A stretch of 64,000 nt of DNA from Planococcus liqunii. Lineage in GTDB: Bacteria; Bacillota; Bacilli; Bacillales_A; Planococcaceae. The stretch lies in assembly GCF_030413595.1 (NCBI RefSeq), contig NZ_CP129238.1, forward strand, positions 3,782,001 to 3,846,000, written 5' to 3'. This document shows, piece after piece, positions 1 to 64,000 of this stretch (position 1 is the first letter of the stretch; each line of letters opens with the position of its first letter). The translations under genes and the position numbers were made by a program. The notes under the pieces are model-generated. The model was not told the origin of the DNA and did not search any database. It saw nothing but the letters and a program-made list of their open reading frames with translations.

Positions 1-181
1 ATCCCAATTGGATGGTGCCCGGGCTTTGGGAATTATGCAGCTGCAGGAAGCCATTGAAGATGCAGCCATCCGGAAAATTGAACATGCCGGCCATATGCTG
101 CAATGGGATAAACCTGTTGAAACGGCGGATGCAGTTTCAAGCTGGTTGGATGAAAAATGCCATTCTGCTACCAAAGCATAA
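1..181 (+). CDS. alpha/beta hydrolase, C-terminal end only
   Basis: The open frame runs from base 2 to a TAA at 179-181, giving the last 59 residues of a gene that begins outside the window. The pattern EHAGHMLQWDKP followed by an amphipathic helix and SSWL is the usual end of an alpha/beta hydrolase of the acyl-esterase type, where the His of AGHM is the catalytic-triad histidine and the final helix closes the fold. Substrate cannot be told from this piece. It converges on the glutathione peroxidase gene. The family call rests on a short motif, so an unrelated protein remains possible. Confidence 0.68.
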   Translation, partial: SQLDGARALGIMQLQEAIEDAAIRKIEHAGHMLQWDKPVETADAVSSWLDEKCHSATKA

Positions 182-210
182 AAAAGCCCCGGAGCATGGC
201 TTGCTCCGGG
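181..210 (-). terminator. terminator of the ohr-ohrR-gpx operon
   Basis: The hairpin CCCGGAGC/GCTCCGGG lies at about 187-210. On the minus strand it is followed by a U run (A run at 180-185 on the plus strand). It may also serve the hydrolase gene on the plus strand. Confidence 0.8.
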
Positions 211-232
211 ACGTTGATGGGCTGTTGTGTTG

Positions 233-709
233 TTATTTCGCCAGTACTTTCCGAATTTCGCTTTCGAATGACTCCGGTTTGTCCTTTGGCGAATAGCGGC
301 CGATGATGTTGCCTTCCCCATCGACGAGGAATTTTGTGAAGTTCCATTTGATGCTGCTGCCGAGGAACCCTTTGGTGTTGTCGGTTAAGTATTTAAACAG
401 CGGATGCGCTTCTTTGCCGTTGACTTTAATGATGTCATGCATCGGAAACGTCACGCCGTAGCTCATCCGGCATGCCTGTTCCGCTTCTTTTGCGTTTGCC
501 AGTTCCTGTGCAAACTGATCGGAAGGAAAGCCAAGAACCACAAGGCCTTGGTCTTTATATGTTTTGTACAGATTTTCAAGGCTGTCGAATTGATCGCTGA
601 GTCCGCATTTGGTTGCCGTGTTGACAATCAGCATCGTTTTTCCTTGGTATTCGCTCATTGGGTAAGTTTTTCCGTTTGCATCCGTTACGGTTAAATCATA
701 GATTCCCAT
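233..709 (-). CDS. glutathione peroxidase-family thiol peroxidase
   Basis: This 158-residue protein reduces hydroperoxides in the cytoplasm. The peroxidatic residue is Cys35 in NTATKCGL, with Trp122 and Asn123 in KWNFTKFL completing the usual catalytic set. Cys80 in EQACRMSYG sits where thioredoxin-dependent members carry the resolving cysteine, so thioredoxin is the likelier reductant (family knowledge, inferred here). The second conserved motif, usually FPCNQF, reads FPSDQF with Ser63 in place of Cys. It is the third gene of ohr-ohrR-gpx, 32 bases after ohrR, and is probably co-transcribed and induced by organic peroxides. The length is normal for Bacillus homologues (BsaA type). Confidence 0.9.
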   Translation of the reverse strand: MGIYDLTVTDANGKTYPMSEYQGKTMLIVNTATKCGLSDQFDSLENLYKTYKDQGLVVLGFPSDQFAQELANAKEAEQACRMSYGVTFPMHDIIKVNGKEAHPLFKYLTDNTKGFLGSSIKWNFTKFLVDGEGNIIGRYSPKDKPESFESEIRKVLAK

Positions 710-741
710 TGTACATCACTCCTTTTTTTGGCTCTGCCGTT

Positions 742-1194
742 CTACAAATCCATGTCGCTGAAAAAAGCGTTCAATTCTTTCAAGTTTTTCATCAGCGTGA
801 TGGCGTTGACGTCCATAAAATTGCAATCGATGAGTTTTTCTGCGACTGCCTGTTCAATCGGCTGATGCTCGCCCTTTGCTTTTTCCGTCAGCGAAATGAT
901 GAAAGCGCGTTTGTCGCCAGGCGACTGTTCTTTAACAAGCCGTCCGCGTTCCATCATCCGGTTGATGATCGGATTCAGCGTCCCGGTCCCGAGTCCAAGC
1001 CTTTCTCCGATGTCTTTCATCAATAAATGATCTTCTTCCCATAACACAAGCAGCACCAGGTACTGTGTGAATGTCAGATTGAACGGTTCGAGCACCCGTG
1101 CATACATCTTTGTGAAATTGCTTGATGCTTTATAAACTTCAAAACATAATTGCTGATCCAGTTTCGACAGCTGATTCATTTCAACCACATCCAT
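742..1194 (-). CDS. ohrR: OhrR, MarR-family organic peroxide sensor/repressor
   Basis: This MarR-type winged-helix repressor carries a single N-terminal reactive cysteine, Cys17 in LDQQLCFEVY, matching the sensing cysteine of one-Cys OhrR proteins. The winged helix spans roughly residues 45-115, with the wing at SPGDKRAFIISLT. In the family, peroxide oxidises the cysteine and releases the repressor from the ohr operator. The gene lies 7 bases behind ohr on the same strand, so it is autoregulated if the operator at 1637-1658 is real. The start is uncertain: Met1 has no good ribosome site, while Met6 follows GGATGTGG. Confidence 0.92.
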   Translation of the reverse strand: MDVVEMNQLSKLDQQLCFEVYKASSNFTKMYARVLEPFNLTFTQYLVLLVLWEEDHLLMKDIGERLGLGTGTLNPIINRMMERGRLVKEQSPGDKRAFIISLTEKAKGEHQPIEQAVAEKLIDCNFMDVNAITLMKNLKELNAFFSDMDL

Positions 1195-1201
1195 TATCTA
1201 T

Positions 1202-1621
1202 TTAGATAACGACAATTTCTACATCAATGGAATCTTTGACTGCTTTGGAATACGGGCAGTAGTTATGCGCTTTTTCCACGTATTTGTGTTTCAGCTCATC
1301 ATCAATGCCGGTAATTGTTACTTCCAGTTTGGCCGCTAATTTAACGCCGCCATTTTCTTTGTCGCCGATAAGAGAAATTGTCGCTTTCACTTCGCTTTTT
1401 TCCACTTTCACTTTATCCTGTTCCAAAACCAATTCCAATGCACTGTTGAAGCAAGCGCTATAGCCTGCTGCAAATAGTTGTTCAGGGTTGGTCGCTGTTG
1501 TCGCTTCGCCGCCCAGTGCCTGTGGTTTTGCTACGTCCATGTAGAAGATATTGTCTTCAGAATATACTTCGCCTTGTCTGCCGCCAGTGTTAATGATCGT
1601 TGTTTCATAAAGTGTTTTCAT
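1202..1621 (-). CDS. ohr: Ohr organic hydroperoxide resistance protein
   Basis: This 139-residue OsmC/Ohr-fold thiol peroxidase acts on organic and fatty-acid hydroperoxides, normally with lipoylated proteins as reductant. The two active cysteines are visible: Cys57 in YSACFNSAL and Cys122 in NYCPYSKA, the latter being the Ohr signature. Arg15 in GGRQG corresponds to the conserved active-site arginine. The start is an ATG eight to nine bases behind GGAGGA. It leads the operon ohr-ohrR-gpx and has its own promoter. Confidence 0.95.
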   Translation of the reverse strand: MKTLYETTIINTGGRQGEVYSEDNIFYMDVAKPQALGGEATTATNPEQLFAAGYSACFNSALELVLEQDKVKVEKSEVKATISLIGDKENGGVKLAAKLEVTITGIDDELKHKYVEKAHNYCPYSKAVKDSIDVEIVVI

Positions 1622-1636
1622 TGTTTAATTCCTCCA

Positions 1637-1689
1637 ATACATTTGTATCGTACACGATTTACATTAAACTGAATCGCCTACGATGTAAA
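1637..1689 (-). promoter_or_regulatory. ohr promoter with candidate OhrR operator
   Basis: On the minus strand TTTACA (1684-1689) and TAATGT (1661-1666) are 17 bases apart. Just downstream lie two overlapping inverted repeats, ATACA-TT-TGTAT (1637-1648) and ATCGT-AC-ACGAT (1647-1658), placed to block transcription. Assignment to OhrR is inferred from position and the neighbouring gene. Confidence 0.6.
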
Positions 1690-1725
1690 ATGATATGCTC
1701 GCATTACTACTTTATTTTATTGCAC

Positions 1726-1750
1726 AAAAAAAGCCGCCCCTTCAGGCAGC
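1726..1750 (-). terminator. terminator of the small basic protein gene
   Basis: On the minus strand the stem GCTGCC/GGCGGC (one G-U pair) is followed by seven U. Confidence 0.75.
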
Positions 1751-1760
1751 TTGTCTTCCA

Positions 1761-1952
1761 TCAATCCACGTCAACCCAGCCTGATCCTTCATCCTTCGGC
1801 TGGTTTTTGTTCTTTAGATCGTTCGCTTTTTTGTTTTTGCTCGTATATGGTTTGGCATTTTTCGCTTTTTTAGCGCCTGTTTGCCAGCGCGTCCAGCCTT
1901 TTTTGCCGGTTCCCTGTCCAATTCCGCTTTTTGCTTTATCTTTTTTAGGCAT
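1761..1952 (-). CDS. small basic protein, DUF3934-like
   Basis: A 63-residue, lysine-rich, soluble protein starting MPKKDKAKSG. The segment GTGKKGWTRWQ followed by AKPYTSKNKK resembles the small Bacillus proteins grouped as DUF3934; I recall that pattern but cannot check it. No function is known. It stands alone with its own terminator. The high lysine content and absence of membrane segments would fit a nucleic-acid-associated or stress protein, but that is only inference. Confidence 0.6.
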   Translation of the reverse strand: MPKKDKAKSGIGQGTGKKGWTRWQTGAKKAKNAKPYTSKNKKANDLKNKNQPKDEGSGWVDVD

Positions 1953-2057
1953 GTTATCACTCCCGTACTGTTGCCCTGTTATAGCGCGATGACATAAAGC
2001 TTATCACATCTGGCAGTCAGAGTGAACTTTTTTCTCCGGCTGGAAGAGAGGTGGGTT

Positions 2058-2636
2058 TTATTCGCTCAGCCAGGAAGAATCCGACCTGCTTTGCCATTCC
2101 TGTTCCAGCACTCCATAAACCAGCGAATCCCGCCAGCCGTCTTTCATGCGCAGATTTTCCCGGAGCGTCCCTTCCCATATCATGCCCGCTTTTTGCAGTA
2201 CTTTTTTAGATCCAGCATTTGCCGGATCACATGTGGCATAAATCCGGTGGAGGCCCTGTTTGCTGAATCCGAAGTTAATCAGCAATTCCGCCACTTCGGT
2301 GGCAATTCCTTTCCCCCAGTAATCCGGATGAAGGATATAGCCGATTTCTCCGACACGGTTTGCCCGATCTTGAAGAAACAGTTCCCCAGCACCGATCAGC
2401 TGGCCGTTTTCTTTCCAAACCAAGGCAAAAGCAAACTGGACCCTGTCGGATTTTGCGGCCTGTTCCAGCAATTGCTCGACATAGTTCCGGCTTTCTTCTT
2501 CTGTATTGGGCCCCCACGGCTGATAGCGGCTGACGGCTTCGAGTGCAGCGTACCGGTGGACAGCCGGCCAATCCCCTTTTTCGAACTCCCTTAGGTAAAA
2601 CCGGTGTGTTGAAAGCTCATTTTCCATACCCTTCAC
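2058..2636 (-). CDS. GNAT acetyltransferase, RimJ/RimL type
   Basis: A GNAT-fold protein of about 190 residues in the Acetyltransf_3 group, which transfers acetyl from acetyl-CoA to protein N-termini or small amines. The N-terminus HRFYLREFEKGD, the central VGEIGYILHPDYWGKGIATEV (acetyl-CoA loop in YWGKGIATE) and the late GSKKVLQKAGM are all standard. The first possible start is a GTG at 2636 overlapping the previous stop as GTGA; an ATG at 2627 three codons in, behind AAGGGT, is equally plausible. It ends a three-gene run GNAT-DinB-GNAT in which each gene overlaps the next by about four bases, so translation is probably coupled. The substrate is unknown. Confidence 0.85.
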   Translation of the reverse strand: MKGMENELSTHRFYLREFEKGDWPAVHRYAALEAVSRYQPWGPNTEEESRNYVEQLLEQAAKSDRVQFAFALVWKENGQLIGAGELFLQDRANRVGEIGYILHPDYWGKGIATEVAELLINFGFSKQGLHRIYATCDPANAGSKKVLQKAGMIWEGTLRENLRMKDGWRDSLVYGVLEQEWQSRSDSSWLSE

Positions 2637-3148
2637 CCTTTCCGCAATCGCCGCTTGATAGTCCGGATCTGGCCCCGGTGATTGATTTCATCCTCCATGA
2701 CGTGAAACCAGAGATAGTAATTATTGTACGGCACACCGTTCGGCCAGTAGCGCTCTTCGTAAAGCCAGCTGTCATCTTTTGTCCGAAGCTTGTCGAGCGT
2801 TGCGGACCGGAGCTGTTCCAGCCCGGTTAAATAATCAGCCAAAGTTCTTCCCTGGAATTCTGAACGCGCCTCGTCCCCCAGTTCAATCGCCGCTCCCCAT
2901 TGCTGCCATTCCTCTTCGGTAAAGTCCCGGTCTTCAAATGAAATCAGCTGATGCACTTTCTCGATGGCCGCGATATGGGCAAGCAGCGCGCCGATTGAAT
3001 TGCCGCCGGCTTCTTCTATGAAATCCAATTCGCTCGTTTGAAGTTCTTTTACGTCATTCAGTGTAATGCTGCGTGAGTGTTCAAGCATAAAAGCCAGTTC
3101 CCCGATTTTTTCCGTAAACCCTTCAAGCGGCTTGATGGCATAGTTCAC
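2633..3148 (-). CDS. DinB/DUF664-type four-helix protein
   Basis: A 171-residue protein with the DinB-like four-helix look: an early GALLAHIAAIEKVHQL and a late LWFHVMEDEINHRGQI, which supply the histidines that usually hold a divalent metal in this superfamily (DUF664 branch). Members include thiol-dependent transferases and many proteins of unknown role, so no reaction is assigned. It overlaps the GNAT genes on both sides by about four bases. Confidence 0.82.
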   Translation of the reverse strand: MNYAIKPLEGFTEKIGELAFMLEHSRSITLNDVKELQTSELDFIEEAGGNSIGALLAHIAAIEKVHQLISFEDRDFTEEEWQQWGAAIELGDEARSEFQGRTLADYLTGLEQLRSATLDKLRTKDDSWLYEERYWPNGVPYNNYYLWFHVMEDEINHRGQIRTIKRRLRKG

Positions 3149-3630
3149 CGTTCCACATCCTTCAGCAGTTTTTTAAAATAGCCGAGCGTCGCCTTATCAT
3201 TTAATTGCTGCATTTCGCCAGTCCGGACGTAGCCGGCTTTTTCGTACAGCCGGCAATTGCCTTCTTCTTCGAGGATCGCCGCAAGCTCCCAGCTCACAGC
3301 TTCCGGAAACTGTTCTTCCGCCAATTCCATTGCTTTTGAGGCGATTCCGCGTCCCTGGCAATCGGGATGAACAAACAAAGGACTGACCCAGAAGCGGCCT
3401 TCTTCTTTCCAGTGCACGCGTATTGCGCCGCATAGCTGGCCGTCTTCGATGATTTTAAAGAACATGCTGTCGGGCCGGATCAGGCGTTCAGCAAATTTAT
3501 CGATTGATTCATTTGCCGGGCTCGTATTGTAATCCTGGTATTTTTCAAGCAATGGCAAAAAAGCCGCGTACTGCATATTAAAAAGCCGGTATGTATCCTC
3601 CAATTGCATTCTCTCCAACTTTATTGCCAA
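3145..3630 (-). CDS. GNAT acetyltransferase with TTG start
   Basis: A GNAT protein of 161 residues with the acetyl-CoA loop in HPDCQGRGIASKAME and the late strand-helix NCRLYEKAGYV. The chosen start is TTG at 3628-3630, since AAAGGGG lies nine bases upstream; an ATG at 3607-3609 with GGAG very close is the alternative and would remove seven residues. It is the first gene of the GNAT-DinB-GNAT run and overlaps the DinB gene as ATGA. The substrate is unknown. Confidence 0.82.
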   Translation of the reverse strand: MAIKLERMQLEDTYRLFNMQYAAFLPLLEKYQDYNTSPANESIDKFAERLIRPDSMFFKIIEDGQLCGAIRVHWKEEGRFWVSPLFVHPDCQGRGIASKAMELAEEQFPEAVSWELAAILEEEGNCRLYEKAGYVRTGEMQQLNDKATLGYFKKLLKDVER

Positions 3631-3737
3631 CTCATTTCGCCCCTTTGCCTATTCTTCTAAACAAGCAAGAATTTTTTTGAAAAAATAGCCCCTCCTCCGC
3701 CGTTCAAGCGAAAAAAGGGGTATATTCAGCCTGCATT

Positions 3738-4292
3738 CTAGTAAAGAAACGGAATAAGCCGCGCACGTTCCTTCATCCACTCTTCATACTGTACACCGAA
3801 TTTCTCGATCAAGAGTTTTTCCTCGTAGTCGATCCGCTTCAAAAGCGCCCATATCATCAATGCTCCGCCTGCAACCGCCGCAATCGGGCTGGTAAAATAA
3901 AGCGGCATGCCGACAGCGATGAAAAAAAGGCCGGTATAAAGCGGATGGCGCAGTTTCCGGTAAGGCCCCGTACTGACGATTTCATCACCTTCGCGCACCG
4001 TCACATGGCGCGTAAATTGCGCCTTTAAGTGCAGGATGCCCCAGAAACGGAGAAAAACGCCCGCCGCAAAAAGGACCGTGCCCACAATCTTGAGAATCTG
4101 TGCAATCTCTTTGCCCTGCATTTCCTGCAGCAAAAAGGCCGCCAGAATCGTTCCCAGCAAAACCGTCAAGATCCGGTAAAATGAACCTCTTTCCACCGGA
4201 TCGCTTGCAGTTCCGCGGTTCCGGAACAGCAGAAATTCAGCGATCCAAACTGCTCCAATCAATGTAAAAATCCAATCAATCAATGTCATCAT
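3738..4292 (-). CDS. isoprenylcysteine carboxyl methyltransferase-family membrane protein
   Basis: A membrane protein of about 184 residues with four to five hydrophobic segments. The C-terminal block TGPYRKLRHPLYTGLF with the later EEKLLIEKFGVQYEEW is the SAM-binding signature of the ICMT/PEMT-like methyltransferases. The start is placed at the ATG pair at 4287-4292 behind GGGGC; the frame stays open upstream to 4448, but that stretch contains the terminator hairpin of the oxidase operon, so it is not coding. Bacterial members are largely uncharacterised; lipid or small hydrophobic thiol methylation is a guess. Confidence 0.8.
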   Translation of the reverse strand: MMTLIDWIFTLIGAVWIAEFLLFRNRGTASDPVERGSFYRILTVLLGTILAAFLLQEMQGKEIAQILKIVGTVLFAAGVFLRFWGILHLKAQFTRHVTVREGDEIVSTGPYRKLRHPLYTGLFFIAVGMPLYFTSPIAAVAGGALMIWALLKRIDYEEKLLIEKFGVQYEEWMKERARLIPFLY

Positions 4293-4369
4293 CCATGCCC
4301 CATTTTCTCGTCTGTTCCTTAAAATATAAAGAACATTCCAACAGAATACAACTTCCAGTCCAACCACTC

Positions 4370-4416
4370 CGAACAAAACAAGCTTTCTTCCCGTTTGCAG
4401 CGGGAAGAAAGCTTGT
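4370..4416 (-). terminator. strong terminator of the cytochrome oxidase operon
   Basis: A 16-bp perfect stem, 4378-4393 with 4401-4416 (core AAGCTTTCTTCCCG), is followed on the minus strand by UUUUGUUC. It closes the oxidase operon just after the 27-residue peptide gene. Confidence 0.9.
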
Positions 4417-4422
4417 CGGTTT

Positions 4423-4506
4423 CTACTCTTCTGTTGTGGACACTTCAACCAGCATGGCTGTGAATACGGTGAAGATTACCATTAAAGATAAGACCATCGT
4501 GAACAT
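4423..4506 (-). CDS. 27-residue membrane peptide at the end of the oxidase operon
   Basis: The reading frame ATG (4504-4506) to TAG (4423-4425) encodes 27 residues: a hydrophobic stretch (MVLSLMVIFTVFTAML) ending in VEVSTTEE. The ribosome site TAGGAGA overlaps the stop codon of the subunit I gene with good spacing, so translation should be coupled. It lies inside the operon, before the terminator. A single-span peptide here would fit an accessory subunit or assembly peptide of the oxidase, but I know no named homologue. The evidence is position, ribosome site and hydrophobicity. Confidence 0.6.
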   Translation of the reverse strand: MFTMVLSLMVIFTVFTAMLVEVSTTEE

Positions 4507-4518
4507 GTTTATCATCTC

Positions 4519-6171
4519 CTACCAAGTTTTAAGTCCTTCTGAGCCAGGCGGTGCGTGCTGAATCATGCTGCTAAGCGGAATCGCATAAGCGATTAAAATC
4601 AAGGCAAATGCAATGCCGATCCAGATTTTCCAGTTCTCCAAAAACTTCGGCGAGCTTTCTCTGTCGCTGTCGGCCAGCGGAAACTCGACAATGTCTTCCG
4701 GTTTTTCCGCTTTCGGCGATAGGAACATGGTCATGACCACGATATACATCAGCATCATTGCGGATATGAACAGGATGCTTCCCCCAATTGCCATCGTCAC
4801 ATGGCTGGTCAGGATGCCGTCAAACCATTCCAGTGCGGCCGGATGGTTGTTGTAAGAAGAATAGGCGGTCCGGCGCGGCGCTCCGAGAAGCCCCAGTACG
4901 TGCTGCGCAGTTGACATCAAGAGCATGCCGATAGACCAGGTGATGATTTGGACAAAGCCGAGCGTCTGCATCGATTTAGTGAACTTGCGGCCGGTCAAAT
5001 ACGGAATCAGCCAGAATGTCATGCCCATAAATGTCATCGCAACCGGCGTACCGACCGTGATGTGGAAATGCCCGACGATCCAAAGCGTATTGTGGACGAC
5101 TTCGTTCAATTGGAAACTGGCATTGATGATGCCGCCGGCGCCGCCGGGAATAAAGAACGCCATCGCGATGAAAATCGATGTAAAGCGTACATCTTTCCAA
5201 GGCAGCATGGCAAACCAGCCGAACAAGCCTTTCGCGCCTTTTTTACGCCCTGATGTTTCAAAAGTGGCGAACATCGAGAAAGCGGTCATAAGCGACGGGA
5301 CGATTACCATAAACGTCAGCACAACCTGCAGGAATTTCCAGAAGTTCGAAATGCCGGGTTCGGTCAATTGATGGTGGAAGCCGACCGGAATCGAGAACAG
5401 AATAAATAAGACAAAGGACAAACGGGCCAAGGAATCACTGAATACTTTTACGCCAAGCAGTTTCGGTACGATCAAATACCACGCCATGTATGCCGGCAAC
5501 AGCCAGAAGTACACGAGCGGGTGTCCGAAATACCAGAACAGGGAGCGGCTCAGTTCAACGTTGATGGTGTCGGTCCAGCCGAATGCCCATGGGATGTACT
5601 GGAAGAGAACCGTTGCCACAACGCCCAGGCAAGCGATCAGCCACAACACAAGCGTCGCAATCGTCATGAACGCGAACAGCGGGCTCATTTCGCCTTTATG
5701 CGCTTTGCGCCATACCAGGTAATGGGCAATCAACGCGAAACTGCTGATCCATGTGCCGATTACATAAAGCGCCAGTCCGACGTAATACCAGCCGCTTGCT
5801 TTCAGCGGTGCATAAAACGTATAAAGAACGGACGCTTCTCCGGAAACGATCATAATCGTAGCCAGTACCGTACCGGCCAGGGTTACCCAGAAACCGATCC
5901 AGGAAAACAGCCAGACTTTCGGGCCGAATGTTCCAAGCGTTTTGCTCATACCAGTAACAAAAAATCCGAAAATGAAAAATGCTGTATAAATAAGAGCTAG
6001 AAGCACGCCATGAGCGGTTAAGATTTGGTAATAATCAAGCCATGCAGGCAACTGCAAAGCGTCATTCCGGATAAATACTTGAAGCAGTCCGCATAACGTG
6101 CCGATCAAGAAGGCTGTGTACGCGACGCCGATATTCCATAAGGCAATTTTTCGGTCTTTTGCAGCAATCAT
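4519..6171 (-). CDS. b(o/a)3-type cytochrome c oxidase subunit I
   Basis: The catalytic subunit of a B-type haem-copper oxidase, 550 residues with about 13 membrane spans. It reduces oxygen to water at a haem-copper centre in the cell membrane and pumps protons. Visible ligands are His54 (low-spin haem), His217 in FGHPLVYF with Tyr221 (CuB and cross-linked Tyr), His266-His267 (CuB), His368 and His370 in VGHFH (haems). The HPxVY pattern and the small subunit II mark the ba3 class, known for high oxygen affinity. It begins one base after the subunit II stop. An FNR-type site upstream of the operon suggests induction at low oxygen. Confidence 0.93.
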   Translation of the reverse strand: MIAAKDRKIALWNIGVAYTAFLIGTLCGLLQVFIRNDALQLPAWLDYYQILTAHGVLLALIYTAFFIFGFFVTGMSKTLGTFGPKVWLFSWIGFWVTLAGTVLATIMIVSGEASVLYTFYAPLKASGWYYVGLALYVIGTWISSFALIAHYLVWRKAHKGEMSPLFAFMTIATLVLWLIACLGVVATVLFQYIPWAFGWTDTINVELSRSLFWYFGHPLVYFWLLPAYMAWYLIVPKLLGVKVFSDSLARLSFVLFILFSIPVGFHHQLTEPGISNFWKFLQVVLTFMVIVPSLMTAFSMFATFETSGRKKGAKGLFGWFAMLPWKDVRFTSIFIAMAFFIPGGAGGIINASFQLNEVVHNTLWIVGHFHITVGTPVAMTFMGMTFWLIPYLTGRKFTKSMQTLGFVQIITWSIGMLLMSTAQHVLGLLGAPRRTAYSSYNNHPAALEWFDGILTSHVTMAIGGSILFISAMMLMYIVVMTMFLSPKAEKPEDIVEFPLADSDRESSPKFLENWKIWIGIAFALILIAYAIPLSSMIQHAPPGSEGLKTW

Positions 6172-6172
6172 G

Positions 6173-6640
6173 TTAATACACCTCTATTTCGTTGTACATC
6201 AAATGGTGGCCCGTCCCGCAGTACTCGTTGCAAAGAATCAAATACTTGCCGGGCTTTTCGAACGTGTAGGATTTGGTTGTAATCTGGCCCGGAACGACCA
6301 TCAAATTGACTTTTGTGTTGTCAATCGTAAAACTGTGGACCACGTCTGTACTGGTCACTTTGAAAATGATTTCTTTTCCGGCCGGCACTTTCAGCTCCGG
6401 TGCGTTATAGCCAAACGCCATCGAGACTACTGCTACTTGGTACGTATCGTCATCAAGCTGCGTCACTCCCGGGTTGTCAAAGGGTGCCGTTTCGTTCACT
6501 TTCTTGGGATCAATTGTTTCCATCCCGCCTGCCGGGGTGTGGTCATGTGAAAATGCGCTGACGCCGACAACGCTTAAAAACACCACCAGCGCCGCTACCC
6601 CAAAGGCCAGCCAAATTTTTTCGTATTTATGAAGATGCAT
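6173..6640 (-). CDS. ba3-type cytochrome c oxidase subunit II
   Basis: A 155-residue subunit with one N-terminal membrane anchor (residues 10-30) and an outward cupredoxin domain. The CuA site is complete: His102, Cys137 and Cys141 in LCNEYCGTGHH, His145 and Met148. It takes electrons from cytochrome c and passes them to subunit I. It lies between the IIa and I genes, with GGGAGTAGATCAAG before the ATG. The single N-terminal anchor and short length are typical of ba3 oxidases, not of the aa3 CtaC type. Confidence 0.92.
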   Translation of the reverse strand: MHLHKYEKIWLAFGVAALVVFLSVVGVSAFSHDHTPAGGMETIDPKKVNETAPFDNPGVTQLDDDTYQVAVVSMAFGYNAPELKVPAGKEIIFKVTSTDVVHSFTIDNTKVNLMVVPGQITTKSYTFEKPGKYLILCNEYCGTGHHLMYNEIEVY

Positions 6641-6683
6641 CTTGATCTACTCCCTTTTTTCCACTTGGTTTAAGCGCTTCCGC

Positions 6684-6806
6684 TTATCTTGCGACATACA
6701 TTAAATACACAGCCACCCACATGGCAACAATGACAATCCCGACAAAAAATACACTGATCAGCGTCCCTCTTAAGTCGACTTCGTGTTCCTCGGTTTTTTT
6801 GCTCAT
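6684..6806 (-). CDS. cytochrome c oxidase subunit IIa (40 residues)
   Basis: A short gene from ATG (6804-6806) to TAA (6684-6686). The product starts MSKKTEEHEVDLRGTLISV and continues as one membrane helix, ending YLMYVAR. This is the known pattern of the ba3-oxidase small subunit (COX2A), which supplies the helix missing from the shortened subunit II. The ribosome site is GAGGTGAGGG. It is the first gene of the operon IIa-II-I-peptide. Confidence 0.85.
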   Translation of the reverse strand: MSKKTEEHEVDLRGTLISVFFVGIVIVAMWVAVYLMYVAR

Positions 6807-6866
6807 TTCCCTCACCTCTTATTGTTCATCTCTTGAGTACAGAGTAATCTTTTCCAACATAAGGCA

Positions 6867-6892
6867 GTGTGACTTTTCTCACACCTGTGTGA
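6867..6892 (-). promoter_or_regulatory. FNR/CRP-type box upstream of the oxidase operon
   Basis: TGTGACTTTTCTCACA at 6868-6883 is a perfect TGTGA-N6-TCACA palindrome, the Bacillus FNR consensus, with a second half-site TGTGA at 6888-6892. If the box sits at -41.5, the start would fall near 6834, with only a weak -10 (TTACTC), as expected for an activator-dependent promoter. The neighbouring fnr gene is the natural regulator (inference). Confidence 0.75.
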
Positions 6893-6921
6893 TTTTTTAT
6901 AGTTCTTGTCAATTTTTAGAC

Positions 6922-6962
6922 AAAAAAAAGAAGCCGCACCGGACTTTTTTTCGGTCAACTTC
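6922..6962 (-). terminator. probable fnr terminator
   Basis: Read on the minus strand, GAAG and ACCG pair with CGGT and CTTC across an internal loop, followed by eight U. It lies after the 21-nt array and before the FNR box. Confidence 0.55.
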
Positions 6963-6970
6963 TTCGTTTT

Positions 6971-7051
6971 ATGCCCAAGTTCGGGATCATTATGCCCAGC
7001 TTTTCTTTTTTATGCCCCTCTTAGCCGGCTTTACGCCCAACTGCCTTTTTC
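6971..7051. repeat. 21-nt-period intergenic array A (ATGCCC core)
   Basis: The core A(T/C)GCCC(A) begins at 6971, 6992, 7012 and 7033, spacings 21, 20 and 21. The sequence between cores is not conserved. It lies in the 3' untranslated stretch of fnr, before its terminator. The same core and period recur at 25277-25381. Confidence 0.7.
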
Positions 7052-7060
7052 TTGGCCTGG

Positions 7061-7762
7061 TCAGTCGATCCTGCACAACGAAATGGGGCAGTTTTCACAA
7101 TTGATTTCATCTTTTAAATGGCGGAGATCCCGAACCAGCAGCTTCCCATCGACCACCGAAAGTTTCCCTTCTTTTTTCAAGTCACTTAGCATCCGGTTCA
7201 CCACTTCCCGTGTCATGCCGCAGAAATTCGCCAAATCCTGGTTGGTCAGAACCAAGTCAATCAGGATGGCATCGCCTTTTTCCACGCCATGGCTATTGCA
7301 CAGCCGGATCAGTGTAGAATACAGCGCTCCTTTTTTGCCGTGAAGCATCAGATCCCGGAATTTTGTCTGGGTTTTCTGCTGGTCAATGCCCATCCACTTC
7401 ATAAAAGCGGCAGCCAGCCGCGCATTTTCAAGCAATGCATCTTCCAGGTCCTGTATGGCGATTTTGATGCAGCTAACATCTTCTAGCGCCTTGGCATCGA
7501 GCATATAAAGCGGATGCTCTGAAAAAACCGTGACTTCTCCTACCAATTGGCCCGGCCCGCAAATCCGCAAGGTTAATTCCCGTCCTTCCGGCGTCACTTT
7601 GCCGATCTGCACTTTTCCGGAGCGGAGGATGTAAACGCCTTTGACGGAATCGCCCTCCCGAAACAGATACGCCCCTTTTTTATACTCTTTCGTCAAATGG
7701 CGGATGGACAGCAATTCTTTCAGCTCCGAAGATATTTCTGCACCTGGTGTTTTCTTGACCAT
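7061..7762 (-). CDS. fnr: FNR-type oxygen-sensing regulator
   Basis: A 233-residue Crp/Fnr-family regulator: cyclic-nucleotide-like beta barrel at residues 25-115, dimer helix 110-140, winged helix around TNQDLANFCGMTREVVNRMLSDL. The tail has Cys222, Cys225 and Cys230 in CENCPISLC, the spacing and distance from the end seen in Bacillus subtilis Fnr, which holds a [4Fe-4S] cluster with three C-terminal cysteines and one Asp (Asp137 here lies in the right region; inferred). The recognition helix residues fit TGTGA sites, and such a box lies directly downstream before the oxidase operon. The start ATG follows GAGGTGATT. Confidence 0.92.
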   Translation of the reverse strand: MVKKTPGAEISSELKELLSIRHLTKEYKKGAYLFREGDSVKGVYILRSGKVQIGKVTPEGRELTLRICGPGQLVGEVTVFSEHPLYMLDAKALEDVSCIKIAIQDLEDALLENARLAAAFMKWMGIDQQKTQTKFRDLMLHGKKGALYSTLIRLCNSHGVEKGDAILIDLVLTNQDLANFCGMTREVVNRMLSDLKKEGKLSVVDGKLLVRDLRHLKDEINCENCPISLCRID

Positions 7763-7908
7763 ACAATCACCTCGATTATGCCTTTGATTTCTGCATTTTA
7801 TTGATTAATATCGTACCATATCCGCTCTTCGTTAGCTGTTGTATTTTCCTCTTCCCTCCATAAATTGGACAAATCTCCCTTAAAAATTTCAGGAAAAGAA
7901 GGAACTGT

Positions 7909-7936
7909 TTGTCCACTTACCGAAATTAACTAGTAT
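7909..7936 (+). promoter_or_regulatory. promoter of the universal stress protein gene
   Basis: TTGTCC (7909-7914) and TAGTAT (7931-7936) are 16 bases apart, shortly before AAGGAGG and the ATG. Confidence 0.55.
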
Positions 7937-7955
7937 AGAGAAGGAGGAAGCTGCT

Positions 7956-8414
7956 ATGACTATGTTATACAAACAAATTTTGGTGGCGGTGGACGGTTCC
8001 AAACAAGCCGAACTGGCTTTCAAGAAATCCGTTGGCATTGCTGCACGAAACAAAGCTATCTTATACTTAACAAGTGTCATTGATAACCAATCTTTTGGAA
8101 CCATCGAATCCTACGGCCGTGAATTTGTCGAGGAATCTATAAAATATGCAGAAAAATTGCTGACAGACTACCGGGCGAGAGCTGTTGCAGCTGGCGTGCC
8201 TGATGTAAATATCGTCATTGAAGTCGGTTCCCCAAAAACGCTCATCCCTGTTGATCTGGTTCGCCGATTCAACATCGATTTGATCATCTGTGGAGCCACC
8301 GGCACCAACTCCGCTGAACGCATCTTCATGGGAAGCGTCTCCGAACGCATTGTGCGCGCCGCTAAATGCGATGTTTTGATTGTGCGGACAGAAGAAAAAG
8401 AAGAACAATCATAA
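7956..8414 (+). CDS. universal stress protein, UspA family
   Basis: A 152-residue single UspA domain. It opens KQILVAVDGSKQAELAFKKS and has the ATP-binding signature GATGTNSAERIFMGSVSERI at about residues 112-131, so it belongs to the nucleotide-binding UspFG-like branch. Such proteins are cytoplasmic dimers that help survival in starvation or stress; the direct target is unknown. It diverges from fnr across about 190 bases and ends in a clear terminator. The ribosome site is AAGGAGG. Confidence 0.93.
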   Translation: MTMLYKQILVAVDGSKQAELAFKKSVGIAARNKAILYLTSVIDNQSFGTIESYGREFVEESIKYAEKLLTDYRARAVAAGVPDVNIVIEVGSPKTLIPVDLVRRFNIDLIICGATGTNSAERIFMGSVSERIVRAAKCDVLIVRTEEKEEQS

Positions 8415-8426
8415 AATTATTTCACA

Positions 8427-8469
8427 AAAGCCTTTGCTATTGAATGCAGCAAAGGCTTTTTTCTGTTTT
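8427..8469 (+). terminator. terminator of the universal stress protein gene
   Basis: The stem AAAAGCCTTTGCT/AGCAAAGGCTTTT is followed by a U-rich run. Confidence 0.92.
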
Positions 8470-8525
8470 TTCGCTTAATTATTCGCTTTACCCAATATTA
8501 CTCCCCTTAAACTATTTGATACAAA

Positions 8526-8595
8526 ACTGTAATAAAAAATAGTTTTTTATGATGGTACAATACCTTTGTCGGTTTTTTTAAGGACATTGTCCTTA
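8526..8595 (+). promoter_or_regulatory. leader of the M23 cell-wall gene
   Basis: An extended -10 (TGGTACAAT, TACAAT at 8556-8561) is followed by a 7-bp hairpin TAAGGAC-ATT-GTCCTTA at 8579-8595 in the leader. A TGTAAT half-site at 8528-8533 could belong to a WalR box, but the second half is poor. Confidence 0.4.
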
Positions 8596-8677
8596 CAGAA
8601 TATTTAATTACATCTTCTCGAAGATTTTATAGGAAGAAAAGGCTTACGCCGCAGATAGTTGGAAGGGGAAAAGCAAC

Positions 8678-9997
8678 GTGAACAAATTATCAAAATGGGT
8701 ACTCGCTGCCATCGCAGCCATATTGGCTTTATCAATTTCAATTCCTGAAGCAAGCGCAGATAAGCTAAGCGACTTGGAAAACAAGAAACAGCAAGTCGAG
8801 CAGAAGCAAGGCGAATTGAACTCAGGAATTCAGCAAAAAGCAAACGAAATTTCTCAAAACGATTCGAAACTTGAAGAAATCGCCAGAAAAATTTTCGAGC
8901 TGGACAGCAAAATTCAGGAAACCCAAAACAAAATCAACGATGTACAAGCTCAAATCGACCAGACCAAAGCGGAAATTGACGCTTTGCAGGCCTCGATCGC
9001 TGAATTGCAGCGCAAAATTGATGAAAGAACCGCTTTGCTCCAGGAACGCGCACGTGCGATCCAATTGAGCGGCGGATCCGTGGATTACATAGATGTCTTG
9101 CTAGGCGCAAACAGCTTCATTGATTTTATCGACCGTTTTTCAGCAGTTAATACCTTGATCGAAGCAGATCGTGAAATCATGCGCGAACAAGCCGCAGATA
9201 AAAAGCTGCTGGCGGAGCAAAAAGCGCAAGTTGAAAAGAAATTGGCAGAGCAGGAAGTCCGGAAGGCTGAACTTGTCGGATTGAAAAACTCGCTTGACGG
9301 CCAGAAAAAAGAACAGGCTCAGCTTGAAAAGGAACTGAACGCGGAACAGACCCGTTTGGCGAATGAAAAAGCGGCACTTGAAAAAGAACATCAGAAACAA
9401 ATGAACATCAGTGCAGGACTGGAAAGCCAGATTGCCAAAGAACAGGCGCGCCTTGCAAAAATTGCAAGAGAAGCGGAATTGAAGCGCCAGCGTGAAGCGG
9501 CCGCTGCAAGAAAAGCACAAGCGGCTAAAGCAGCTGCCAACTCAAGTTCCGTTTCAGCTGTTTCGCACGCTTCCATGCCTAAAGCCGGAAGTTCTACATT
9601 CATTAAACCTTCTGCAGGCCGCTACTCATCGGGCTTCGGTGGACGTGACATTGGCGCAGGAGCTGAATCGCATTTAGGGCTTGATATCGCAGCCCCTACC
9701 GGCACACCAATCGGCGCTTCGGCAAGCGGATACGTATCGTATGCCGGCTATATGGGCGGATACGGAAATGTTGTCATCTTGACGCATTCCATCAACGGAC
9801 GTTCTTATGCCACTGTCTACGGTCATATGAGCCGTGTCGGAACATCAGTTGGCCAGGCAGTTTCACAAGGCCAGAAAATCGGTGAAGTTGGAAGCACAGG
9901 CCGTTCGACCGGCCCTCACCTTCACTTTGAAATCCATATCGGTTCTTGGAACGGCGCGCGTTCAAACGCAGTCAACCCGGCACCTTATATTCAATAA
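8678..9997 (+). CDS. secreted coiled-coil protein with M23 (LytM) peptidase domain, EnvC/PcsB type
   Basis: A 439-residue exported cell-wall protein. A signal peptide (hydrophobic core at residues 8-22, cleavage probable near EASADK) is followed by long coiled coils (about 30-110 and 155-285), a Ser/Ala-rich linker, and a C-terminal M23 domain from about 315. Zinc ligands are present: His332 and Asp336 in HLGLD, His414/His416 in GPHLHFE, and His383 in YGHMS, so the domain should be active. The layout matches murein hydrolases or activators (EnvC, PcsB) that couple FtsEX to septal wall cleavage; no ftsEX is nearby. The start is GTG with GGAAGGGG upstream. Confidence 0.92.
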   Translation: MNKLSKWVLAAIAAILALSISIPEASADKLSDLENKKQQVEQKQGELNSGIQQKANEISQNDSKLEEIARKIFELDSKIQETQNKINDVQAQIDQTKAEIDALQASIAELQRKIDERTALLQERARAIQLSGGSVDYIDVLLGANSFIDFIDRFSAVNTLIEADREIMREQAADKKLLAEQKAQVEKKLAEQEVRKAELVGLKNSLDGQKKEQAQLEKELNAEQTRLANEKAALEKEHQKQMNISAGLESQIAKEQARLAKIAREAELKRQREAAAARKAQAAKAAANSSSVSAVSHASMPKAGSSTFIKPSAGRYSSGFGGRDIGAGAESHLGLDIAAPTGTPIGASASGYVSYAGYMGGYGNVVILTHSINGRSYATVYGHMSRVGTSVGQAVSQGQKIGEVGSTGRSTGPHLHFEIHIGSWNGARSNAVNPAPYIQ

Positions 9998-10001
9998 ATT
10001 C

Positions 10002-10039
10002 AAAAGGCTGCCCCGGTCAATCACTGGGGCAGCCTTTTT
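10002..10039. terminator. bidirectional terminator between the M23 gene and panB
   Basis: The stem AAGGCTGCCCC/GGGGCAGCCTT has a U run downstream on the plus strand and an A run upstream that serves panB. Confidence 0.92.
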
Positions 10040-10072
10040 GATATTTCGAGATCGATTTGTTGAGGTTCCAGC

Positions 10073-10150
10073 AAATACGACCCGGAACGGTTAAAATACG
10101 ACCAGTTAGTTCAGAAATACGATTCACAGCAAGCAAAATACGATTTCAGC
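10073..10150. repeat. 21-nt-period intergenic array C (AAATACGA core)
   Basis: The 8-base core AAATACGA occurs at 10073, 10094, 10115 and 10136, exactly 21 bases apart, with unrelated 13-base fillers. It lies between the panB stop codon and the shared terminator, as array A lies after fnr. The core differs from arrays A and B but the period is identical. Confidence 0.75.
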
Positions 10151-10152
10151 TT

Positions 10153-10986
10153 TTATTTGCCGCCGTACAATTGCTGAAGTTCCTCTTCTTTCATTGTGAA
10201 ACGGTGTTCTTCTGCCGGAAAAGCGCCGGATTTCACTTCGTCCACGTAAGCGCTCAACCCATTTTTCATGATTTCACCCGTTTCTGCATATGAACGCACA
10301 AACTTCGGCAGATGATGAGAGCCGTATTTCAACGTGTCGTGGTAAACCAATACTTGTCCGTCCGTTTCCGCCCCTGCCCCAATGCCGATCACCGGAATCG
10401 ACAAGGCCGCGGTCACTTCGCGTGCCAATTGATAAGGAATGCACTCAAGGACCAGCATACAAGCGCCGGCAGCTTCGCACGCCTTGGCATCTTCCAGCAG
10501 TTTCTGGGCAGCATGCGCAGTTTTTCCCTGCACTTTGTAGCCGCCAAGCACGCCTGCCGTCTGCGGCGTTAATCCGAGATGGCCCACTACCGGAATGCCG
10601 GTGCGCGTCAACAAACGAATCACTTCCAGCACTTCATCGGCGCCTTCCAGTTTTAAGGCATCAGCACCGGTTTCCTGGAAAATCCGCATGGCCTGCTGGA
10701 GGCTGCGGTCCAAACTTCCATGATAGGAACCGAACGGCATATCGACCACGATGAACGTGTCTTTCGCTCCCCGCCGCACCGCTTTTCCGTGATGGATCAT
10801 GTCTTCCACTGTCACTTTTACTGTCGAATCATACCCCAGCACGACCATGCCGAGGGAGTCCCCGACCAGAATGACATCCACTCCTGATTCTTCTGCCAAT
10901 TTGGCGGAGGGATAATCATAGGCAGTAAGCATGGCGATCTTTTCACTTTGTTTTTTCATCTTGATGAATGAGGCTGTGTTCTTCAT
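10153..10986 (-). CDS. panB: PanB, 3-methyl-2-oxobutanoate hydroxymethyltransferase
   Basis: A 277-residue enzyme, exactly the usual Bacillus length. It makes ketopantoate from 2-oxoisovalerate and 5,10-methylene-THF, the first committed step to pantothenate and CoA. The TIM-barrel motifs are clear: [29 protein letters not shown] with the metal-binding Asp, PFGSYHGS, and GHLGLTPQ. panC and panD, often adjacent in Bacillus, are not here. The start ATG follows GGAAGGAG. It has its own promoter and an unusually long leader with a terminator just before the ribosome site, implying attenuation. Confidence 0.96.
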
Positions 10987-11200
10987 TTCTTTCTCTCCTT
11001 CCGGGAGGAAAACCGGCTAAAAAAGCCCGTCTGTCCTGAATTGGACAGACGGGCAGAAATTTATCAAGTAGGTTTCTCCGTCCCTGTCATTTTCAGATCA
11101 AGGCAGAACTATTCAATTGCTTCGTGTGGCCTTGCCGGTGCAGTTCGCTTAGGATACTGCCCTCACCCTCACTATATCAGAAGCCGAACTGGAGTGGCAA
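10987..11200 (-). promoter_or_regulatory. panB promoter and structured leader, candidate riboswitch/attenuator
   Basis: The promoter TTGCCA (11195-11200)/TATAGT (11171-11176), spacing 18, starts transcription near 11164, about 175 bases before the panB ATG. The leader can form GCAGT/ACTGC and CAAGGC/GCCTTG stems, then reads GACAGGGACGG (minus strand, 11088-11078), which is complementary, with a two-base bulge, to the 5' half of the following terminator. It is therefore a plausible antiterminator. A TCCT/AGGA pairing could also mask the ribosome site. The class is unknown to me; the published pan motif near pantothenate genes is one candidate. Confidence 0.62.
11019..11054 (-). terminator. leader terminator of panB
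   Basis: A perfect 12-bp stem GCCCGTCTGTCC/GGACAGACGGGC is followed by six U on the minus strand, between the panB promoter and its ribosome site. Confidence 0.85.
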
Positions 11201-11462
11201 TCTTCAGAATTCCTTTGCCATCTGTTTTGGCCAATAAGGTTTAGCCCTTTTACATAGGCGGGTATAGTACAGACAATCGGAAAACAATTAGCGTTTCTGA
11301 TTTAGCAAGTGAAGATCACGAGCAGCTGCTCGGGTTTAAAATAAAGGAATTCACCATTTGGTTGGATGTGGCAGACACTAGCGCTGTAAACAACGCCGAA
11401 AAGAGTCCCAGGATTCTTTTAGGCTTTTTTGTAGTTATATCAAAGAAAGGGCGGAGAGTTCA
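11201..11462. other. gap upstream of panB and of the 64-residue gene
   Basis: No gene is assigned. From about 11252 a plus-strand frame stays open for some 70 codons to the TGA at 11464-11466, but it has no start codon or ribosome site and matches nothing I know, so it may be a decayed piece. GGCGGAGAG at the right end is the ribosome site of the next gene. Confidence 0.4.
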
Positions 11463-11657
11463 ATGAAATATGTAGTTGACCACCATAAAAAGCATGTTCA
11501 TGAACAGCGCTATTCCCTGGACAATTGTGGAGTTGACCGTATTCCTTCAGATGCCATTGAATTTACAGATTCGCAGGATTATATTAAAGATCTTGAAAAC
11601 ACTCATTCATACGTAAAGTGTCCATATTGCCATGAAGTTCCCCTTTTGATCGATTAA
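11463..11657 (+). CDS. 64-residue protein with CPYC motif
   Basis: A short soluble protein rich in His near the N-terminus (DHHKKHVHEQR) and ending in VKCPYCHEVPLLID. The ribosome site GGCGGAGAG is well placed and a strong terminator follows, so it is very likely expressed. CPYCH, with the earlier Cys in DNCGVD, could bind a metal as a half zinc ribbon. I do not recognise the family. It stands alone between panB and the DUF2294 gene. Confidence 0.7.
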   Translation: MKYVVDHHKKHVHEQRYSLDNCGVDRIPSDAIEFTDSQDYIKDLENTHSYVKCPYCHEVPLLID

Positions 11658-11680
11658 AGATTCCGGATGGCTATCACATA

Positions 11681-11712
11681 AAAAAGGAGTGCCGATTTCG
11701 GCACTCCTTTTT
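11681..11712. terminator. bidirectional terminator
   Basis: A 15-bp stem AAAAAGGAGTGCCGA/TCGGCACTCCTTTTT lies between two convergent genes. Confidence 0.92.
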
Positions 11713-11738
11713 CAGACTTAACGGAACAAATCCTCCTG

Positions 11739-12437
11739 CTATTTTTCTTGCGCTTCCAGGATAAGCACCATATAACCAATGTCAGTTTCAAAGTTCCAAT
11801 CAACAAAGGTTTCGAGGATATTGCGGTTTAAGGTTTGCTGTATATTCGACTCTGCCACTATTGTATACTCCACAGGCCTTTTGGCAATTTTCAGCTGTTC
11901 TTTAAAACCGTTTTTTATCAGTTCTTTTTCAAGTTGAAGCAAAATGCCAAAACGCCGGATTAAGACTGTCCGTTCATTCAACCAATAAATATATGTTTCT
12001 TCCGGTTCTTTTTGCGCTTCTATACTGCCGATTTTCACTTGTCTATAAAGTTCCTCTTCCTTTATATCTTCCGGCCATTGCCAGGTTTCCTGCTCCTCTT
12101 CTTCGTTCAGCACCACGATAATCATTCCGGTTTTTTGTTCCAGATGCCAGTCTGCATAGACTTCTTTGGCATCCAGTTCTGCAATTTTCCATAAGTTCAG
12201 TTTGATTTCTTGCTTCAGTTCATTCATCAGCAAGTCGCGTGTTTCGAGTACCCGTTTAAATTGTTGCTGTTCCACGAGAATCCTTTCCGTAGGCGCTAAA
12301 AAACCGCGAAGATGGACGGTGATAAATGGCCGGGCAATTGTCACGTATGTCGATGTCGGGCCTTTACCGAAATGCGTGCGCAGCAATGTAGAAAGATAGC
12401 CTCCGATTTCGCTTTGCAGTGTTTTTTCCTTAGGCAT
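11739..12437 (-). CDS. protein with two DUF2294-like repeats
   Basis: About 232 residues built from two similar halves. The first has YVTIARPFITVHLRGFLAPTERIL and KEVYADWHLEQKTGMIIVVL; the second has a more diverged counterpart ending FVDWNFETDIGYMVLILEA. Both repeat the DW-x(6-8)-G-hydrophobic pattern of DUF2294, a Bacillales family of unknown role usually with one domain. The start is set at the ATG at 12435-12437, behind AAGGGGGG; the upstream ATG at 12456-12458 has no ribosome site. It is soluble and monocistronic. Confidence 0.72.
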   Translation of the reverse strand: MPKEKTLQSEIGGYLSTLLRTHFGKGPTSTYVTIARPFITVHLRGFLAPTERILVEQQQFKRVLETRDLLMNELKQEIKLNLWKIAELDAKEVYADWHLEQKTGMIIVVLNEEEEQETWQWPEDIKEEELYRQVKIGSIEAQKEPEETYIYWLNERTVLIRRFGILLQLEKELIKNGFKEQLKIAKRPVEYTIVAESNIQQTLNRNILETFVDWNFETDIGYMVLILEAQEK

Positions 12438-12570
12438 AAGACCACATCCCCCCTTCATTAAATTTCATCAATTCTTTTAGTTACCTTTATTGTTAGTGGT
12501 TTTCCCCGCTGAACAAATTGCAAACCCTCCTGATTCCCAGGATTCGGCTTCCACTTGGAAAGCGGATGCA

Positions 12571-12605
12571 TAAAAATAGCACCATCCACTCGGGCAGATG
12601 GTGCT
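12571..12605 (-). terminator. terminator of the SDR gene
   Basis: The stem AGCACCATC/GATGGTGCT is followed by AUUUUUA on the minus strand. Confidence 0.85.
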
Positions 12606-12644
12606 CCTTCTCGTATTGTTTTTTAGTCGCAGTGTTCTCTTTAA

Positions 12645-13724
12645 TCAGTCCTTGGATTTGGCAGCGGCGTTCCATAGAAGCGAACCGACGCCTGCAATGG
12701 CGGCGGCTGTAAGGACCGGGTGCTTCGCGGCTTTCACATACCAGCTGCCGGAACGAATCCAGCCCACATGCGTCCCTCTTTCATGCATGCCATAGCCTGC
12801 CTCATATAAAGCGTTGTCTTCCACCGACCGGGATGGCCGTTCCGATTGCTGCGTACGGAACAATGTGAGCTCCATTGCTTTATCTGTCAGGCGCGGCGCC
12901 AGACCGCCAACAATGGCTCCCCATTTCGCCTGGAAGCCGACATACATGTCCCGTTTTGGATGCTCCGCTGTAAAAAGAATTGCTTCTGCTACAGCTTCAG
13001 GAGGATAAATCATTCCGACATGCGCCGGCTGTTTCTCCAAATAGCTGCGGGCATGCTCGTTGTAAGGCGTATCGATTCTTCCCGGGTGGATCAGCGTGAC
13101 GGACACTGGTGCCTTTTCTTTTTCCAGTTCCATGCGCAAGTTTTCCGTCCAGCCGTGCACCGCAAATTTGGCTGCCGAATACGTCGACTGCACTACCACT
13201 CCCCGGTCTCCAAATACACTGCCGACATTGATCAAGGCACCGGGAACGCCTCTTTCCTTAAAGTGATTGACGGCAATTCTCGAGCCGTAAACCTGGCTCC
13301 AGAAATTCGTGTCAAACATCCGCTTCATATCATCGATGCTGACTTCCATCGCTTTCCCGAAAATCGAAACCCCCGCATTATTGACCCAAGTATCAAACGT
13401 TCCAAATTTGCTGATCGCTGTTTCCGCGATTCGCTGCACATCTTCTTCACGGCCGACATCCGCTTTCACCCAAACGGCTTCATGCCCCTGTTCTTTCAGT
13501 TCTTCAACCAGTTGCTGTAATGCTTCTTCATTGCGGGCAGCCGCTACGACTTTCGCCCCTTTTGCCGCAGCCATTCTGGCTGTCACCAAGCCGATGCCGC
13601 TCGATGCACCGGTAATGACTATGACTTGGTCTTTCAAGTTCTTTAACTTGATTTTGCCTTTATACGGTTTGCTTTGCTTTCCCGAAAACCGGCTGCTGGA
13701 GTTTGGCTGATTAATATCCATCAT
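12645..13724 (-). CDS. short-chain dehydrogenase/reductase with C-terminal extension
   Basis: A classical SDR: TGASSGIG nucleotide loop, NNAG, catalytic Ser in NVGS and the YSAAK Tyr-Lys pair, PG after the last strand. It reduces or oxidises an unknown alcohol or ketone with NAD(P). The core is preceded by a polar tail of about 30 residues and followed by a region of about 100 residues with GYGMHERG and a hydrophobic end (HPVLTAAAIAGVGSLLW), so it may touch the membrane. This layout is common in Bacillales SDRs of unknown role. The start is ATG at 13722-13724 (or 13719-13721), because AAGGAGGG lies just upstream. Confidence 0.87.
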   Translation of the reverse strand: MMDINQPNSSSRFSGKQSKPYKGKIKLKNLKDQVIVITGASSGIGLVTARMAAAKGAKVVAAARNEEALQQLVEELKEQGHEAVWVKADVGREEDVQRIAETAISKFGTFDTWVNNAGVSIFGKAMEVSIDDMKRMFDTNFWSQVYGSRIAVNHFKERGVPGALINVGSVFGDRGVVVQSTYSAAKFAVHGWTENLRMELEKEKAPVSVTLIHPGRIDTPYNEHARSYLEKQPAHVGMIYPPEAVAEAILFTAEHPKRDMYVGFQAKWGAIVGGLAPRLTDKAMELTLFRTQQSERPSRSVEDNALYEAGYGMHERGTHVGWIRSGSWYVKAAKHPVLTAAAIAGVGSLLWNAAAKSKD

Positions 13725-13822
13725 ATATCCCTCCTTCAATCTTTAACCCCCTTTTACCCGCTGAACCAATCATTAAGCCATATCCCCCCATTTTTTAGGC
13801 AGCTGCAAGATGTAAAGTGCAT

Positions 13823-13870
13823 AAAAAAACACCCCGAAAGTTAGTTTTTCAACTCTAACTTTCGGGATGT
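13823..13870 (-). terminator. terminator of the deaminase operon
   Basis: A long stem ACACCCCGAAAGTTAG/CTAACTTTCGGGATGT is followed by seven U on the minus strand. Confidence 0.92.
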
Positions 13871-13894
13871 GCAGCCGGTCCGAATTCTATCTTT

Positions 13895-14356
13895 TCATGG
13901 CTTATTCGTTCGCTGAACCCAAAGTTCAATCGGGTTGTCCTGGTTTTCCGCCAGCGGCATCTGCCCCATTGACAAACGGCGTTCTGACGCAGGTTTCTGC
14001 AGGTCTTCATAAATGATCTTGGATTTTCCAAGCCCAGCCTGTACCGCTTCTTCAAGGGAAGCACAGTAATAAGCGGTTTCGATTCCAGCCAGATACATCG
14101 CACTCAAACACATCGGGCACGGCTCTCCGCTCGCATACATGATGCTTCCAGCCAAGTTATCCACGTTCATCTCCTGCTGGGCACGCCGAATGGCGAGCAT
14201 TTCTGCATGGCCGCTGACATCCTGGATTTTATGCAGTTCATTGACGCCTTCCGCTATGACGGCGCCGTCTTTGACCAAAACCGCACCGAACGGCTGGCCG
14301 CCTTCCCGGACATTCTGTACTGACAATTCCACTGCTCGTTCCATGAACTGATCCAT
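13895..14356 (-). CDS. nucleoside/guanine deaminase, CDA superfamily
   Basis: A 153-residue zinc deaminase. The active-site motifs HAEML (zinc His and catalytic Glu) and PCPMC (two zinc Cys) are intact, at about residues 51 and 81. The C-terminal half (GLGKSKIIYEDLQKPASERR) resembles Bacillus guanine deaminase GuaD, which has a swapped C-terminal segment. Guanine deamination is the best guess, but CDA substrates shift easily. The start is ATG at 14354-14356 with GAAGGAGGGG upstream. It is the last gene of a five- or six-gene run reading leftward from 17521. Confidence 0.83.
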   Translation of the reverse strand: MDQFMERAVELSVQNVREGGQPFGAVLVKDGAVIAEGVNELHKIQDVSGHAEMLAIRRAQQEMNVDNLAGSIMYASGEPCPMCLSAMYLAGIETAYYCASLEEAVQAGLGKSKIIYEDLQKPASERRLSMGQMPLAENQDNPIELWVQRTNKP

Positions 14357-14376
14357 CTTTCCAGCCCCTCCTTCTT

Positions 14377-15003
14377 TTAAACCGAAAGCACGAACACTCC
14401 GCCGCAATGCGACACCGGATGGAATTCGCAGCGGCAAATTCCTTTCAATGCTTCACGGATTTCTTCATAGACAAAATAAAATTCATCGTGGTCCCAATAA
14501 CCGGCACTGTCTTTTTTGCACTGCTCCAATTGGCCGCGTGTTTCAAAAGCGATATCTCCGATGTAGATTTTTCCGCCTATCGCCAATGAAGGGAGCAATT
14601 CCTGGATAAAGCCCACTTTTCCTTCATCCGTTAAGTGATGGAGCGCATAAGTGCTGATGATGGAATCGTAAGTTTCATCTTTCAATTCCGCCGGCAACCC
14701 TTCTGCGATATCCCCTTCAATCAATTTCGCTTTCGGCATTTTTACTTGGGCAATGGCAATCATCTCAGCGGAAAAATCCACGCCGTCAATCTGGTGGCCT
14801 TCCCCGTACAGCCTGCTTGCGAGTATGCCCGTGCCGAAACCGATGTCGAGAACATGGGAACATTCTGTTTGCATTGCTTCGTTAAAAATCGTATTGAGGA
14901 TTTCTTTATACCCTGCAAACGGATACTGGTTATTTTCTTCACTGATTTGCACAGTCTGATCGTAATCGTTTGCCCATAAATCAAAGCCTTGTTTGTTTAA
15001 CAT
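14377..15003 (-). CDS. class I SAM-dependent methyltransferase
   Basis: A 208-residue Rossmann methyltransferase: motif I VLDIGFGTGILA, then DGVDFSAEM, EGDIAEGLP and STYALHHL. The start FDLWANDYDQTVQ resembles small Bacillus methyltransferases such as YrrT/YcgJ, whose substrates are mostly unknown. The ATG is preceded by CAGGAGG. Its first 23 bases overlap the end of the nucleotidyltransferase-GNAT gene in another frame. Confidence 0.85.
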   Translation of the reverse strand: MLNKQGFDLWANDYDQTVQISEENNQYPFAGYKEILNTIFNEAMQTECSHVLDIGFGTGILASRLYGEGHQIDGVDFSAEMIAIAQVKMPKAKLIEGDIAEGLPAELKDETYDSIISTYALHHLTDEGKVGFIQELLPSLAIGGKIYIGDIAFETRGQLEQCKKDSAGYWDHDEFYFVYEEIREALKGICRCEFHPVSHCGGVFVLSV

Positions 15004-16138
15004 TCTGTTCCTCCTGAGTATCTTCTATAGTTGTTGTTTCCAGCGCGTATACGCAGACGTCCTTTCCAGACAATCGAATTTCTTTTTCCAATGCCAGCCC
15101 AGTCCGTTCGGCCACTTTTCTGGATCCGAGATTTTCCGGCTGAATCAGTGAAATCACCCGCTTGTTGCCAAGCTGTTCCATGCCGTAATCACGGAGCGCG
15201 GCGGCCGCTTCCGTCGCATAGCCTTGCCCCCAGTAATCCCTGGCAATCCAATAGCCGATCTCCAGCTCTTCTCTGCCTTCGATGTTTTGTTTGACAAGTC
15301 CCGCATGCCCGATCGGTGCATCATCTTCCGAGCGAACCAAAAGCCGCAGCCCGAGTTCGGGGTTTTCGCGGTATGAACGATAAATCCAATACAAAAACTC
15401 CAATGCCCCTTCCCGGCTGCGCGTCTGTCCGTTTCCAATAAAACGGACCACTTCCGGATCGCTTAAAAGGGAGCAGAGAAAATCAAAATCTTCATCCTGG
15501 TACTTTCGGAATTCCAGTCTTGCTGTTTTTATTCTTCTGCCCCGCTTTTCTCCCTTTTCCTGCACTTGGTGCTTTAAAGGCTGTACTTTCACTTTTGGCC
15601 ATTTGGCTTTCCAGTCTTTTTTCTGCAAACGGCTTTCGTAAATGGCCGCCAATTCCTCGTTCGCCTGGAAATGCGGTGTCGGCTTCACTGTCATTTGCAA
15701 AACATCTTGTACGCCGCAGGGCGCCGTTAACACGAGCCCTTCTTCTGTATCCAGTTTCACACCCAGAGCCGTTGCGGTTTCCGGAAATTTTGAAATGGCA
15801 TCGACCGAAGAGCGATAAGAGGCAAGGCCATTAATCCGGTGCATGCGTGCCTGATTTTTGACCGACCACGGGAGATGCGGCATCCGTATCCGCAGCTGTT
15901 GTTCAAATTTCTTTTCTTCCGATTCTTCTGTAGCGTTTTCATCAAAATAAATGACATCGATGTCCGGCAAAGGCGTCCGTTCGCTGTAGCCATGAAGGTC
16001 GTCCCATATTTTGGAGCGCACAAATCCCGCACATACCCACCAATCCGGTAATTCAAGTGTTTTAACGGCTTTCAGAATTTCCATCCTCCAGCAATCCTGC
16101 TGGATGGCCGACACGATATCCTGTTTATTTTTTAACAT
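14981..16138 (-). CDS. fusion: NTP_transf_6 nucleotidyltransferase-like domain + GNAT domain
   Basis: Residues 1-190 look like the DUF925/NTP_transf_6 family (WWVCAGFVRSKIWDDLHG, LPDIDVIYFD, then APCGVQDVLQMTVKPTPHF), small nucleotidyltransferase-fold proteins of unknown substrate. Residues about 205-365 are a full GNAT domain (TARLEFRKYQDEDFDFL, EIGYWIARDYWGQGYATEA, NLGSRKVAERTGL). A basic linker (EKGEKRGRR) joins them. The frame is continuous, so this is one polypeptide as read. It may be a real two-activity enzyme or two genes joined by loss of a stop. It overlaps the methyltransferase gene by 23 bases. Confidence 0.82.
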   Translation of the reverse strand: MLKNKQDIVSAIQQDCWRMEILKAVKTLELPDWWVCAGFVRSKIWDDLHGYSERTPLPDIDVIYFDENATEESEEKKFEQQLRIRMPHLPWSVKNQARMHRINGLASYRSSVDAISKFPETATALGVKLDTEEGLVLTAPCGVQDVLQMTVKPTPHFQANEELAAIYESRLQKKDWKAKWPKVKVQPLKHQVQEKGEKRGRRIKTARLEFRKYQDEDFDFLCSLLSDPEVVRFIGNGQTRSREGALEFLYWIYRSYRENPELGLRLLVRSEDDAPIGHAGLVKQNIEGREELEIGYWIARDYWGQGYATEAAAALRDYGMEQLGNKRVISLIQPENLGSRKVAERTGLALEKEIRLSGKDVCVYALETTTIEDTQEEQNVKQTRL

Positions 16139-16260
16139 AACGCGCTCCTTTTACTCCTTTTATGGACAGCAAATTGCAGCAGAAAAGTCCGCAATACATC
16201 CGGCAATTTCAAGGGCTGGCTTTGCATCGGCAAATGGCTCGTCTGTAAGTTCTTAATCAT
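16132..16260 (-). CDS. possible 42-residue ORF or hydrolase remnant
   Basis: ATG (16258-16260) to TAA (16132-16134), behind GGGAGCGGGG. The product includes TSHLPMQSQPLKLPDVLRTFLLQF, which resembles the end of an alpha/beta hydrolase (the GHxPxxExP-helix region), then runs into a basic tail that overlaps the next start by a few bases. It fills the gap between peptidase E and the fusion gene. It may be a remnant of a lost hydrolase or a small coupled gene. Weak evidence. Confidence 0.35.
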   Translation of the reverse strand: MIKNLQTSHLPMQSQPLKLPDVLRTFLLQFAVHKRSKRSALC

Positions 16261-16278
16261 CTGCCCCGCTCCCTCATG

Positions 16279-16977
16279 CTAGTTTGGACCCAAAAATTCT
16301 GCCGTCAGTGCCTCTTCATGTAATTGCCCATCGAGGAACACACGGTAAGCATGGGCATTCGGCCGCGAACTGACAATCCGGTGCAGGTCTTGGCCTACGT
16401 AATGGAGAGCTGCGCCGTCATCCGCAGCGATGCCGCCTTTAATAGTTTCTGCTGCAATAAGCCGTTGGTACACAGGCCTTCTATCTATTTCTCCGTCGTA
16501 ATGCGGACAGTTGCTGCCTTTAAGAAAGCCAAGGCTCTGGATTGGCTCCAACTGTTCCCCGTAAGAATCGGTCACTCCGTCTTCAAACCAGCACAGCGAA
16601 CCTGCACTGATGCCTGCCAGCACAATTCCCTGCTCCCAGGCTTTCCGCAAAATCGCATCCAATCCCCACTCTCTCCAGAGCACCAATAAATTTTTTGTAT
16701 TTCCGCCGCCCACATAAATAATATCTTTCTCCAAAACAAACGCTTCCAGATCTTGAGCGGGTGGTTTAAACAGCGACAAATGGGACGGCTCGCAATCCTG
16801 TTCATCAAAAAAGCGATAAAAATTGGCGATATAGGTGTCGGAATCTCCGCTAGCCGTTGGGACAAAGCAGATTTTCGGACTAGTTTTTTGGGATTGGTCC
16901 AATATGTATCGATCGAGCAGCGGATTGTCTGGTTCCATTGAAAATCCCCCGCCGCCAAGTGCAATAATTTGTCTCAT
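16279..16977 (-). CDS. peptidase E-like serine hydrolase (family S51)
   Basis: A 232-residue protein of the S51/class I glutamine amidotransferase-like fold. The nucleophile elbow AGISAGSLCWF holds the active Ser; IYVGGGNTKNLL and SGSLCWFEDGVTDSYG are typical of the family. Peptidase E cuts Asp-X dipeptides; Gram-positive relatives are often only YgaJ-like with unknown substrate. It begins two bases behind the GNAT stop and reads into the fusion gene, so it belongs to the leftward run from 17521. Confidence 0.87.
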   Translation of the reverse strand: MRQIIALGGGGFSMEPDNPLLDRYILDQSQKTSPKICFVPTASGDSDTYIANFYRFFDEQDCEPSHLSLFKPPAQDLEAFVLEKDIIYVGGGNTKNLLVLWREWGLDAILRKAWEQGIVLAGISAGSLCWFEDGVTDSYGEQLEPIQSLGFLKGSNCPHYDGEIDRRPVYQRLIAAETIKGGIAADDGAALHYVGQDLHRIVSSRPNAHAYRVFLDGQLHEEALTAEFLGPN

Positions 16978-16978
16978 C

Positions 16979-17521
16979 CTACTTCGTCCAATCTGATTTT
17001 AATAAGGAAAACAGCAAGGCATCGTGCGATTGGCCTCCCTGGTACAGGTAACTCCGCAGCTTTCCTTCTTCCATGAACCCAAGCTTTTTCAGAAGCCGGC
17101 TCGATGCCCCGTTATCCGGAAACGTCACGGCCCCCATCCGCACTAAGTCCAAGTGGTCAAATGCATAGAACAACACCGCCTGAACCGCTTCCTGCATCAA
17201 GCCCTTCCGCCAATAATCGGGATGCAGTTCATAGCCGATTTCGGATTTTTTGGCCCGCACATTCAAATTGTTCAGACCGATCGTGCCGATGAATTCTCCA
17301 TTTTCCTTTAAGATGATTCCCCAGCGGATTCCCCGTTTGCTTTCAAAGAGCGTCTGAAACGACTCAATGACCGCGGCTGCTTCCTGCACATTGATCAATG
17401 GATCCATGCCGTAGTAGCGGGTCACGTCTTCCCGGGACATGATGTGATAAAAAGAATCAGCATATTGCTGGCCGATGTGCACCAGCCCCAGCCTTTCGGT
17501 TTCAAGCGCCGGAAATTCCAT
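16979..17521 (-). CDS. GNAT acetyltransferase, RimJ type
   Basis: A 180-residue GNAT protein: ETERLGLVHIGQQYADSFY, EIGYELHPDYWRKGLMQEAVQAV (acetyl-CoA loop) and NGASSRLLKKLGFMEEG. It resembles ribosomal-protein or drug N-acetyltransferases; the substrate is unknown. The start is ATG at 17519-17521 with AAGGAGG; the open frame further upstream lacks a ribosome site. It is the first gene of the leftward run and lies downstream of the nitroreductase terminator. Confidence 0.85.
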   Translation of the reverse strand: MEFPALETERLGLVHIGQQYADSFYHIMSREDVTRYYGMDPLINVQEAAAVIESFQTLFESKRGIRWGIILKENGEFIGTIGLNNLNVRAKKSEIGYELHPDYWRKGLMQEAVQAVLFYAFDHLDLVRMGAVTFPDNGASSRLLKKLGFMEEGKLRSYLYQGGQSHDALLFSLLKSDWTK

Positions 17522-17593
17522 GGCAACTCCTCCTTCAATTCCGTATATCCCTTTTTCGCCATTCCTTTGCGACTCTCCTGTTTTTTGGCAAAT

Positions 17594-17628
17594 AAAAAAG
17601 ACCCGCTGTGCTTTTAAGCACAGCGGGC
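17594..17628 (-). terminator. terminator of the nitroreductase gene
   Basis: The stem CCCGCTGTGCTT/AAGCACAGCGGG is followed by UUUUUU on the minus strand. Confidence 0.92.
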
Positions 17629-17639
17629 CTTTCGTTTCT

Positions 17640-18269
17640 TTAAATAAAACGTGCAATGTCTTCAAGCGGCAAACGGGATGTGCCAAAAGCTGGCGCTGCT
17701 GCTTTTCCGACTGCGATCAATACGATCGGGAAGAGGTGTTCCGGCAGCTCAAAGCGCTCCGCAAATTTCGCTTTGTCGAAGCCGCCCATTGGAATGGTAT
17801 CATAGCCGCGGTCTTTGGCAATCAGCATCAACTGCATTGAAATCAAACCGGCGTCGTATGAGGCGATGTTCATCCGCGCTTCCACTGGAGCATTCGGATA
17901 CACTTTGTACGTATTTTCGATGGTCCGTTCTTTGATGGACTCATCCATGTGGCCTTCTTCCACATTTTGCGTATAGATTTTTTCTACGTTCTTATACGCA
18001 TCGATGTTGCCAAGAACGGCGATGATGGCTGAAGATGTTTCAACCTGAGCCTGGTTATTGGCAATCGCACGCAATTCTTTTTTCACTTCCTGGTCCTGGA
18101 TGACGATGAAATTCCAAGACTGCAAGTTGCTTGAAGAAGGAGCAGTTGACGCAAGCGCCAGCATTTCTTCCAATTCTTCCTTTGAAATTTTAAAGTCCGG
18201 ATCGTATGCCCGCACTGATTTTCTTTCTTGCATTACTTTCACTACCGGGGATTCTACATTGACTGTCAT
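17640..18269 (-). CDS. nitroreductase-family flavoprotein
   Basis: A 209-residue FMN enzyme: MQERKSVRAYDPDFKIS, STAPSSSNLQSWNFIVI and the C-terminal YDTIPMGGFDKAKFAERF, close to the Bacillus YodC/YdgI group. It uses NAD(P)H to reduce nitro compounds or quinones. The start follows AAGGAGG. It has its own promoter and a palindromic operator candidate, as is usual for quinone-responsive nitroreductases under MarR/DUF24 repressors; no such regulator is adjacent. Confidence 0.9.
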   Translation of the reverse strand: MTVNVESPVVKVMQERKSVRAYDPDFKISKEELEEMLALASTAPSSSNLQSWNFIVIQDQEVKKELRAIANNQAQVETSSAIIAVLGNIDAYKNVEKIYTQNVEEGHMDESIKERTIENTYKVYPNAPVEARMNIASYDAGLISMQLMLIAKDRGYDTIPMGGFDKAKFAERFELPEHLFPIVLIAVGKAAAPAFGTSRLPLEDIARFI

Positions 18270-18291
18270 GGTGTTGCCTCCTTAAATTCAG

Positions 18292-18346
18292 CTTACTTTT
18301 AGTAAGTCACTGAGCATAACTTACCACTGCTGAAATAAAGAGTCAA
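18292..18346 (-). promoter_or_regulatory. nitroreductase promoter and palindromic operator
   Basis: TTGACT (18341-18346) and TAAGTT (18318-18323), spacing 17, are followed by the inverted repeat CTTACT-TTT-AGTAAG (18292-18306) just downstream. The site resembles the TTACT/AGTAA arms of YodB-type quinone repressors (recalled, not checked). Confidence 0.6.
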
Positions 18347-18378
18347 AAGAGTTGCTCAGCCCAGTATAGCCTCTGCCC

Positions 18379-18918
18379 TTAATCTTCTGGATTGATGATC
18401 GCCAGAATTTGGTGGTCCTGCCAGACGCCATTGATCTGGACATTTTTACTAGCGATGCCTTCTTTATGGAAACCGGCTTTTTCCAGGACGCGAATTGATG
18501 CCTCGTGATGCGGCATGACTCCCGCTTCAATGCGATGCAGCCCCAGTTCGCGGAATCCGTACTCGGCCAGCAGCCGGACCGCTTCTGTCGCATACCCCTT
18601 GCCGTTATGGTCCTGGTCGATGGTATAGCCCATAATGGCGCTTTGGACCGGCCCCCGAACCACCTGAACCAGATTAATCGAACCCACCAGCACATCCCCT
18701 TCATTTAAAAAAACACCGAAGTTGTACTGGTCATCGTTCTGCCAGCTTGCTTCTTGCATCTGCAGCCGGAGCGCCTGCCCTTCAATTGAATAGAAATCCG
18801 GACGGCGAGTGACGGAAAACCGCTCAAACAGTTCTTTGTTTCGTATTTCCATGTCCACTAAATCCTCTAAATCATCCACTGTCAGCTTTCGCAGGTAAAT
18901 TTTTTCACCCTTCATCAT
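18379..18918 (-). CDS. GNAT acetyltransferase, RimJ/RimL type
   Basis: A 179-residue GNAT protein: KIYLRKLTVDDLEDLVDM, AIMGYTIDQDHNGKGYATEAVRLL and EASIRVLEKAGFHKEG are the expected blocks. GKGYATEA is the acetyl-CoA loop. GGGAAG precedes the ATG. It reads toward the nitroreductase gene with 109 bases between; that gene has its own promoter. The substrate is unknown. Confidence 0.86.
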   Translation of the reverse strand: MMKGEKIYLRKLTVDDLEDLVDMEIRNKELFERFSVTRRPDFYSIEGQALRLQMQEASWQNDDQYNFGVFLNEGDVLVGSINLVQVVRGPVQSAIMGYTIDQDHNGKGYATEAVRLLAEYGFRELGLHRIEAGVMPHHEASIRVLEKAGFHKEGIASKNVQINGVWQDHQILAIINPED

Positions 18919-19002
18919 TTTTCACTTCCCTTTCTTTTACTTATTTCCAGATAAATGAAACATTTTCCTGCTCTTTGCCGTATAAAAGAGGAGGTGAAAG
19001 AT

Positions 19003-19518
19003 ATGTATATAAATATAGAAGAACCCACTCGAAGGATTTCCCCTGATGCGGTCCGTGTTTGGCGGTTGTCCAACTTCATAATGGAAGCCATCGTGTTTCT
19101 GGTAATTTGCGTGCTTCTTTTTGCCGGCAATCATTTCGGCTGGTGGCAATGGGTCACTTGGCTTTTATGGGGAGCAATCGGAATTTCTTTGCTTTCTTCC
19201 TTCTACTCGGTATGGTTTGAGCCCGCATGGCTGCAAAAAACCTGGCGCTACGAAATCGATGAAGAGTATATTCAATTGCAGTACGGGCGATTCAACACGC
19301 ACCATACCTTAATCCCTATGGCCAAAGTGGAATACGTAACGACCAACCAAGGGCCGTTCCTGAGAAAATACGATTTGTATGACCTGACAATCGGAACCGT
19401 CACTTCTTCCCACAAAATTCCGGCCATCCCGAAAGAACAGGCGCTTGCCCTTCGCGCGCAAATCGGAGTTCTGGCAAAAATCAAAGACAGCGATGAAGAA
19501 ATGGATGTGGCTCCATGA
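19003..19518 (+). CDS. ydbS: YdbS-like membrane protein with bPH2 domain
   Basis: About 171 residues: a conserved N-terminal RRISPDAVRVWRLSNF, two membrane segments (about residues 26-70), then a bacterial PH-like (bPH2) domain with RYEIDEEYIQLQYGRFNTHHTLIPMAKVEYVTTNQGPFLRKYDLYDL. It pairs with YdbT, as in Bacillus. Family knowledge links YdbS/YdbT to resistance against some membrane-acting bacteriocins, with the exact role open. The start is ATG 19003 because GAGGAGGTG lies upstream; it overlaps ydbT by four bases. Confidence 0.88.
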   Translation: MYINIEEPTRRISPDAVRVWRLSNFIMEAIVFLVICVLLFAGNHFGWWQWVTWLLWGAIGISLLSSFYSVWFEPAWLQKTWRYEIDEEYIQLQYGRFNTHHTLIPMAKVEYVTTNQGPFLRKYDLYDLTIGTVTSSHKIPAIPKEQALALRAQIGVLAKIKDSDEEMDVAP

Positions 19519-20984
19519 TGGAAGCCGAAAAACAGCAATTCCATTTTAGCTGGCCGTTATTTCAACTCGTTTCTTTGGTGAAAGGGAGCATTTTCGTCAT
19601 TTTTTATCTATTTATCCTGAAAGCCGGCAGCAACTCGGCTTTTATCCTGACGCTGAAAGGCTTGTTTATCGCTTTTCTGGTTTTTTCCGTCATTAAGATT
19701 TTTTTGAATTGGGTATACACCCGCTATGAAATTTCCGAAACCACCGTTACGTTATACCTTGGAATTTTCGTCAAAAATCAGCGCAATGTCGAGCTAAAGC
19801 GGATTCAAAACGTCCAGCAGACCACCAACTTTTTGCATCGCATGTTAAAACTGACGTCGCTGACGCTTGAAACCGGTACAACTGGAGAAGATGCCGCTGT
19901 AAAATTTCCGGTATTGTCCCATGCGGAAGCCGACCGGATCAAAGGGCTTGTTGAAGAAGCAAAACGGGTGCATGCAGAACCGCCTAACTCGGTAGCTGAA
20001 GAAGAGGCCATTGCCCCGCCACCGCTTCCTGAACGCAAGGTTCACTTCACAGCAGGCACTAAAGATTTAGTGAAGGCCGCCTTTACGTCTTTAAGCATGT
20101 TCGCTATTTTCCCGATTCTCTTTTCGCTGTATTTTCAATTCGATGATTTTTTCAACCTGGATGAAACATCCCAGTCTGTTTTCGCTTTTTTTGCATCCCG
20201 GCTTTGGCTGCTTGTCCCTGTTCTCGCAGCAGCCCTCCTGCTTTCAGCGGTCATCGGATTTGTCACCACGTACTCCAAATACGGAAAATTCGTCATTTCC
20301 GCTGATGAGCAACGGATTTATATCCGCAAAGGCGTTTTTACGGAAACCCAATTCTCGATCCGAAAAGACAAAGTCCAGGCCATTAAAATTGAACAGCCTT
20401 TTTTGAAACGCCTTCTCGGAATGGCAGAAGTGAAGCTGGTTAGTGCCGGAAGCGTCGGGGACGATGATGCAGAAATCAATTCCCTTTTCCCGTTCCTCCC
20501 TGTGAAAGAAGCTTATCGCCTTGTGGAGGAGCTGCTGCCGCAGTATCAGATTGCCGGTTCGATGGAAGCCTTGCCAAAAAGCGTTTTATGGCTTCGGCTC
20601 CTGCGCCCTTACTATTTCTGGATTGCCGCAACAGTCGCTCTTGCCGTTTTTAAAACAGAATGGCTTTGGCTGTCGGCTCCGATTTTAGTGATTTTCATCG
20701 TTGCCCGATTCCTGGAGTACCGCTATACGCGCTATAGTTTAACGGAACGGTTTATCCAGATTCGGACAGGTGCATTTTCAGCAAATACCTTATTGACAAA
20801 GCGGGTAAAAGTACAGGAAATCCAGGTCACGCACAGTTGGCTGCAGCGGAAGTTCGGCGTTTCGAGCCTTCACTTCCACAACCGCAGCAAACCTCTTCTT
20901 GCCACTGAACTGAAAGACGTTCCACGTGAAACAGGCGCAAAGTTTTATGGTTGGTTCAAAGACCGTACACATTTCGTGAAATAA
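19515..20984 (+). CDS. ydbT: YdbT-like membrane protein with repeated bPH2 domains
   Basis: A 489-residue partner of YdbS. Three bPH2-like segments are visible, each led by a YTRYEIS/YGKFVIS/YTRYSLT-type strand followed by an R-x-K-V/I-Q motif: about residues 70-140, 250-320 and 400-470, separated by pairs of membrane helices. This matches the YdbT layout. It overlaps ydbS (ATGATGG across the stop), so the two are translationally coupled. Confidence 0.88.
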   Translation: MMEAEKQQFHFSWPLFQLVSLVKGSIFVIFYLFILKAGSNSAFILTLKGLFIAFLVFSVIKIFLNWVYTRYEISETTVTLYLGIFVKNQRNVELKRIQNVQQTTNFLHRMLKLTSLTLETGTTGEDAAVKFPVLSHAEADRIKGLVEEAKRVHAEPPNSVAEEEAIAPPPLPERKVHFTAGTKDLVKAAFTSLSMFAIFPILFSLYFQFDDFFNLDETSQSVFAFFASRLWLLVPVLAAALLLSAVIGFVTTYSKYGKFVISADEQRIYIRKGVFTETQFSIRKDKVQAIKIEQPFLKRLLGMAEVKLVSAGSVGDDDAEINSLFPFLPVKEAYRLVEELLPQYQIAGSMEALPKSVLWLRLLRPYYFWIAATVALAVFKTEWLWLSAPILVIFIVARFLEYRYTRYSLTERFIQIRTGAFSANTLLTKRVKVQEIQVTHSWLQRKFGVSSLHFHNRSKPLLATELKDVPRETGAKFYGWFKDRTHFVK

Positions 20985-20990
20985 CCCGCA

Positions 20991-21089
20991 AAAAAGGGAC
21001 TGCCTCATAAGTCGACTAATAGACTTATGGGGCAGTCCTTTGCTTCTCGCAAAGGAGTTGTTCCAAATTACTTTTGGGACAACTCCTTT
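20991..21089. terminator. two tandem hairpins between ydbT and the DMT gene
   Basis: The first hairpin (20995-21042) pairs GGGACTGCCTCATAAGTC with GACTTATGGGGCAGTCC and has a U run on the minus strand. The second (21051-21089) pairs AAAGGAGTTGT with ACAACTCCTTT. Both lie between convergent genes. The GTCGACT loop region recalls dispersed terminator-like repeats of Bacillales. Confidence 0.75.
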
Positions 21090-21090
21090 A

Positions 21091-22002
21091 TCATTTTGCT
21101 GATCGAATGCGCATCCGCCATAGTTCTTCCGCGGTGCCTGAACCGAACAGCACACCCAAGGCAATGACGACAAAACCAACCATGTGGTGATACGTGATGG
21201 TTTCTCCAAGAAACCAGGCTGAACCAAGCAGGGCAAAAAAAGTGTTCAAATTAATGAAAATAGCTGCTTTGGAAGGCCCCACTTCGCCAATGGCATGATT
21301 GTAGAGCATGTGGCCGAGTGCGGTGGCGATAATCCCAGATCCAATAAGAATCGCCCAAAACTTAGGTTCCATCTCGGCAAAACGCCTCCATTCGCCCGGC
21401 TCCTGGAGGAGACTGATGATGAAAATGCCGATTGACCCAAAAACGAACATATACGCCGTCAAAAGGCGCGGATCCAAAGTTTTCGAAGCTTTGCTGATAA
21501 CCATGAAGCTTAATACTTGAGCCACAATGGCCAGCAATATGTATAAATCGCCAGCCGAACCGGCACTCGTTTCCGCATTTCCGGCCAGCACCGTGGCAGT
21601 GACACCCGCAAACCCCAGAACAAAGCCAAGCCACTGCCATTTCGATGGGCTGAGCTTCAACAGAAGCAGACTGAAGACAGCGGTCATGATAGGGCTTGTT
21701 CCGATAATGAGTCCTGAATTTGTTCCGCTCGTCAATGAAATGCCGATTGAAATCAAGTAGTGATGAGCCACCACGTTGAGTGCAGCAGCTATCATTACCA
21801 ACGGCCATTCTCCTTTAGCCGGTTTGCGGATCATTTTAAAGACAGCCAGGATGGTAAAGACCGTCACTCCTGCTAAAAAGATCCGCAGCGATGTCATTGT
21901 CACCGGACCCATCTGCGAAGTCAGGTATTTCATGGCCGGTACGTTCATTCCCCATGCAAACATAATCATGACGAGCAGTATGTATAATCTGAAATGGTTC
22001 AT
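21091..22002 (-). CDS. DMT-superfamily (EamA) transporter
   Basis: About 303 residues with ten hydrophobic segments and two EamA halves. The start MNHFRLYILLVMIMFAWGMNVPAMKYL and the second-half KAAIFINLNTFFALLGSAWFLGE are typical of drug/metabolite exporters. The substrate cannot be told. The start chosen is ATG at 22000-22002 behind GGGGGATG; an in-frame ATG at 22033-22035 behind GGGGG would add 11 residues. Confidence 0.88.
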   Translation of the reverse strand: MNHFRLYILLVMIMFAWGMNVPAMKYLTSQMGPVTMTSLRIFLAGVTVFTILAVFKMIRKPAKGEWPLVMIAAALNVVAHHYLISIGISLTSGTNSGLIIGTSPIMTAVFSLLLLKLSPSKWQWLGFVLGFAGVTATVLAGNAETSAGSAGDLYILLAIVAQVLSFMVISKASKTLDPRLLTAYMFVFGSIGIFIISLLQEPGEWRRFAEMEPKFWAILIGSGIIATALGHMLYNHAIGEVGPSKAAIFINLNTFFALLGSAWFLGETITYHHMVGFVVIALGVLFGSGTAEELWRMRIRSAK

Positions 22003-22100
22003 GTACGCATCCCCCGGTCTCTCTTTTTTTTGCATTATACCCCCTTTCTTCTTCCATAAAAACGGACCGGCAAAAGAGCACTTCCCTCGCTGGTCCACTT

Positions 22101-22136
22101 TTTTAAAACAACTGCGCTGTGATGTTTTCCGCGCAG
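22101..22136 (-). terminator. terminator of the flavoprotein operon
   Basis: The stem CTGCGC/GCGCAG is followed on the minus strand by UUGUUUUAAAA; moderate strength. Confidence 0.55.
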
Positions 22137-22153
22137 CAGGTACTTCTAACGGT

Positions 22154-22588
22154 TTATTCAGAAATGTTTTTTCTAAAGCCGTAAAAAGGACGATACCCCT
22201 GCAATTCGTAATACGAGCTGGACGTACTGCTTGTCAGTAATTCAATACGGGTTTTCGGATAGAGCGTGTGGGCATACACAAGAAGTTCTTTGCCTACACC
22301 GTTTCCACGCAGTTTTTCATCCACAATCAACTCTGCAACGTACAAGGTGACATGCCCATCCGTCAGGCCGCGCAGGCAGCCCACCACCACTTCATCCTTT
22401 TCTGCAATAAAAGCGGCGTTGGAATGGCCCCAGGCCTGTTTCGTGTCTTCTTGCTTTTCTACCAGGTTGCTCCACTCTTCTGCTTTATTCAGTTCATGGA
22501 TTGCCGGGAAATCGCGTTCTTCGTATGGACGGATGGTGATCGAGTTTTTCATTTCCAAGACGGGCTCTTCCTTTCCTTGATCAAGCAT
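22154..22588 (-). CDS. GNAT acetyltransferase
   Basis: A 144-residue GNAT protein with RPYEERDFPAIHELNK, AELIVDEKLRGNGVGKELL (acetyl-CoA loop RGNGVG) and a Tyr-containing tail SSYYELQGYRPF. The first ATG overlaps the previous stop by eight bases; a second ATG at 22550-22552 would remove 12 residues. It is the last gene of flavoprotein-membrane protein-GNAT, all overlapping. The substrate is unknown. Confidence 0.82.
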   Translation of the reverse strand: MLDQGKEEPVLEMKNSITIRPYEERDFPAIHELNKAEEWSNLVEKQEDTKQAWGHSNAAFIAEKDEVVVGCLRGLTDGHVTLYVAELIVDEKLRGNGVGKELLVYAHTLYPKTRIELLTSSTSSSYYELQGYRPFYGFRKNISE

Positions 22589-22898
22589 CTTCGCTTTCTT
22601 TTAAGCGGAGCTCTGCTTGAGCCGGTTCCTCTGCTTCATCGAATAACACGGATGTAAAAAATGTCAGGATGCCTATGAGCAGACCCGCCCCGAACAAAAT
22701 CCCCCCGATCATCATGAAACTGGCCGTGTACGTCTCGATGACCATATAATAAATTTCAGAATCGCTTCCTTCCATCTGCCGCATCAACCAAGAATTTCCT
22801 CTGGCTATACCGAAAGGGGCACTCGTAAAAATCAAAATCAAACCGGCAAGCATCAATAATAAGACAAGCCAAGTCAATCCTTTTACATGCTTTGCCAT
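22581..22898 (-). CDS. small membrane protein, unknown family
   Basis: About 105 residues with two hydrophobic segments (about 8-28 and 58-85) and an acidic tail (DEAEEPAQAELRLKESEDA). AAAGGAGG lies ahead of GTGATG, and the ATG at 22896-22898 is taken as start. It overlaps the flavoprotein stop and the GNAT start, which marks a coupled three-gene operon. I do not recognise the family. Confidence 0.72.
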   Translation of the reverse strand: MAKHVKGLTWLVLLLMLAGLILIFTSAPFGIARGNSWLMRQMEGSDSEIYYMVIETYTASFMMIGGILFGAGLLIGILTFFTSVLFDEAEEPAQAELRLKESEDA

Positions 22899-24556
22899 CA
22901 CTCCAGCCTCCTTTCTGCCACTGCTCTTCCGGCTACTCTTCCTGAAAACAGGCAGCCGCCGAGGAATGTCCCTTCAAGCGACCGGTAGCCGTGGACGCCT
23001 CCGCCGCCAAACCCGCTTACTTCCCCCGCCGCATACAGGCCGGGAATCGGCTGCCCGGCATCGTTCAAAACACGGGCTGACAAGTCCGTCTGCAGACCGC
23101 CGAGCGTCTTTCGGCTGACAATATTCAACCGCACGGCAATCAGCGGACCGTTTGCAGGGTCCAGAATTTTATGCGGCTTCGCCACCCGGATCAATTTGTC
23201 GCCGATGTATTTGCGGGCACCCCGCAGTGCAGTCACCTGCAGGTCTTTTCCGAATTTATTGGTCAGCTGAAGGTCGCGTGCTGTAATCTGGCGGCGGATG
23301 TGTTCGGCGTCCAGCAGCGCTTCGCCGGTCAGCCGGTTCATTCCGCCGACCAGATCTTCCACATTATCAGCAATGATAAAGTCCTCGCCTTTGTCCATAA
23401 ATGCCTGCACCGGCGCTGTGGCACCCGGACGGATCCGCTCCAGCACCTGCCGAATGCTTTTGCCGGTGAGGTCCGGGTTTTGTTCGGAACCCGACAGCGC
23501 AAATTCTTTCTCGATGATCTTTTGCGTCAAAATGAACCACGAATAGCTGTAGCCCGTTTTCTGGATTGCTTCCAATGTGCCGAGCGTATCAAATCCCGGG
23601 AAATTCGGCGCCGGAAATCGGTCGCCCCTGGCGTCCAGCCAGATTGACGATGGTCCGGGCAAAATTCGGATGCCGTGTTTGCTCCAGACCGGATTCCAAT
23701 TTTTGATGCCTTCCGTGTAATGCCACATGCGGTCGCGGTTAACGATGCGCCCTCCGGTATTTTCCGTGATGGCGAGCATCCGGCCGTCAACATGCGCCGG
23801 CACTCCGGACAGCATTTCTTGCGGCGCTTTTCCCAGCCTTTCCGGCCAGTTTTTCCGGATCAGCTCATGGTTGCCGCCAATGCCGCCGCTTGTGACAACG
23901 ACCGATGCCGCTTCATGGGAGAATTCTCCGATTTTCCCACGGGAACTCGCTTCACCGCGCTGGGCATCGCTCGGAGCGAGCAACGAACCAAACACTCCCG
24001 TTACAGCAGAGCCGCTTGTCAGCAGCCCGTCCACTTGATGGCGGGGGCGGTATTCCACCACCCCCGCCTTTATGTACTCCCGCAGCTTTCGCTCAAACGG
24101 CTCGACGATTCCAGGGCCCGTTCCCCATACGATATGAAAGCGGGGAACCGAGTTGCCGTGCCCTTCTGCCAGATAGCCGCCGCGTTCTGCCCAGCCGACC
24201 ACCGGGAAAAATTTCACGCCCATATCGGCTAGCCATGCCCGCTTTTCACCGGAGGCGAAATCGACATAAGCCTCGGCCCATTTCCTCCCCCAGAAATCTT
24301 CATCTTCTTCTCTATCAAAACCGGCTGCCCCGAGCCAGTCCTGCCAGGCCAGCTCTTTGGAATCCTTGATGCCAAGGCGCCGCTGTTCCGGTGAATCGAC
24401 CAAAAACAAGCCGCCAAATGACCACCACGCCTGCCCGCCGAGCGATGCTTCCGGTTCCTGATCGAGCAACAGCACTTTCTTTCCGCTGTCCGCAATTTCC
24501 GTCGCGGCCACTAATCCTGCAAGCCCTGCCCCTATTACGATTGCATCGTACTTCAT
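22898..24556 (-). CDS. FAD-binding dehydrogenase, KstD-like
   Basis: A 552-residue flavoprotein of the FAD_binding_2/fumarate reductase group. The N-terminus has the dinucleotide fold IVIGAGLAGLVAATE and LLLDQEPEASLGGQAWWSFGGLF; the C-terminus has GLYAAGEVSGFGGGGVHGYRSLEGTFLGGC. Annotated relatives are called FAD-binding dehydrogenase and resemble 3-ketosteroid delta-1-dehydrogenases, though a steroid substrate is not shown. It leads the three-gene operon. Confidence 0.86.
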   Translation of the reverse strand: MKYDAIVIGAGLAGLVAATEIADSGKKVLLLDQEPEASLGGQAWWSFGGLFLVDSPEQRRLGIKDSKELAWQDWLGAAGFDREEDEDFWGRKWAEAYVDFASGEKRAWLADMGVKFFPVVGWAERGGYLAEGHGNSVPRFHIVWGTGPGIVEPFERKLREYIKAGVVEYRPRHQVDGLLTSGSAVTGVFGSLLAPSDAQRGEASSRGKIGEFSHEAASVVVTSGGIGGNHELIRKNWPERLGKAPQEMLSGVPAHVDGRMLAITENTGGRIVNRDRMWHYTEGIKNWNPVWSKHGIRILPGPSSIWLDARGDRFPAPNFPGFDTLGTLEAIQKTGYSYSWFILTQKIIEKEFALSGSEQNPDLTGKSIRQVLERIRPGATAPVQAFMDKGEDFIIADNVEDLVGGMNRLTGEALLDAEHIRRQITARDLQLTNKFGKDLQVTALRGARKYIGDKLIRVAKPHKILDPANGPLIAVRLNIVSRKTLGGLQTDLSARVLNDAGQPIPGLYAAGEVSGFGGGGVHGYRSLEGTFLGGCLFSGRVAGRAVAERRLE

Positions 24557-24701
24557 TCCGCCATCCCCTTTGTTTCCACGTCTTCTTCTCTATTTCCATC
24601 GTAGCAGAAGCGTTTAGGAGATTATAGCTATTTTTTAGTATTTTCTGATAACATAAGTGAATAAGCAAAATACTGTTAAAGATGGGGGGAATCCAGAGAG
24701 T

Positions 24702-25244
24702 ATGAATAGCCAGGCTCCTAAAAAGCCCGCTCCCGTTATGCTTCGGTTCAAGGCTTTCCTGTTTGATTACATTCTAATTTTTATTTATTTGATTCTGTTG
24801 CTTGTCATTAACGTATTGATCTTCCCTTCCTTACAAGAACTCTTCAACGGCTCTTTAGCAGTTGCCCAGTTTTCCGGCTTTTTGATGGTTACCTTGCCGG
24901 TTTCCCTTTACTTTATTGTCAGTGATTCAACGCTTTTCGGACAGTCTTTCGGCAAAAAGAAGATGGGCATCCAGGTAGTTGACCAGAACGGCAAGCCGCT
25001 TTCTGCTTTCCGCTCGGTTTTTCGGACGGCCTTGAAATTTCTGCCTTGGGAACTGTCCCATTATCTCGTTTACCGGCTGGTCTATTTAGGGGATGCACCG
25101 GTGCCGATCCGCTACTCGGTTATTGGAGGAATCATTTATGCCCTGATGTTCGCTTATCTCCTGACGGCTTTGTTCACACGGCACAAACAGTCTTTATACG
25201 ATCTTATTGCCGGGGCGGCGGTCATCCGATCGGCTAGGAAATAA
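24702..25244 (+). CDS. RDD-family membrane protein
   Basis: About 180 residues with three to four membrane segments. The RDD signature residues are present: Arg in MLRFKAFLFDY with the following Asp, and the final HKQSLYDLIAGAAVI; GKKKMGIQVVDQNGKP is also typical. Some RDD proteins act as Na+/H+ antiporters or resistance factors; this one is unassigned. The start is ATG 24702 behind GGGGGAATCC; the earlier GTG at 24657 has no ribosome site. Confidence 0.85.
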   Translation: MNSQAPKKPAPVMLRFKAFLFDYILIFIYLILLLVINVLIFPSLQELFNGSLAVAQFSGFLMVTLPVSLYFIVSDSTLFGQSFGKKKMGIQVVDQNGKPLSAFRSVFRTALKFLPWELSHYLVYRLVYLGDAPVPIRYSVIGGIIYALMFAYLLTALFTRHKQSLYDLIAGAAVIRSARK

Positions 25245-25276
25245 AAACAGCGGAAGCGTCCAGACTCTTATTGCTT

Positions 25277-25381
25277 ATGCCCAACTAGCCTGTGGTTATG
25301 CCCAATTCCGGCCTTTTAACGCCCAAGTTTCCGGTGAATACGCCCAACTTATTCCGCTTTATGCCCATCTCCCCAAATATC
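25277..25381. repeat. 21-nt-period intergenic array B (ATGCCCAA core)
   Basis: Cores A(T/C)GCCCA begin at 25277, 25298, 25319, 25340 and 25361, every spacing exactly 21. The fillers differ. It lies between the RDD gene stop and a bidirectional terminator. One plus-strand frame reads as heptads with Y/N-A-Q, but without a start or ribosome site. Confidence 0.78.
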
Positions 25382-25386
25382 AACAT

Positions 25387-25435
25387 AAAAAGCGGCCAGG
25401 AATCGTCTTGGCGCCATTCCGGGCCGCTCTTTTTT
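25387..25435. terminator. bidirectional terminator, RDD gene and gluconate kinase
   Basis: AGCGGCC-A-GGAAT pairs with ATTCC-G-GGCCGCT, flanked by A and U runs on both sides. Confidence 0.92.
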
Positions 25436-26979
25436 CATTCCATATGCTTGCGTTGAAATTCGGCAATGCTTTCATATTCTTCTTTCAACAGACGCGATAA
25501 CCGGATATATATCGGCACCAGTTCTCTGTAGGTTTTGCTTGCCGTTGCGTCCGGATGATGAGTATGAGTTTCGCCGATCATGTCAGAGACGACGCTGAAG
25601 TCTTCAATTTCACCCAGTGCATACATGCCGAGCACGACCGCCCCCAAGCAAGAACTCTCGAAGTTTTCCGGCACGGTGACCGGTTTATCGAAGACGTCTG
25701 CCATCAACTGACACCACATATCCGAGCGCGCAAATCCGCCAGACGCCTGGATGCGCAACGGCTCGCCTGCCAGTTCTTCAACTGCGAGCAGGACCGTATA
25801 CAAATTGAAGACAATGCCTTCCAGCACGGCACGGATCATGTGCTGTTTTTGATGATGGATGCTCAGGCCGAAAAAGGAGCCCCGGGCGTTGGCGTCCCAC
25901 AGCGGCGCCCGTTCACCGGTCAAAAAGGGATGAAACAGCAGCCCGTCCGAACCGGCATTTACGGTGGAAGCGATTTGAGTTAATACGTCATAAGAATCGA
26001 TTCCCAGCCGCTTGGCGGTTTCCACTTCCGAAGACGCAAACTCATCCCGCAGCCAGCGCAGGACGATGCCTCCGTTATTGACCGGCCCGCCGACGACCCA
26101 GTGATTTTCCGTCAAAGCATAACAGAACGTCCGCCCTTTCGGATCGGTTTTCGGTTTGGGCGACACGGTGCGGATCGCCCCGCTGGTGCCGATCGTCACG
26201 GCTATAACGCCTTGCTCAATTGCCCCTACGCCCAGGTTTGCCAAAACGCCGTCACTGGCCCCAACGACAAATGGCACATCTTCCCGAATTCCCATGAATG
26301 CGGCATATTCCAGCTTTACTCCTGCCATCTGATATGTCGTCGGCACAAGACGCGACAAATGGCCGGCTTCCACTCCGGCAACTTCAAGAGCGCCTTCATC
26401 CCAATCGACGTTCTCCAAATTGAATAATCCGGTGGCAGAAGCAAGCGAATGGTCGATGACGTATTCTCCGAATAATTTATGGAAAATAAATTCTTTGATG
26501 CCGATAAATTTCTCGGCTTGGCCAAAAATAGCCGGTTCCTCTTCCTTTAGCCACACCAATTTGGACAGCGGCGACATGGCATGAATCGGTGTGCCTGTCC
26601 GAAGGTAGACGGCATGCCCGTCCTTTTCTTCCTTAATCTTTTTTGCCTGCTTGGCACTGCGGGTATCTGCCCAAGTGATGCTCTGGGTCAACAGCTTCCC
26701 CTCTTTTCCGACCGCCATCAAACTGTGCATGGCTGCACTGAAAGCCACCAGCTTCAACGCATGCGCAGGAATGCCGCTTTTGCGGATCACTTCTTTTACC
26801 GAATTAAGGACTGCACGGAAAATCTCTTCCGGATCCTGTTCGGCCACAATCTGGTTCGGCGTATGGAGCGGATAGAAAACCGTTTCGCTTCCTTTTACTG
26901 TCCCGCCCCTATCGAAGAGCACTGCTTTCGTTGAAGTTGTTCCTATGTCGACGCCAAGGTAATAGGATTTTTCGGGCAC
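25435..26979 (-). CDS. gntK: gluconate kinase, FGGY family
   Basis: A 514-residue FGGY sugar kinase, the size of Bacillus GntK. It phosphorylates gluconate to 6-phosphogluconate. It opens YYLGVDIGTTSTKAVLFD (phosphate loop), with ITWADTRSAKQA, GASDGVLANLGVGA, TIGTSGAIR and the ATP motif IQASGGFARSDMWCQLMAD. The start is GTG at 26977-26979 with GAGGGAGGG nine bases upstream; the longer open frame lacks a ribosome site. The permease, dehydrogenase and regulator of a gnt operon are not next to it. Xylulokinase would be the alternative, but the motif pattern favours gluconate. Confidence 0.88.
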   Translation of the reverse strand: MPEKSYYLGVDIGTTSTKAVLFDRGGTVKGSETVFYPLHTPNQIVAEQDPEEIFRAVLNSVKEVIRKSGIPAHALKLVAFSAAMHSLMAVGKEGKLLTQSITWADTRSAKQAKKIKEEKDGHAVYLRTGTPIHAMSPLSKLVWLKEEEPAIFGQAEKFIGIKEFIFHKLFGEYVIDHSLASATGLFNLENVDWDEGALEVAGVEAGHLSRLVPTTYQMAGVKLEYAAFMGIREDVPFVVGASDGVLANLGVGAIEQGVIAVTIGTSGAIRTVSPKPKTDPKGRTFCYALTENHWVVGGPVNNGGIVLRWLRDEFASSEVETAKRLGIDSYDVLTQIASTVNAGSDGLLFHPFLTGERAPLWDANARGSFFGLSIHHQKQHMIRAVLEGIVFNLYTVLLAVEELAGEPLRIQASGGFARSDMWCQLMADVFDKPVTVPENFESSCLGAVVLGMYALGEIEDFSVVSDMIGETHTHHPDATASKTYRELVPIYIRLSRLLKEEYESIAEFQRKHME

Positions 26980-27104
26980 CCGGTTCCCTCCCTCTCTGGA
27001 TGTTTCCATGAAGTTTAAATTCGTTCCATTACCTTTCTTCACCCAACGGCCGATTCCTCTTTTTCTTCGCAGTGCCTGGCATCCACACAATTCAGGCGCA
27101 ATTG

Positions 27105-27133
27105 AAAAAGCAGCTGCACATGGGGCAGCCGCT
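27105..27133 (-). terminator. terminator of the AraC-family gene
   Basis: AGCGGCTGC pairs with GCAGCTGCT (one G-U), followed by five U on the minus strand. Confidence 0.75.
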
Positions 27134-27142
27134 CCTTCCAGT

Positions 27143-28003
27143 TCACTCTTCTTTGTTTTTCAACGGAATCCAAATTTCCGAATAGGAATCCGGCTGGTAC
27201 GCATTTTCATGCGGATACACCTCCAGCTCCGGTGTGCCTGCGGGTTCGTAAGGGTTGGAAGGAAACCATTCGGTGAAAATCTTTTTCCAGGCGTCCTGCA
27301 TGGCATCGGGCATCGGGCCATGCACTTCAAACACGCCCCATTTGGATGCCGGAATCTCCATCTCTTCGAATTCTTCTGTCGCGCTGTCTGTCTCAGCTGC
27401 AATCCAATAGTCCATGTGGGTGCCTTCTCCTGCAACGCAGACACCCAACACTCCTTCAATCTCTCCACGGTTCAGTTCAAACAGCTTTTCATCCAAGCCG
27501 CTGGCGTTGGTTTCCTGCCACATTTGCGGAATGCCCCGCATGTTTTCATCGTTCAAAGTTGAAAATGTCCGCTTGAAGCCCACCACTTTAAAGCTGCCTC
27601 TTTTCACGACTTTGTACTTCATCGGTTCTGCTCCTCTCAGTTTCACCTGGATCACCAGGCGGTTATAGGATTTCAGCCCTCCCAGATTTCTTCGGGCTTC
27701 GCTTGGCGTAATGCCGTGCTGCCGCCGAAAAGCCTTGGCGAACGCTTCCGGAGTGTCGTAGCCATATTTGTAGGCGATATCGATGATCTTGTTGTCCGTA
27801 GCCGACAATTCATGGGCCGCCAAGGTCAAACGCCTTCCCCGCAGATATTCCCCGACCGTCATATCGGTCAAAATCGCAAATGTCCGCTGAAAATGAAACA
27901 CCGAAGCATTTGCCCGCTTTGCGATTTGTTCGATAGCCAGCGGCTCCTCTAAATGGTCTTCCATATAGTCGATTGCCTGCTGCAGCGATTCCACCCATCC
28001 CAT
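27143..28003 (-). CDS. AraC-family regulator with GyrI-like effector domain
   Basis: About 286 residues. The N-terminal 105 hold two helix-turn-helices (EEPLAIEQIAKRANASVFHFQRTF and ATDNKIIDIAYKYGYDTPEAFAKAFRRQHGITPSEAR). The rest is a GyrI/SOUL-like small-molecule binding domain ending in IWIPLKNKEE, as in BmrR/Rob-type multidrug regulators. The start is ATG 28003 with AAGGAG; an upstream in-frame GTG falls inside that ribosome site. It diverges from the aldo/keto reductase gene and may control it. A decayed copy of its 5' end lies at 29221-29410. Confidence 0.9.
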   Translation of the reverse strand: MGWVESLQQAIDYMEDHLEEPLAIEQIAKRANASVFHFQRTFAILTDMTVGEYLRGRRLTLAAHELSATDNKIIDIAYKYGYDTPEAFAKAFRRQHGITPSEARRNLGGLKSYNRLVIQVKLRGAEPMKYKVVKRGSFKVVGFKRTFSTLNDENMRGIPQMWQETNASGLDEKLFELNRGEIEGVLGVCVAGEGTHMDYWIAAETDSATEEFEEMEIPASKWGVFEVHGPMPDAMQDAWKKIFTEWFPSNPYEPAGTPELEVYPHENAYQPDSYSEIWIPLKNKEE

Positions 28004-28173
28004 ATCGCTCACTCCTTATTTATATTTTATTCCTGCTGAGGAGCTTGTTCCTGTCAATAAATGCTCACTTCAGACAGGCCTGCGTAATGGTTGCAGATTC
28101 CTTCCGCCTCGTTCATACTTTTATCATAATGTGTGATTTTTCAAAAAACTACTTTAATTGGAGGTCAAACGAT

Positions 28174-29013
28174 ATGGAACACTTGCAAGACACCACCACT
28201 TTGCATAATGGCGTGAAAATGCCCTGGTTCGGTCTGGGGCTATCCGGGGCTGAAGACGGCGACGAAGTGGCGAATGCGGTTAAAACCGCCATCGTCCATG
28301 GCTATCGAAGCTTCGATACCGCTGCCCTGTATGGCAATGAAAAAGGAGTCGGCCGAGGGATCCGCGAAGGGCTTCAAGCAACCGGCCTCTCGCGCGAAGA
28401 TTTGTTCATCACTTCAAAGGTCTGGAATTCGGACCTTGGCTATGAATCAGCGCTTGCCGCTTATCAAACGAGCCTCAAGAATACCGGTTTGGATTATCTG
28501 GACTTGTATTTGATCCATTGGCCGGTCGAAGGCAAATTTAAAGACGGCTGGCGCGCGCTAGAGACTTTGTATAAGGAAGGCCGCGTCAAAGCGATCGGCG
28601 TCAGCAATTTCCACATCCATCACTTGGAAGAACTGCTGAAAGATGCTGAGATTAAACCGATGGTCAACCAGGTCGAATACCATCCGCTTCTGACACAAAA
28701 AGAGCTTCACGAATTCTGCAAATCTCACAGCATCCAGCTGGAAGCCTGGTCCCCGCTCATGCAAGGCAAACTGCTCGAGGAGCCGCTGCTCGTGGAAATT
28801 GCTTCGAAGCTTGAAAAAACCGTGGCGCAAGTCATCCTTCGCTGGGACCTGCAAAACGGCGTCGTCACCATTCCTAAATCGGCCAAAGAATTCCGCATCG
28901 TTCAGAACTCTCAAATTTTCGATTTCGAACTCACGGAAGAGGATATGGAGCGCATTTCCGCGTTGAATGAAAACAAACGGAGCGGAGCCGATCCGGATAA
29001 TTTCAATTTCTAA
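28174..29013 (+). CDS. aldo/keto reductase, YvgN/glyoxal reductase type
   Basis: A 279-residue AKR5-type NADPH reductase. Visible are FDTAALYGNEKGVG (catalytic Asp and Tyr), FITSKVWNSDLG (Lys), LYLIHWPVEG (His), NQVEYHPLL and the NADPH tail IPKSAKEFRIVQNSQIFDF. Family members reduce glyoxal, methylglyoxal and other aldehydes. The start is ATG 28174 behind TTGGAGG. A close paralogue lies at 34700-35545; both end in a DPDNF-(N/D)-F tail. Confidence 0.92.
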   Translation: MEHLQDTTTLHNGVKMPWFGLGLSGAEDGDEVANAVKTAIVHGYRSFDTAALYGNEKGVGRGIREGLQATGLSREDLFITSKVWNSDLGYESALAAYQTSLKNTGLDYLDLYLIHWPVEGKFKDGWRALETLYKEGRVKAIGVSNFHIHHLEELLKDAEIKPMVNQVEYHPLLTQKELHEFCKSHSIQLEAWSPLMQGKLLEEPLLVEIASKLEKTVAQVILRWDLQNGVVTIPKSAKEFRIVQNSQIFDFELTEEDMERISALNENKRSGADPDNFNF

Positions 29014-29016
29014 ACG

Positions 29017-29048
29017 AAAACCGCTGCCGGCAAAAGCAGCGGTTTTCT
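29017..29048 (+). terminator. terminator of the first aldo/keto reductase gene
   Basis: The stem AAAACCGCTGC/GCAGCGGTTTT has U residues in and after the 3' arm. Confidence 0.88.
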
Positions 29049-29104
29049 GATTCAAATAATCGGAAAGCAGCTGAAGTCCCGTAAACAGCAAGATTCCAGC
29101 TGAT

Positions 29105-29410
29105 CTACAGTACAGAAATTAGTAGAGTAATTGCGATAAATAAAATAACGCCCATAAGACCGTCCGCTTTAAAGCGCTTTGGCAGCCAGTTAACATAATC
29201 GATGGTGCCGCCCATTTGGCCGGTTGCCTTCCCTGCAAATATTCCCCGACCGCCATATCGTCCAAAATCGCCAACGTGCACTGAAAATGAAACACCGAAA
29301 CATTTTCCTGTTTGCTCGATAGCCAGTGGCTCTTTCATATAGTCGATTGCCTGCTACAGCCATTCCACCCACTCCGTATCACTCGCCCCTCACTTGTAGT
29401 TTATCCCTTT
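29105..29410 (-). pseudogene. decayed mosaic: GNAT fragment joined to AraC 5' fragment
   Basis: Bases about 29221-29410 align almost continuously with the 5' end and leader of the AraC gene (about 27840-28030), sharing for example CTGAAAATGAAACACCGAA and ATATAGTCGATTGCCTGCT, with small deletions. Bases about 29176-29212 match part of the GNAT gene at 31622-31660 (shared ACATAATCGATGGTGCCG). The two parents flank this stretch on either side. The remaining minus-strand frame (29105-29338) encodes a chimeric 77-residue peptide with a hydrophobic end and is not likely functional. Confidence 0.7.
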
Positions 29411-29888
29411 TATAGTAATCTTATCCTGTCGGTTTATACTTTATAGGACAGCTTTTCATCAGGTATATTGATTCATTTTTAAGTTTCCGCTTTCTCCTTA
29501 GAATTCACTTTGAAGATTTAGCCGGAGGCAAATGCAGAACTGAATAAGGAACATATAACTGCTCTTCAGCAATTTTTAAGGGATTTTTTAATGAATTCTA
29601 CTAAATTAGCGGAAAGTGCTGTCAGTTCAAAAGGCATAATTCAGACAACAACTGTCGGAAATTGATTTTTTAAAATGATTTAAACAATCAAAATATTTTA
29701 TATACAAAAAAATCATTCTGTTATATGCTATCAAAAATACAAACAGCTTAAAAAAAAGAAAGCGATAAAGGCGGCTTATTCTACTAATCAAATGGCCTTC
29801 CGAGTATCTTATTTCTCTAAGCACCCCAGCTGTCTGTATTGATTATGTTCGGCGGAAATAAAACAAAATTCAAAGGGGAATAAGAAAG
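29411..29888. other. AT-rich gap with a decayed reading frame
   Basis: No intact gene is seen. On the plus strand about 29522-29665 stays open for 47 codons (AELNKEHITALQQFLRDFLMNSTKLAESAVSSKG in outline), headed by a stop and without a good start, so it looks like the end of a lost gene. The last 200 bases are very AT-rich and probably hold the promoter of the permease gene. AAAGGGGAA near 29872-29880 is its ribosome site. Confidence 0.5.
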
Positions 29889-31295
29889 ATGGCAAATGAT
29901 TTATTCAGAAAAACAACAATTCAGGAATTAAAAATTACTGCCGAAAAAAGAAGCGGGCTTTCTAAGGAATTAGGAGCTTTTGATTTAACAATGTTGGGAA
30001 TTGGCGCCATCATTGGTACCGGTATATTCGTTTTGACAGGAACAGGGGCTTTGACAGCTGGGCCGGCGCTAACCATTTCTTTTATCATTGCCGGACTAGC
30101 CTGTTTTTTTGCCGCTTTGTCCTATGCGGAATTTGCATCTACAGTGCCAATTTCAGGTTCTGTCTATACTTACACATATGTGACGCTTGGAGAGCTTATC
30201 GCTTTTATCATCGGGTGGGATTTAATACTTGAGTATTTACTGGCAGTGAGTGCCGTTTCAGTAGGCTGGTCCGGGTATTTCCAATCGCTGCTCGGCGGAT
30301 TTGGGATTAATTTGCCTGCCGCCCTCACTGCAGCTCCCGGAGCTGTAGAGGGAACTACCACATTCTTTAATCTTCCGGCCTTCATCATCGTCATGCTTAT
30401 TACTACATTGCTTTCAATCGGCGTCAAAGAATCCAAGCGGGTAAATAATGTGATGGTAATTATCAAAGTATCCGTAGTTTTACTCTTTATCGCTGTAGCT
30501 GTTGTATACGTAAAACCAGAAAATTGGCAGCCGTTTACACCGTTTGGTTTTGACGGAGTCTTTGCAGCCGCCGCCTTAGTGTTTTTTGCTTTTATCGGCT
30601 TTGATGCTGTTGCCTCTGCTGCCGAAGAAACACGAAATCCGAAAAGGGATCTGCCGCGCGGAATTATCTTCTCGCTTATGATTTGTACGCTTCTTTACGT
30701 TATCGTATCTGCTATTATGACCGGAGTTGTTCCTTTTGCACAATTCTCACAGGCTATCGATCATCCTGTATCTCTTGTTCTTCAATTGTCCGGACAAAAT
30801 TGGGTGGCTGGAATCATTGATCTAGGGGCTATACTTGGCATGACGACTGTAATGCTTGTTATGCTTTATGGCCAGACTAGAGTTATGTTCGCTATGTCCA
30901 GAGATGGCTTGATGCCTAAATTTTTCTCTAAAGTAAGCATGAAAACCCATACGCCTTATTTGGCAACCTGGTTTTTTGGCATCGTTGCCGCTTTGCTGGG
31001 CGGTTTGATGCGATTGGATGAACTTGCGAAACTTGTAAACATCGGAACTTTGTCGGCATTTATCCTGATATCAGTTGCCGTTATTGTGCTGCGGGTAAAA
31101 CAACCGGACCTGCCGCGAGCTTTCCGCTGCCCGGCCGTTCCGCTAATACCTTCATTGGCCATTTTGTTCTGCGGCTTCTTGATTTTCCAGTTAGGCAGCG
31201 CCACCATGATTCGATTTGTTATTTGGATGGCAATCGGATTGGTCATTTACTTCGTCTATTCCCGGAAACATTCAAATTTAAATGACCGCCCTTAA
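29889..31295 (+). CDS. APC-family amino acid permease, YfnA type
   Basis: A 468-residue permease with about 12 membrane helices. SGLSKELGAFDLTMLGIGAIIGTGIFVLTG is the family hallmark, and FFAFIGFDAVASAAEETRNPKRDLPRGI and FAMSRDGLMPKFFSKV are conserved loops. It belongs to the cationic-amino-acid-transporter branch, like Bacillus YfnA. The substrate is not decided by sequence. It is monocistronic with its own terminator; the DNA before it is decayed. Confidence 0.93.
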   Translation: MANDLFRKTTIQELKITAEKRSGLSKELGAFDLTMLGIGAIIGTGIFVLTGTGALTAGPALTISFIIAGLACFFAALSYAEFASTVPISGSVYTYTYVTLGELIAFIIGWDLILEYLLAVSAVSVGWSGYFQSLLGGFGINLPAALTAAPGAVEGTTTFFNLPAFIIVMLITTLLSIGVKESKRVNNVMVIIKVSVVLLFIAVAVVYVKPENWQPFTPFGFDGVFAAAALVFFAFIGFDAVASAAEETRNPKRDLPRGIIFSLMICTLLYVIVSAIMTGVVPFAQFSQAIDHPVSLVLQLSGQNWVAGIIDLGAILGMTTVMLVMLYGQTRVMFAMSRDGLMPKFFSKVSMKTHTPYLATWFFGIVAALLGGLMRLDELAKLVNIGTLSAFILISVAVIVLRVKQPDLPRAFRCPAVPLIPSLAILFCGFLIFQLGSATMIRFVIWMAIGLVIYFVYSRKHSNLNDRP

Positions 31296-31316
31296 AATTG
31301 GTTACACCTGCAAGAA

Positions 31317-31348
31317 GCCCGCCTCTCTCATTGAGCGGGCCTCTTTTT
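31317..31348 (+). terminator. terminator of the permease gene
   Basis: The stem GCCCGC/GCGGGC is followed by CUCUUUUUAU. Confidence 0.8.
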
Positions 31349-31916
31349 ATTCCGCTATAAAGTCCGCCTTTAACACGGCATACATGGCCAAATCAACAAA
31401 TCGGCCTTTCATAAGGAAATGCTGGCGCGCGACTCCTTCTTTCACCATCCCCACCTTTTCCAGCACCCGCTGCGACTGGAAATTGTCCGGAATAATAGGC
31501 GCTTCCACTTTATTCAGCCCCATCTTTTCAAAACCGAAAGCGATCAGCGCTTTTGCCGCTTCTTGGGTAAGCCCATTGCCCCAATAGTTGCGTGACAAGG
31601 CATAACCGATTTCCGCCCGGCTGTGCTTTGGCAACCATTTTACATAATCGATGGTGCCGATCATCTTCCTTTCGCTCTTCAATTCGATTGCCCAAGTCAG
31701 CTTGTTTTTCTGTTCATAGCCGTTCAGGATGAAGCGAAGATGTTCCTCTGTATCTGCCGGCGTCTGATGCACTTCCCATGGCATGAAACGGGAAACCATC
31801 GGATCAGATCCATACTCAAACATGTCTCCGGCATCTGCCAAGGTGAGCTTTCTGAGAAGTAAACGCTCTGTTTCGATAACCGGCAAATGGCCGTAGATGT
31901 GTTCACTGTCTGTCAT
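31347..31916 (-). CDS. GNAT acetyltransferase, RimJ/RimL type
   Basis: A 189-residue GNAT protein: ETERLLLRKLTLADAGDMF, GTIDYVKWLPKHSRAEIGYALSRNYWGNGLTQEAAKAL (acetyl-CoA loop) and NFQSQRVLEKVGMVKEG. It is the parent of the fragment at 29176-29212. It follows the PP2C-like gene by 14 bases and is probably co-transcribed with it. The substrate is unknown. Confidence 0.88.
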   Translation of the reverse strand: MTDSEHIYGHLPVIETERLLLRKLTLADAGDMFEYGSDPMVSRFMPWEVHQTPADTEEHLRFILNGYEQKNKLTWAIELKSERKMIGTIDYVKWLPKHSRAEIGYALSRNYWGNGLTQEAAKALIAFGFEKMGLNKVEAPIIPDNFQSQRVLEKVGMVKEGVARQHFLMKGRFVDLAMYAVLKADFIAE

Positions 31917-31930
31917 TTCATTTCCTCCTT

Positions 31931-32743
31931 TTATTGATTGCTCGCCAGGCTTCCTTTTTCCGTGACTTGTACTTTCCAGGAAACAATCGTTGTGCTGTCC
32001 CGAACTCCATTTTTCTCAATTTCCGCTAGCAGCGCACTAACGCCTTGTTCATTTGAAACGCCCTTAAAGCATCTCCTGATTACTTTTGGTTCCGCAAACG
32101 GTTCACCTGGACATTCAACCAAACCATCGGTCGTCAGAAACAAATGATTATCCCCTTGGCGCAATTCCCGGGTGCTGCTTGAATAACAAGGCACCGCTCC
32201 TTCAAAAGTGTTCACTTGCCCGATCCATTCGTAAAATTGGCGCTGGTTCAGCTGATACTGCCCAAATCCGGCCAATTCCGGATGAAACAAATACAACAGG
32301 CAGTCCCCGACCGAAAACCACCAAATGTACTTGCCTTTTCGGACAGCAATCAAACAAGCCGTTTCTCCCTGGACATTCCGGCAGACTTTGCGGAATTCTT
32401 CAGCTTGAAACATAGCCAGCACCTTTTTTTCAAGCGAGTGAAAAAAGGCAGGATCAAGCGGCTGATTCAACAAAGTTTCCAGCGCTGCTTTGTGGGCTTC
32501 CACTTGTTCCAAGACTTTCTCCGCGCTTTCTGCCGTATTGTGCGCATCGAGCAGCAGGACGAATTCCCAATCTGCCTGTGAGTTTATCCACACCAGGCAG
32601 CCGTCTTCGTTCTTGTACTGCCCGGCCGATGAATTGCCGCCGAAGCGCCCGACCGTCAGATGATCCATTGAAAAGACATGGGGCCGGTCGACAAAACTGT
32701 CGCGGCTGCCGACCCAACTAAAACTTTCTGCTGTTTTCTCCAA
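31931..32743 (-). CDS. PP2C-like serine/threonine phosphatase
   Basis: A 270-residue protein with the PP2C layout: GGNSSAGQYKNEDGCLVW, FVLLLDAHNTAES (metal Asp), ETACLIAVRKGKYIWWFSVGDCLLYLF, DNHLFLTTDGLVE and RDSTTIVSWKV. Spacing and metal residues are mostly kept, so activity is likely, although the usual DGMGG/DGHGG is DAHN. No partner kinase is adjacent; targets are unknown. The start is TTG at 32741-32743 with GGGGGAAGGG upstream. Confidence 0.78.
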   Translation of the reverse strand: MEKTAESFSWVGSRDSFVDRPHVFSMDHLTVGRFGGNSSAGQYKNEDGCLVWINSQADWEFVLLLDAHNTAESAEKVLEQVEAHKAALETLLNQPLDPAFFHSLEKKVLAMFQAEEFRKVCRNVQGETACLIAVRKGKYIWWFSVGDCLLYLFHPELAGFGQYQLNQRQFYEWIGQVNTFEGAVPCYSSSTRELRQGDNHLFLTTDGLVECPGEPFAEPKVIRRCFKGVSNEQGVSALLAEIEKNGVRDSTTIVSWKVQVTEKGSLASNQ

Positions 32744-32841
32744 ATGCCCTTCCCCCTTTAGATTTTTCTAACATTATATGGGAAATGGCATAGGAATGGA
32801 ATACATTTCCTACGTGCAGATGCACGCCTAGTTTTTTCTGC

Positions 32842-32876
32842 AAAAAAAAAGCCGCTTGCCGAAGCAAACCGCTTTT
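32842..32876 (-). terminator. terminator of the HxlR gene
   Basis: On the minus strand AAGC/GCTT and TTGC-TTCG-GCAA stems precede a run of nine U. Confidence 0.65.
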
Positions 32877-32887
32877 CCTTTAATTTG

Positions 32888-33250
32888 CTATTCATTTAAA
32901 ATGCTTTCTTCCAGCATGTCGAATTTGTTGCCGTAGACTTTTGTGATATGGCCGTCTCCCCATGTGCAAAGCGAATTCAGGATGCTCTCGAGGCTTTCCC
33001 CATATTCGCTCAATTCATACTCCACTTTTGGCGGTACCTGATTGTAGACAATCCGGTTAATGACGCCATCAGACTCCAATTCACGCAATTGCTGCGTCAG
33101 CATTTTCTGGGTAATGTCCGGCATTAAGCGGCGCAATTCACTCGTCCGCTTCTTGCCCCGCATCAAGTGGCACAAAATGACGCATTTCCATTTTCCACCA
33201 ATGACTTCCAGCGTCGCTTCTACGGAAATATTGTATTTCTTATGCTTCAT
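32888..33250 (-). CDS. HxlR/DUF24-family regulator
   Basis: A 120-residue winged-helix protein: NISVEATLEVIGGKWKCVILCHLMRGKKRTSELRRLMPDITQKMLTQQLRELESDGVI, the HxlR hallmark. Cys23 and Cys27, in KCVILC, lie near the position used for thiol sensing in YodB/HypR relatives, so redox or quinone sensing is possible. It diverges from an MFS gene with palindromes in between and most likely represses it. AAAGGAG precedes the ATG. Confidence 0.9.
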   Translation of the reverse strand: MKHKKYNISVEATLEVIGGKWKCVILCHLMRGKKRTSELRRLMPDITQKMLTQQLRELESDGVINRIVYNQVPPKVEYELSEYGESLESILNSLCTWGDGHITKVYGNKFDMLEESILNE

Positions 33251-33268
33251 TAATTTCTTCTCCTTTCA

Positions 33269-33323
33269 TAGGAACCAAAAAGTTCCTACGATACTTTTTG
33301 GTGTCTATAGCACTTTAAAGTGC
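33269..33323. promoter_or_regulatory. palindromic sites between hxlR-like and MFS genes
   Basis: TAGGAAC-N6-GTTCCTA (33269-33288) and the perfect 14-bp palindrome GCACTTTAAAGTGC (33310-33323) lie in the divergent promoter region. They are candidate operators for the HxlR regulator. Confidence 0.6.
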
Positions 33324-33409
33324 GTACTTCTCTTTGTTTCGTGTATGTCCCATACTAACATTTATCGGTTGAAACACAACGATATTATTCTTATTTTGGA
33401 GGAGAAAAA

Positions 33410-34636
33410 ATGGCTACAGATAGAAAAAGAAGCTCCTTTGCTCTTTTGGCTTTAGCACTCAGTGCATTTGCCATCGGCACAACAGAATTCATCAGCGTCG
33501 GACTGTTGCCGATGATTGCGGAAGATTTGGATATCTCAGTTACCACCGCTGGCCTCACCGTATCCATCTATGCACTGGGCGTCATGTTCGGAGCACCGGT
33601 CCTTACCTCGCTGACGTCCAATATGTCCCGGAAATCTTTATTGCTTTGGATTATGGTGGTTTTCATCGCCGGGAATTTGATGGCGGCTTTGGCTGGAACG
33701 GTTGGCTTGCTGCTGGTCGCCCGTGTCATTTCTGCCCTTGCCCATGGCATTTTTATGGCCATCGGCGCTACGATTGCCGCAGATCTTGTTCCGCCTCATA
33801 AAAGAGCAAGTGCTATTGCGATCATGTTTACCGGATTAACGGTTGCGACCGTCACGGGTGTCCCATTCGGCACATTTATCGGCCAATTATTCGGATGGCG
33901 CTTTGCATTTTTCACAATTGTCATCATCGGGGTTATTGCGTTGATCGGCAACAGCATCCTGGTTCCATCCGATTTGCCGAAAGGAGCTCGCACGACATTT
34001 GGCGATCAGCTTAAATTAGTTACAAACGGCCGATTGCTGCTGGTTTTTATCATCACTGCATTGGGGTATGGAGGAACGTTCGTGGTTTTCACGTATTTAT
34101 CGCCTTTGCTGCAGGAAGTTACCGGATTCAAATCCGGAACCGTCACGTTGATTCTGCTGGTTTATGGCCTTGCCATTGCTGCCGGAAACACCATCGGCGG
34201 CAAATTATCGAACCGCAACCCGATTAACGCACTGTTTTATATGTTTTTGATCCAGGCAGTCATCTTAGTGGTTTTAGCGTTTACCGCTCCTTTCAAAGTT
34301 GCTGGACTAATCACCATTCTTCTGATGGGCTTGTTCGCTTTCATGAACGTACCGGGTCTGCAGGTATATGTAGTGATGCTCGCAGAACGTTTTGTACCAA
34401 GTGCAGTCGATGTCGCTTCCGCTATCAATATTGCCGCATTTAATGCCGGTATTGCATTAGGCGCTTATTTCGGCGGCCTGATTGCAGAGTCTTTCGGGCT
34501 GACCCACACTGCTTGGGCAGGTGGATTGATGGTGTTTGCCGCTGTCATTTTGACCGGCTGGAGCCGTCTGCTCGAACGCAAGTCCCTGAGTAAAGAAATG
34601 CCGCTGCATCCGGTACAGGATACCCAGCTAGGTTGA
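33410..34636 (+). CDS. MFS efflux transporter, DHA1 type
   Basis: A 408-residue transporter with about 12 helices. The start SSFALLALALSAFAIGTTEFISVGLLPMIAEDL is the AraJ/YdhP/NepI signature of DHA1 exporters for drugs, arabinose-like sugars or nucleosides. RVISALAHGIFMAIGATIAADLVPPHKRASAIA is the conserved loop region. GGAGGAG precedes the ATG. With the HxlR gene divergent and an aldo/keto reductase downstream (63 bases), it looks like an inducible detoxification unit. Confidence 0.9.
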   Translation: MATDRKRSSFALLALALSAFAIGTTEFISVGLLPMIAEDLDISVTTAGLTVSIYALGVMFGAPVLTSLTSNMSRKSLLLWIMVVFIAGNLMAALAGTVGLLLVARVISALAHGIFMAIGATIAADLVPPHKRASAIAIMFTGLTVATVTGVPFGTFIGQLFGWRFAFFTIVIIGVIALIGNSILVPSDLPKGARTTFGDQLKLVTNGRLLLVFIITALGYGGTFVVFTYLSPLLQEVTGFKSGTVTLILLVYGLAIAAGNTIGGKLSNRNPINALFYMFLIQAVILVVLAFTAPFKVAGLITILLMGLFAFMNVPGLQVYVVMLAERFVPSAVDVASAINIAAFNAGIALGAYFGGLIAESFGLTHTAWAGGLMVFAAVILTGWSRLLERKSLSKEMPLHPVQDTQLG

Positions 34637-34699
34637 GGCATAGGATTTGGGTTATGAATTTACTAACAGGAATATTTTTATTACACAGGAGGATGATCA

Positions 34700-35545
34700 A
34701 TGATGGAAAAAACTTTGCAAGATACAGTTAAATTACAAAATGGTGTAGAAATGCCCTGGTTCGGATTAGGGGTTTTTAGAGTTTCTGAAGGACCTGAGCT
34801 CGTAAATGCAGTCAAAGCCGCCATCAAAAATGGTTATCGCAGCATTGATACGGCTGCCATCTATGGCAATGAAGAAGGCGTCGGCCGAGGAATCCGGGAA
34901 GGGATGGCAGAAGCCGGCATCTCCAGAGATGAGTTATTTATAACATCAAAAGTCTGGAATGCAGATTTAGGCTATGAACCCACCATTGCTGCCTATGAAG
35001 CAAGTTTGCAGCGGCTTGGTTTGGAGTACTTGGATTTATACCTTATCCACTGGCCGGTTGAAGGAAAATACAAAGAGGCCTGGAAAGCTTTAGAAACTTT
35101 GTACAAAGACGGACGCGTCAAATCCATCGGCGTCAGCAACTTCCAGGTCCATCATTTGAAAGACCTGCTGCAGGAAGCCGAAATCAAGCCGATGGTCAAC
35201 CAGGTTGAATACCATCCATACCTCACGCAAAAAGAAGTTCAGGCTTTTTGCATAGAACAAGGCATTCAGCTGGAAGCCTGGTCGCCATTGATGGCCGGTG
35301 AATTATTGAATCAGCCCGTGCTGAAAGAAATTGCAGAGAAATACAATAAATCAGTTGCCCAAGTGATTTTGAGATGGGATCTGCAAAACGGGGTCGTGAC
35401 CATCCCGAAATCGACCAATGAACAGCGGATCATTGAAAATGCTTCTATTTATGATTTCGAACTTTCGATAGAAGATATGGACCGCATTGAAACATTAAAC
35501 CAAAACAAGCGCGTAGGGCCCGACCCGGATAATTTCGATTTTTAA
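34700..35545 (+). CDS. aldo/keto reductase, YvgN type (second copy)
   Basis: A 281-residue paralogue of the 28174 gene, similar over its full length: IDTAAIYGNEEGVG, FITSKVWNADLG, LYLIHWPVEG, NQVEYHPYL, IPKSTNEQRIIENASIYDF. The catalytic Asp, Tyr, Lys and His are kept. It probably reduces reactive aldehydes with NADPH. CAGGAGGATGATCA precedes ATGATG. It follows the MFS gene without a terminator between, so both are likely under HxlR control. Confidence 0.92.
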   Translation: MMEKTLQDTVKLQNGVEMPWFGLGVFRVSEGPELVNAVKAAIKNGYRSIDTAAIYGNEEGVGRGIREGMAEAGISRDELFITSKVWNADLGYEPTIAAYEASLQRLGLEYLDLYLIHWPVEGKYKEAWKALETLYKDGRVKSIGVSNFQVHHLKDLLQEAEIKPMVNQVEYHPYLTQKEVQAFCIEQGIQLEAWSPLMAGELLNQPVLKEIAEKYNKSVAQVILRWDLQNGVVTIPKSTNEQRIIENASIYDFELSIEDMDRIETLNQNKRVGPDPDNFDF

Positions 35546-35552
35546 CGAGCAG

Positions 35553-35587
35553 CAGACAATCTCTTTAAAAGAGCTTGTCTGTTTTTT
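35553..35587 (+). terminator. terminator of the MFS-aldo/keto reductase unit
   Basis: CAGACAA pairs with TTGTCTG and CTCTTT with AAAGAG, followed by UUUUUUCUU. Confidence 0.88.
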
Positions 35588-35624
35588 CTTTGCCTGAATA
35601 CGGATTAGACAGATACCTCGAAAT

Positions 35625-35654
35625 TTGATATTGTACATTAGTTAGCTTAACTAA
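35625..35654 (+). promoter_or_regulatory. marR-MFS promoter with overlapping palindrome
   Basis: TTGATA (35625-35630) and TAACTA (35648-35653), spacing 17. The inverted repeat TTAGTTA-GCT-TAACTAA (35638-35654) covers the spacer and -10, a natural MarR operator; autoregulation is inferred. Confidence 0.65.
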
Positions 35655-35694
35655 CAGTTAATCAGACTAACCATTTTCAAAAGGAGGTCTTCCC

Positions 35695-36129
35695 ATTAAA
35701 ACATTTCAGCAATTTTTCCACCAATTTATGCTGTTGTATCGGCCTTTTGAGCATCATCTCAATATAGAGCTTGGCAAACATGGCTTGTACCGGGCGGAAT
35801 GGACAATTCTGTATTACCTGGCCAACAATGAATCGGCAACATTGGTCGAGCTTGCCCAGTATCAGCGAGTCGAAAAACCGACGATGACCCGAATTATTAG
35901 AAGCTTGGAGGAATCCAGCTTTATCGAGCACATCCCTGGAAAAGATCGGCGCGAAAAGCCGATGAAGCTAACTGAGCTTGGCAAAAAAGTATACGCAGAA
36001 GTCCGGGTGACGGTCGACCGGTTTGAACAGGATATTCTCGAAGGAATTTCCGAGGAGCAGCAGCTGGAAGCTATCGAAGTCATGAACGCAATACGCAATC
36101 AACTAATCAGTAAGGAGTCAGGCAAGTGA
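35695..36129 (+). CDS. MarR-family regulator with probable ATT start codon
   Basis: A winged-helix regulator: ESATLVELAQYQRVEKPTMTRIIRSLEESSFIEHIPGKDRREKPMKLT. The only good ribosome site (AGGAGG, 35682-35687) points to ATT at 35695, seven bases away, giving MKTFQQFFHQFMLLYRPFEHH at the start, which suits MarR helix 1. The first ATG (35728) has no ribosome site and would cut that helix. The protein would then have 144 residues instead of 133. It overlaps the first MFS gene as GTGA, like the ywoH/ywoG pair of Bacillus. Confidence 0.85.
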   Translation: MKTFQQFFHQFMLLYRPFEHHLNIELGKHGLYRAEWTILYYLANNESATLVELAQYQRVEKPTMTRIIRSLEESSFIEHIPGKDRREKPMKLTELGKKVYAEVRVTVDRFEQDILEGISEEQQLEAIEVMNAIRNQLISKESGK

Positions 36130-37325
36130 ATCAAAACAAGCCTCCATTATGGACAAAGAATTTTATCATAGCATCCTTAATCAATTTTTTTCTTATTTTA
36201 ATCTTTTACCTATTAATTGTTACCATCGGCAAATATGCCGTTGAGGAATTTAGCGCCACTACCAGTGAAGCAGGACTCGTTACCGGGATTTTCATCATCG
36301 GTACGTTGATCGGCCGTTTGGGGATTGGACGGGTCATCGACAAAATTGGCCGGAAACGGACGCTGCTTATCGGCCTCTCTTTGTTCACCGTCACTACCCT
36401 TCTTTATTACGTGCAGCTCGGCCTTCCTTTCTTGATGGTCAACCGCCTGCTGCACGGCATGACCTTAGGCATCGCCAGCACGGCAGCAGGTACCATCGTG
36501 GCCCAGATCATTCCCATGTCCCGAAAGGGGGAAGGCATCGGCTATTTCAGCATGAGTGCCACAATGGCAACGGCGATCGGCCCTTTTATCGGTCTCTTTA
36601 TGACCCAGCGCACCAGCTTTGAAGTCATTTTCGGCCTTTGCCTCGCTTTAGGAGCCATCAGTTTACTCGTTTCCTTGTTTGTTCAGGTGCCGCCTTTGGA
36701 AGCAGCTCCCACATCCGCACAAACAAAAGGTTTCAGCGTTTCGAATTTCCTTGAACCGAAAGCGATTCCGATTGCCTTTATTACACTAGCGGTCAGCTTA
36801 TGTTATGCGAGTGTGCTGTCGTTCATCAATTTCTACGCAATTGAAATCGACTTGGTCGACACGGCCAGCATGTTCTTCGTGGTCTACGCATTAGCCGTCT
36901 TGGCTTCGCGCCCATTCACCGGCCGCTTGATGGACGTGAAAGGCGCCAACTATGTCATGTATCCGGCTTTTGCTGTCTTTGCTCTTGGCCTATTTTTGCT
37001 GAGCACGGCAGACAATAGCGTTACGTTACTGTTGTCAGGTGCGTTGATCGGCCTTGGTTTTGGCAATATGCAATCGACTACACAGGCAGTGGCCGTCAAA
37101 CTGACGCCGCCTCATCGCATGGGGCTTGCCACTTCAACATTCTTTATCTTTATGGACGCCGGCCTCGGATTCGGCCCGTATATTTTAGGTTTTATCATTC
37201 CCATTACCGGCTACAGCAATATGTACGTGATTTTAGCCATTGCGGCGCTGGCCACAGCGTTCTTGTACTACTTGCTGCATGGCAAGAAAGAGCACGCAGC
37301 AAACGAGACAGCATCGGTATCATAG
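36126..37325 (+). CDS. MFS transporter, YwoG-like (copy 1)
   Basis: A 399-residue MFS protein with about 12 helices: FIIASLINFFLILIFYLL, TSEAGLVTGIFIIGTLIGRLGIGRVIDKIGRKRTLLIG (motif A) and a second copy of that loop at SRPFTGRLMDVKGANYVMYP. The start is GTG, overlapping the marR stop. It is similar along its whole length to the next gene, so the two arose by tandem duplication. Efflux of an unknown compound sensed by the MarR protein is the likely role. Confidence 0.9.
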   Translation: MNQNKPPLWTKNFIIASLINFFLILIFYLLIVTIGKYAVEEFSATTSEAGLVTGIFIIGTLIGRLGIGRVIDKIGRKRTLLIGLSLFTVTTLLYYVQLGLPFLMVNRLLHGMTLGIASTAAGTIVAQIIPMSRKGEGIGYFSMSATMATAIGPFIGLFMTQRTSFEVIFGLCLALGAISLLVSLFVQVPPLEAAPTSAQTKGFSVSNFLEPKAIPIAFITLAVSLCYASVLSFINFYAIEIDLVDTASMFFVVYALAVLASRPFTGRLMDVKGANYVMYPAFAVFALGLFLLSTADNSVTLLLSGALIGLGFGNMQSTTQAVAVKLTPPHRMGLATSTFFIFMDAGLGFGPYILGFIIPITGYSNMYVILAIAALATAFLYYLLHGKKEHAANETASVS

Positions 37326-37330
37326 GTTTG

Positions 37331-37361
37331 AAAGGCATCCTTCTATGGATGCCTTTTTTGG
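37331..37361 (+). terminator. terminator between the tandem MFS genes
   Basis: The stem AAAGGCATCC/GGATGCCTTT is followed by U. Its core is shared with the hairpin after the second MFS gene. Confidence 0.88.
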
Positions 37362-37437
37362 GTTTCCCGTAGCCGACAAATTGCTTTCCCATCCTTCATC
37401 TGGGAAACTAGTAAAAAAAGAGATAAAGGAGTGACGC

Positions 37438-38640
37438 TTGAAATTGAGTTCATCAAATCCCCGGCTATGGACTAAGGATTTTGTCCTTACCTCTTCTGTC
37501 AACTTCTTTCTGGTTTTGATTTTTTACCTTTTGATGGTGACCATCGCGGTTTATGCCGGCGACACTTATGGAGCTTCCACTAGCGAAGCCGGTCTCGTGA
37601 CCGGCATTTTCATCATCGGCGTATTGGCCGGCCGCCTGATTATCGGACGATTTCTGGATCGCATTGGACGCAAAAGGACGATGGTAATTGGTCTCGCCCT
37701 GTTTACGCTTACAACTTTCTTTTATTTTCTGGAGCTCGGGCTTCCGTTTCTGATGTTCAACCGCTTTTTGCATGGCATGATGCTCGGGTTTGCGGCAACC
37801 GCTGCCGGCACAATCGTCGCGCAGATTATCCCGGCATCACGAAAAGGCGAAGGAATCGGTTATTTCAGCCTTAGCAACACGCTGGCGACAGCCATCGGAC
37901 CGTTTATTGGCCTTTACATGAACCAGCACTCGAGCTATGAAATGCTCTTTGCGCTGTGCCTCGCCTGTGGTGCAGCCAGCCTGGCCATTTCCTTTCTTGT
38001 CACCGTGCCGCCCGTTGAAGCTCTGCCGGCCAAAGATGAAATTAAAGGTTTCAAACTGTCTCATTTCGTGGAACCGAAAGCGGTGCCTATTACGTTAGTC
38101 ATCTTCATCGCCGCTTTCTGCTACGCAGGCGTTTTGTCGTTTATCAGCTTCTATGCCGTCGAACGCGGGCTGGTGGCAGCTGCGAGCTTTTTCTTTATCG
38201 TTTACTCCATCGCGATTCTTTTCTCAAGGCCCTTCACCGGCCGGCTTATGGATGCCAAAGGCGCAAATTACGTCATGTATCCGGCATTCTTTATTTTCGC
38301 GGCGGGGCTTTTGCTGCTAAGCACCGCAGAAACGACTTTACCATTTTTGCTTTCCGGTTTCTTAATCGGCCTGGGATTTGGCAATATGCAGTCCACCAGC
38401 CAAGCCGTCGCCATCAAACTGACGCCGCCGCACCGAATGGGACTGGCAACGTCAACTTTCTTTATTTTCATGGATGCCGGCCTTGGATTTGGTCCGTATC
38501 TTCTTGGCTTTATCATAGCCATGACCGGCTACAGCACCATGTATGCCATTTTAGGCGGGGTGGTCGCTGCAGTTTCCGTTCTTTACTATTTTCTGCACGG
38601 CAAAAAAGAACACCAGGCCAACCGGCTTGCTTCGGCTTAA
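37438..38640 (+). CDS. MFS transporter, YwoG-like (copy 2)
   Basis: A 400-residue paralogue of the preceding gene: FVLTSSVNFFLVLIFYLL, TSEAGLVTGIFIIGVLAGRLIIGRFLDRIGRKRTMVIG and SRPFTGRLMDAKGANYVMYP match position by position. The start is TTG with AAAGGAGTG upstream. It lies behind the terminator of copy 1, so its expression depends on read-through or an unseen promoter in the roughly 80 bases before it. The substrate may differ from that of copy 1. Confidence 0.9.
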   Translation: MKLSSSNPRLWTKDFVLTSSVNFFLVLIFYLLMVTIAVYAGDTYGASTSEAGLVTGIFIIGVLAGRLIIGRFLDRIGRKRTMVIGLALFTLTTFFYFLELGLPFLMFNRFLHGMMLGFAATAAGTIVAQIIPASRKGEGIGYFSLSNTLATAIGPFIGLYMNQHSSYEMLFALCLACGAASLAISFLVTVPPVEALPAKDEIKGFKLSHFVEPKAVPITLVIFIAAFCYAGVLSFISFYAVERGLVAAASFFFIVYSIAILFSRPFTGRLMDAKGANYVMYPAFFIFAAGLLLLSTAETTLPFLLSGFLIGLGFGNMQSTSQAVAIKLTPPHRMGLATSTFFIFMDAGLGFGPYLLGFIIAMTGYSTMYAILGGVVAAVSVLYYFLHGKKEHQANRLASA

Positions 38641-38649
38641 CGTCAAACA

Positions 38650-38681
38650 AAAAGGGCATCCTCAGGGGATGCCCTTTTCAT
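38650..38681. terminator. terminator after the second MFS gene
   Basis: The stem AAAAGGGCATCC/GGATGCCCTTTT lies between convergent genes and serves both. Confidence 0.9.
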
Positions 38682-38689
38682 ATATGCTT

Positions 38690-39106
38690 TTATTCTTCTT
38701 CCGCTTCCGCAGCGTCCGCTTCGGCTTTTGTCTTGTGGACAGTGCCGGGTTCATGTTCAGGCGGCGCGTAGATGGAGTAGACTTTCAATGGCTTATCGCC
38801 TTTATTGGTTACGTTATGGTATTTTCCGGCTGGAATCATGATGGCGTCGTCGTCTTTTGCGTCCTGTTCGAACGTCAAATTGTCTTCGCTGTCGCCCATC
38901 TGGACGAACCCGCTGCCGCCTTCGATGCGCAGGAATTGATCGCCTTCATGCTTTTCGAGTCCGATGTCATCGCCTGGTTCGACGCTCATGACCGTTACTT
39001 GCAAGTTTTCACCGGTCCAAATTGTCGTCCGGAAATTTTCGTTTTTCGTTGTCGCTTCTTCGATGTTCACCACATAAGGTTCTTTTCCGTGATCTTTAAA
39101 ATCCAT
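38690..39106 (-). CDS. small cupin protein
   Basis: A 138-residue cupin. The first motif is GDDIGLEKHEGDQFLRIEGGSGFVQMG (with His and Glu metal ligands, though the usual first HxH is GLEKH) and the second is IPAGKYHNVTNKGDKPLKVYSIY. An acidic Ala/Glu-rich tail follows. Small cupins of this kind are often called mannose-6-phosphate isomerase-like, but function is unknown. It has a terminator shared with the MFS gene. Confidence 0.85.
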   Translation of the reverse strand: MDFKDHGKEPYVVNIEEATTKNENFRTTIWTGENLQVTVMSVEPGDDIGLEKHEGDQFLRIEGGSGFVQMGDSEDNLTFEQDAKDDDAIMIPAGKYHNVTNKGDKPLKVYSIYAPPEHEPGTVHKTKAEADAAEAEEE

Positions 39107-39186
39107 TCAGAATTCCTCCTTTGAATTTAACTAGACATTCCTTCTATACCTTTGAATGTCCCCGTTCAAACAAGGGTTCCTTCAGA

Positions 39187-40236
39187 TCAATTGATCAATT
39201 GCTTGACCAGTTCTTTGTTGCGCTCTTTGAAAACTTCGTTATGCGATGACACCATGGCCATTCCATAGGCGTCCGGCTGGATAAACTGCTTCGCTTTGTT
39301 GACGGCATTTGCCGCATCCTGGAATGTCCCGGCGATCAAATTAAGTTTTCCTGGATGCTGCAGGATATCGCCTGCTGCGTACAAACCTGGAACGGAAGAT
39401 TCACTGTTGGCGTTGCCGGCGATGTAATAGCCGTCTGCAATTTCAATATCCAGTCCGCTTTGCTCCAGCAAGGTGGCATCGCGTTCATAGCCGTGGTTGA
39501 TGATGACTTCATCAATCGGCAGCAGCGAAGTGCCGTCCGTTTCCTGATTTGTCAGTTCAACGAGTTCGATGGCATCGCGGCCGTCAGAAGCGATTAATTT
39601 CGTAATCGTGGTATTCAATAAGCATTCAGCCGAACTGTTCATCAGCTGTTTCACTTGGGCTTCGTGTCCGGCAAGCTCCTGCTTCCGGTAGGTCACATAG
39701 ACTTTTTCCGCAATCGGTTCCAGTTCATTGGCCCAGTCGACAGCGGAATTGCCTCCGCCCGAAATCAGGACAGTCTTTCCTTTAAAGCGGCCAAGTGATT
39801 TCACGGTGTAGTTGAGATTCGATACTTCAAAACGTTCTGCACCCTTGATCTCAAGCTTTTGAGGGTTTAAGATGCCTCCTCCAACGGCGACAATGATCGT
39901 TTTAGACAAGTGGCGCTCGCCTGAAGAACCGGTCAGTTCAAAAAGACCATCTTCGTTCCGGTTAATCGCTTCAATTTTTTCATTTAACACGACTTCCGGA
40001 TTGAACGTCAGCCCTTGTGCAACCAGCTGTTCAATGAGCTTGGCGCCTTGGATCGGCATCTGGCCGCCGACGTCCCAAATCATTTTTTCCGGGTAGACAT
40101 GGATTTTCCCGCCAAGCTGCGGCTGGTACTCAATCAGTTTGGTTTTCATTTCTCTTAATCCACTGTAAAAAGCTGAGTATAGTCCGGCTGGCCCTCCGCC
40201 GATGATGGTGACGTCGAAAATATCTGTTTCGCCCAT
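39187..40236 (-). CDS. ferredoxin/flavodoxin-NADP+ reductase, type 2
   Basis: A 349-residue thioredoxin-reductase-like flavoprotein lacking the CxxC pair. FAD motif VTIIGGGPAGLYSAFYSG, NADPH motif VLISGGGNSAVDWANEL, and the end GLYAAGDILQHPGKLNLIAGTFQDAANAVNKAK are those of YumC/YcgT. It passes electrons between NADPH and ferredoxin or flavodoxin. It diverges from a siderophore importer and its promoter is covered by the Fur box, so it resembles the iron-regulated YcgT and may help reduce imported ferric siderophores (inference). Confidence 0.92.
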   Translation of the reverse strand: MGETDIFDVTIIGGGPAGLYSAFYSGLREMKTKLIEYQPQLGGKIHVYPEKMIWDVGGQMPIQGAKLIEQLVAQGLTFNPEVVLNEKIEAINRNEDGLFELTGSSGERHLSKTIIVAVGGGILNPQKLEIKGAERFEVSNLNYTVKSLGRFKGKTVLISGGGNSAVDWANELEPIAEKVYVTYRKQELAGHEAQVKQLMNSSAECLLNTTITKLIASDGRDAIELVELTNQETDGTSLLPIDEVIINHGYERDATLLEQSGLDIEIADGYYIAGNANSESSVPGLYAAGDILQHPGKLNLIAGTFQDAANAVNKAKQFIQPDAYGMAMVSSHNEVFKERNKELVKQLIN

Positions 40237-40299
40237 AAATAATCCACTCCTCTTGTCAATTTTCAGTTGACACTGAAAAAATTACGACTTATAGTATTG

Positions 40300-40329
40300 A
40301 TTGTACTGAAATTGATAATCATTATCAAT
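40300..40329. promoter_or_regulatory. Fur box with divergent promoters
   Basis: ATTGATAATCATTATCAAT (40311-40329) is a perfect 19-bp Fur palindrome. Minus: TTGATA (40323-40328) and TACAAT (40300-40305), spacing 17. Plus: TTGTAC (40301-40306) and TATCAA (40323-40328), spacing 16. One bound Fur dimer pair would silence both directions. Confidence 0.92.
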
Positions 40330-40439
40330 GAATTTATTATTAATTTGTTTTGAACGCTTAAAGGAAGCTTTTTGTACATAGGAAATTTGCTTCTTTTGGT
40401 TTTTTCACCACCAAGAAGTTGAAGGAGAGGTTTTGCAGG

Positions 40440-41231
40440 ATGGTTCGTCTTTTAACAGAGGAATTGAATGTCGGCTACGGGGAGCGGCTGATCGTCAAAG
40501 ATTTGAGCGTTGAAATTCCAGATAAAAAAATCACTACCATTATCGGATCGAACGGCTGCGGCAAGTCGACTCTGCTAAAAGCGATAACCCGCATCATTTC
40601 TCAGCAGTCCGGCTCGGTTGTACTCGATGGAGGCAATATTGCGAAAGAAAGCACCAAAGCGCTCGCCAAAAAAATGGCGATTCTGCCCCAGACGCCGGAA
40701 AGCGCCAATGGTTTGACCGTCGGAGAGCTCGTCTCTTATGGAAGGTTTCCTTATCAGAAAGGCTTCGGCCGCCTGTCCAAAAAAGATTACGACATGATCA
40801 ACTGGGCGCTGGATGTTACCGGCACACAGTTTTTCAAATACCATCCGGTGGATGCACTGTCCGGCGGCCAACGCCAGCGTGTCTGGATTGCTATGGCTTT
40901 GGCACAGGATACGGAAATGATTTTCCTGGATGAGCCGACCACTTACCTGGACATGGCCCATCAGCTGGAAATCCTGGAATTGCTGGAGAAGCTCAACCGC
41001 GAACAAGGGCGTACCATTATCATGGTGCTCCATGACTTGAACCAGGCCGCCCGCTTTGCCGACCATATCATTGCCATGAAAGACGGCCAGGTCGTAAAAG
41101 CCGGTACGTGCGAAGAAGTCATTACGCAGCCTGTATTGAAGAAAGTTTTCCGGATTGACGCCGAAATCGGGCTTGATCCGCGCACACAAAAACCGATGTG
41201 CATCACTTATAACTTAATCAAAGGAGTTTGA
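40440..41231 (+). CDS. iron-siderophore ABC transporter ATP-binding protein
   Basis: About 263 residues. Walker A GSNGCGKST, signature LSGGQRQRVWIAMALAQ, Walker B MIFLDEPTTYLD and the switch His in MVLHDLNQA are all intact, in the FecE/FhuC/YusV pattern. It powers uptake of ferric siderophore. The start is ATG 40440 with AAGGAGAGG; an in-frame TTG at 40419 precedes that site and is rejected. It is the first gene of ATPase-binding protein-permease-permease. Confidence 0.93.
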   Translation: MVRLLTEELNVGYGERLIVKDLSVEIPDKKITTIIGSNGCGKSTLLKAITRIISQQSGSVVLDGGNIAKESTKALAKKMAILPQTPESANGLTVGELVSYGRFPYQKGFGRLSKKDYDMINWALDVTGTQFFKYHPVDALSGGQRQRVWIAMALAQDTEMIFLDEPTTYLDMAHQLEILELLEKLNREQGRTIIMVLHDLNQAARFADHIIAMKDGQVVKAGTCEEVITQPVLKKVFRIDAEIGLDPRTQKPMCITYNLIKGV

Positions 41232-41234
41232 CCC

Positions 41235-42155
41235 ATGAAAAAATACTTGGTACCTTTTCTTTTATTAGCGATCTTGCTGCTTGCAGCTTGCGGCAATGAA
41301 AAATCGAACGAAGCAGAAGCTGAAAGCACAGAAGGCAAGTCTGAAACGATTACATACGAATCCGAGAACGGCCCGGTAGAAGTCCCTGCTGATCCGCAGC
41401 GCGTCATCGTCCTGTCCACTTATGCAGGGGACGTTATGGCGCTTGATGTACCGTTAGTGGGCGTAGATGCCTGGTCAAAAAACAATCCTCGTTTTGACAA
41501 AGATTTAGCGAATGTAGAAGAAGTGACAGAAGACAATTTGGAGAAAATCATCGAATTGGAACCGGATTTGATCGTCGGTCTTTCTACCATCAAAAATATC
41601 GACAAATTAAAGGAAATTGCACCGACCGTGACGTTCACTTATGGTAAAGTGGACTATCTGACACAGCACCTGGAAATCGGGAAATTGCTGAACAAAGAAA
41701 AAGAAGCTCAAGACTGGATCACTGACTTCCAAAAACGCGCTCAACAAGCCGGCGATGATATCCGTGCGGAAATCGGCGAAGACGCAACCGTATCCGTCAT
41801 TGAAAACTTCGACAAACAGCTTTACGTCTTCGGCGACAATTGGGGGCGCGGAACCGAAATCCTTTACCAGGAAATGAAATTGAAGATGCCGGAAAAAGTA
41901 AAAGAAATGGCATTGAAAGATGGATACTATGCCTTGTCACAAGAAGTGCTGCCTGAGTACATGGGCGACTATGTCATCTTCAGCAAAGACAGCGAACAGG
42001 ACAATTCATTCCAGGAAACCGATTTGTATAAAAACACTCCAGCAGTGAAGAACGGCCAAGTGTTTGAAGCAAATGCCAAAGAATTTTATTTTAACGATCC
42101 TCTCACATTGGAATATCAACTCGAATTCTTTATCGAGAACTTTTTAGGCAAGTAA
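41235..42155 (+). CDS. iron-siderophore substrate-binding lipoprotein
   Basis: A 306-residue lipoprotein: signal peptide with lipobox LLAAC (Cys19), then an acidic linker and a Peripla_BP_2 fold with PQRVIVLSTYAGDVMALD and EPDLIVGLSTIKNIDKLKEIAPTVTF. It captures ferric siderophore outside the membrane and delivers it to the FecCD permeases. The YfiY/FeuA-like group is likely; the ligand (hydroxamate, catecholate or citrate) cannot be told. It begins three bases after the ATPase stop. Confidence 0.93.
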   Translation: MKKYLVPFLLLAILLLAACGNEKSNEAEAESTEGKSETITYESENGPVEVPADPQRVIVLSTYAGDVMALDVPLVGVDAWSKNNPRFDKDLANVEEVTEDNLEKIIELEPDLIVGLSTIKNIDKLKEIAPTVTFTYGKVDYLTQHLEIGKLLNKEKEAQDWITDFQKRAQQAGDDIRAEIGEDATVSVIENFDKQLYVFGDNWGRGTEILYQEMKLKMPEKVKEMALKDGYYALSQEVLPEYMGDYVIFSKDSEQDNSFQETDLYKNTPAVKNGQVFEANAKEFYFNDPLTLEYQLEFFIENFLGK

Positions 42156-42161
42156 CACAGC

Positions 42162-42198
42162 AAAGAGGGATTCTTTTACCAGAATCCCTCTTTTATTC
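42162..42198 (+). terminator. hairpin between binding-protein and permease genes
   Basis: The stem AAAGAGGGATTCT/AGAATCCCTCTTT is followed by UUAUUC. A leaky terminator or 3' end protector here would give more binding protein than permease. Confidence 0.85.
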
Positions 42199-42221
42199 TC
42201 TTACAGAAAAGATGATGATTC

Positions 42222-43220
42222 ATGTACGGCAAAATGCCATTTTTGACGAAATTACTCATAAGCTTTGCTTTATTTGCAGCTATATTCATAACAGCCATCG
42301 TGTTCGGTGCAGCTGACATCAGTTTAAAAGATGTCTGGCTGGCCTTGTTTTCAAGTGCAACAAGTGACGACATCAACGTTATCCGGGAAATCCGCCTGCC
42401 TCGGGAAGCTGCCGCTGTTTTGGTTGGAGCGGCACTTGCAGTTTCCGGCGCGATGATGCAAGGGATGACACGCAATCCATTGGCTGACCCTTCCCTTCTT
42501 GGTTTAACGTCCGGAGCCAACGCAGCACTCGCTGTGACGCTGGCGTTTATTCCAGGAGCCAATTACTTCTGGATTACCATCGCCTGCTTTATCGGTGCGG
42601 CAATCGGCGCCGGCATCGTTTTCGGGCTTGGCGCCTCGCAGCGGGGCGGATTCTCGCCTTTTCGCATCGTATTGGCCGGAGCCGCCGTTTCGGCGTTTCT
42701 TTCCGCTTTGGCAGAAGGCATCGGTCTGTACTTCAAGATTTCCAAAGATGTCTCGATGTGGACAGCCGGCGGCCTGATCGGCACGTCCTGGGGCCAGCTG
42801 CAAATCGTGATCCCGTTCATCGTTCTCGGCCTTTTGATTGCGCTCTTTTTATCACGTCAACTGACCATCCTGAGCTTGAGCGAAGAAACAGCTGTCGGAC
42901 TTGGCCAGCGGACCACTTACATTAAAGGCGTTCTGTTTGTGGCCATTACGATTCTTGCGGGTGCTGCAGTAGCACTTGCCGGAAACCTGGCCTTTATCGG
43001 CTTGATGATTCCGCATATCGTGCGGGCCATTGTCGGCACCGACTACCGCTTCATCATTCCGATGTCAGCAGTTGCCGGCGCTATTTTCATGCTGTTCGCA
43101 GACTTGCTTGGACGGATTATCAATGCACCGTTTGAAACGCCGGTCGCAGCCATTGTGGCGTTATTCGGCTTGCCGTTCTTCTTGTTGATTGTCCGGAAAG
43201 GAGGGCGTGCATTCGCATGA
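42222..43220 (+). CDS. FecCD-family siderophore permease (first)
   Basis: A 332-residue permease with about nine to ten helices. IREIRLPREAAAVLVGAALAVSGAMMQGMTRNPLADPSLLGLTSGAN and GNLAFIGLMIPHIVRAIVGTDYR (ATPase coupling loop) are FecCD hallmarks. It lies after the internal hairpin and overlaps the second permease by four bases. The spacing ahead contains only a weak ribosome site (AAAAGATGATG). Confidence 0.93.
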   Translation: MYGKMPFLTKLLISFALFAAIFITAIVFGAADISLKDVWLALFSSATSDDINVIREIRLPREAAAVLVGAALAVSGAMMQGMTRNPLADPSLLGLTSGANAALAVTLAFIPGANYFWITIACFIGAAIGAGIVFGLGASQRGGFSPFRIVLAGAAVSAFLSALAEGIGLYFKISKDVSMWTAGGLIGTSWGQLQIVIPFIVLGLLIALFLSRQLTILSLSEETAVGLGQRTTYIKGVLFVAITILAGAAVALAGNLAFIGLMIPHIVRAIVGTDYRFIIPMSAVAGAIFMLFADLLGRIINAPFETPVAAIVALFGLPFFLLIVRKGGRAFA

Positions 43221-44224
43221 TCCATCCAACTTTACTGAAAAAACAACGCCTTTATTTCGGCATTCTTCTTGCTTTGATCGCAGCAACCGGGATCCTCAGC
43301 ATGGGAATGGGCTATTCTCCCCTTTCCTATGACCGCTTGCTGCCCGCTATTTTTGGCAACGGCACATTTAAAGAAGATTTCATCTTGTTCTCTATCCGGC
43401 TGCCGCGCATTGTGATTACTTTGCTCGCCGGAATGGCCCTTGCCTTGTCGGGAGCCATCCTTCAGGGCGTGACGCGCAATGACCTGGCAGACCCGGGGAT
43501 TATCGGCATCAATTCAGGTGCCGGTGTCGCCATTGCAGTGTTTTTCCTGTTTATGCCGATTGAAGCCGGCTCTTTCGTTTATTTATTGCCGCTTGTCGCT
43601 TTTGCAGGTGCTTTGGTGACCGCGCTGCTGATTTACGCTTGTTCCTACAATAAAAATGCCGGCCTTCAGCCGGTCCGGCTTGTATTGGTCGGCATTGGCT
43701 TTTCGACGGCGTTGTCCGGCGTTATGATTATCCTGATTTCCTCTGCAGAACGCGAAAAAGTCGATTTTATCGCCAATTGGCTGGCGGGCAATATTTGGGG
43801 CACGGACTGGCCGTTCATTTGGGCGCTGCTGCCTTGGCTCGTCGTCCTGCTGCCGTTCACTTTATACAAAGCGAACCGCCTGAACATCCTGAATCTCAGC
43901 GAACCGGTGGCTGTGGGCATCGGGGTATCGCTCGAAAAAGAGCGCATCGTCCTGTTGCTGACAGCAGTCGCACTTGCCGCTTCTGCGGTATCCGTGACCG
44001 GCGGCATTGCGTTTATCGGTTTGATGGCCCCGCATATCGCGAAGACGCTTGTCGGCCCGCGCAATCAGCTGTTTCTGCCGCTGGCCGTTTTGATCGGCGG
44101 TTGGCTGTTGCTGCTCGCTGATACCGTCGGGCGGAATCTGCTTGAACCAAGCGGAGTCCCGGCCGGCATCATGGCCGCTTTGATCGGCGCGCCTTATTTC
44201 ATGTACTTGTTGCTAAGAAAATAA
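43217..44224 (+). CDS. FecCD-family siderophore permease (second)
   Basis: A 335-residue partner: FSIRLPRIVITLLAGMALALSGAILQGVTRNDLADPGIIGINSGAG and GGIAFIGLMAPHIAKTLVGPRNQ. It pairs with the first permease to form the membrane channel. It overlaps the previous stop as ATGA and ends in a strong terminator, closing the Fur-controlled operon. Confidence 0.93.
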   Translation: MIHPTLLKKQRLYFGILLALIAATGILSMGMGYSPLSYDRLLPAIFGNGTFKEDFILFSIRLPRIVITLLAGMALALSGAILQGVTRNDLADPGIIGINSGAGVAIAVFFLFMPIEAGSFVYLLPLVAFAGALVTALLIYACSYNKNAGLQPVRLVLVGIGFSTALSGVMIILISSAEREKVDFIANWLAGNIWGTDWPFIWALLPWLVVLLPFTLYKANRLNILNLSEPVAVGIGVSLEKERIVLLLTAVALAASAVSVTGGIAFIGLMAPHIAKTLVGPRNQLFLPLAVLIGGWLLLLADTVGRNLLEPSGVPAGIMAALIGAPYFMYLLLRK

Positions 44225-44270
44225 AAACAGCCATTGAGAACTTTTAGGTTCTCAATGGCTGTTTTTTGTT
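44224..44270. terminator. bidirectional terminator of the iron operon
   Basis: An 18-bp stem AAAACAGCCATTGAGAAC with GTTCTCAATGGCTGTTTT, followed by UU. Confidence 0.95.
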
Positions 44271-44863
44271 TAATCCGGTCGTTTCATGGAAAAAATTTCG
44301 CCAAGTTTGGCGTAATTGGTGCCTGCCAGGCGGCTGACCGGCTTTAAGGCTTCCGGATTGATGCGGCCGTTTTCGTAAATCGATTCGTCAATATGGAAAC
44401 GGACAACTTTGCCGATCAAAAGCCGGGTGCCGCCGAGTTCCACTGCCTGCTCCAGTTGGCATTCGAATCGCACTTTCGCCTGTTCGACTGACGGCACTTT
44501 CACCACTTCGCTTGGGATGAGCGTCAGTCCGGTCAAATCGATTTCGCTTTCTTCCGGCGAAAGCGATGCCGCGGTTTTATTGACTTCAGCGACATTCGAT
44601 TCATCCACTACGTGAATCACAAACTCTCTGGCTTCAATGGCGTTCCGGGCAGTGTCTTTCAGCACTCCTGCTCTGCTTTGGACAGAAATCGACAAGAGCG
44701 GCGGGTCGGATGACACAATATTGAAGTAGCTGAACGGGGCCGCATTCACAAGGCCATCTGCGGACATGCTGGTGACAAACGCAATCGGGCGCGGAATGAC
44801 GGTTCCAACCAGCAATTTGTAGTTTTCGCGTTCTGTCTGTTGGTTCGGGTCAATCGAAAGCAT
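44270..44863 (-). CDS. flavin reductase-like FMN-binding protein
   Basis: A 197-residue split-barrel flavoprotein: NYKLLVGTVIPRPIAFVTSMSADGLVNAAPFSYFNIVSSDPPLLSISV is the DIM6/NTAB FMN-binding block, then KDTARNAIEAREFVIHVV. Members reduce FMN with NAD(P)H or bind it for unknown reasons. AGGAGGAG precedes the ATG. It follows the K+ channel-like gene by 18 bases, but on sequence alone I see no functional link. Confidence 0.88.
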   Translation of the reverse strand: MLSIDPNQQTERENYKLLVGTVIPRPIAFVTSMSADGLVNAAPFSYFNIVSSDPPLLSISVQSRAGVLKDTARNAIEAREFVIHVVDESNVAEVNKTAASLSPEESEIDLTGLTLIPSEVVKVPSVEQAKVRFECQLEQAVELGGTRLLIGKVVRFHIDESIYENGRINPEALKPVSRLAGTNYAKLGEIFSMKRPD

Positions 44864-44881
44864 GGCAACTCCTCCTAAAAG

Positions 44882-45208
44882 TTAGTTTTTCTCTTTGGAA
44901 GTGATTTGCCGCGATAATTTAAGAATCATCGTCAGCATGACACCAATTCCGGAAATCATGTAAATAATGGTGAAGACTTTACCGAAGTCAGTGGCAGGTT
45001 CCAAATTAGCAGATCCAACCGTTGTCAGGGTCGCTGCACTGAAGTATAGCGCATCAATAACGGAAAACTCTTCAACGGTTGAGTAAAAAATCGTTCCCGA
45101 CACCAGAATTGTCAGCGTGATAACCAAAAGCACCTGAAATTCCTTGTCTTTGATTAATTGAATCATTGCTTTCAGCATGCGCCGCAAAGTGAGTATAAAT
45201 GAAATCAT
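44882..45208 (-). CDS. two-helix potassium-channel-like protein
   Basis: A 108-residue protein with two membrane helices around a pore loop: YFSAATLTTVGSANLEP. The selectivity filter, usually TVGYGD, reads TVGSAN, so K+ selectivity is uncertain although the TTVG core is kept. There is no regulatory RCK domain. It could be a minimal channel or a non-conducting relative. GAGAGGAC precedes the ATG; it lies ahead of the flavin reductase gene. Confidence 0.82.
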   Translation of the reverse strand: MISFILTLRRMLKAMIQLIKDKEFQVLLVITLTILVSGTIFYSTVEEFSVIDALYFSAATLTTVGSANLEPATDFGKVFTIIYMISGIGVMLTMILKLSRQITSKEKN

Positions 45209-45289
45209 AGATGTGTCCTCTCTGGCTCTAATCTTGGAGTACTCTGTCTTTCATTATAAATGTTTTCAAGAAGAATATGTTTTTCAGCC

Positions 45290-45322
45290 CAAAAAAGAAG
45301 CGCTGCTTTATAAGCGCGCTTC
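45290..45322 (-). terminator. terminator of the EAL gene
   Basis: The stem GAAGCGC/GCGCTTC is followed by UUUUUU on the minus strand. Confidence 0.9.
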
Positions 45323-45343
45323 CCTTTTGGATGTCCATAACCC

Positions 45344-46351
45344 TTACAGCGCAAGAGCCACATCCACTTCCATCGGTGTTGGAGAGGGCTTTCCGAAATA
45401 ATACCCTTGGAAAAGCTGATAGCCCTGCTGCTTCAGCCATTCGAAATCCGTCCGCTCTTCAATTCCTTCAGCCAAAGGCACAGAACCGACGTCGAGCGCT
45501 TTCCGAAGAAATTGGAGCGCTACTTTTTGCTTGGCCGCATCATTTGCGACCCCTTGCACATATTGCATATCCAGCTTCATGTAATTCGGCTTTAAATCGG
45601 TCAGCATCTCAATGGTGCTATAGCCTTCCCCGACATCGTCAAGCGCGTACTCAAAGCCTTTTTCCTTATAATAAGCCAAAATCGTTTTCAAATGATCCAA
45701 ATCTTCCACTTTTTCGGTTTCTACCACTTCAAAGACAAGCTGTTCCGGATTCACGCCCAGTTGATTGGCCAGGTGGGTTGTTGAACGCAGGCAAAATTCC
45801 GGTGAATAAATCGACGTCGGGATGAAATTGATAAACGCTTTCGCTTCTTTTAAGGCCACAGCATATTTGACAGCCGTCATCCGGCAAACCCGGTCCAGGG
45901 CATACAGGCGTCCACGGCTTTTAGCTGCAGGAAAAATCTCCCCCGGATAAATCACCGAGCCGTCTTCGTTTTGAAAACGTGCCAGCATTTCATACGCATA
46001 AATTTTTCCATGGGCATCGACGATCGGCTGGTAATGGCATCGGATGAGTTCTTTTCGAATTACTTCATCAATCCATTGCATGTCCATCACCGTTTCAATG
46101 TCGGCGAATGGCTTCCATCGTTCGCGGTTGATCCGGAACAGCACTTGTTCCGTCTCCATAAAATGATGGCAGAAATCCATGAACTCTTTTGCGCCGGATT
46201 CCGGAACAACAAGCCCCTGCTCTTTGGCTTTAACGGCAATGCCACGCCGTTTCATATGTTCAACGATTTGCGGCAAAGCTTCTATATTGGTATTGCCCAT
46301 TACTTTAATTTCAAATTCCAGCTCCAAAACAGAGCAATTATTGCATTGCAT
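45344..46351 (-). CDS. EAL-domain cyclic-di-GMP phosphodiesterase
   Basis: A 335-residue cytoplasmic protein: an N-terminal region of about 100 residues starting MQCNNCSV, then an EAL domain. The signature is YEMLAR (Glu121; EML in place of EAL). Other catalytic residues are present: Asn175, Glu211, Asp238-Asp239 in LDDVGEGYS, Lys259, Glu295 and Gln315. Hydrolysis of c-di-GMP to pGpG is therefore likely. No GGDEF protein is in the window. Cys3 and Cys6 might bind metal. A perfect 30-bp palindrome lies upstream. Confidence 0.9.
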   Translation of the reverse strand: MQCNNCSVLELEFEIKVMGNTNIEALPQIVEHMKRRGIAVKAKEQGLVVPESGAKEFMDFCHHFMETEQVLFRINRERWKPFADIETVMDMQWIDEVIRKELIRCHYQPIVDAHGKIYAYEMLARFQNEDGSVIYPGEIFPAAKSRGRLYALDRVCRMTAVKYAVALKEAKAFINFIPTSIYSPEFCLRSTTHLANQLGVNPEQLVFEVVETEKVEDLDHLKTILAYYKEKGFEYALDDVGEGYSTIEMLTDLKPNYMKLDMQYVQGVANDAAKQKVALQFLRKALDVGSVPLAEGIEERTDFEWLKQQGYQLFQGYYFGKPSPTPMEVDVALAL

Positions 46352-46437
46352 ACGGAAGGCCTCCCTTTTCCTGTTAACTAAATTCTACTTTATCCAGAAA
46401 GGATATAAAAGGAAATTAGTTTTACACCTGTTAAAAA

Positions 46438-46467
46438 TTTTCAATATTTCCCGGGAAATATTGAAAA
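46438..46467. repeat. perfect 30-bp palindrome
   Basis: TTTTCAATATTTCCC (46438-46452) is followed at once by its exact reverse complement (46453-46467), with no loop. It lies in the 244-base divergent gap between the EAL gene and the DHFR-like gene. It lacks a U run, so it looks more like an operator or cruciform site than a terminator. Confidence 0.8.
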
Positions 46468-46595
46468 CTGCACTCTTCCGCATCTTCTTTCTTTCTGAAC
46501 GGGCTGCTTTTAAATAAAGGGTTTCTCCTGTTAATGGAGAATATATTCTTTATTATCCTGTATTTCTTCAAGCTGAAAATAAAGGAGCTGTTCGT

Positions 46596-47132
46596 ATGGG
46601 GAAAATTGTTGTATCGATGTATGTGACGCTGGATGGAATTATGGAGATGCCTTCCTGGACCGCCCCTTATTGGAACGATGAAATTGCTAAATTTGAATTA
46701 GACTTGCTGTCTGCCAGCGATGCCTTGCTGCTTGGGCGCATCACTTACGAGGAATTTTCTGCACGCTGGCCGGAACGGGACAACGAAGAAGGGTTTGCCG
46801 ACCGGATCAATTCCATGCCGAAATACGTCACGACCACGACGTTAACAAAAGCCGAATGGAATGCGACATTTATAAAAGAAAATGCCGGAAAAGAAATTGC
46901 GGAGCTGAAGAAAGCCAATCAGAAGTTATTGGTCTATGGAAGCGGAACTTTGGTCGAGAAATTGCTGGAACATGATTTAGTCGATGAATTGCATTTGCTG
47001 ACATTTCCATTGGTGCTGGGAGAAGGGAAATGCCTTTTCCAGCAAGGAATGGATTCGAAGAAATTCATGCTGACCAACAATTGGGTAACAGAAACCGGAG
47101 TCGTCATCTCAAGCTACGCACCGGAAACATAA
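46596..47132 (+). CDS. dihydrofolate reductase-like protein (RibD C-terminal fold)
   Basis: A 178-residue DHFR-superfamily protein: KIVVSMYVTLDGIMEMPSW, DALLLGRITYEEFSARWP, KYVTTTTL, LLVYGSGTLVEKLLEHDLVDELHLLTFPLVLGEGKCLF. This is the YyaP/YwjB type, usually of unknown reaction and distinct from true DHFR. AAAGGAG precedes the ATG. It is monocistronic with a terminator. Confidence 0.9.
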   Translation: MGKIVVSMYVTLDGIMEMPSWTAPYWNDEIAKFELDLLSASDALLLGRITYEEFSARWPERDNEEGFADRINSMPKYVTTTTLTKAEWNATFIKENAGKEIAELKKANQKLLVYGSGTLVEKLLEHDLVDELHLLTFPLVLGEGKCLFQQGMDSKKFMLTNNWVTETGVVISSYAPET

Positions 47133-47161
47133 AAAAGCTCCCTTAACGGGAGCCTTTTTTT
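47131..47161. terminator. terminator between DHFR-like gene and ABC permease
   Basis: GCTCCC/GGGAGC with a UUAA loop and a U run; an A run on the other side serves the minus strand. Confidence 0.9.
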
Positions 47162-47170
47162 CATTGAAAG

Positions 47171-48208
47171 TTAAGTTTTCGCGAATTTATTCTTGGCGTA
47201 AATATAAGTAACGGCCAAAGCCGCTACCAAGACGCCGCCTTTGATGATGTCAAACGCGTAATAAGGAAGGTTGAGGATGGTCAGCCCATTCAGCAGGATG
47301 CCGATGACGGCTGCGCCGAAGAATGTGCCGAGTGCGTTCGGTTTGCCGGCGCCGAGCACCGAATAGCCGACGAAAACGGCCGCTACCGCTTCCATCAATA
47401 ATGGCGCTCCGGCATCAATCTGTCCTGATCCGACGCGTGCAGTAAACAAAATCCCTGCCATGGAAGCAAACACGCCAGAGACGACATACGCGGTGAATTT
47501 CACTTTTTTGACGTTCACGCCGGACAACGTGGCCGCTTCGGCGTTGCCGCCGGTCATGTAGAGGATCCGTCCCCAGCGTGTGTGGTTCAGCACGATGTAG
47601 GACGCAAGCACCAACACTAGCATGATCCATACCGGCACCGGCAAGCCGAGCATCTGCCCTTGGCCGATCCACAGGAACGCATCCGATAACTGGCCTGGTG
47701 CGGTGCCGCCGGATGTCAGCGGCATATTGTTGTAGATGGAGTAGCCTTCCGTATACGTCCGGTGCAGGCCGGCTACGATGTACATCATGCTCAAAGTCGC
47801 AAGCAGATCCGGAATGCCAACCACGACAATCAGGAAGCTATTGACCACCCCGACCAAGACACCGACAAGAAGCGGCAACAGCAGCACTAGCCATAACGGC
47901 ATTTCATACCAAACCATCAAAGAAGCCGTCACTACGGTCGACAACGACATCGTCGAGCCGACTGACAGATCAAAACCGTCCACCACAAGCGTAAATGTCA
48001 CTCCCAGCGCCAACAGCGTCACAATGGAAATCGAACGAAGGATATCCGTAAAGTTGCCGTATGTGAAAAAGGCGTCGCTAATGGTGCTGAAATATAAAAC
48101 GATAAAGGCCAGCAAGGCAATTGCCCCGTATTTAAACAGAAACTGGATGGCTCTCTCTTTTGCTGAGCTGCCGGTCTTCGGCAGGCTCTTCTTTTCCACC
48201 GCTTGCAT
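47171..48208 (-). CDS. RbsC-type ABC permease, probable methylthioribose importer
   Basis: A 345-residue BPD_transp_2 permease with about ten helices: LLALGVTFTLVVDGFDLSVGSTMSL is the RbsC hallmark, and GANALGT-type loops follow (GAGKPNALGTFFGAAVIG). It ends the S-box operon mtnK-mtnA-binding protein-ATPase-permease, so methylthioribose is the likely cargo (inference from context). The start ATG with AGGAAAGGA lies 77 bases inside the ATPase gene, an unusually long overlap. Confidence 0.88.
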   Translation of the reverse strand: MQAVEKKSLPKTGSSAKERAIQFLFKYGAIALLAFIVLYFSTISDAFFTYGNFTDILRSISIVTLLALGVTFTLVVDGFDLSVGSTMSLSTVVTASLMVWYEMPLWLVLLLPLLVGVLVGVVNSFLIVVVGIPDLLATLSMMYIVAGLHRTYTEGYSIYNNMPLTSGGTAPGQLSDAFLWIGQGQMLGLPVPVWIMLVLVLASYIVLNHTRWGRILYMTGGNAEAATLSGVNVKKVKFTAYVVSGVFASMAGILFTARVGSGQIDAGAPLLMEAVAAVFVGYSVLGAGKPNALGTFFGAAVIGILLNGLTILNLPYYAFDIIKGGVLVAALAVTYIYAKNKFAKT

Positions 48209-49685
48209 ATAACAAAATCCTTTCCTGGGTCGCTTCTTGCCGTGAAAATTCCTTCACGATCTGACCGTTATACATAACCAAAATCCTGTCCGATATTCCG
48301 ATGGCTTCATGGATTTCACTGGAGAAATAAAGACAGCCTTTGCCGCTTTCCGCCAGGCTCCGAATGAGCTTGAAAATATCCACTTTGGCGCCGATGTCGA
48401 CGCCTTTTGTCGGTTCATCAAAGAGATAGACGGCCGAATCGAGTGAAATCCATTTGCCGATTGCCACTTTCTGCTGGTTGCCGCCGCTTAAATGGACCAG
48501 TGGTGTATTGGTGCTGCCCGTTTTGATTTGCAGCCGGCGAATGATTTCCTCTGCAAAGCTCTTTTCCGACTTTTTATTCATAAAAAATCCGGGTGAGAAT
48601 TTTTTCAAATTCGGAAACGATGCATTTGTCTGAAGGGATTCGTGGACAAACAGCCCTTCTTTCCGCCGTTCTTCCGGCACCAGTGCAATTCCCGCTTTGA
48701 TGGCATCTCCCGGATGCTTGAGCTTCAACCGTTTTCCTGACAGCTCGACCGTACCGGATGTTAACAGCGTTTCGCCGAACAAAGCTTTTGCCAATTCTGT
48801 CTTTCCTGCTCCGACTAATCCGACGACGCCGACAATTTCACCGGACGCTACTGTAAGTGACACGTCGTTGACTTTTTGCCCATCTCTTAGGTTTTCTGCA
48901 GTCAGCAACGGACCGCCAATCTCATGGCCGCGGTGGACGAGTTCCTCGCTGAGCGTTTTGCCAAGCATCGCTTCCACAATTTCTTCTTGTCCTGCCTGCT
49001 CTGTTTTAAAGGTATGGACCCATTTCCCTTCTGCCATCACTGTGATTCGGTCGCTGATCTCGAATACTTCCGGCAGCCGGTGGGAGATGAAGATACAGCC
49101 GACTCCCTGCGCTCTCAATTTACGGATGACGGCAAACAGCTTGTCTGCTTCGCGCAAGGACAATGGAGCGGTTGGCTCGTCGAAAATGATGATTTTTGCG
49201 GAATGAACGAGAGCCCGGGCAATCAGCACCAGTTGCTTTTCGGCCAATGTCAGGTGGGCCGCTTTTTGTTTGACGTTAATGTCTTCAGACTGCAATTCAG
49301 CTAATGCCGCTTCTGCCTGTACATGCAGCTTTGTTTTGGAAACAAACAAGCCGCCTTTTGTAAACGTATCAAGGAGGATATTTTCAGCTACCGATAATTC
49401 CGGGACAATCGCCGTATCCACTTCCTGGTACACACAGTAGATGCCTTGCTGTTTCGCCGCTTTTGGCGACGGCAGTAGGATGTTTTTGCCGTCCAATTCA
49501 ATTTCTCCTGCATCCTGTCCATAAACCCCAGACAGGATTTTGATCAATGTGCTTTTTCCGGCGCCGTTGACGCCAAGAAGCGCATGCACTTCCCCTTGTT
49601 CAAGGCCGAACTCGGCATGCTCTAACGCAGTCACTTTGCCAAAGGTTTTCCGGATGCCTGTCATCTTCAGCAATGAATTCCCCAC
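48132..49685 (-). CDS. RbsA-type double ABC ATPase, probable methylthioribose importer
   Basis: A 517-residue sugar-type ATPase with two cassettes. The first has Walker A GVNGAGKST and Walker B IIFDEPTAPLS with a degenerate signature (LTLAEKQLV). The second has GLVGAGKTE, signature LSGGNQQKV and VYLFDEPTKGVD. This is the RbsA/MglA pattern. The start is GTG with AAAGGGG upstream. It is separated from the binding-protein gene by 247 bases holding a dispersed repeat, but is otherwise in line with mtnK-mtnA. Confidence 0.9.
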   Translation of the reverse strand: MGNSLLKMTGIRKTFGKVTALEHAEFGLEQGEVHALLGVNGAGKSTLIKILSGVYGQDAGEIELDGKNILLPSPKAAKQQGIYCVYQEVDTAIVPELSVAENILLDTFTKGGLFVSKTKLHVQAEAALAELQSEDINVKQKAAHLTLAEKQLVLIARALVHSAKIIIFDEPTAPLSLREADKLFAVIRKLRAQGVGCIFISHRLPEVFEISDRITVMAEGKWVHTFKTEQAGQEEIVEAMLGKTLSEELVHRGHEIGGPLLTAENLRDGQKVNDVSLTVASGEIVGVVGLVGAGKTELAKALFGETLLTSGTVELSGKRLKLKHPGDAIKAGIALVPEERRKEGLFVHESLQTNASFPNLKKFSPGFFMNKKSEKSFAEEIIRRLQIKTGSTNTPLVHLSGGNQQKVAIGKWISLDSAVYLFDEPTKGVDIGAKVDIFKLIRSLAESGKGCLYFSSEIHEAIGISDRILVMYNGQIVKEFSRQEATQERILLYASGGKEEPAEDRQLSKRESHPVSV

Positions 49686-49752
49686 CGGCTTTGCCCCTTT
49701 CTTGGAAAGGAGCCGCCCCGTTGTACAGGACAGCTCCGCTTGGTTTTCTATT

Positions 49753-49886
49753 TAGCACCTGCACGCTTATATAGTTAACGGGCTGACCAGGTGCTTCCGC
49801 TTTTCTTGTTGTCCAGACTCCAGCACCTAGCCCTTCGAGTCGCTTCTGCCTTACCGGCCATGGCAAAGTGTGCCACTTCGCCGGTC
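49753..49886. repeat. dispersed palindromic repeat inside the mtn transport operon
   Basis: AGCACCT (49754), AGGTGCT (49789) and AGCACCT (49822) can pair in two ways, followed by a hairpin ACCGGC...GCCGGT (49853-49885) with inner TGGC/GCCA. The text GTGCTTCCGCTTTTCTTGTT then TCCAGCACCTAGCCCTTCGA closely resembles an intergenic repeat I know from many Bacillaceae genomes. It splits the operon but may be transcribed through. Confidence 0.6.
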
Positions 49887-49932
49887 CGTCTTATGCCCGT
49901 CAGGTTTTGCCGGATTGCCTCCCTTTTCTTTG

Positions 49933-51015
49933 TTATTTACTCTCTAACTCAAGGAGCGCATCCGTATACCCTTGTTCGCTTGCGCCCCAGCCTTCGATAT
50001 ACTCGCTCAACTCAGCGGTAGTGATCGCTTCTTCCGGCAGTTTTTCCGCATCTACGAAAATTGGTTCCAATACCACTTTTTCTTCCGGTTTTTCGCCGTT
50101 GATCTGCTGGTATAGGTAACGCACCTGGATGCGTCCGATATCAACCGGATCCACCGCTGCCGATGCAACCCACGGGCTGCCGTCTTTTTGGATCATCTGC
50201 AAATCTTCATCACTCATGTCGATGCTGTACACGTTGATGTCTGTGCGTCCGGACTGTTCGATGGCTCGTACGGCGCCTTTTGCAAATTCATCCCATGCAG
50301 CCCAGACCGCTGTGATTTCGCCTTCGTTCGGATACTGCTTCAATACCGCTTCCATCTGCGCTTGTGTATCAAGTGCCGTATTTTGTGTGGCCGCACCAAA
50401 AGCCGTTACTTCTTTGATGCCGGTATTGGTTTTCAAAAATTCCTCGTAAGCGATTTGGCGGCGTTCCATCGGCGCGAAGCCGGCCACCCAGATTTTCACG
50501 ATATTCGCTTGACCGTTATGGTCTTCAGCTAATTTTTCCAATGTCAGTTCGGCCATCTGTTGGTCACCTTGTTCCAAAGAAACAACGCCTTCCACCTCAA
50601 CTCCGGCGTCAAACGCGACAACCGGAATGCCTTTTTCGACCGCTTTTTCAACGCCCTGGTTCAGCGCTTCTTTTGTGCCGTGGTCAATCAAAATGCCGTC
50701 AAAGCCCTGGTTAATAGCGGCATCCAGATTTGATGCCATTTTTGCCAAGTCGCCGTCTGAGGTGAAAACGGTCACTTCGCCGCCGAATTTCCCGACTTGT
50801 TCTTCGACCCCTTCAATATACTGAGCTGAAAAAGTTCCGAGGTTTTGCTGCATGATAAGCGCCACTTTTTTGCCGGACAGCGGATTGTCCGAAGCTTCCG
50901 CTTTCGTGCCGTCCGCCGCCTTTTCCGCACTTCCATCACCTTTTGGCTGGCAGGCTGCCAGAACTGCACTGATGATCAATAAAATCGTTAACAATAAGAG
51001 CGACTGTTTTTTCAT
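49933..51015 (-). CDS. sugar-type substrate-binding lipoprotein, probable methylthioribose binder
   Basis: A 360-residue lipoprotein: signal peptide with lipobox LAAC (Cys22), then a Peripla_BP_4 (ribose-binding-like) fold with [57 protein letters not shown] and [21 protein letters not shown]. It overlaps the mtnA stop by four bases, so it is in the S-box unit. The context points to methylthioribose or a relative released by other cells (inference). Confidence 0.9.
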
Positions 51016-52073
51016 AATTTGTCTCCTTTTCCTGCATATAAATTAAGAACTTCGGGAATGTTCCGCTGAAAATCGCCTTGGATAATCCCTTTTTCTGTGA
51101 TAATGGCGGAAATTAAATGCGCCGGCGTCACATCGAATGCCGGATTGAAGACTTTTGTGCCAAGAGGCGCCACCGGCTGATGGCCGATATGGGTAATTTC
51201 TTCCGCTTTCCGTTCTTCAATCGGAATTTCTTCCCCGCTTCGGGTCGCAAGGTCAAACGTTGAGGCAGGGGCTGCCACATAAAATGGAATCCCGTAAGCA
51301 TCTGCGAGAATCGCGAGATTGAGGGTGCCGATTTTATTGGCCGTGTCACCGTTTGCCGCGATGCGGTCTGCCCCGACGATGATGGCTTGAATGTCTTTTG
51401 CGCCGATGGTATGGGCTGCCATGCTGTCGGTGATGAGAGTGACGTCCACTCCCGACTGCTGGAGTTCCCAGACGGTCAGCCGCGCACCTTGGAAGACCGG
51501 CCGGGTTTCACAGGCATATACTTCAAACTTTCGGCCGCGTTCGCTTCCCAAGTGAAACGGCGCCAGCGCGGTTCCGTATTTAGCCGTGGCAATCGAGCCG
51601 GCATTGCAAATGGTCATGACGCGCCCCCGCCCTTCCAACAGCGACAAGGCGTATTCGCCGATCTGGCGGCAAGATGCCTCGTCTTCCTGGTGGATGCGCT
51701 CGGCTTCTTCGATGAGAAGTGCTTTTCCGGCTTCGGCCGTTTCGGCTTTTTGAACGGTTTTAAGCAGCCGCTCAAGCGCCCAGACCAAATTCACCGCTGT
51801 CGGCCGCGACTGGCCCAAATATTCTGCATCTGTTTGCACAGCCTCCAAAAAAGCTTCGGCCGTATCCGTACTATGGCGCTGGGCGGCAACCGCCAGCCCA
51901 TAGGCAGCGGTAATGCCGATGGCCGGCGCACCGCGCACTTTCAGCGTAAAAATCGCTTCGTAAACATCTTCAATGGTTTCAAGCGTCAAATAATCGATTT
52001 CATGCGGCAGTTTCTGCTGGTCTAAGATAACCAGCTGCCCTTCTGTCCAGACAATGGATAACGGAATACTCAT
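51012..52073 (-). CDS. mtnA: MtnA, methylthioribose-1-phosphate isomerase
   Basis: A 353-residue aldose-ketose isomerase converting methylthioribose-1-phosphate to methylthioribulose-1-phosphate. Motifs of the eIF2B-like fold: [20 protein letters not shown], the active Cys in [20 protein letters not shown] and the active Asp in [21 protein letters not shown]. It overlaps mtnK and the binding-protein gene by four bases each, a tight coupling of kinase, isomerase and transporter. Confidence 0.95.
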
Positions 52074-53260
52074 GGCTGCAGCTCCTCCAGGAGTCCGGCT
52101 ACCGCGCCGATTGATGTCAATTCGGCGCGCTTTAGAATTAAGGCTTCTCCTGTTTGCAAAGTTTGCTTTTTCAGACGGATGCGCTGCTCCGCTTCTTCAA
52201 TGCCGTCCAGGTCTTTTACATGCGCAAGGCCAATCGTGCGGCGAATCAATTCACAGCCCGCAAAGCCAAGCGTATCGCGAAAAATCTTTTCCAGCACAAA
52301 TTCTTTGTAGCCGGCCGTTTCTTTGAAGGCTTCGATGCCTTCCTGCTCCCACAGCTGCGTGAAACGGGCAGAGAAAACGTCCCATGTCTTTTCAATATGG
52401 ATTAAAACGACTTGCCGTTCTTCGCCGCTTCGCGTAATTGACTGGACAATCAAATTGGCCAGAAACAAACCGACATCAAAACCGATCGGTCCGTAAAACG
52501 CGAATTCCGGGTCGATGACTTTGGTTTCCGACTCGCTCGCGAAAATACTGCCGGTATGGAGATCACCGTGCAGCAGCGCTTCCGCTTCCGTCAAAAAGCT
52601 GAACTTCAGCTTCGCGGCTTCCAGTTTCAATGGAGCATTGTTCCAAATCGCTTCTACCGCTCCCTGCAGTTCCGGTTCGTAGTCGTTGGTGTCGTTGTTG
52701 AAGAACGGGTCGGTGAAAATCAGGTCTTCTGTAATTTTGCACAGTTCCGGATTCGAATACTCGGCCACCAAACGTTTTTTCTCAAACGGGTGAAGCGCAA
52801 AATCGGATGTATGGAACAGCGTACGCGCCAAATATTCGCCAATGTCTTCGGAAAGTTTCGGGTAGGCTTCTCCTTGGATCAACCCTTCACGCGCAATCGT
52901 CAGATGCGACAGGTCTTCCATCACCGTAATCGCCAGTTCCTCATCGGTTGCATAGACGGAGGGCACAAGGCCCGGTGCGAATTCGCCGTGCTTTTGGAGA
53001 GCGTTCGCTTCAATCGCTGCACGCTTCAAGGTCAGCGGCCAGCTTTCCCCGACCACTTTCGCATACGGCAGTGCTTGTTTGATGATCAGAGCCTTTCCGC
53101 TTTTCGGATCTTTGACCTGGAATACGTAATTTAAATTGCCATCGCCGATTTCGCGGCATACCAGTTCCGCGCCTTCAGGGAATGGATATAAGCGGCGAGC
53201 CAGTGCAATGGCTGTTTCTTCTGTTAATGCTTCGTATTGTTTGGTTGCAATTGTCATCAT
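52070..53260 (-). CDS. mtnK: MtnK, methylthioribose kinase
   Basis: A 396-residue kinase of the aminoglycoside phosphotransferase fold. It phosphorylates methylthioribose at C1. Seen are [33 protein letters not shown] (ATP Lys), [15 protein letters not shown] (catalytic loop) and [24 protein letters not shown] (metal Asp). It is the first gene of the leftward S-box operon. GAGAGGTAG precedes ATGATG. Confidence 0.95.
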
Positions 53261-53283
53261 TCATCTACCTCTCCGGTTCAATA

Positions 53284-53313
53284 TAAAAAGCCTCTTTCCG
53301 CAAAGAAAGAGGC
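53284..53313 (-). terminator. S-box terminator of mtnK operon
   Basis: The stem GCCTCTTTC/GAAAGAGGC with a U run, between the riboswitch and mtnK. It forms when SAM is bound. Confidence 0.92.
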
Positions 53314-53334
53314 TTAGAACGACAGATTCCGCGC

Positions 53335-53490
53335 CTCTTATCTTTCAGAAATGCTAGTTTCTGATGGAATTAGCACCGTGCCTTGCGGAATTTTGCATTC
53401 CGGCGCAAAAGCGCCCCTTCTCACGAAGGTATTACGGTCGGTTGCTGGGCGTCATAGGGCCAATATCCCTCTGCCTGCTCTTGATAAGAG
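53335..53490 (-). promoter_or_regulatory. SAM-I riboswitch (S-box) of the mtnKA-transporter operon
   Basis: P1 is CTCTTATC (53483-53490) with GATAAGAG (53335-53342). The core reads AGAGCAGGCAGAGGGA, CCCAGCAACCG and CACGGTGCTAATTCC, the conserved S-box blocks. The P3 arm is longer than usual (GGGGCGCTTTTGCGCC region). SAM binding frees the following terminator, so the operon is on when SAM is low. Confidence 0.95.
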
Positions 53491-53524
53491 TACTGTTTAA
53501 GTATGTGTATGCTGTTTGAAAAGA

Positions 53525-53554
53525 ATCCTATCACGGTTCAGAATTGAGTGTCAA
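53525..53554 (-). promoter_or_regulatory. mtnK operon promoter
   Basis: TTGACA (53549-53554) and TAGGAT (53525-53530) with spacing 18 on the minus strand. Confidence 0.7.
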
Positions 53555-53591
53555 TTACTTTTTTTACTAGATAAAATTTTAAAAATATTTA

Positions 53592-53620
53592 TTGACAGAA
53601 AGTTTCTGCCATGAAATAAT
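53592..53620 (+). promoter_or_regulatory. mtnW operon promoter
   Basis: TTGACA (53592-53597) and AATAAT (53615-53620) with spacing 17, and TG just ahead of the -10. Confidence 0.75.
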
Positions 53621-53658
53621 CAGAATTAATTTCTTTAAACTAAACCAATTGAATACCA

Positions 53659-53769
53659 TTCTTATTCAGAGCAGGTGGAGGGACGAGCCCTATGAAGCCC
53701 GGCAACCGGTCCAATGACGGACACGGTGCTAATTCTTGCAGCCATTCGATGCGGCTGGGAAATAAGAAG
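53659..53769 (+). promoter_or_regulatory. SAM-I riboswitch (S-box) of the mtnWXBD operon
   Basis: P1 is TTCTTATT (53659-53666) with AATAAGAA (53761-53768). The core blocks AGAGCAGGTGGAGGGA, GCCCGGCAACCG and CACGGTGCTAATTC are standard. A terminator follows at 53784. Together with the minus-strand copy it places both halves of methionine salvage under SAM control. Confidence 0.96.
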
Positions 53770-53783
53770 TTGTTAAGCCCCTT

Positions 53784-53813
53784 AACCTCTTCTTGTTTGA
53801 AGAGGTTTTTTAT
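53784..53813 (+). terminator. S-box terminator of mtnW operon
   Basis: The stem AACCTCTTC/GAAGAGGTT with a U run, before the mtnW ribosome site. Confidence 0.93.
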
Positions 53814-53841
53814 TTTGATTTTTAACAGGAGTGTGAATGCA

Positions 53842-55056
53842 GTGAGCAATTTAATAGCAACATATCAGTTGTACGGCAAACCCGGTTCGTTCGGGAAAAA
53901 AGCGGAAGGGATTGCCCTTGGCTTAACGATCGGTTCGTGGACCGACCTGCCTTTGCTGGAGCAGCAGCAATTGAAGCAGCATAAAGGGAATGTCGTTTCC
54001 GTAACGGAATTCGAAGATTCACCGCATCCGCTAAAGCCGGATGAAATCAAAGCGGTGGTGGAGATTTCGTATCCAAGCGCCAATTTCTCGGCGGATTTGC
54101 CGGCGATTTTAACGACTGTATTCGGCAAGTTATCGCTCGACGGTGAAGTAAAGCTGCTCGACCTCGATTTTGATGAAGAGCTGCTCGCCCATTTCCCGGG
54201 ACCGCGATTCGGCATAGACGGCATCCGGGCTTTGCTCGGAGTGACCGGACGCCCGCTTGTCATGAGCATCTTTAAAGGCGTTATCGGCCGCAATCTGGAT
54301 TTCCTGGCTGCGCAGCTGCAGCAGCAGGCACTTGGCGGTGTAGATTTGGTGAAAGACGATGAAATCCTTTTCGATAATCCGCTGACGCCTTTTGAACAGC
54401 GAATCACGACCGGGAAGAACGTCTTGCGGCAAGCTTTTGAAGAAACCGGACACCGGACGCTTTATGCGATGAACTTATCGGGACGCACTACCGCTCTACG
54501 GGACAAAGCGAAAAAAGCACGCGAATTGGGTGCGGACGCGCTGCTGTTCAATGTGCATGCTTACGGGCTCGATGTGCTGCAGGAACTGGCCGAAGACACG
54601 GAAGTCGGGCTGCCGCTCATGGCGCATCCGGCATTCAGCGGCGCATTCACTTCATCCAGCTTTTACGGTCTGGCGACTCCCCTTGCCCTCGGCAAACTGG
54701 TCCGTTACGCAGGCGCTGACTTTTCACTGTTCCCCTCACCATACGGCAGTGTTGCACTGGAAAAAGCGCAGGCGCTGGCACTCGGCGAGGAATTGGTGAA
54801 GGAAAGTCCTTTAAAGCGGACTTTCCCGGTTCCTTCCGCGGGCATCCACCCTGGACTGGTGCCGCTATTGATGAACGATTTCGGCATCGACAGCATCATC
54901 AATGCCGGCGGCGGCGTACATGGCCATCCGAACGGTGCAGCCGGCGGCGGGCGGGCTTTCCGCCAGGCAGTCGATGCCGTTTTGAACAAAACAACACTCA
55001 CTGACGCTTCCGAACAGCATGAGGAACTAAAAACAGCATTGGAAATATGGGGGTAA
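53842..55056 (+). CDS. mtnW: MtnW, 2,3-diketo-5-methylthiopentyl-1-phosphate enolase
   Basis: A 404-residue RuBisCO-like protein, form IV. It enolises diketo-methylthiopentyl-phosphate in methionine salvage. [25 protein letters not shown] matches Bacillus Mtn[12 protein letters not shown] carries the catalytic Lys and metal Asp/Glu, and [40 protein letters not shown] is the phosphate site. The start is GTG at 53842 (MSNLIATYQ) with AGGAG ten bases upstream; the longer open frame runs through the riboswitch terminator and is rejected. Confidence 0.95.
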
Positions 55057-55058
55057 GC

Positions 55059-55727
55059 ATGTTGAGCAAACCAGTAATATTCTGCGACTTCGATGGCACT
55101 GTCACCAATAACGACAACATCATCGCCATCATGAAAAAATTCAATCCGCCCGGCTGGGAACCGATTAAAGACGATATCCTGTCCCAGCAGGTGTCCATAA
55201 AAGAAGGCGTGGCGAACATGTTCTCGCTGCTGCCATCTTCGAAAAAAGACGACATCATCCGCTTTGTGCTGGACCAGGCGGAAATCCGCGACGGCTTTGC
55301 TGAATTTGTAGCTTATGCCAAGGAACAGGACATCCCGCTTTATATCGTCAGCGGCGGCATCGACTTCTTTGTCCATCCGCTGCTTGAGCCATTCGGCCCT
55401 TTTGCCGGCATCTACTGCAACGAAGCGGATTTCTCGGGTGAAACGATCCAAATCAATTTCCCACATGGCTGCGACGGCGACTGCACGAGCCAAGGCTGCG
55501 GCTGCTGCAAGCCGTCCATCATCCGTGAGCTGCTGAAAGGCGGCTCCAAAAGCATTGTCATTGGTGATTCCATTACCGATCTTGAAGCGGCGAAACGGGC
55601 GGATCTTGTCATTGCCCGCGATTTTCTGATTGAGAAATGTGAAGAACTCGGCTTGGCATATGAACCGTTTGAAAACTTCCGCGACGTCACTTCCATCATC
55701 AACGCCCGCTTGGGTGTGAAGCTATGA
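55059..55727 (+). CDS. mtnX: MtnX, HK-MTPenyl-1-P phosphatase
   Basis: A 222-residue HAD phosphatase that removes phosphate after the enolase step. [12 protein letters not shown] holds the nucleophile Asp; [16 protein letters not shown] and [17 protein letters not shown] complete the HAD motifs, and a cysteine-rich [11 protein letters not shown] segment is typical of the family. The start is ATG 55059 behind GGGGG; the ATG at 55047 lies inside the end of mtnW and is less likely. It overlaps mtnB by four bases. Confidence 0.94.
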
Positions 55728-56341
55728 CGGCCCTTCAGGAACGGTGGCAGGAACTCGCAGATGTCAAAGACGAATTGGCGCTCCGCGATTGGTTTATGGG
55801 AACGAGCGGCAATCTGGCCATTAAAGTACAGGACTCTCCAATCGAATTTCTAGTGACCGCCAGCGGCAAAGACAAGCGGAAACGCACAGCGGAAGATTTT
55901 CTGCTGGTGGATGCCAGCGGCCAGGCCATCGAAGATACTCATTTGAAGCCGTCAGCGGAAACTCTGCTTCATTGCGAAGTCTATACAAAAACGGCCGCTG
56001 GCTGCAGCCTTCATATCCATACTGTAGCAAACAACGTCATTTCCGAAATCTACGGGAACCGCGGAAAAATCGAATTCCAAGGCCTCGAACTGATCAAAGC
56101 ATTCGGCTTATGGGATGAAGATGCGGTGCTGACCATCCCGATCATTCCCAACCACGCACACATCCCTGACCTGGCGGAAGAGTTCCAGAAGCACATCCAT
56201 GGCGACAGTGGTGCGGTGCTGATCCGGAACCACGGCATAACGGCATGGGGCAAAAACGCTTTTGAAGCCAAGAAGCTGCTGGAAGCCAGTGAATTTCTGT
56301 TCCAGTACCAGCTGGCTTTATATCAAATACAATCACAATAA
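55724..56341 (+). CDS. mtnB: MtnB, methylthioribulose-1-phosphate dehydratase
   Basis: A 205-residue class II aldolase-fold zinc enzyme that dehydrates methylthioribulose-1-phosphate. [10 protein letters not shown], the zinc histidines in [10 protein letters not shown] and the late [26 protein letters not shown] are present. It overlaps mtnX as ATGA. Confidence 0.95.
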
Positions 56342-56368
56342 AACCTAAATCAGAGAGGAAGATTCATA

Positions 56369-56905
56369 ATGGCAATCATCAAAATCCAAGGCACAAACGA
56401 AACACTTGAAGCACAAAACGAAGTAGCAGCATTCCTTGAACAGCAGGAAGTCGTCTATGAACATTGGGATATCAACAAATTGCCGGAGCACCTGCGCGAG
56501 AAATTCGACCTCAGCGATGAAGAAAAAGAGGAAATCCTGGCTGCTTTCAAAGCGGAAATCGATGACATTTCTGCACGCCGCGGCTATCAGGCAGCAGACA
56601 TCATCTCGCTGTCCGACTCCAATCCCAAACTCGATGAACTGCTAAAAAACTTCCAGCGCAAGCACATTCATACAGACGACGAAGTGCGCTATATTGTCAG
56701 TGGCCACGGCGTTTTCATCATCCAAGGAAAAGACGAGCGCTTTTTTGAAGTCCACTTGTCTCCTGGCGATCTGATTTCCGTGCCTGAAAACATCACACAT
56801 TACTTTACATTGGCAGATGACCGCAAAGTTGTGGCAGTCCGGATTTTCGTCACAACTGAAGGATGGGTGCCGGTCTACCAGGAAGAAGAAACCGTCCAAA
56901 ACTAA
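56369..56905 (+). CDS. mtnD: MtnD, acireductone dioxygenase
   Basis: A 178-residue cupin dioxygenase. KHIHTDDEVRYIVSGHGVF gives the two His and Glu metal ligands, and VHLSPGDLISVPENITHYF the third His. With Fe it makes the keto acid precursor of methionine; with Ni the product differs. AGAGAGGAAG precedes the ATG. It is the last gene of mtnWXBD. Confidence 0.95.
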   Translation: MAIIKIQGTNETLEAQNEVAAFLEQQEVVYEHWDINKLPEHLREKFDLSDEEKEEILAAFKAEIDDISARRGYQAADIISLSDSNPKLDELLKNFQRKHIHTDDEVRYIVSGHGVFIIQGKDERFFEVHLSPGDLISVPENITHYFTLADDRKVVAVRIFVTTEGWVPVYQEEETVQN

Positions 56906-56916
56906 ATCAGCAAAAA

Positions 56917-56950
56917 AAGACGCTGGCGCTCCATGCCGGTGTTTCTTTTT
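56917..56950 (+). terminator. terminator of mtnWXBD
   Basis: AGACGCTGGC pairs with GCCGGTGTTT (with G-U pairs), followed by CUUUUU. Confidence 0.7.
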
Positions 56951-57010
56951 GAATTGAAACTTATTCCTTTGCTTTCCGTAAATTAAGTACACAGCAGAAA
57001 GGATGAGTGG

Positions 57011-57190
57011 ATGATGGCAAAGAAAACATTTGAACCGAATTTCGGAACGGGCATAGCAATCGGTATGCCATTCTTCATACTGGGCATTGTCCAGCAAAAC
57101 GCCGCCTTTTTCCTGATTGGCATTGCATTAGCCTTATCGCTTGGTGCTTCATTCAAGGCATCTTCATCTAAGGAAGATGAAGAAGAATAA
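57011..57190 (+). CDS. 59-residue membrane protein
   Basis: ATG (57011, or 57014) to TAA (57188-57190), behind AAAGGATGAG. The product runs MAKKTFEPNFGTGIAIG, then one long hydrophobic hairpin (PFFILGIVQQNAAFFLIGIALALSLG) and an acidic tail SSKEDEEE. A terminator follows at 57194. I do not recognise it; small proteins of this pattern are common in Bacillales as unnamed membrane proteins. Confidence 0.72.
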   Translation: MMAKKTFEPNFGTGIAIGMPFFILGIVQQNAAFFLIGIALALSLGASFKASSSKEDEEE

Positions 57191-57193
57191 GCG

Positions 57194-57232
57194 CAGGCGC
57201 CGTTTTGTTCTAAAACGGTGCCTGATTTTCAG
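57194..57232 (+). terminator. terminator of the 59-residue gene
   Basis: AGGCGCCGTTTT pairs with AAAACGGTGCCT, followed by GAUUUUC. Confidence 0.8.
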
Positions 57233-57312
57233 TAGTTGACTAAAATTGAGCCTCCTTCTTTATACTTACTAACTCACTTGGTATGCTTATAAATAATCGA
57301 AGGAGGCCTCTC

Positions 57313-57726
57313 ATGTCAATTCCAAAACCGCTTGTCCAAACCAATCAGTCGTTCCTCGTTGCCAGCGTCATTCTGGCGCTGCTTTTCCATAAAGCGATTC
57401 TGCTCCTGCCTTTTGCAGTAGGCATCTGGACGCTTGCAACAGGCAAGAATCCCGTTATCCTGTTGGCCCGGAGATTTTTGAAAAAACCGGCAAACGCCTA
57501 TATCCAGGAAGACCGCGACCAGCAGCTTTTCAACCAGTGGATCGCTACCATCTGCCTGGGGCTGTCATTGCTGGCTTTCGCGTTTGGCTACACGGTCATT
57601 GCGTACGCTTTCAGCTTGATGGTCGTGGCAGCGGCCGGCGTCGCGCTGATGGGCTATTGCATCGGCTGCACGATCCGCTACCGCTATATGATATGGAAAC
57701 ATAAGAGAACGAAAGCAGTCAGCTAA
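57313..57726 (+). CDS. DUF4395 membrane protein
   Basis: About 137 residues with three to four hydrophobic segments. SIPKPLVQTNQSFLV, then GKNPVILLARRFLKKP and the final GYCIGCTIRYRYMIWK with the conserved CIGC pair are the DUF4395 pattern. The Cys pair might be redox-active, as DUF4395 proteins often sit near thioredoxin-like genes; none is near here. The start is ATG 57313 behind GAAGGAGG. Confidence 0.86.
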   Translation: MSIPKPLVQTNQSFLVASVILALLFHKAILLLPFAVGIWTLATGKNPVILLARRFLKKPANAYIQEDRDQQLFNQWIATICLGLSLLAFAFGYTVIAYAFSLMVVAAAGVALMGYCIGCTIRYRYMIWKHKRTKAVS

Positions 57727-57735
57727 TAAACTGCA

Positions 57736-57773
57736 GAAAAAGGCCGGAGCGTTTATTGCGCTCCGGCCTTTTT
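57736..57773. terminator. bidirectional terminator before proA
   Basis: AAAAAGGCCGGAGCG pairs with CGCTCCGGCCTTTTT between convergent genes. Confidence 0.95.
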
Positions 57774-57777
57774 CCTA

Positions 57778-59046
57778 TTATTTCACTTGTCCGTTCCCTT
57801 GGATCAAGTACTTGGTAGAAGTCAACGCCGGCAAGCCCATAGGCCCGCGTGCGTGAAGTTTTTGTGTACTGATGCCGATTTCCGCCCCAAACCCGAATTC
57901 AAAGCCGTCCGTGAAGCGGGTCGATGCATTATGGTAAACTGCAGCGGCATCCACTTCCATGAAGAACTGGTCGACGCTCTCAAGCGTTTCCGAAACAATC
58001 GCTTCCGAATGTTTTGTGCCGTACAAATTGATGTGGGCGATCGCTTCGCCGACAGAATCCACCACTTTGATGGCGACTTCAAGCCCCAAATATTCAGTGC
58101 CCCAATCTTCTTCGCCGGCCGGAATCACTTCGCCGTATTGCTGGACCGCCTCATCGCCGTGGATCTGTACCTCGTGCTGCTTCAGCGCTTCGACCAGTTT
58201 ACCTAAGTGATCCTTCGCCCATTCTTGATGAACAAGAATTGATTCGCAGGAATTGCAGACAGACGGACGCTGAGTTTTCGCATTTAAGGCGATTGAGACC
58301 GCCATGTCCGCATCAGCCGTTTCATCGATATAGACATGACAGTTTCCGGCTCCTGTTTCAAGGACCGGTACGCTGGCGTTCTGCACAACGGTCTGGATCA
58401 GTTTGGCGCCGCCTCGCGGAATCAGCACATCAAGATGCGAGTTCAGCTTGAACATTTGTGCCGCCGTCTCTCTTCTCGTATCTTCAATCAGCTGTACGGC
58501 TTCTTCCGGCAAGTCGCTTTTTTGGAGTGCATGGTGAATTACCTGGACGAGGGCTTTATTGGAATGGATGGCCGTTGAGCTGCCGCGAAGCACCACCGCA
58601 TTGCCGGTTTTCAAGCACAGGCTTGAAGCGTCCACTGTGACATTGGGGCGGGCTTCATAAATCATGCCGATGACACCGAGCGGCACCCGGATTTTTGACA
58701 TCGCCAAGCCATTCGGGCGTTCCCATTGTTCGAGCACTTCACCAACCGGGTCATCCAGTTCGATTAGCTGAATTAGCGCTTCCGCCATATCGTCCAAACG
58801 GCCTGCGTCGAGCTTCAAGCGGTCGATCAGCGACTCGCTCATTCCGCCGGCTCTGCCTGCAGCGACATCCTTTTCGTTTTCAGCCAAAATGAAAGCTTGC
58901 TCCTCCAGCAATTGGGCAGAAATCAACTGCAGCGCCTCGTTTTTCTCGGCCGTCGTTGTTTTTGCCATGGTAGCTGCGGCCGTTTTGGCAAGTTGTGCTT
59001 TTTGGAGCAAATCGTTCGCTTCATTTACTTGAAGAAGTTCACTCAT
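57778..59046 (-). CDS. proA: ProA, gamma-glutamyl phosphate reductase
   Basis: A 422-residue aldehyde-dehydrogenase-fold enzyme, second step of proline synthesis from glutamate. The active Cys is in [46 protein letters not shown] and [20 protein letters not shown] are hallmark blocks. Its ATG overlaps the proB stop by eight bases. No proC or proI is adjacent. Confidence 0.96.
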
Positions 59047-60172
59047 GTATTATTGTCCCCTTTCCGGTATGGCTGAACCACTGGTTGCGATGGATAACGA
59101 CTTGGCGTTTGCCTGTCTTGGTGATGACGTTCGCTTCCTTGCTGCAGAGACCTTTGATTTCCAATAGTTCCTCTGACGAATAATTCACTTGCCCGCGCCC
59201 GACAATTTGCCCGGCCGGGTCAACGACTTCCACCACATCATTCGCCGTGAAATTGCCGGCAATATCAATCACGCCGACCGGAAGCAAGCTTCTTCCCTGT
59301 TCCGAAATGGCGAGAGCGGCGCCGTTATCCACTTTAATTTTTCCAAGCGGGATGGAATGCAGGGCAAGCCATTGCTTTGAGTTTTTCACAGTGGCTTGCG
59401 GATCGTCGCCGATGTATGTGCCATCCCCATTGCCTTCCAAAATTTTCAGTAGTTTTTCGCTTCCTACTCCGGTACCGATAAACACTTGCGCACCCAATGC
59501 CAGCGCAGTCTGTGCCGCTTCCACTTTTGACTTCATGCCGCCGGTGCCAAGTTCCGATCCTTCACTTGAAGTTGCTTTGATCAGTTCATCCGGAACTTCA
59601 GAAAGAAAATCGTACCTTTCGGCATTTGGGTTGCTGCGGGGGTTTTCCCGGTAAATGCCATTGATATCCGTTAAAATCACCAGCAGTTGCGCCTGAACAA
59701 GGCCGCTGACCAAAGCCGACAGCATATCGTTGTCGCCGAATGTCAGTCCCTCGACAGAAACTGAATCGTTTTCATTGATGATCGGCAGCACTTTGCGCTT
59801 CAGCAATTCGCTCAATGTGGCTTCAGCATTCTGGTACAAATCTTTGGCCAGCAAGTTTTGGCGGGTCAGCAGTAATTGCGCTGACACCACACCATGCTTC
59901 TTGAACTCCTCCGAGTACGCCTGCAGCAGCTGCCCTTGCCCGACCGATGCCGCAGCCTGTTTGCCGACGATGCTCACTGGGCGCATGGCGTAGCCGAGGT
60001 CTGTGAAACCTGCTGCTACTGCTCCTGAAGAAACTAAAATCACTTCGTGCCCTGCTTCTTTTAAATGCGCGAGCGCTTCTACATGCTCTTGCAGTTTTTC
60101 CAGGCACAATCCTCCGTTTACGTTCGTCAAAGAACTGCTTCCGATTTTAACGACAATCCTTTTTTTCTTCAC
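59039..60172 (-). CDS. proB: ProB, glutamate 5-kinase with PUA domain
   Basis: A 377-residue enzyme: amino acid kinase domain ([72 protein letters not shown]) and a C-terminal PUA domain from about residue 275 ([25 protein letters not shown]). It catalyses the first, usually proline-inhibited, step of proline synthesis. The start is GTG with AGGTGGTG upstream. No T-box is found in the leader. Confidence 0.96.
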
Positions 60173-60229
60173 TTACCGTCACCACCTGTTTTTTATCGCC
60201 AAGCTGTTTTACGAAAGATGAATAGAATT

Positions 60230-60258
60230 ATTATGCAACATTTAGAATTTTTAATCAA
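60230..60258 (-). promoter_or_regulatory. proBA promoter
   Basis: TTGATT (60253-60258) and CATAAT (60230-60235) with spacing 17 on the minus strand. Confidence 0.6.
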
Positions 60259-60531
60259 CCCATTCCAGTATTTATTAATAGATAATTTACAAAGAGAAAG
60301 AATTGTTACGAGAGGGAAATTTAAAAAATTCTTTTTTAGTTACTTTATTACCAAGGAAGAAAAGAGTACTTAATGCTTATCTGCCACCTCTTTGACCGGG
60401 AACTGAAAGATGCAAGAATCGTCCAGCAGATTCTTTTCCATGCATAAAAATGTATAACGGATTTTATAAGAAAAATACAAAAAACAGAAAAGAGAGTTAA
60501 TTTCTTTCCTGCTTCATTGCCGTTTAGCAGC
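60259..60531. other. AT-rich gap between proB and the TIM-barrel gene
   Basis: No gene, strong hairpin or conserved leader is visible. Open frames here lack ribosome sites. It probably holds upstream promoter DNA and the 3' end of the TIM-barrel transcript, whose terminator I could not identify. Confidence 0.4.
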
Positions 60532-61401
60532 TCAAGGGGCCATCGTCTTCCAACTGTCCACATAATGGATTGCAATGCCGCCGTATCCTGGTATACCGGC
60601 ATAATGGGCTTGGACTTCAGCCAACTGGCTGTTCATATATGCTTCACTCTCTTCAAAAAAAGAAATGGCGTCGCCTTCGTCGGTTGGTGCTGTTTCAACG
60701 CCTACTATTGTTTCTTTGCCGTATTTCGCTGCAAAGTTCACTTCGTTTTTCACCAGATCGATGATGAAAGGTGCCGTGTCCCGGTAAGCCATGATGGTGA
60801 CGCTGCTCGTATTTGCAATCACCCACTCCGCGAGCAATCCTCTGCCCAGCGTATTATTATAAGATACTTCATCGAACCAGAATGGCATATCCGCCTCCAA
60901 TGGAAGCGCAAGGTTGTTTGCGCTGGCTTTCGCTTTCAGCAGCAAGTTCTGGTAAGCGAGTATGGTTGCTTTTTGATTCGTAGACCAGCCGCTGTATAAA
61001 TACGGTTCTACGTCTAAATGGATGCCGGTAAACTTCTGCAAGGCGCTTGAACCTGCTTGATAAGTTTTTAGCCACGCCATCAATTGATCCTGGCTAGCGT
61101 ACCCTTTTTTGGCTACCCATCCCGGAGCTCCTTCCAATGCGTACACCTTTATGCCTTTTGCGGAAGCTTTTTCGATAAACCCGTGGTAGACATTGACTGG
61201 AATATCACGGTCCACCTGTACATAAACTTTATTGACACTTTTGTTTTCAAGAAAAGCCAATGTCCCGGCTTCGTCACTGACAAGCTCCCACGGATTCCAT
61301 AACCAGGTTGCCCGGATTTCCGTTGCCGCTTTCTCGGACAAACCGTTTGAAAATACCATCATCATTAGCAAAACAGCTCCAATCCAACATTTCTTCATCA
61401 A
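60532..61401 (-). CDS. secreted TIM-barrel protein, glycosidase-like
   Basis: A 289-residue exported protein: a hydrophobic signal peptide (WIGAVLLMMMVFS), then alternating strands and helices. VNKVYVQVDRDIPVNVYHGFIEKASAKGIKVYALEGAPGW, FTGIHLDVEPYLYSGW (a DxE pair on a strand end, as in glycoside hydrolases), VTIMAYRDTAPFI and GVETAP suggest an eight-fold barrel. I do not know the family name or substrate. No membrane anchor is seen, so it is probably released or wall-associated. Confidence 0.75.
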   Translation of the reverse strand: MMKKCWIGAVLLMMMVFSNGLSEKAATEIRATWLWNPWELVSDEAGTLAFLENKSVNKVYVQVDRDIPVNVYHGFIEKASAKGIKVYALEGAPGWVAKKGYASQDQLMAWLKTYQAGSSALQKFTGIHLDVEPYLYSGWSTNQKATILAYQNLLLKAKASANNLALPLEADMPFWFDEVSYNNTLGRGLLAEWVIANTSSVTIMAYRDTAPFIIDLVKNEVNFAAKYGKETIVGVETAPTDEGDAISFFEESEAYMNSQLAEVQAHYAGIPGYGGIAIHYVDSWKTMAP

Positions 61402-61564
61402 TACATGACTTCTATTTTGAACTCATCTAATTACTGCCATTTAAATTACGTATTCCCTATTTTCCTTCTACATATCCCCGTTATAATAGAACCAACAAAA
61501 GAGAAATCTGAAGTTTTTCCATGCAAAGTCCAGTGTCTACTTTAGGAAAGCGGGGGAATGAAGG

Positions 61565-62635
61565 ATGGATCACTCGGAAATCGCACAAAAACGGCTAGCC
61601 GCTCAGCACATTGAAGGACAAAAGTTCAAAAAACCGGAACAAGTCGTCCGATGGATGGGAGCGATGCAAGCCCAAAATTACCCGCAGGCTTTATGGGCAA
61701 TCGGAAAACGGATGGAATCCGCTACTCAGGCACAAGTGGAACAGGCCATTGCCGAAGGGAAAATCATCCGCACCTGGCCGATGCGGGGTACGCTTCATTT
61801 TATGGCGCCGGAAGACAGCAAATGGCTGCTTGGCTTGACCTCCCCGCGCATGCTGGCCTCAAGCAAAGGCCGCCTGAATCAACTGGAACTGGACGATGCC
61901 GTCCTGCAGCAGTCCGCGAAAATTTTCCAGCAGGCTTTGAGTGGAGGCAGCCGGCTATCCCGTGCCGATATGATGAATCTCTTGGAGAATTCGGGCATCC
62001 GGGTGGATGGCCAGCGTGGCTATCATATTCTCTGGTATTGGTCCCAAAAAGGATTGATTTGCCTCGGCCCCGTTGAAGCCAAACAGCAAACTTATATCCT
62101 GCTGGAAGAATGGGCACCGCAGGCAAAAGAATTGATGCGGGAAGAAGCCCTTCTGGAACTGGCCACGCGGTACTTCATGAGCCATGGCCCTGCGGCGTTG
62201 CGGGACTTTGCCTGGTGGTGCGGTTTACCGATGAAAGACGTTCGCCTCGCCTTGGAGTTGGCAAAACCTTTTCTGGATTCAGAAGAAGTGAACGGCATCG
62301 AGTACTGGTTTTCCGAAAAAGATTCCCTTATGGCTGCGAACGATTCGTCCTTTCACTTGCTCCCTGCTTTTGATGAATACTTGCTCGGCTATACCAACCG
62401 CAGCGCTGTGCTGCCTGTGGAATATTCCGGCAAGGTTGTACCCGGCAAAAACGGCGTTTTCTTTCCGATTATCGTTGAAGATGGCCAAGTGACCGGTACT
62501 TGGAAAAAAGAAATCGCCCGAAAAAGCATTGCTTTCGAATTCAATCCGTTTTCATCAGAACACAATTTGCCGGCTTCCTGGCAAAAAGAAGCCGAAGCAC
62601 TTGGCAACTTCCTGGGAATGCCGATTACCCTATAA
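61565..62635 (+). CDS. winged-helix (HTH_42) protein, AlkZ/YcaQ-like
   Basis: A 356-residue protein of the HTH_42 family, built of repeated winged helices. MGAMQAQNYPQALWAIGKR holds a Q-x-Q pair (Gln35, Gln37), the place of the catalytic QxQ motif in AlkZ-type DNA glycosylases, and IIRTWPMRGTLHFMAPEDSKWLL and LLPAFDEYLLGYTNRSAVL are family blocks. Repair of alkylated or cross-linked DNA is thus possible; family members also include proteins without known activity. It starts at ATG 61565 in AAGGATGGA. Confidence 0.85.
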   Translation: MDHSEIAQKRLAAQHIEGQKFKKPEQVVRWMGAMQAQNYPQALWAIGKRMESATQAQVEQAIAEGKIIRTWPMRGTLHFMAPEDSKWLLGLTSPRMLASSKGRLNQLELDDAVLQQSAKIFQQALSGGSRLSRADMMNLLENSGIRVDGQRGYHILWYWSQKGLICLGPVEAKQQTYILLEEWAPQAKELMREEALLELATRYFMSHGPAALRDFAWWCGLPMKDVRLALELAKPFLDSEEVNGIEYWFSEKDSLMAANDSSFHLLPAFDEYLLGYTNRSAVLPVEYSGKVVPGKNGVFFPIIVEDGQVTGTWKKEIARKSIAFEFNPFSSEHNLPASWQKEAEALGNFLGMPITL

Positions 62636-62642
62636 AACAGGA

Positions 62643-62675
62643 AAAAGCGGCTGAGCAGTATGCTCAGCCGTTTCT
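62643..62675. terminator. bidirectional terminator
   Basis: CGGCTGAGCA/TGCTCAGCCG with a three-base loop, between convergent genes. Confidence 0.85.
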
Positions 62676-62686
62676 TATAGATGTTT

Positions 62687-63688
62687 TTATTTTGCAGGAC
62701 GTATCATCGCTTTACGAAAACCTTGGTACACATCACTAACCGCAACAATGGCTACCGTTAAAATAATCGCCCCTGCAATCCAGCTCAAGCCCGAAGTTCC
62801 GCCGAATACTGTGCCGATTTCATCCAAAAATGCTTGGTTGACCAATTCCGAGTTGGTGAGAATCAGAGCGATAATCCCTGTCGATACAATTTGGACGACC
62901 GCATTAAAGAATGCCACACGCTTTGTCCACTGGCCTTCCCTCCATTTATAAACCGCCAAAGCGATTTCCAGGACAAGCATCAGTATGATCAGCGGCCAGT
63001 ATGACAGCAGGACATTTTGGTTGAAAGTCGGTGCGATAAATTCCAAGCCTTCCCCTCTATTGTGGTAAACGCCCACCAGCCGGTCCGCATTGAAATAGCC
63101 TGCGGTCCAAATCGCAGTCCAGATCAAACTGCCCGCAATTTCAAATTTGGAAATCGCTTTTTCCTTCGGAATATAGACCACTTCTTTTAAATCATCCGGC
63201 GTCCATTCCTTGCTGTTCATCGTTAACGGCGCCTGCGATGAAGAACGGTCTGCCCGCTCAATCAGTGCAATGACAAGTGTTAACCAAAAGAAAACTTGCA
63301 TGGCCGCATTCACACTGGCACTTATTGCATCACCAATTAAAGAAACCGTTGCATCCATAATTGTCGTTTCGCTGCTATTGGTAAAAATGGCTACCACAAT
63401 GACTACAACCAGCGTCACTGTAATGGCAATGGGTAGGATCAGCTTTAACAGGCTGATATACAGGTCAAAATAACGCGGGCCTATTAAGTGCATCGGTTTG
63501 TCACGGTAACCGCTTGCCAGAACAGCCGGATTTCCCATTTCAGCCAGTACTTGCTTCACCTCCTGTTCCGAAGGATCTTCCGGCAGCATGTCTTCGATAG
63601 CCGAACGCAGTTCGAGCGCGATGTCCTGCCGGTTCTTTTCAGGCAGCCTGCGCGTCACTTCACCGATATACAGGTCAATCAACTTCAT
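62687..63688 (-). CDS. HAAS-domain membrane protein
   Basis: A 333-residue protein. Residues 1-65 form a HAAS-type helical domain (MKLIDLYIGEVTRRLPEKNRQDIALELRSAIEDML, then EVKQVLAEMGNPAVLASGYRDKP), followed by about seven to eight membrane helices with no known transporter motif. HAAS proteins usually sit just behind a PadR regulator and are thought to signal with it. The start overlaps the PadR stop by 14 bases, so they are one unit. Confidence 0.85.
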   Translation of the reverse strand: MKLIDLYIGEVTRRLPEKNRQDIALELRSAIEDMLPEDPSEQEVKQVLAEMGNPAVLASGYRDKPMHLIGPRYFDLYISLLKLILPIAITVTLVVVIVVAIFTNSSETTIMDATVSLIGDAISASVNAAMQVFFWLTLVIALIERADRSSSQAPLTMNSKEWTPDDLKEVVYIPKEKAISKFEIAGSLIWTAIWTAGYFNADRLVGVYHNRGEGLEFIAPTFNQNVLLSYWPLIILMLVLEIALAVYKWREGQWTKRVAFFNAVVQIVSTGIIALILTNSELVNQAFLDEIGTVFGGTSGLSWIAGAIILTVAIVAVSDVYQGFRKAMIRPAK

Positions 63689-64000
63689 CTGGATCCTCTC
63701 CTTTTAACAGATTGTAGAGTTCCTGCGACGTTTTTTCCCATTCATTTTTTAATTGCCCAAAAATCTCTTTTCCGTATTCACTCAGCACATAATATTTCCG
63801 TGGCCGGCTTTCCGTCGTATCCCAGCTGCTGGTGACAAGTTCCTGCTTTTCCAGGCGGCGCAATAACGGATACAGCGTGCTTTGTTCCATCGCAATGCCG
63901 TTGCGTTCCAGCAATTGCACCAAGGAATAGCCGTATTGCGGTTTCTGCAGCTGGCTCAGTACTGCCAGGGTCAACGTGCCTCTACGAAGCTCCGTGGACA
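63675..64000 (-). CDS. PadR-family regulator, start beyond the window
   Basis: The last 108 codons are inside the window, and the frame is open to its right edge, reading STELRRGTLTLAVLSQLQKPQYGYSLVQLLERNGIAMEQSTLYPLLRRLEKQELV, the PadR winged helix. A short C-terminal helix follows. The true start lies outside; the TTG inside at about 63974 is not the start, because the preceding residues are part of the PadR motif. It overlaps the HAAS gene and probably represses the pair. Confidence 0.93.
   Translation of the reverse strand, partial: STELRRGTLTLAVLSQLQKPQYGYSLVQLLERNGIAMEQSTLYPLLRRLEKQELVTSSWDTTESRPRKYYVLSEYGKEIFGQLKNEWEKTSQELYNLLKGEDPDEVD

Follow-up and report, generated by a model that had tools for sequence, protein, structure and literature searches.

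A 21-nucleotide array in Planococcus liqunii as a very probable member of the bacterial tandem repeats of constant length and variable sequence

Results

Between two convergent genes of Planococcus liqunii, a short word recurs five times at an exact step of 21 nucleotides (nt). We conclude with high confidence that this array belongs to the bacterial tandem repeats of constant 20–21-nt length and variable sequence. It represents one of many core families in a class that, in the sections of PMC8161180 drawn on here, is already described in Bacillus. Those sections of Subirana and Messeguer (2021) cover 176 Bacillus genomes with repeats of constant size (20–21 or 52 nt) and variable sequence, report several families per species, each with a short conserved word, and propose that the repeats serve proteins polymerising on DNA or give rise to small RNAs.

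Within the window, the 64,000-nt stretch of P. liqunii DNA that was analysed, the word AYGCCCA starts at 25277, 25298, 25319, 25340 and 25361; the step is exactly 21 nt and the array extends over 25277–25367. The earlier note had these starts and this period right, and described as 8-base a word that has seven bases. GCCCA, from 25279, is the window's sole 5-mer with five-fold recurrence at one spacing (10–80 scanned), and four-fold recurrence over the same range occurs only there and at 10073, both at spacing 21. First-order Markov sequences of 64 kb each, simulated 100 times and scanned over 71 spacings, contained no five-fold case and two four-fold cases in all. Tandem Repeats Finder, run on the window, did not list the 25277–25367 array.

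On the minus strand, each unit consists of AAGTTGGGCRTA and about nine free bases, the filler. Compared with AGTTGGGCRTA, the minus-strand cores of unit 2 (AGTTGGGCGTA, 25339..25349) and unit 5 (AGTTGGGCATA, 25276..25286) are perfect, those of unit 1 (AGATGGGCATA, 25360..25370) and unit 4 (AATTGGGCATA, 25297..25307) carry one mismatch each, and that of unit 3 (ACTTGGGCGTT, 25318..25328) carries two. Several core bases have been lost both here and in the P. glaciei copy; the two arrays differ at 5 of 54 core and 11 of 50 filler positions, a contrast that is not significant (p 0.10). Elsewhere in the window, four AAATACGA words at spacing 21 form a second array at 10073–10143, behind a hairpin in a convergent setting, and a degenerate array of the same family as the one at 25277 lies at 6971–7039, with steps of 21, 20 and 21 nt.

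On the plus strand, the array is preceded by an RDD-family gene (PF06271; 24702..25244). Convergent to this gene is an FGGY carbohydrate kinase gene (PF00370, PF02782; 25435..27090, minus strand), whose coding strand is the AAGTTGGGC strand of the array. A hairpin at 25391..25428 has a T-run beside it on each strand and folds with z scores of −3.59 (plus) and −4.76 (minus). A consensus terminator scan picked up only its inner part, on the plus strand and with a score at about shuffle level. The hairpin seems to be a bidirectional terminator common to the RDD and kinase genes. The array is intergenic, between the RDD stop (25244) and this hairpin. Its placement between the RDD stop and the terminator therefore holds for the RDD gene, while the kinase gene has the array past its own hairpin, and the label of a 3' untranslated region is half right. 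By eye, the P. glaciei locus (L157) runs from kinase terminator to array to an oxidoreductase gene, with no RDD gene between, and the P. chinensis locus (L158) has a degenerate array and, after it, the end of the RDD gene.

The assignment to the class rests on unit spacing rather than on SATFIND, the program of PMC8161180. By that measure the array has the class length (20–21 nt, at least four mostly equal units), with five units at exactly 21. Several families share the P. liqunii genome, which holds GGC, CTC, GGACAGTATTT, CGTATTTT and AAATACGA arrays, and P. halotolerans has more array families still. The window array is non-coding in that it is intergenic and its coding frame is unsupported, although some arrays at a second site, described below, enter the 3' end of a gene. 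As far as the cited sections of PMC8161180 go, the shared features are the period of 20–21, several families per genome with differing sequences, one short conserved word per family, a non-coding position and a patchy taxonomic distribution. Those sections do not name Planococcus among their groups, and they do not extend to the boundary of core and filler, to placement at gene ends, to orientation or to the switching of a triplet at an orthologous site. Family cores found here include TTGGGCRTA, TTGGGARTA, TTGATCGTA, TTGGAAAGTA, CGGACAGTA, GGGCGATTA and CCGCAACTAA, among others.

We detected arrays as any 7-mer occurring three times at an exact spacing of 9–60; since this detector overlooks the window's own array owing to its A/G position, the counts are lower bounds. 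In 41 stretches (544,824 bp), mostly Planococcus and most of them chosen for holding an array, there were at least 77 sites at spacing 21, 7 at 20, 32 at 42 and 5 at 40, and 0–3 at each other spacing. Twenty 20-kb stretches of the P. liqunii genome that were not chosen for arrays yielded no site at 20, at least two at 21, and a single one at each of the spacings 12, 22, 27, 30, 48 and 60. A further 20 stretches from other genomes of the family (386,112 bp), also not array-chosen and some of them from the same genus, gave at least nine at 21, several of these in open reading frames or plain duplications, four at 42 and single sites at 9, 15, 26, 27 and 33. The 20 stretches of P. halotolerans (nominally 400 kb) held at least 30 such sites, 25 of them at 21 and five at 20, and a single stretch (L238) accounts for 13; besides multiples of 20/21, only spacings 9 (two sites), 39 and 49 (one each) occurred. 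Across 80 named Bacillales loci (1.70 Mb), we counted at least 19 sites at 21, 9 at 20, 10 at 42, 5 at 40 and 10 at 52–53, with 1–3 sites at a few other spacings; of the 22 loci from Planococcus or Planomicrobium, 9 have matches at 20/21, versus 3 of the 58 others. Block shuffles of the other-genome and P. liqunii samples and of the Bacillales loci, one per stretch, contained no site at any spacing, and 100 kb of E. coli contained no array sites.

Other repeats met in this survey include those of 52–53 nt in eight Bacillales loci (L189, L190, L195, L197, L220, L223, L226 and L231), which correspond to the other constant size, the 52-nt sister class, in the cited sections of PMC8161180. In a genome from another genus of the family (G060; L092 and L093), arrays are numerous and their core, ACTTGGGCATA and GCCCAAG, resembles the present one without being identical to it. 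Near-perfect 20-nt arrays with few alternating fillers occur at L253 (16752–16907) and L194 (17747–18475), and give the impression of recent arrays that expand as one or two units are duplicated.

We compared units within 34 same-family arrays of relatives (151 units, selected by core with at most two mismatches). Within an array, core positions vary from unit to unit at rates of 0.00–0.09, save for the A/G (R) position at 0.32, and filler positions at 0.46–0.78, the last six reaching 0.70–0.78, where random sequence would give about 0.75. Although one mismatch was allowed anywhere, all 183 distinct units have a purine at R, A in 105 and G in 78, and both bases are mixed within 19 of the 34 arrays. 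Such mixing, restricted to purines, speaks for recognition rather than homogenisation. These relatives agree with the earlier proposal that unrelated fillers point to selection on core and phase over simple tandem duplication, a support tempered by the fact that the arrays were located through their core. Plain tandem duplication fails for the family: fillers are near random, though some arrays show recent duplications.

Neighbouring cores in stretches of five relatives are spaced by 21 in 145 cases, 20 in two, 22 in none, 42 in one and 69 in two; in P. liqunii the counts are 21 (five), 42 (two), 41 (two), 20 (one) and 62 (one). Both sets allow up to one mismatch in the core and so include the sister family TTGGGAGTA. 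Between orthologous arrays (43 pairs, 139 unit comparisons), the AGTTGGGC and TA positions differ at rates of 0.00–0.04, R at 0.32, the remaining positions at 0.12–0.45 and the aligned flanks at 0.13. These figures are biased towards a conserved core, as the unit offset was picked for best filler identity, and unit-by-unit orthology is uncertain in several pairs with filler identity of only 0.33–0.56.

The stringent two-unit pattern of the family (F1) occurs in 9 of 46 Planococcus genomes and is absent from 37, with controls at 0. Its counts are 33 in G133, 31 in G105, 19 each in G088 and G112, 12 in G097, 8 in G137, 7 in G026, 3 in G126 and 1 in P. liqunii. A paired pattern occurs 14 times in P. 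liqunii versus once for the reversed-pattern control; by eye, 11 of the 14 lie in arrays and three elsewhere. For the single core, matches versus control matches are 18 versus 16 in P. liqunii, 48 versus 8 in G105, 3 versus 10 in G118 and 6 versus 5 in G044. Periodic cores thus stand far above chance in the relatives, and in P. liqunii itself the paired pattern exceeds its control while the single core is about level with it. The refuting outcome named in the earlier note, periodic cores at chance level or relatives without the spacing at this locus, is not what the relatives show, although the stringent pattern is missing from most of the genus.

The family is sparser and less regular in P. 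liqunii than in its F1-rich relatives. It is likely decaying there, on mixed evidence: the single stringent pair, a single-core count close to control and irregular steps of 20, 41 and 62 favour decay, but the share of perfect in-array units (9 of 15) is no lower than in G097 (19 of 39) or G026 (11 of 22), two shares in which sister-family units are counted as imperfect.

The site after the kinase gene can hold other cores. Judged by eye over 420 bases, 14 of 22 Planococcus loci have arrays or remnants there and eight have none. P. glaciei and P. chinensis carry F1-type copies, and other loci carry period-20 arrays with the cores GCGATTA, GCGCGTTCA, GCACGTTTA, GCGCGGTGA or GGTCGCTCAG; L171, L172 and L174 show just two or three units within the 420 bases. 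A second such site is the 3' end of a NERD-domain gene (PF08378), where 12 of 12 close orthologs have an array (at least 54% identity; weaker matches, at most 30% bar one 84-residue fragment, were left out). All 12 genomes keep the frame AAGTTG-NNN-RTA but exchange the triplet throughout most units: five have GGC, four (P. liqunii among them) have CTC, one has ATC and two have GGA/AGA, these last two with several degenerate units. One genome can hold several of these families, as G026 does with GGC, GGA and ATC arrays. In six loci (L263–L268; G137, G126, P. liqunii, G123, G148 and G136) the NERD-site array starts inside the coding sequence. It provides the TGA stop in five of them, and the G126 gene stops at the TAA of CTCGTAA.

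Placement was surveyed by running a codon-usage gene caller on 101 stretches of Planococcus DNA (1.79 Mb). The 128 distinct arrays comprise 56 in convergent, 49 in tandem and 8 in divergent intervals, 8 at stretch edges and 7 inside called genes, mostly coiled-coil genes. Background intervals of at least 80 bp (n=907) are 559 tandem, 216 divergent and 132 convergent. Convergent intervals are therefore enriched among intergenic arrays (56 of 113 versus 132 of 907; Fisher p 6e-16) and divergent ones depleted (8 of 113 versus 216 of 907; p 1e-5), with p values that are too small since orthologs recur and some stretches overlap.

Orientation follows the gene in one group of families: AAGTTG is on the coding strand in 17 of 18 tandem AAGTTG-core arrays, which by our grouping represent about nine independent sites, eight of them co-oriented. 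C/G skew was sufficient to list 39 of the 49 tandem arrays; of these, 28 have the C-rich strand antisense and 11 have it sense. In other families orientation is not uniform, and the L238 arrays point both ways. By our own simple terminator finder, applied within 350 bases and without a random-placement control, 20 of 29 convergent or tandem F1 arrays are separated from the upstream gene by a same-strand terminator, and in four such a terminator comes after the array. Among the 19 of these 29 that are convergent, 13 are separated from the opposite gene by that gene's terminator, and terminators flank the array on both sides in nine.

Discussion

What might such arrays do at gene ends? The reading we lean towards, tentatively and without calling it probable, is that the core is a putative protein site and that a head-to-tail filament at the ends of transcription units acts as a roadblock or insulator. 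Each family's core would be the asymmetric site of a sequence-specific DNA-binding protein, copies of which would sit head to tail two turns apart along a single face of the helix. The resulting short nucleoprotein filament could form a polar barrier to read-through and to colliding transcription of neighbours, often convergent ones. This binding-protein model fits the exact 20/21-bp phase, the asymmetric core with its purine-only position, the free fillers, the gene-end placement and the orientation. Phase, purine-only degeneracy, gene-end place and tandem orientation are observed, as are the core/filler split and triplet switching; binding, polymerisation and the roadblock are proposed from them.

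Binding of this kind exists: in the part of PMC5859096 cited here, BldC forms asymmetric head-to-tail multimers on DNA direct repeats of varying number. The likeness is one of working mode, with no claim of BldC membership, and BldC differs in being, according to the same part, a Streptomyces promoter regulator. No partner protein for the arrays was found, and LytTR proteins, counted in 46 Planococcus genomes, do not follow them. Because the family is sparse in P. liqunii, its putative partner may be weak or lost there. A counterpoint to the binding-protein model is the number of cores in a single genome, which would call either for many proteins or for a broadly specific one. In a more elaborate and rather improbable version, the arrays would be boundary marks that carry an address, with a group of paralogous DNA-binding proteins reading them. 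Here the fixed AAGTTG...RTA frame would position the protein and the swappable central triplet would name the paralogue that binds; in evolution a site would swap the triplet along its units with no change of place, phase or orientation, and the genome would hold a re-writable code of transcription-unit boundaries.

The arrays may instead be neutral minisatellites, which we consider possible though on the unlikely side. Slippage would duplicate units in the space between terminators, a space that also tolerates junk, and short template switches would keep the cores alike without any function. Recent unit duplications do occur, as identical fillers (G088 C26), near-perfect 20-nt units (L253) and alternating fillers (L194), and core bases have been lost in the P. 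liqunii and P. glaciei copies. Homogenisation should, however, level R, yet A and G are mixed in 19 of 34 arrays with a pyrimidine in 0 of 183 units, and the near-exclusive period of 21/20 and the strand orientation would require an extra cause. Orientation that goes with the gene would suit an RNA function, be it a small RNA, a sponge, a 3'-untranslated-region element or a C-rich strand serving as a Rho-utilisation site against antisense transcription, and small RNAs are among the proposals for the class in the cited sections of PMC8161180. The Rho version also draws on the C-rich strand being antisense in 28 of 39 skewed tandem arrays. We regard an RNA function as unlikely: arrays lie on both sides of terminators, the NERD site included, and single-stranded RNA does not need an exact 21-nt phase. 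The window array's RNA fold is not unusual (z +0.84 and −0.44) and a search of Rfam gave no match up to E 1, so that the specific role in a 3' untranslated region or RNA suggested earlier is not supported.

Two further readings are very much less probable. Operators of LytTR-type response regulators are 9-bp direct repeats with 12–13-bp spacers, hence a 21–22-bp period, with the consensus [TA][AC][CA]GTTN[AG][TG]. They resemble the AAGTTG families in having direct repeats about 21 bp apart and a similar GTT word, and AAAGTTGGG fits both consensus and period, but they usually comprise two sites and lie at promoters. Cores such as CGGACAGTATTT or GGGCGATTAA, CTC and most others miss the consensus. 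LytTR matches number 2–4 in the nine F1-positive genomes and 0–4 in the others, and LytTR occurs in 42 of 46 genomes versus the F1 pattern in 9 of 46. We judge it highly improbable that the AAGTTG families are such operators, and reject this as a family-specific explanation because the protein's distribution does not follow the arrays. Lower still in probability, and bordering on negligible, is a coding role for heptapeptide repeats (Y-A-Q-L-x-x-x) in an antisense frame. The period of 21 is a multiple of three, the complement of R gives Tyr codons only, and stops in the YAQL frame fall in 15 of 183 units versus 27 ± 4.4 in column shuffles. A second reverse frame, however, is also low in stops (13 versus 20.7 ± 3.3), those 15 units still hold a stop, the third positions of Ala and Gln are invariant while R varies, and period-20 families exist, as does a 20-nt step in the 6971 array. 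One protein search with the window's open reading frame found nothing. On the stops, the invariant third positions and the period-20 families we reject heptapeptide coding.

Among known dispersed elements, REP/BIME repeats lie at gene ends and CRISPR arrays combine a constant repeat with a variable spacer. The arrays are like REP/BIME in their gene-end dispersal and differ in that the core is not palindromic. They share constant repeat and variable spacer with CRISPR, but here many arrays of different cores occur per genome, and we reject a CRISPR array since the whole unit is 21 nt, against repeats and spacers of about 20 nt or more each.

Should a protein line up on the arrays as the binding-protein model proposes, this would be a new way to mark boundaries between bacterial genes. 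The natural triplet swaps seen at one orthologous site yield predictions of the array that each protein should bind, and Planococcus offers a workable system for the role of constant-length, variable-sequence repeats. The core and the change that it tolerates are defined there at single-base level, and P. halotolerans gave at least 30 exact-period matches in a nominal 400-kb sample. In this species, at least 13 arrays with the core GTCGTATAG are gathered within about 13 kb of one stretch (L238, 5823–18521), many with similar fillers and in both orientations.
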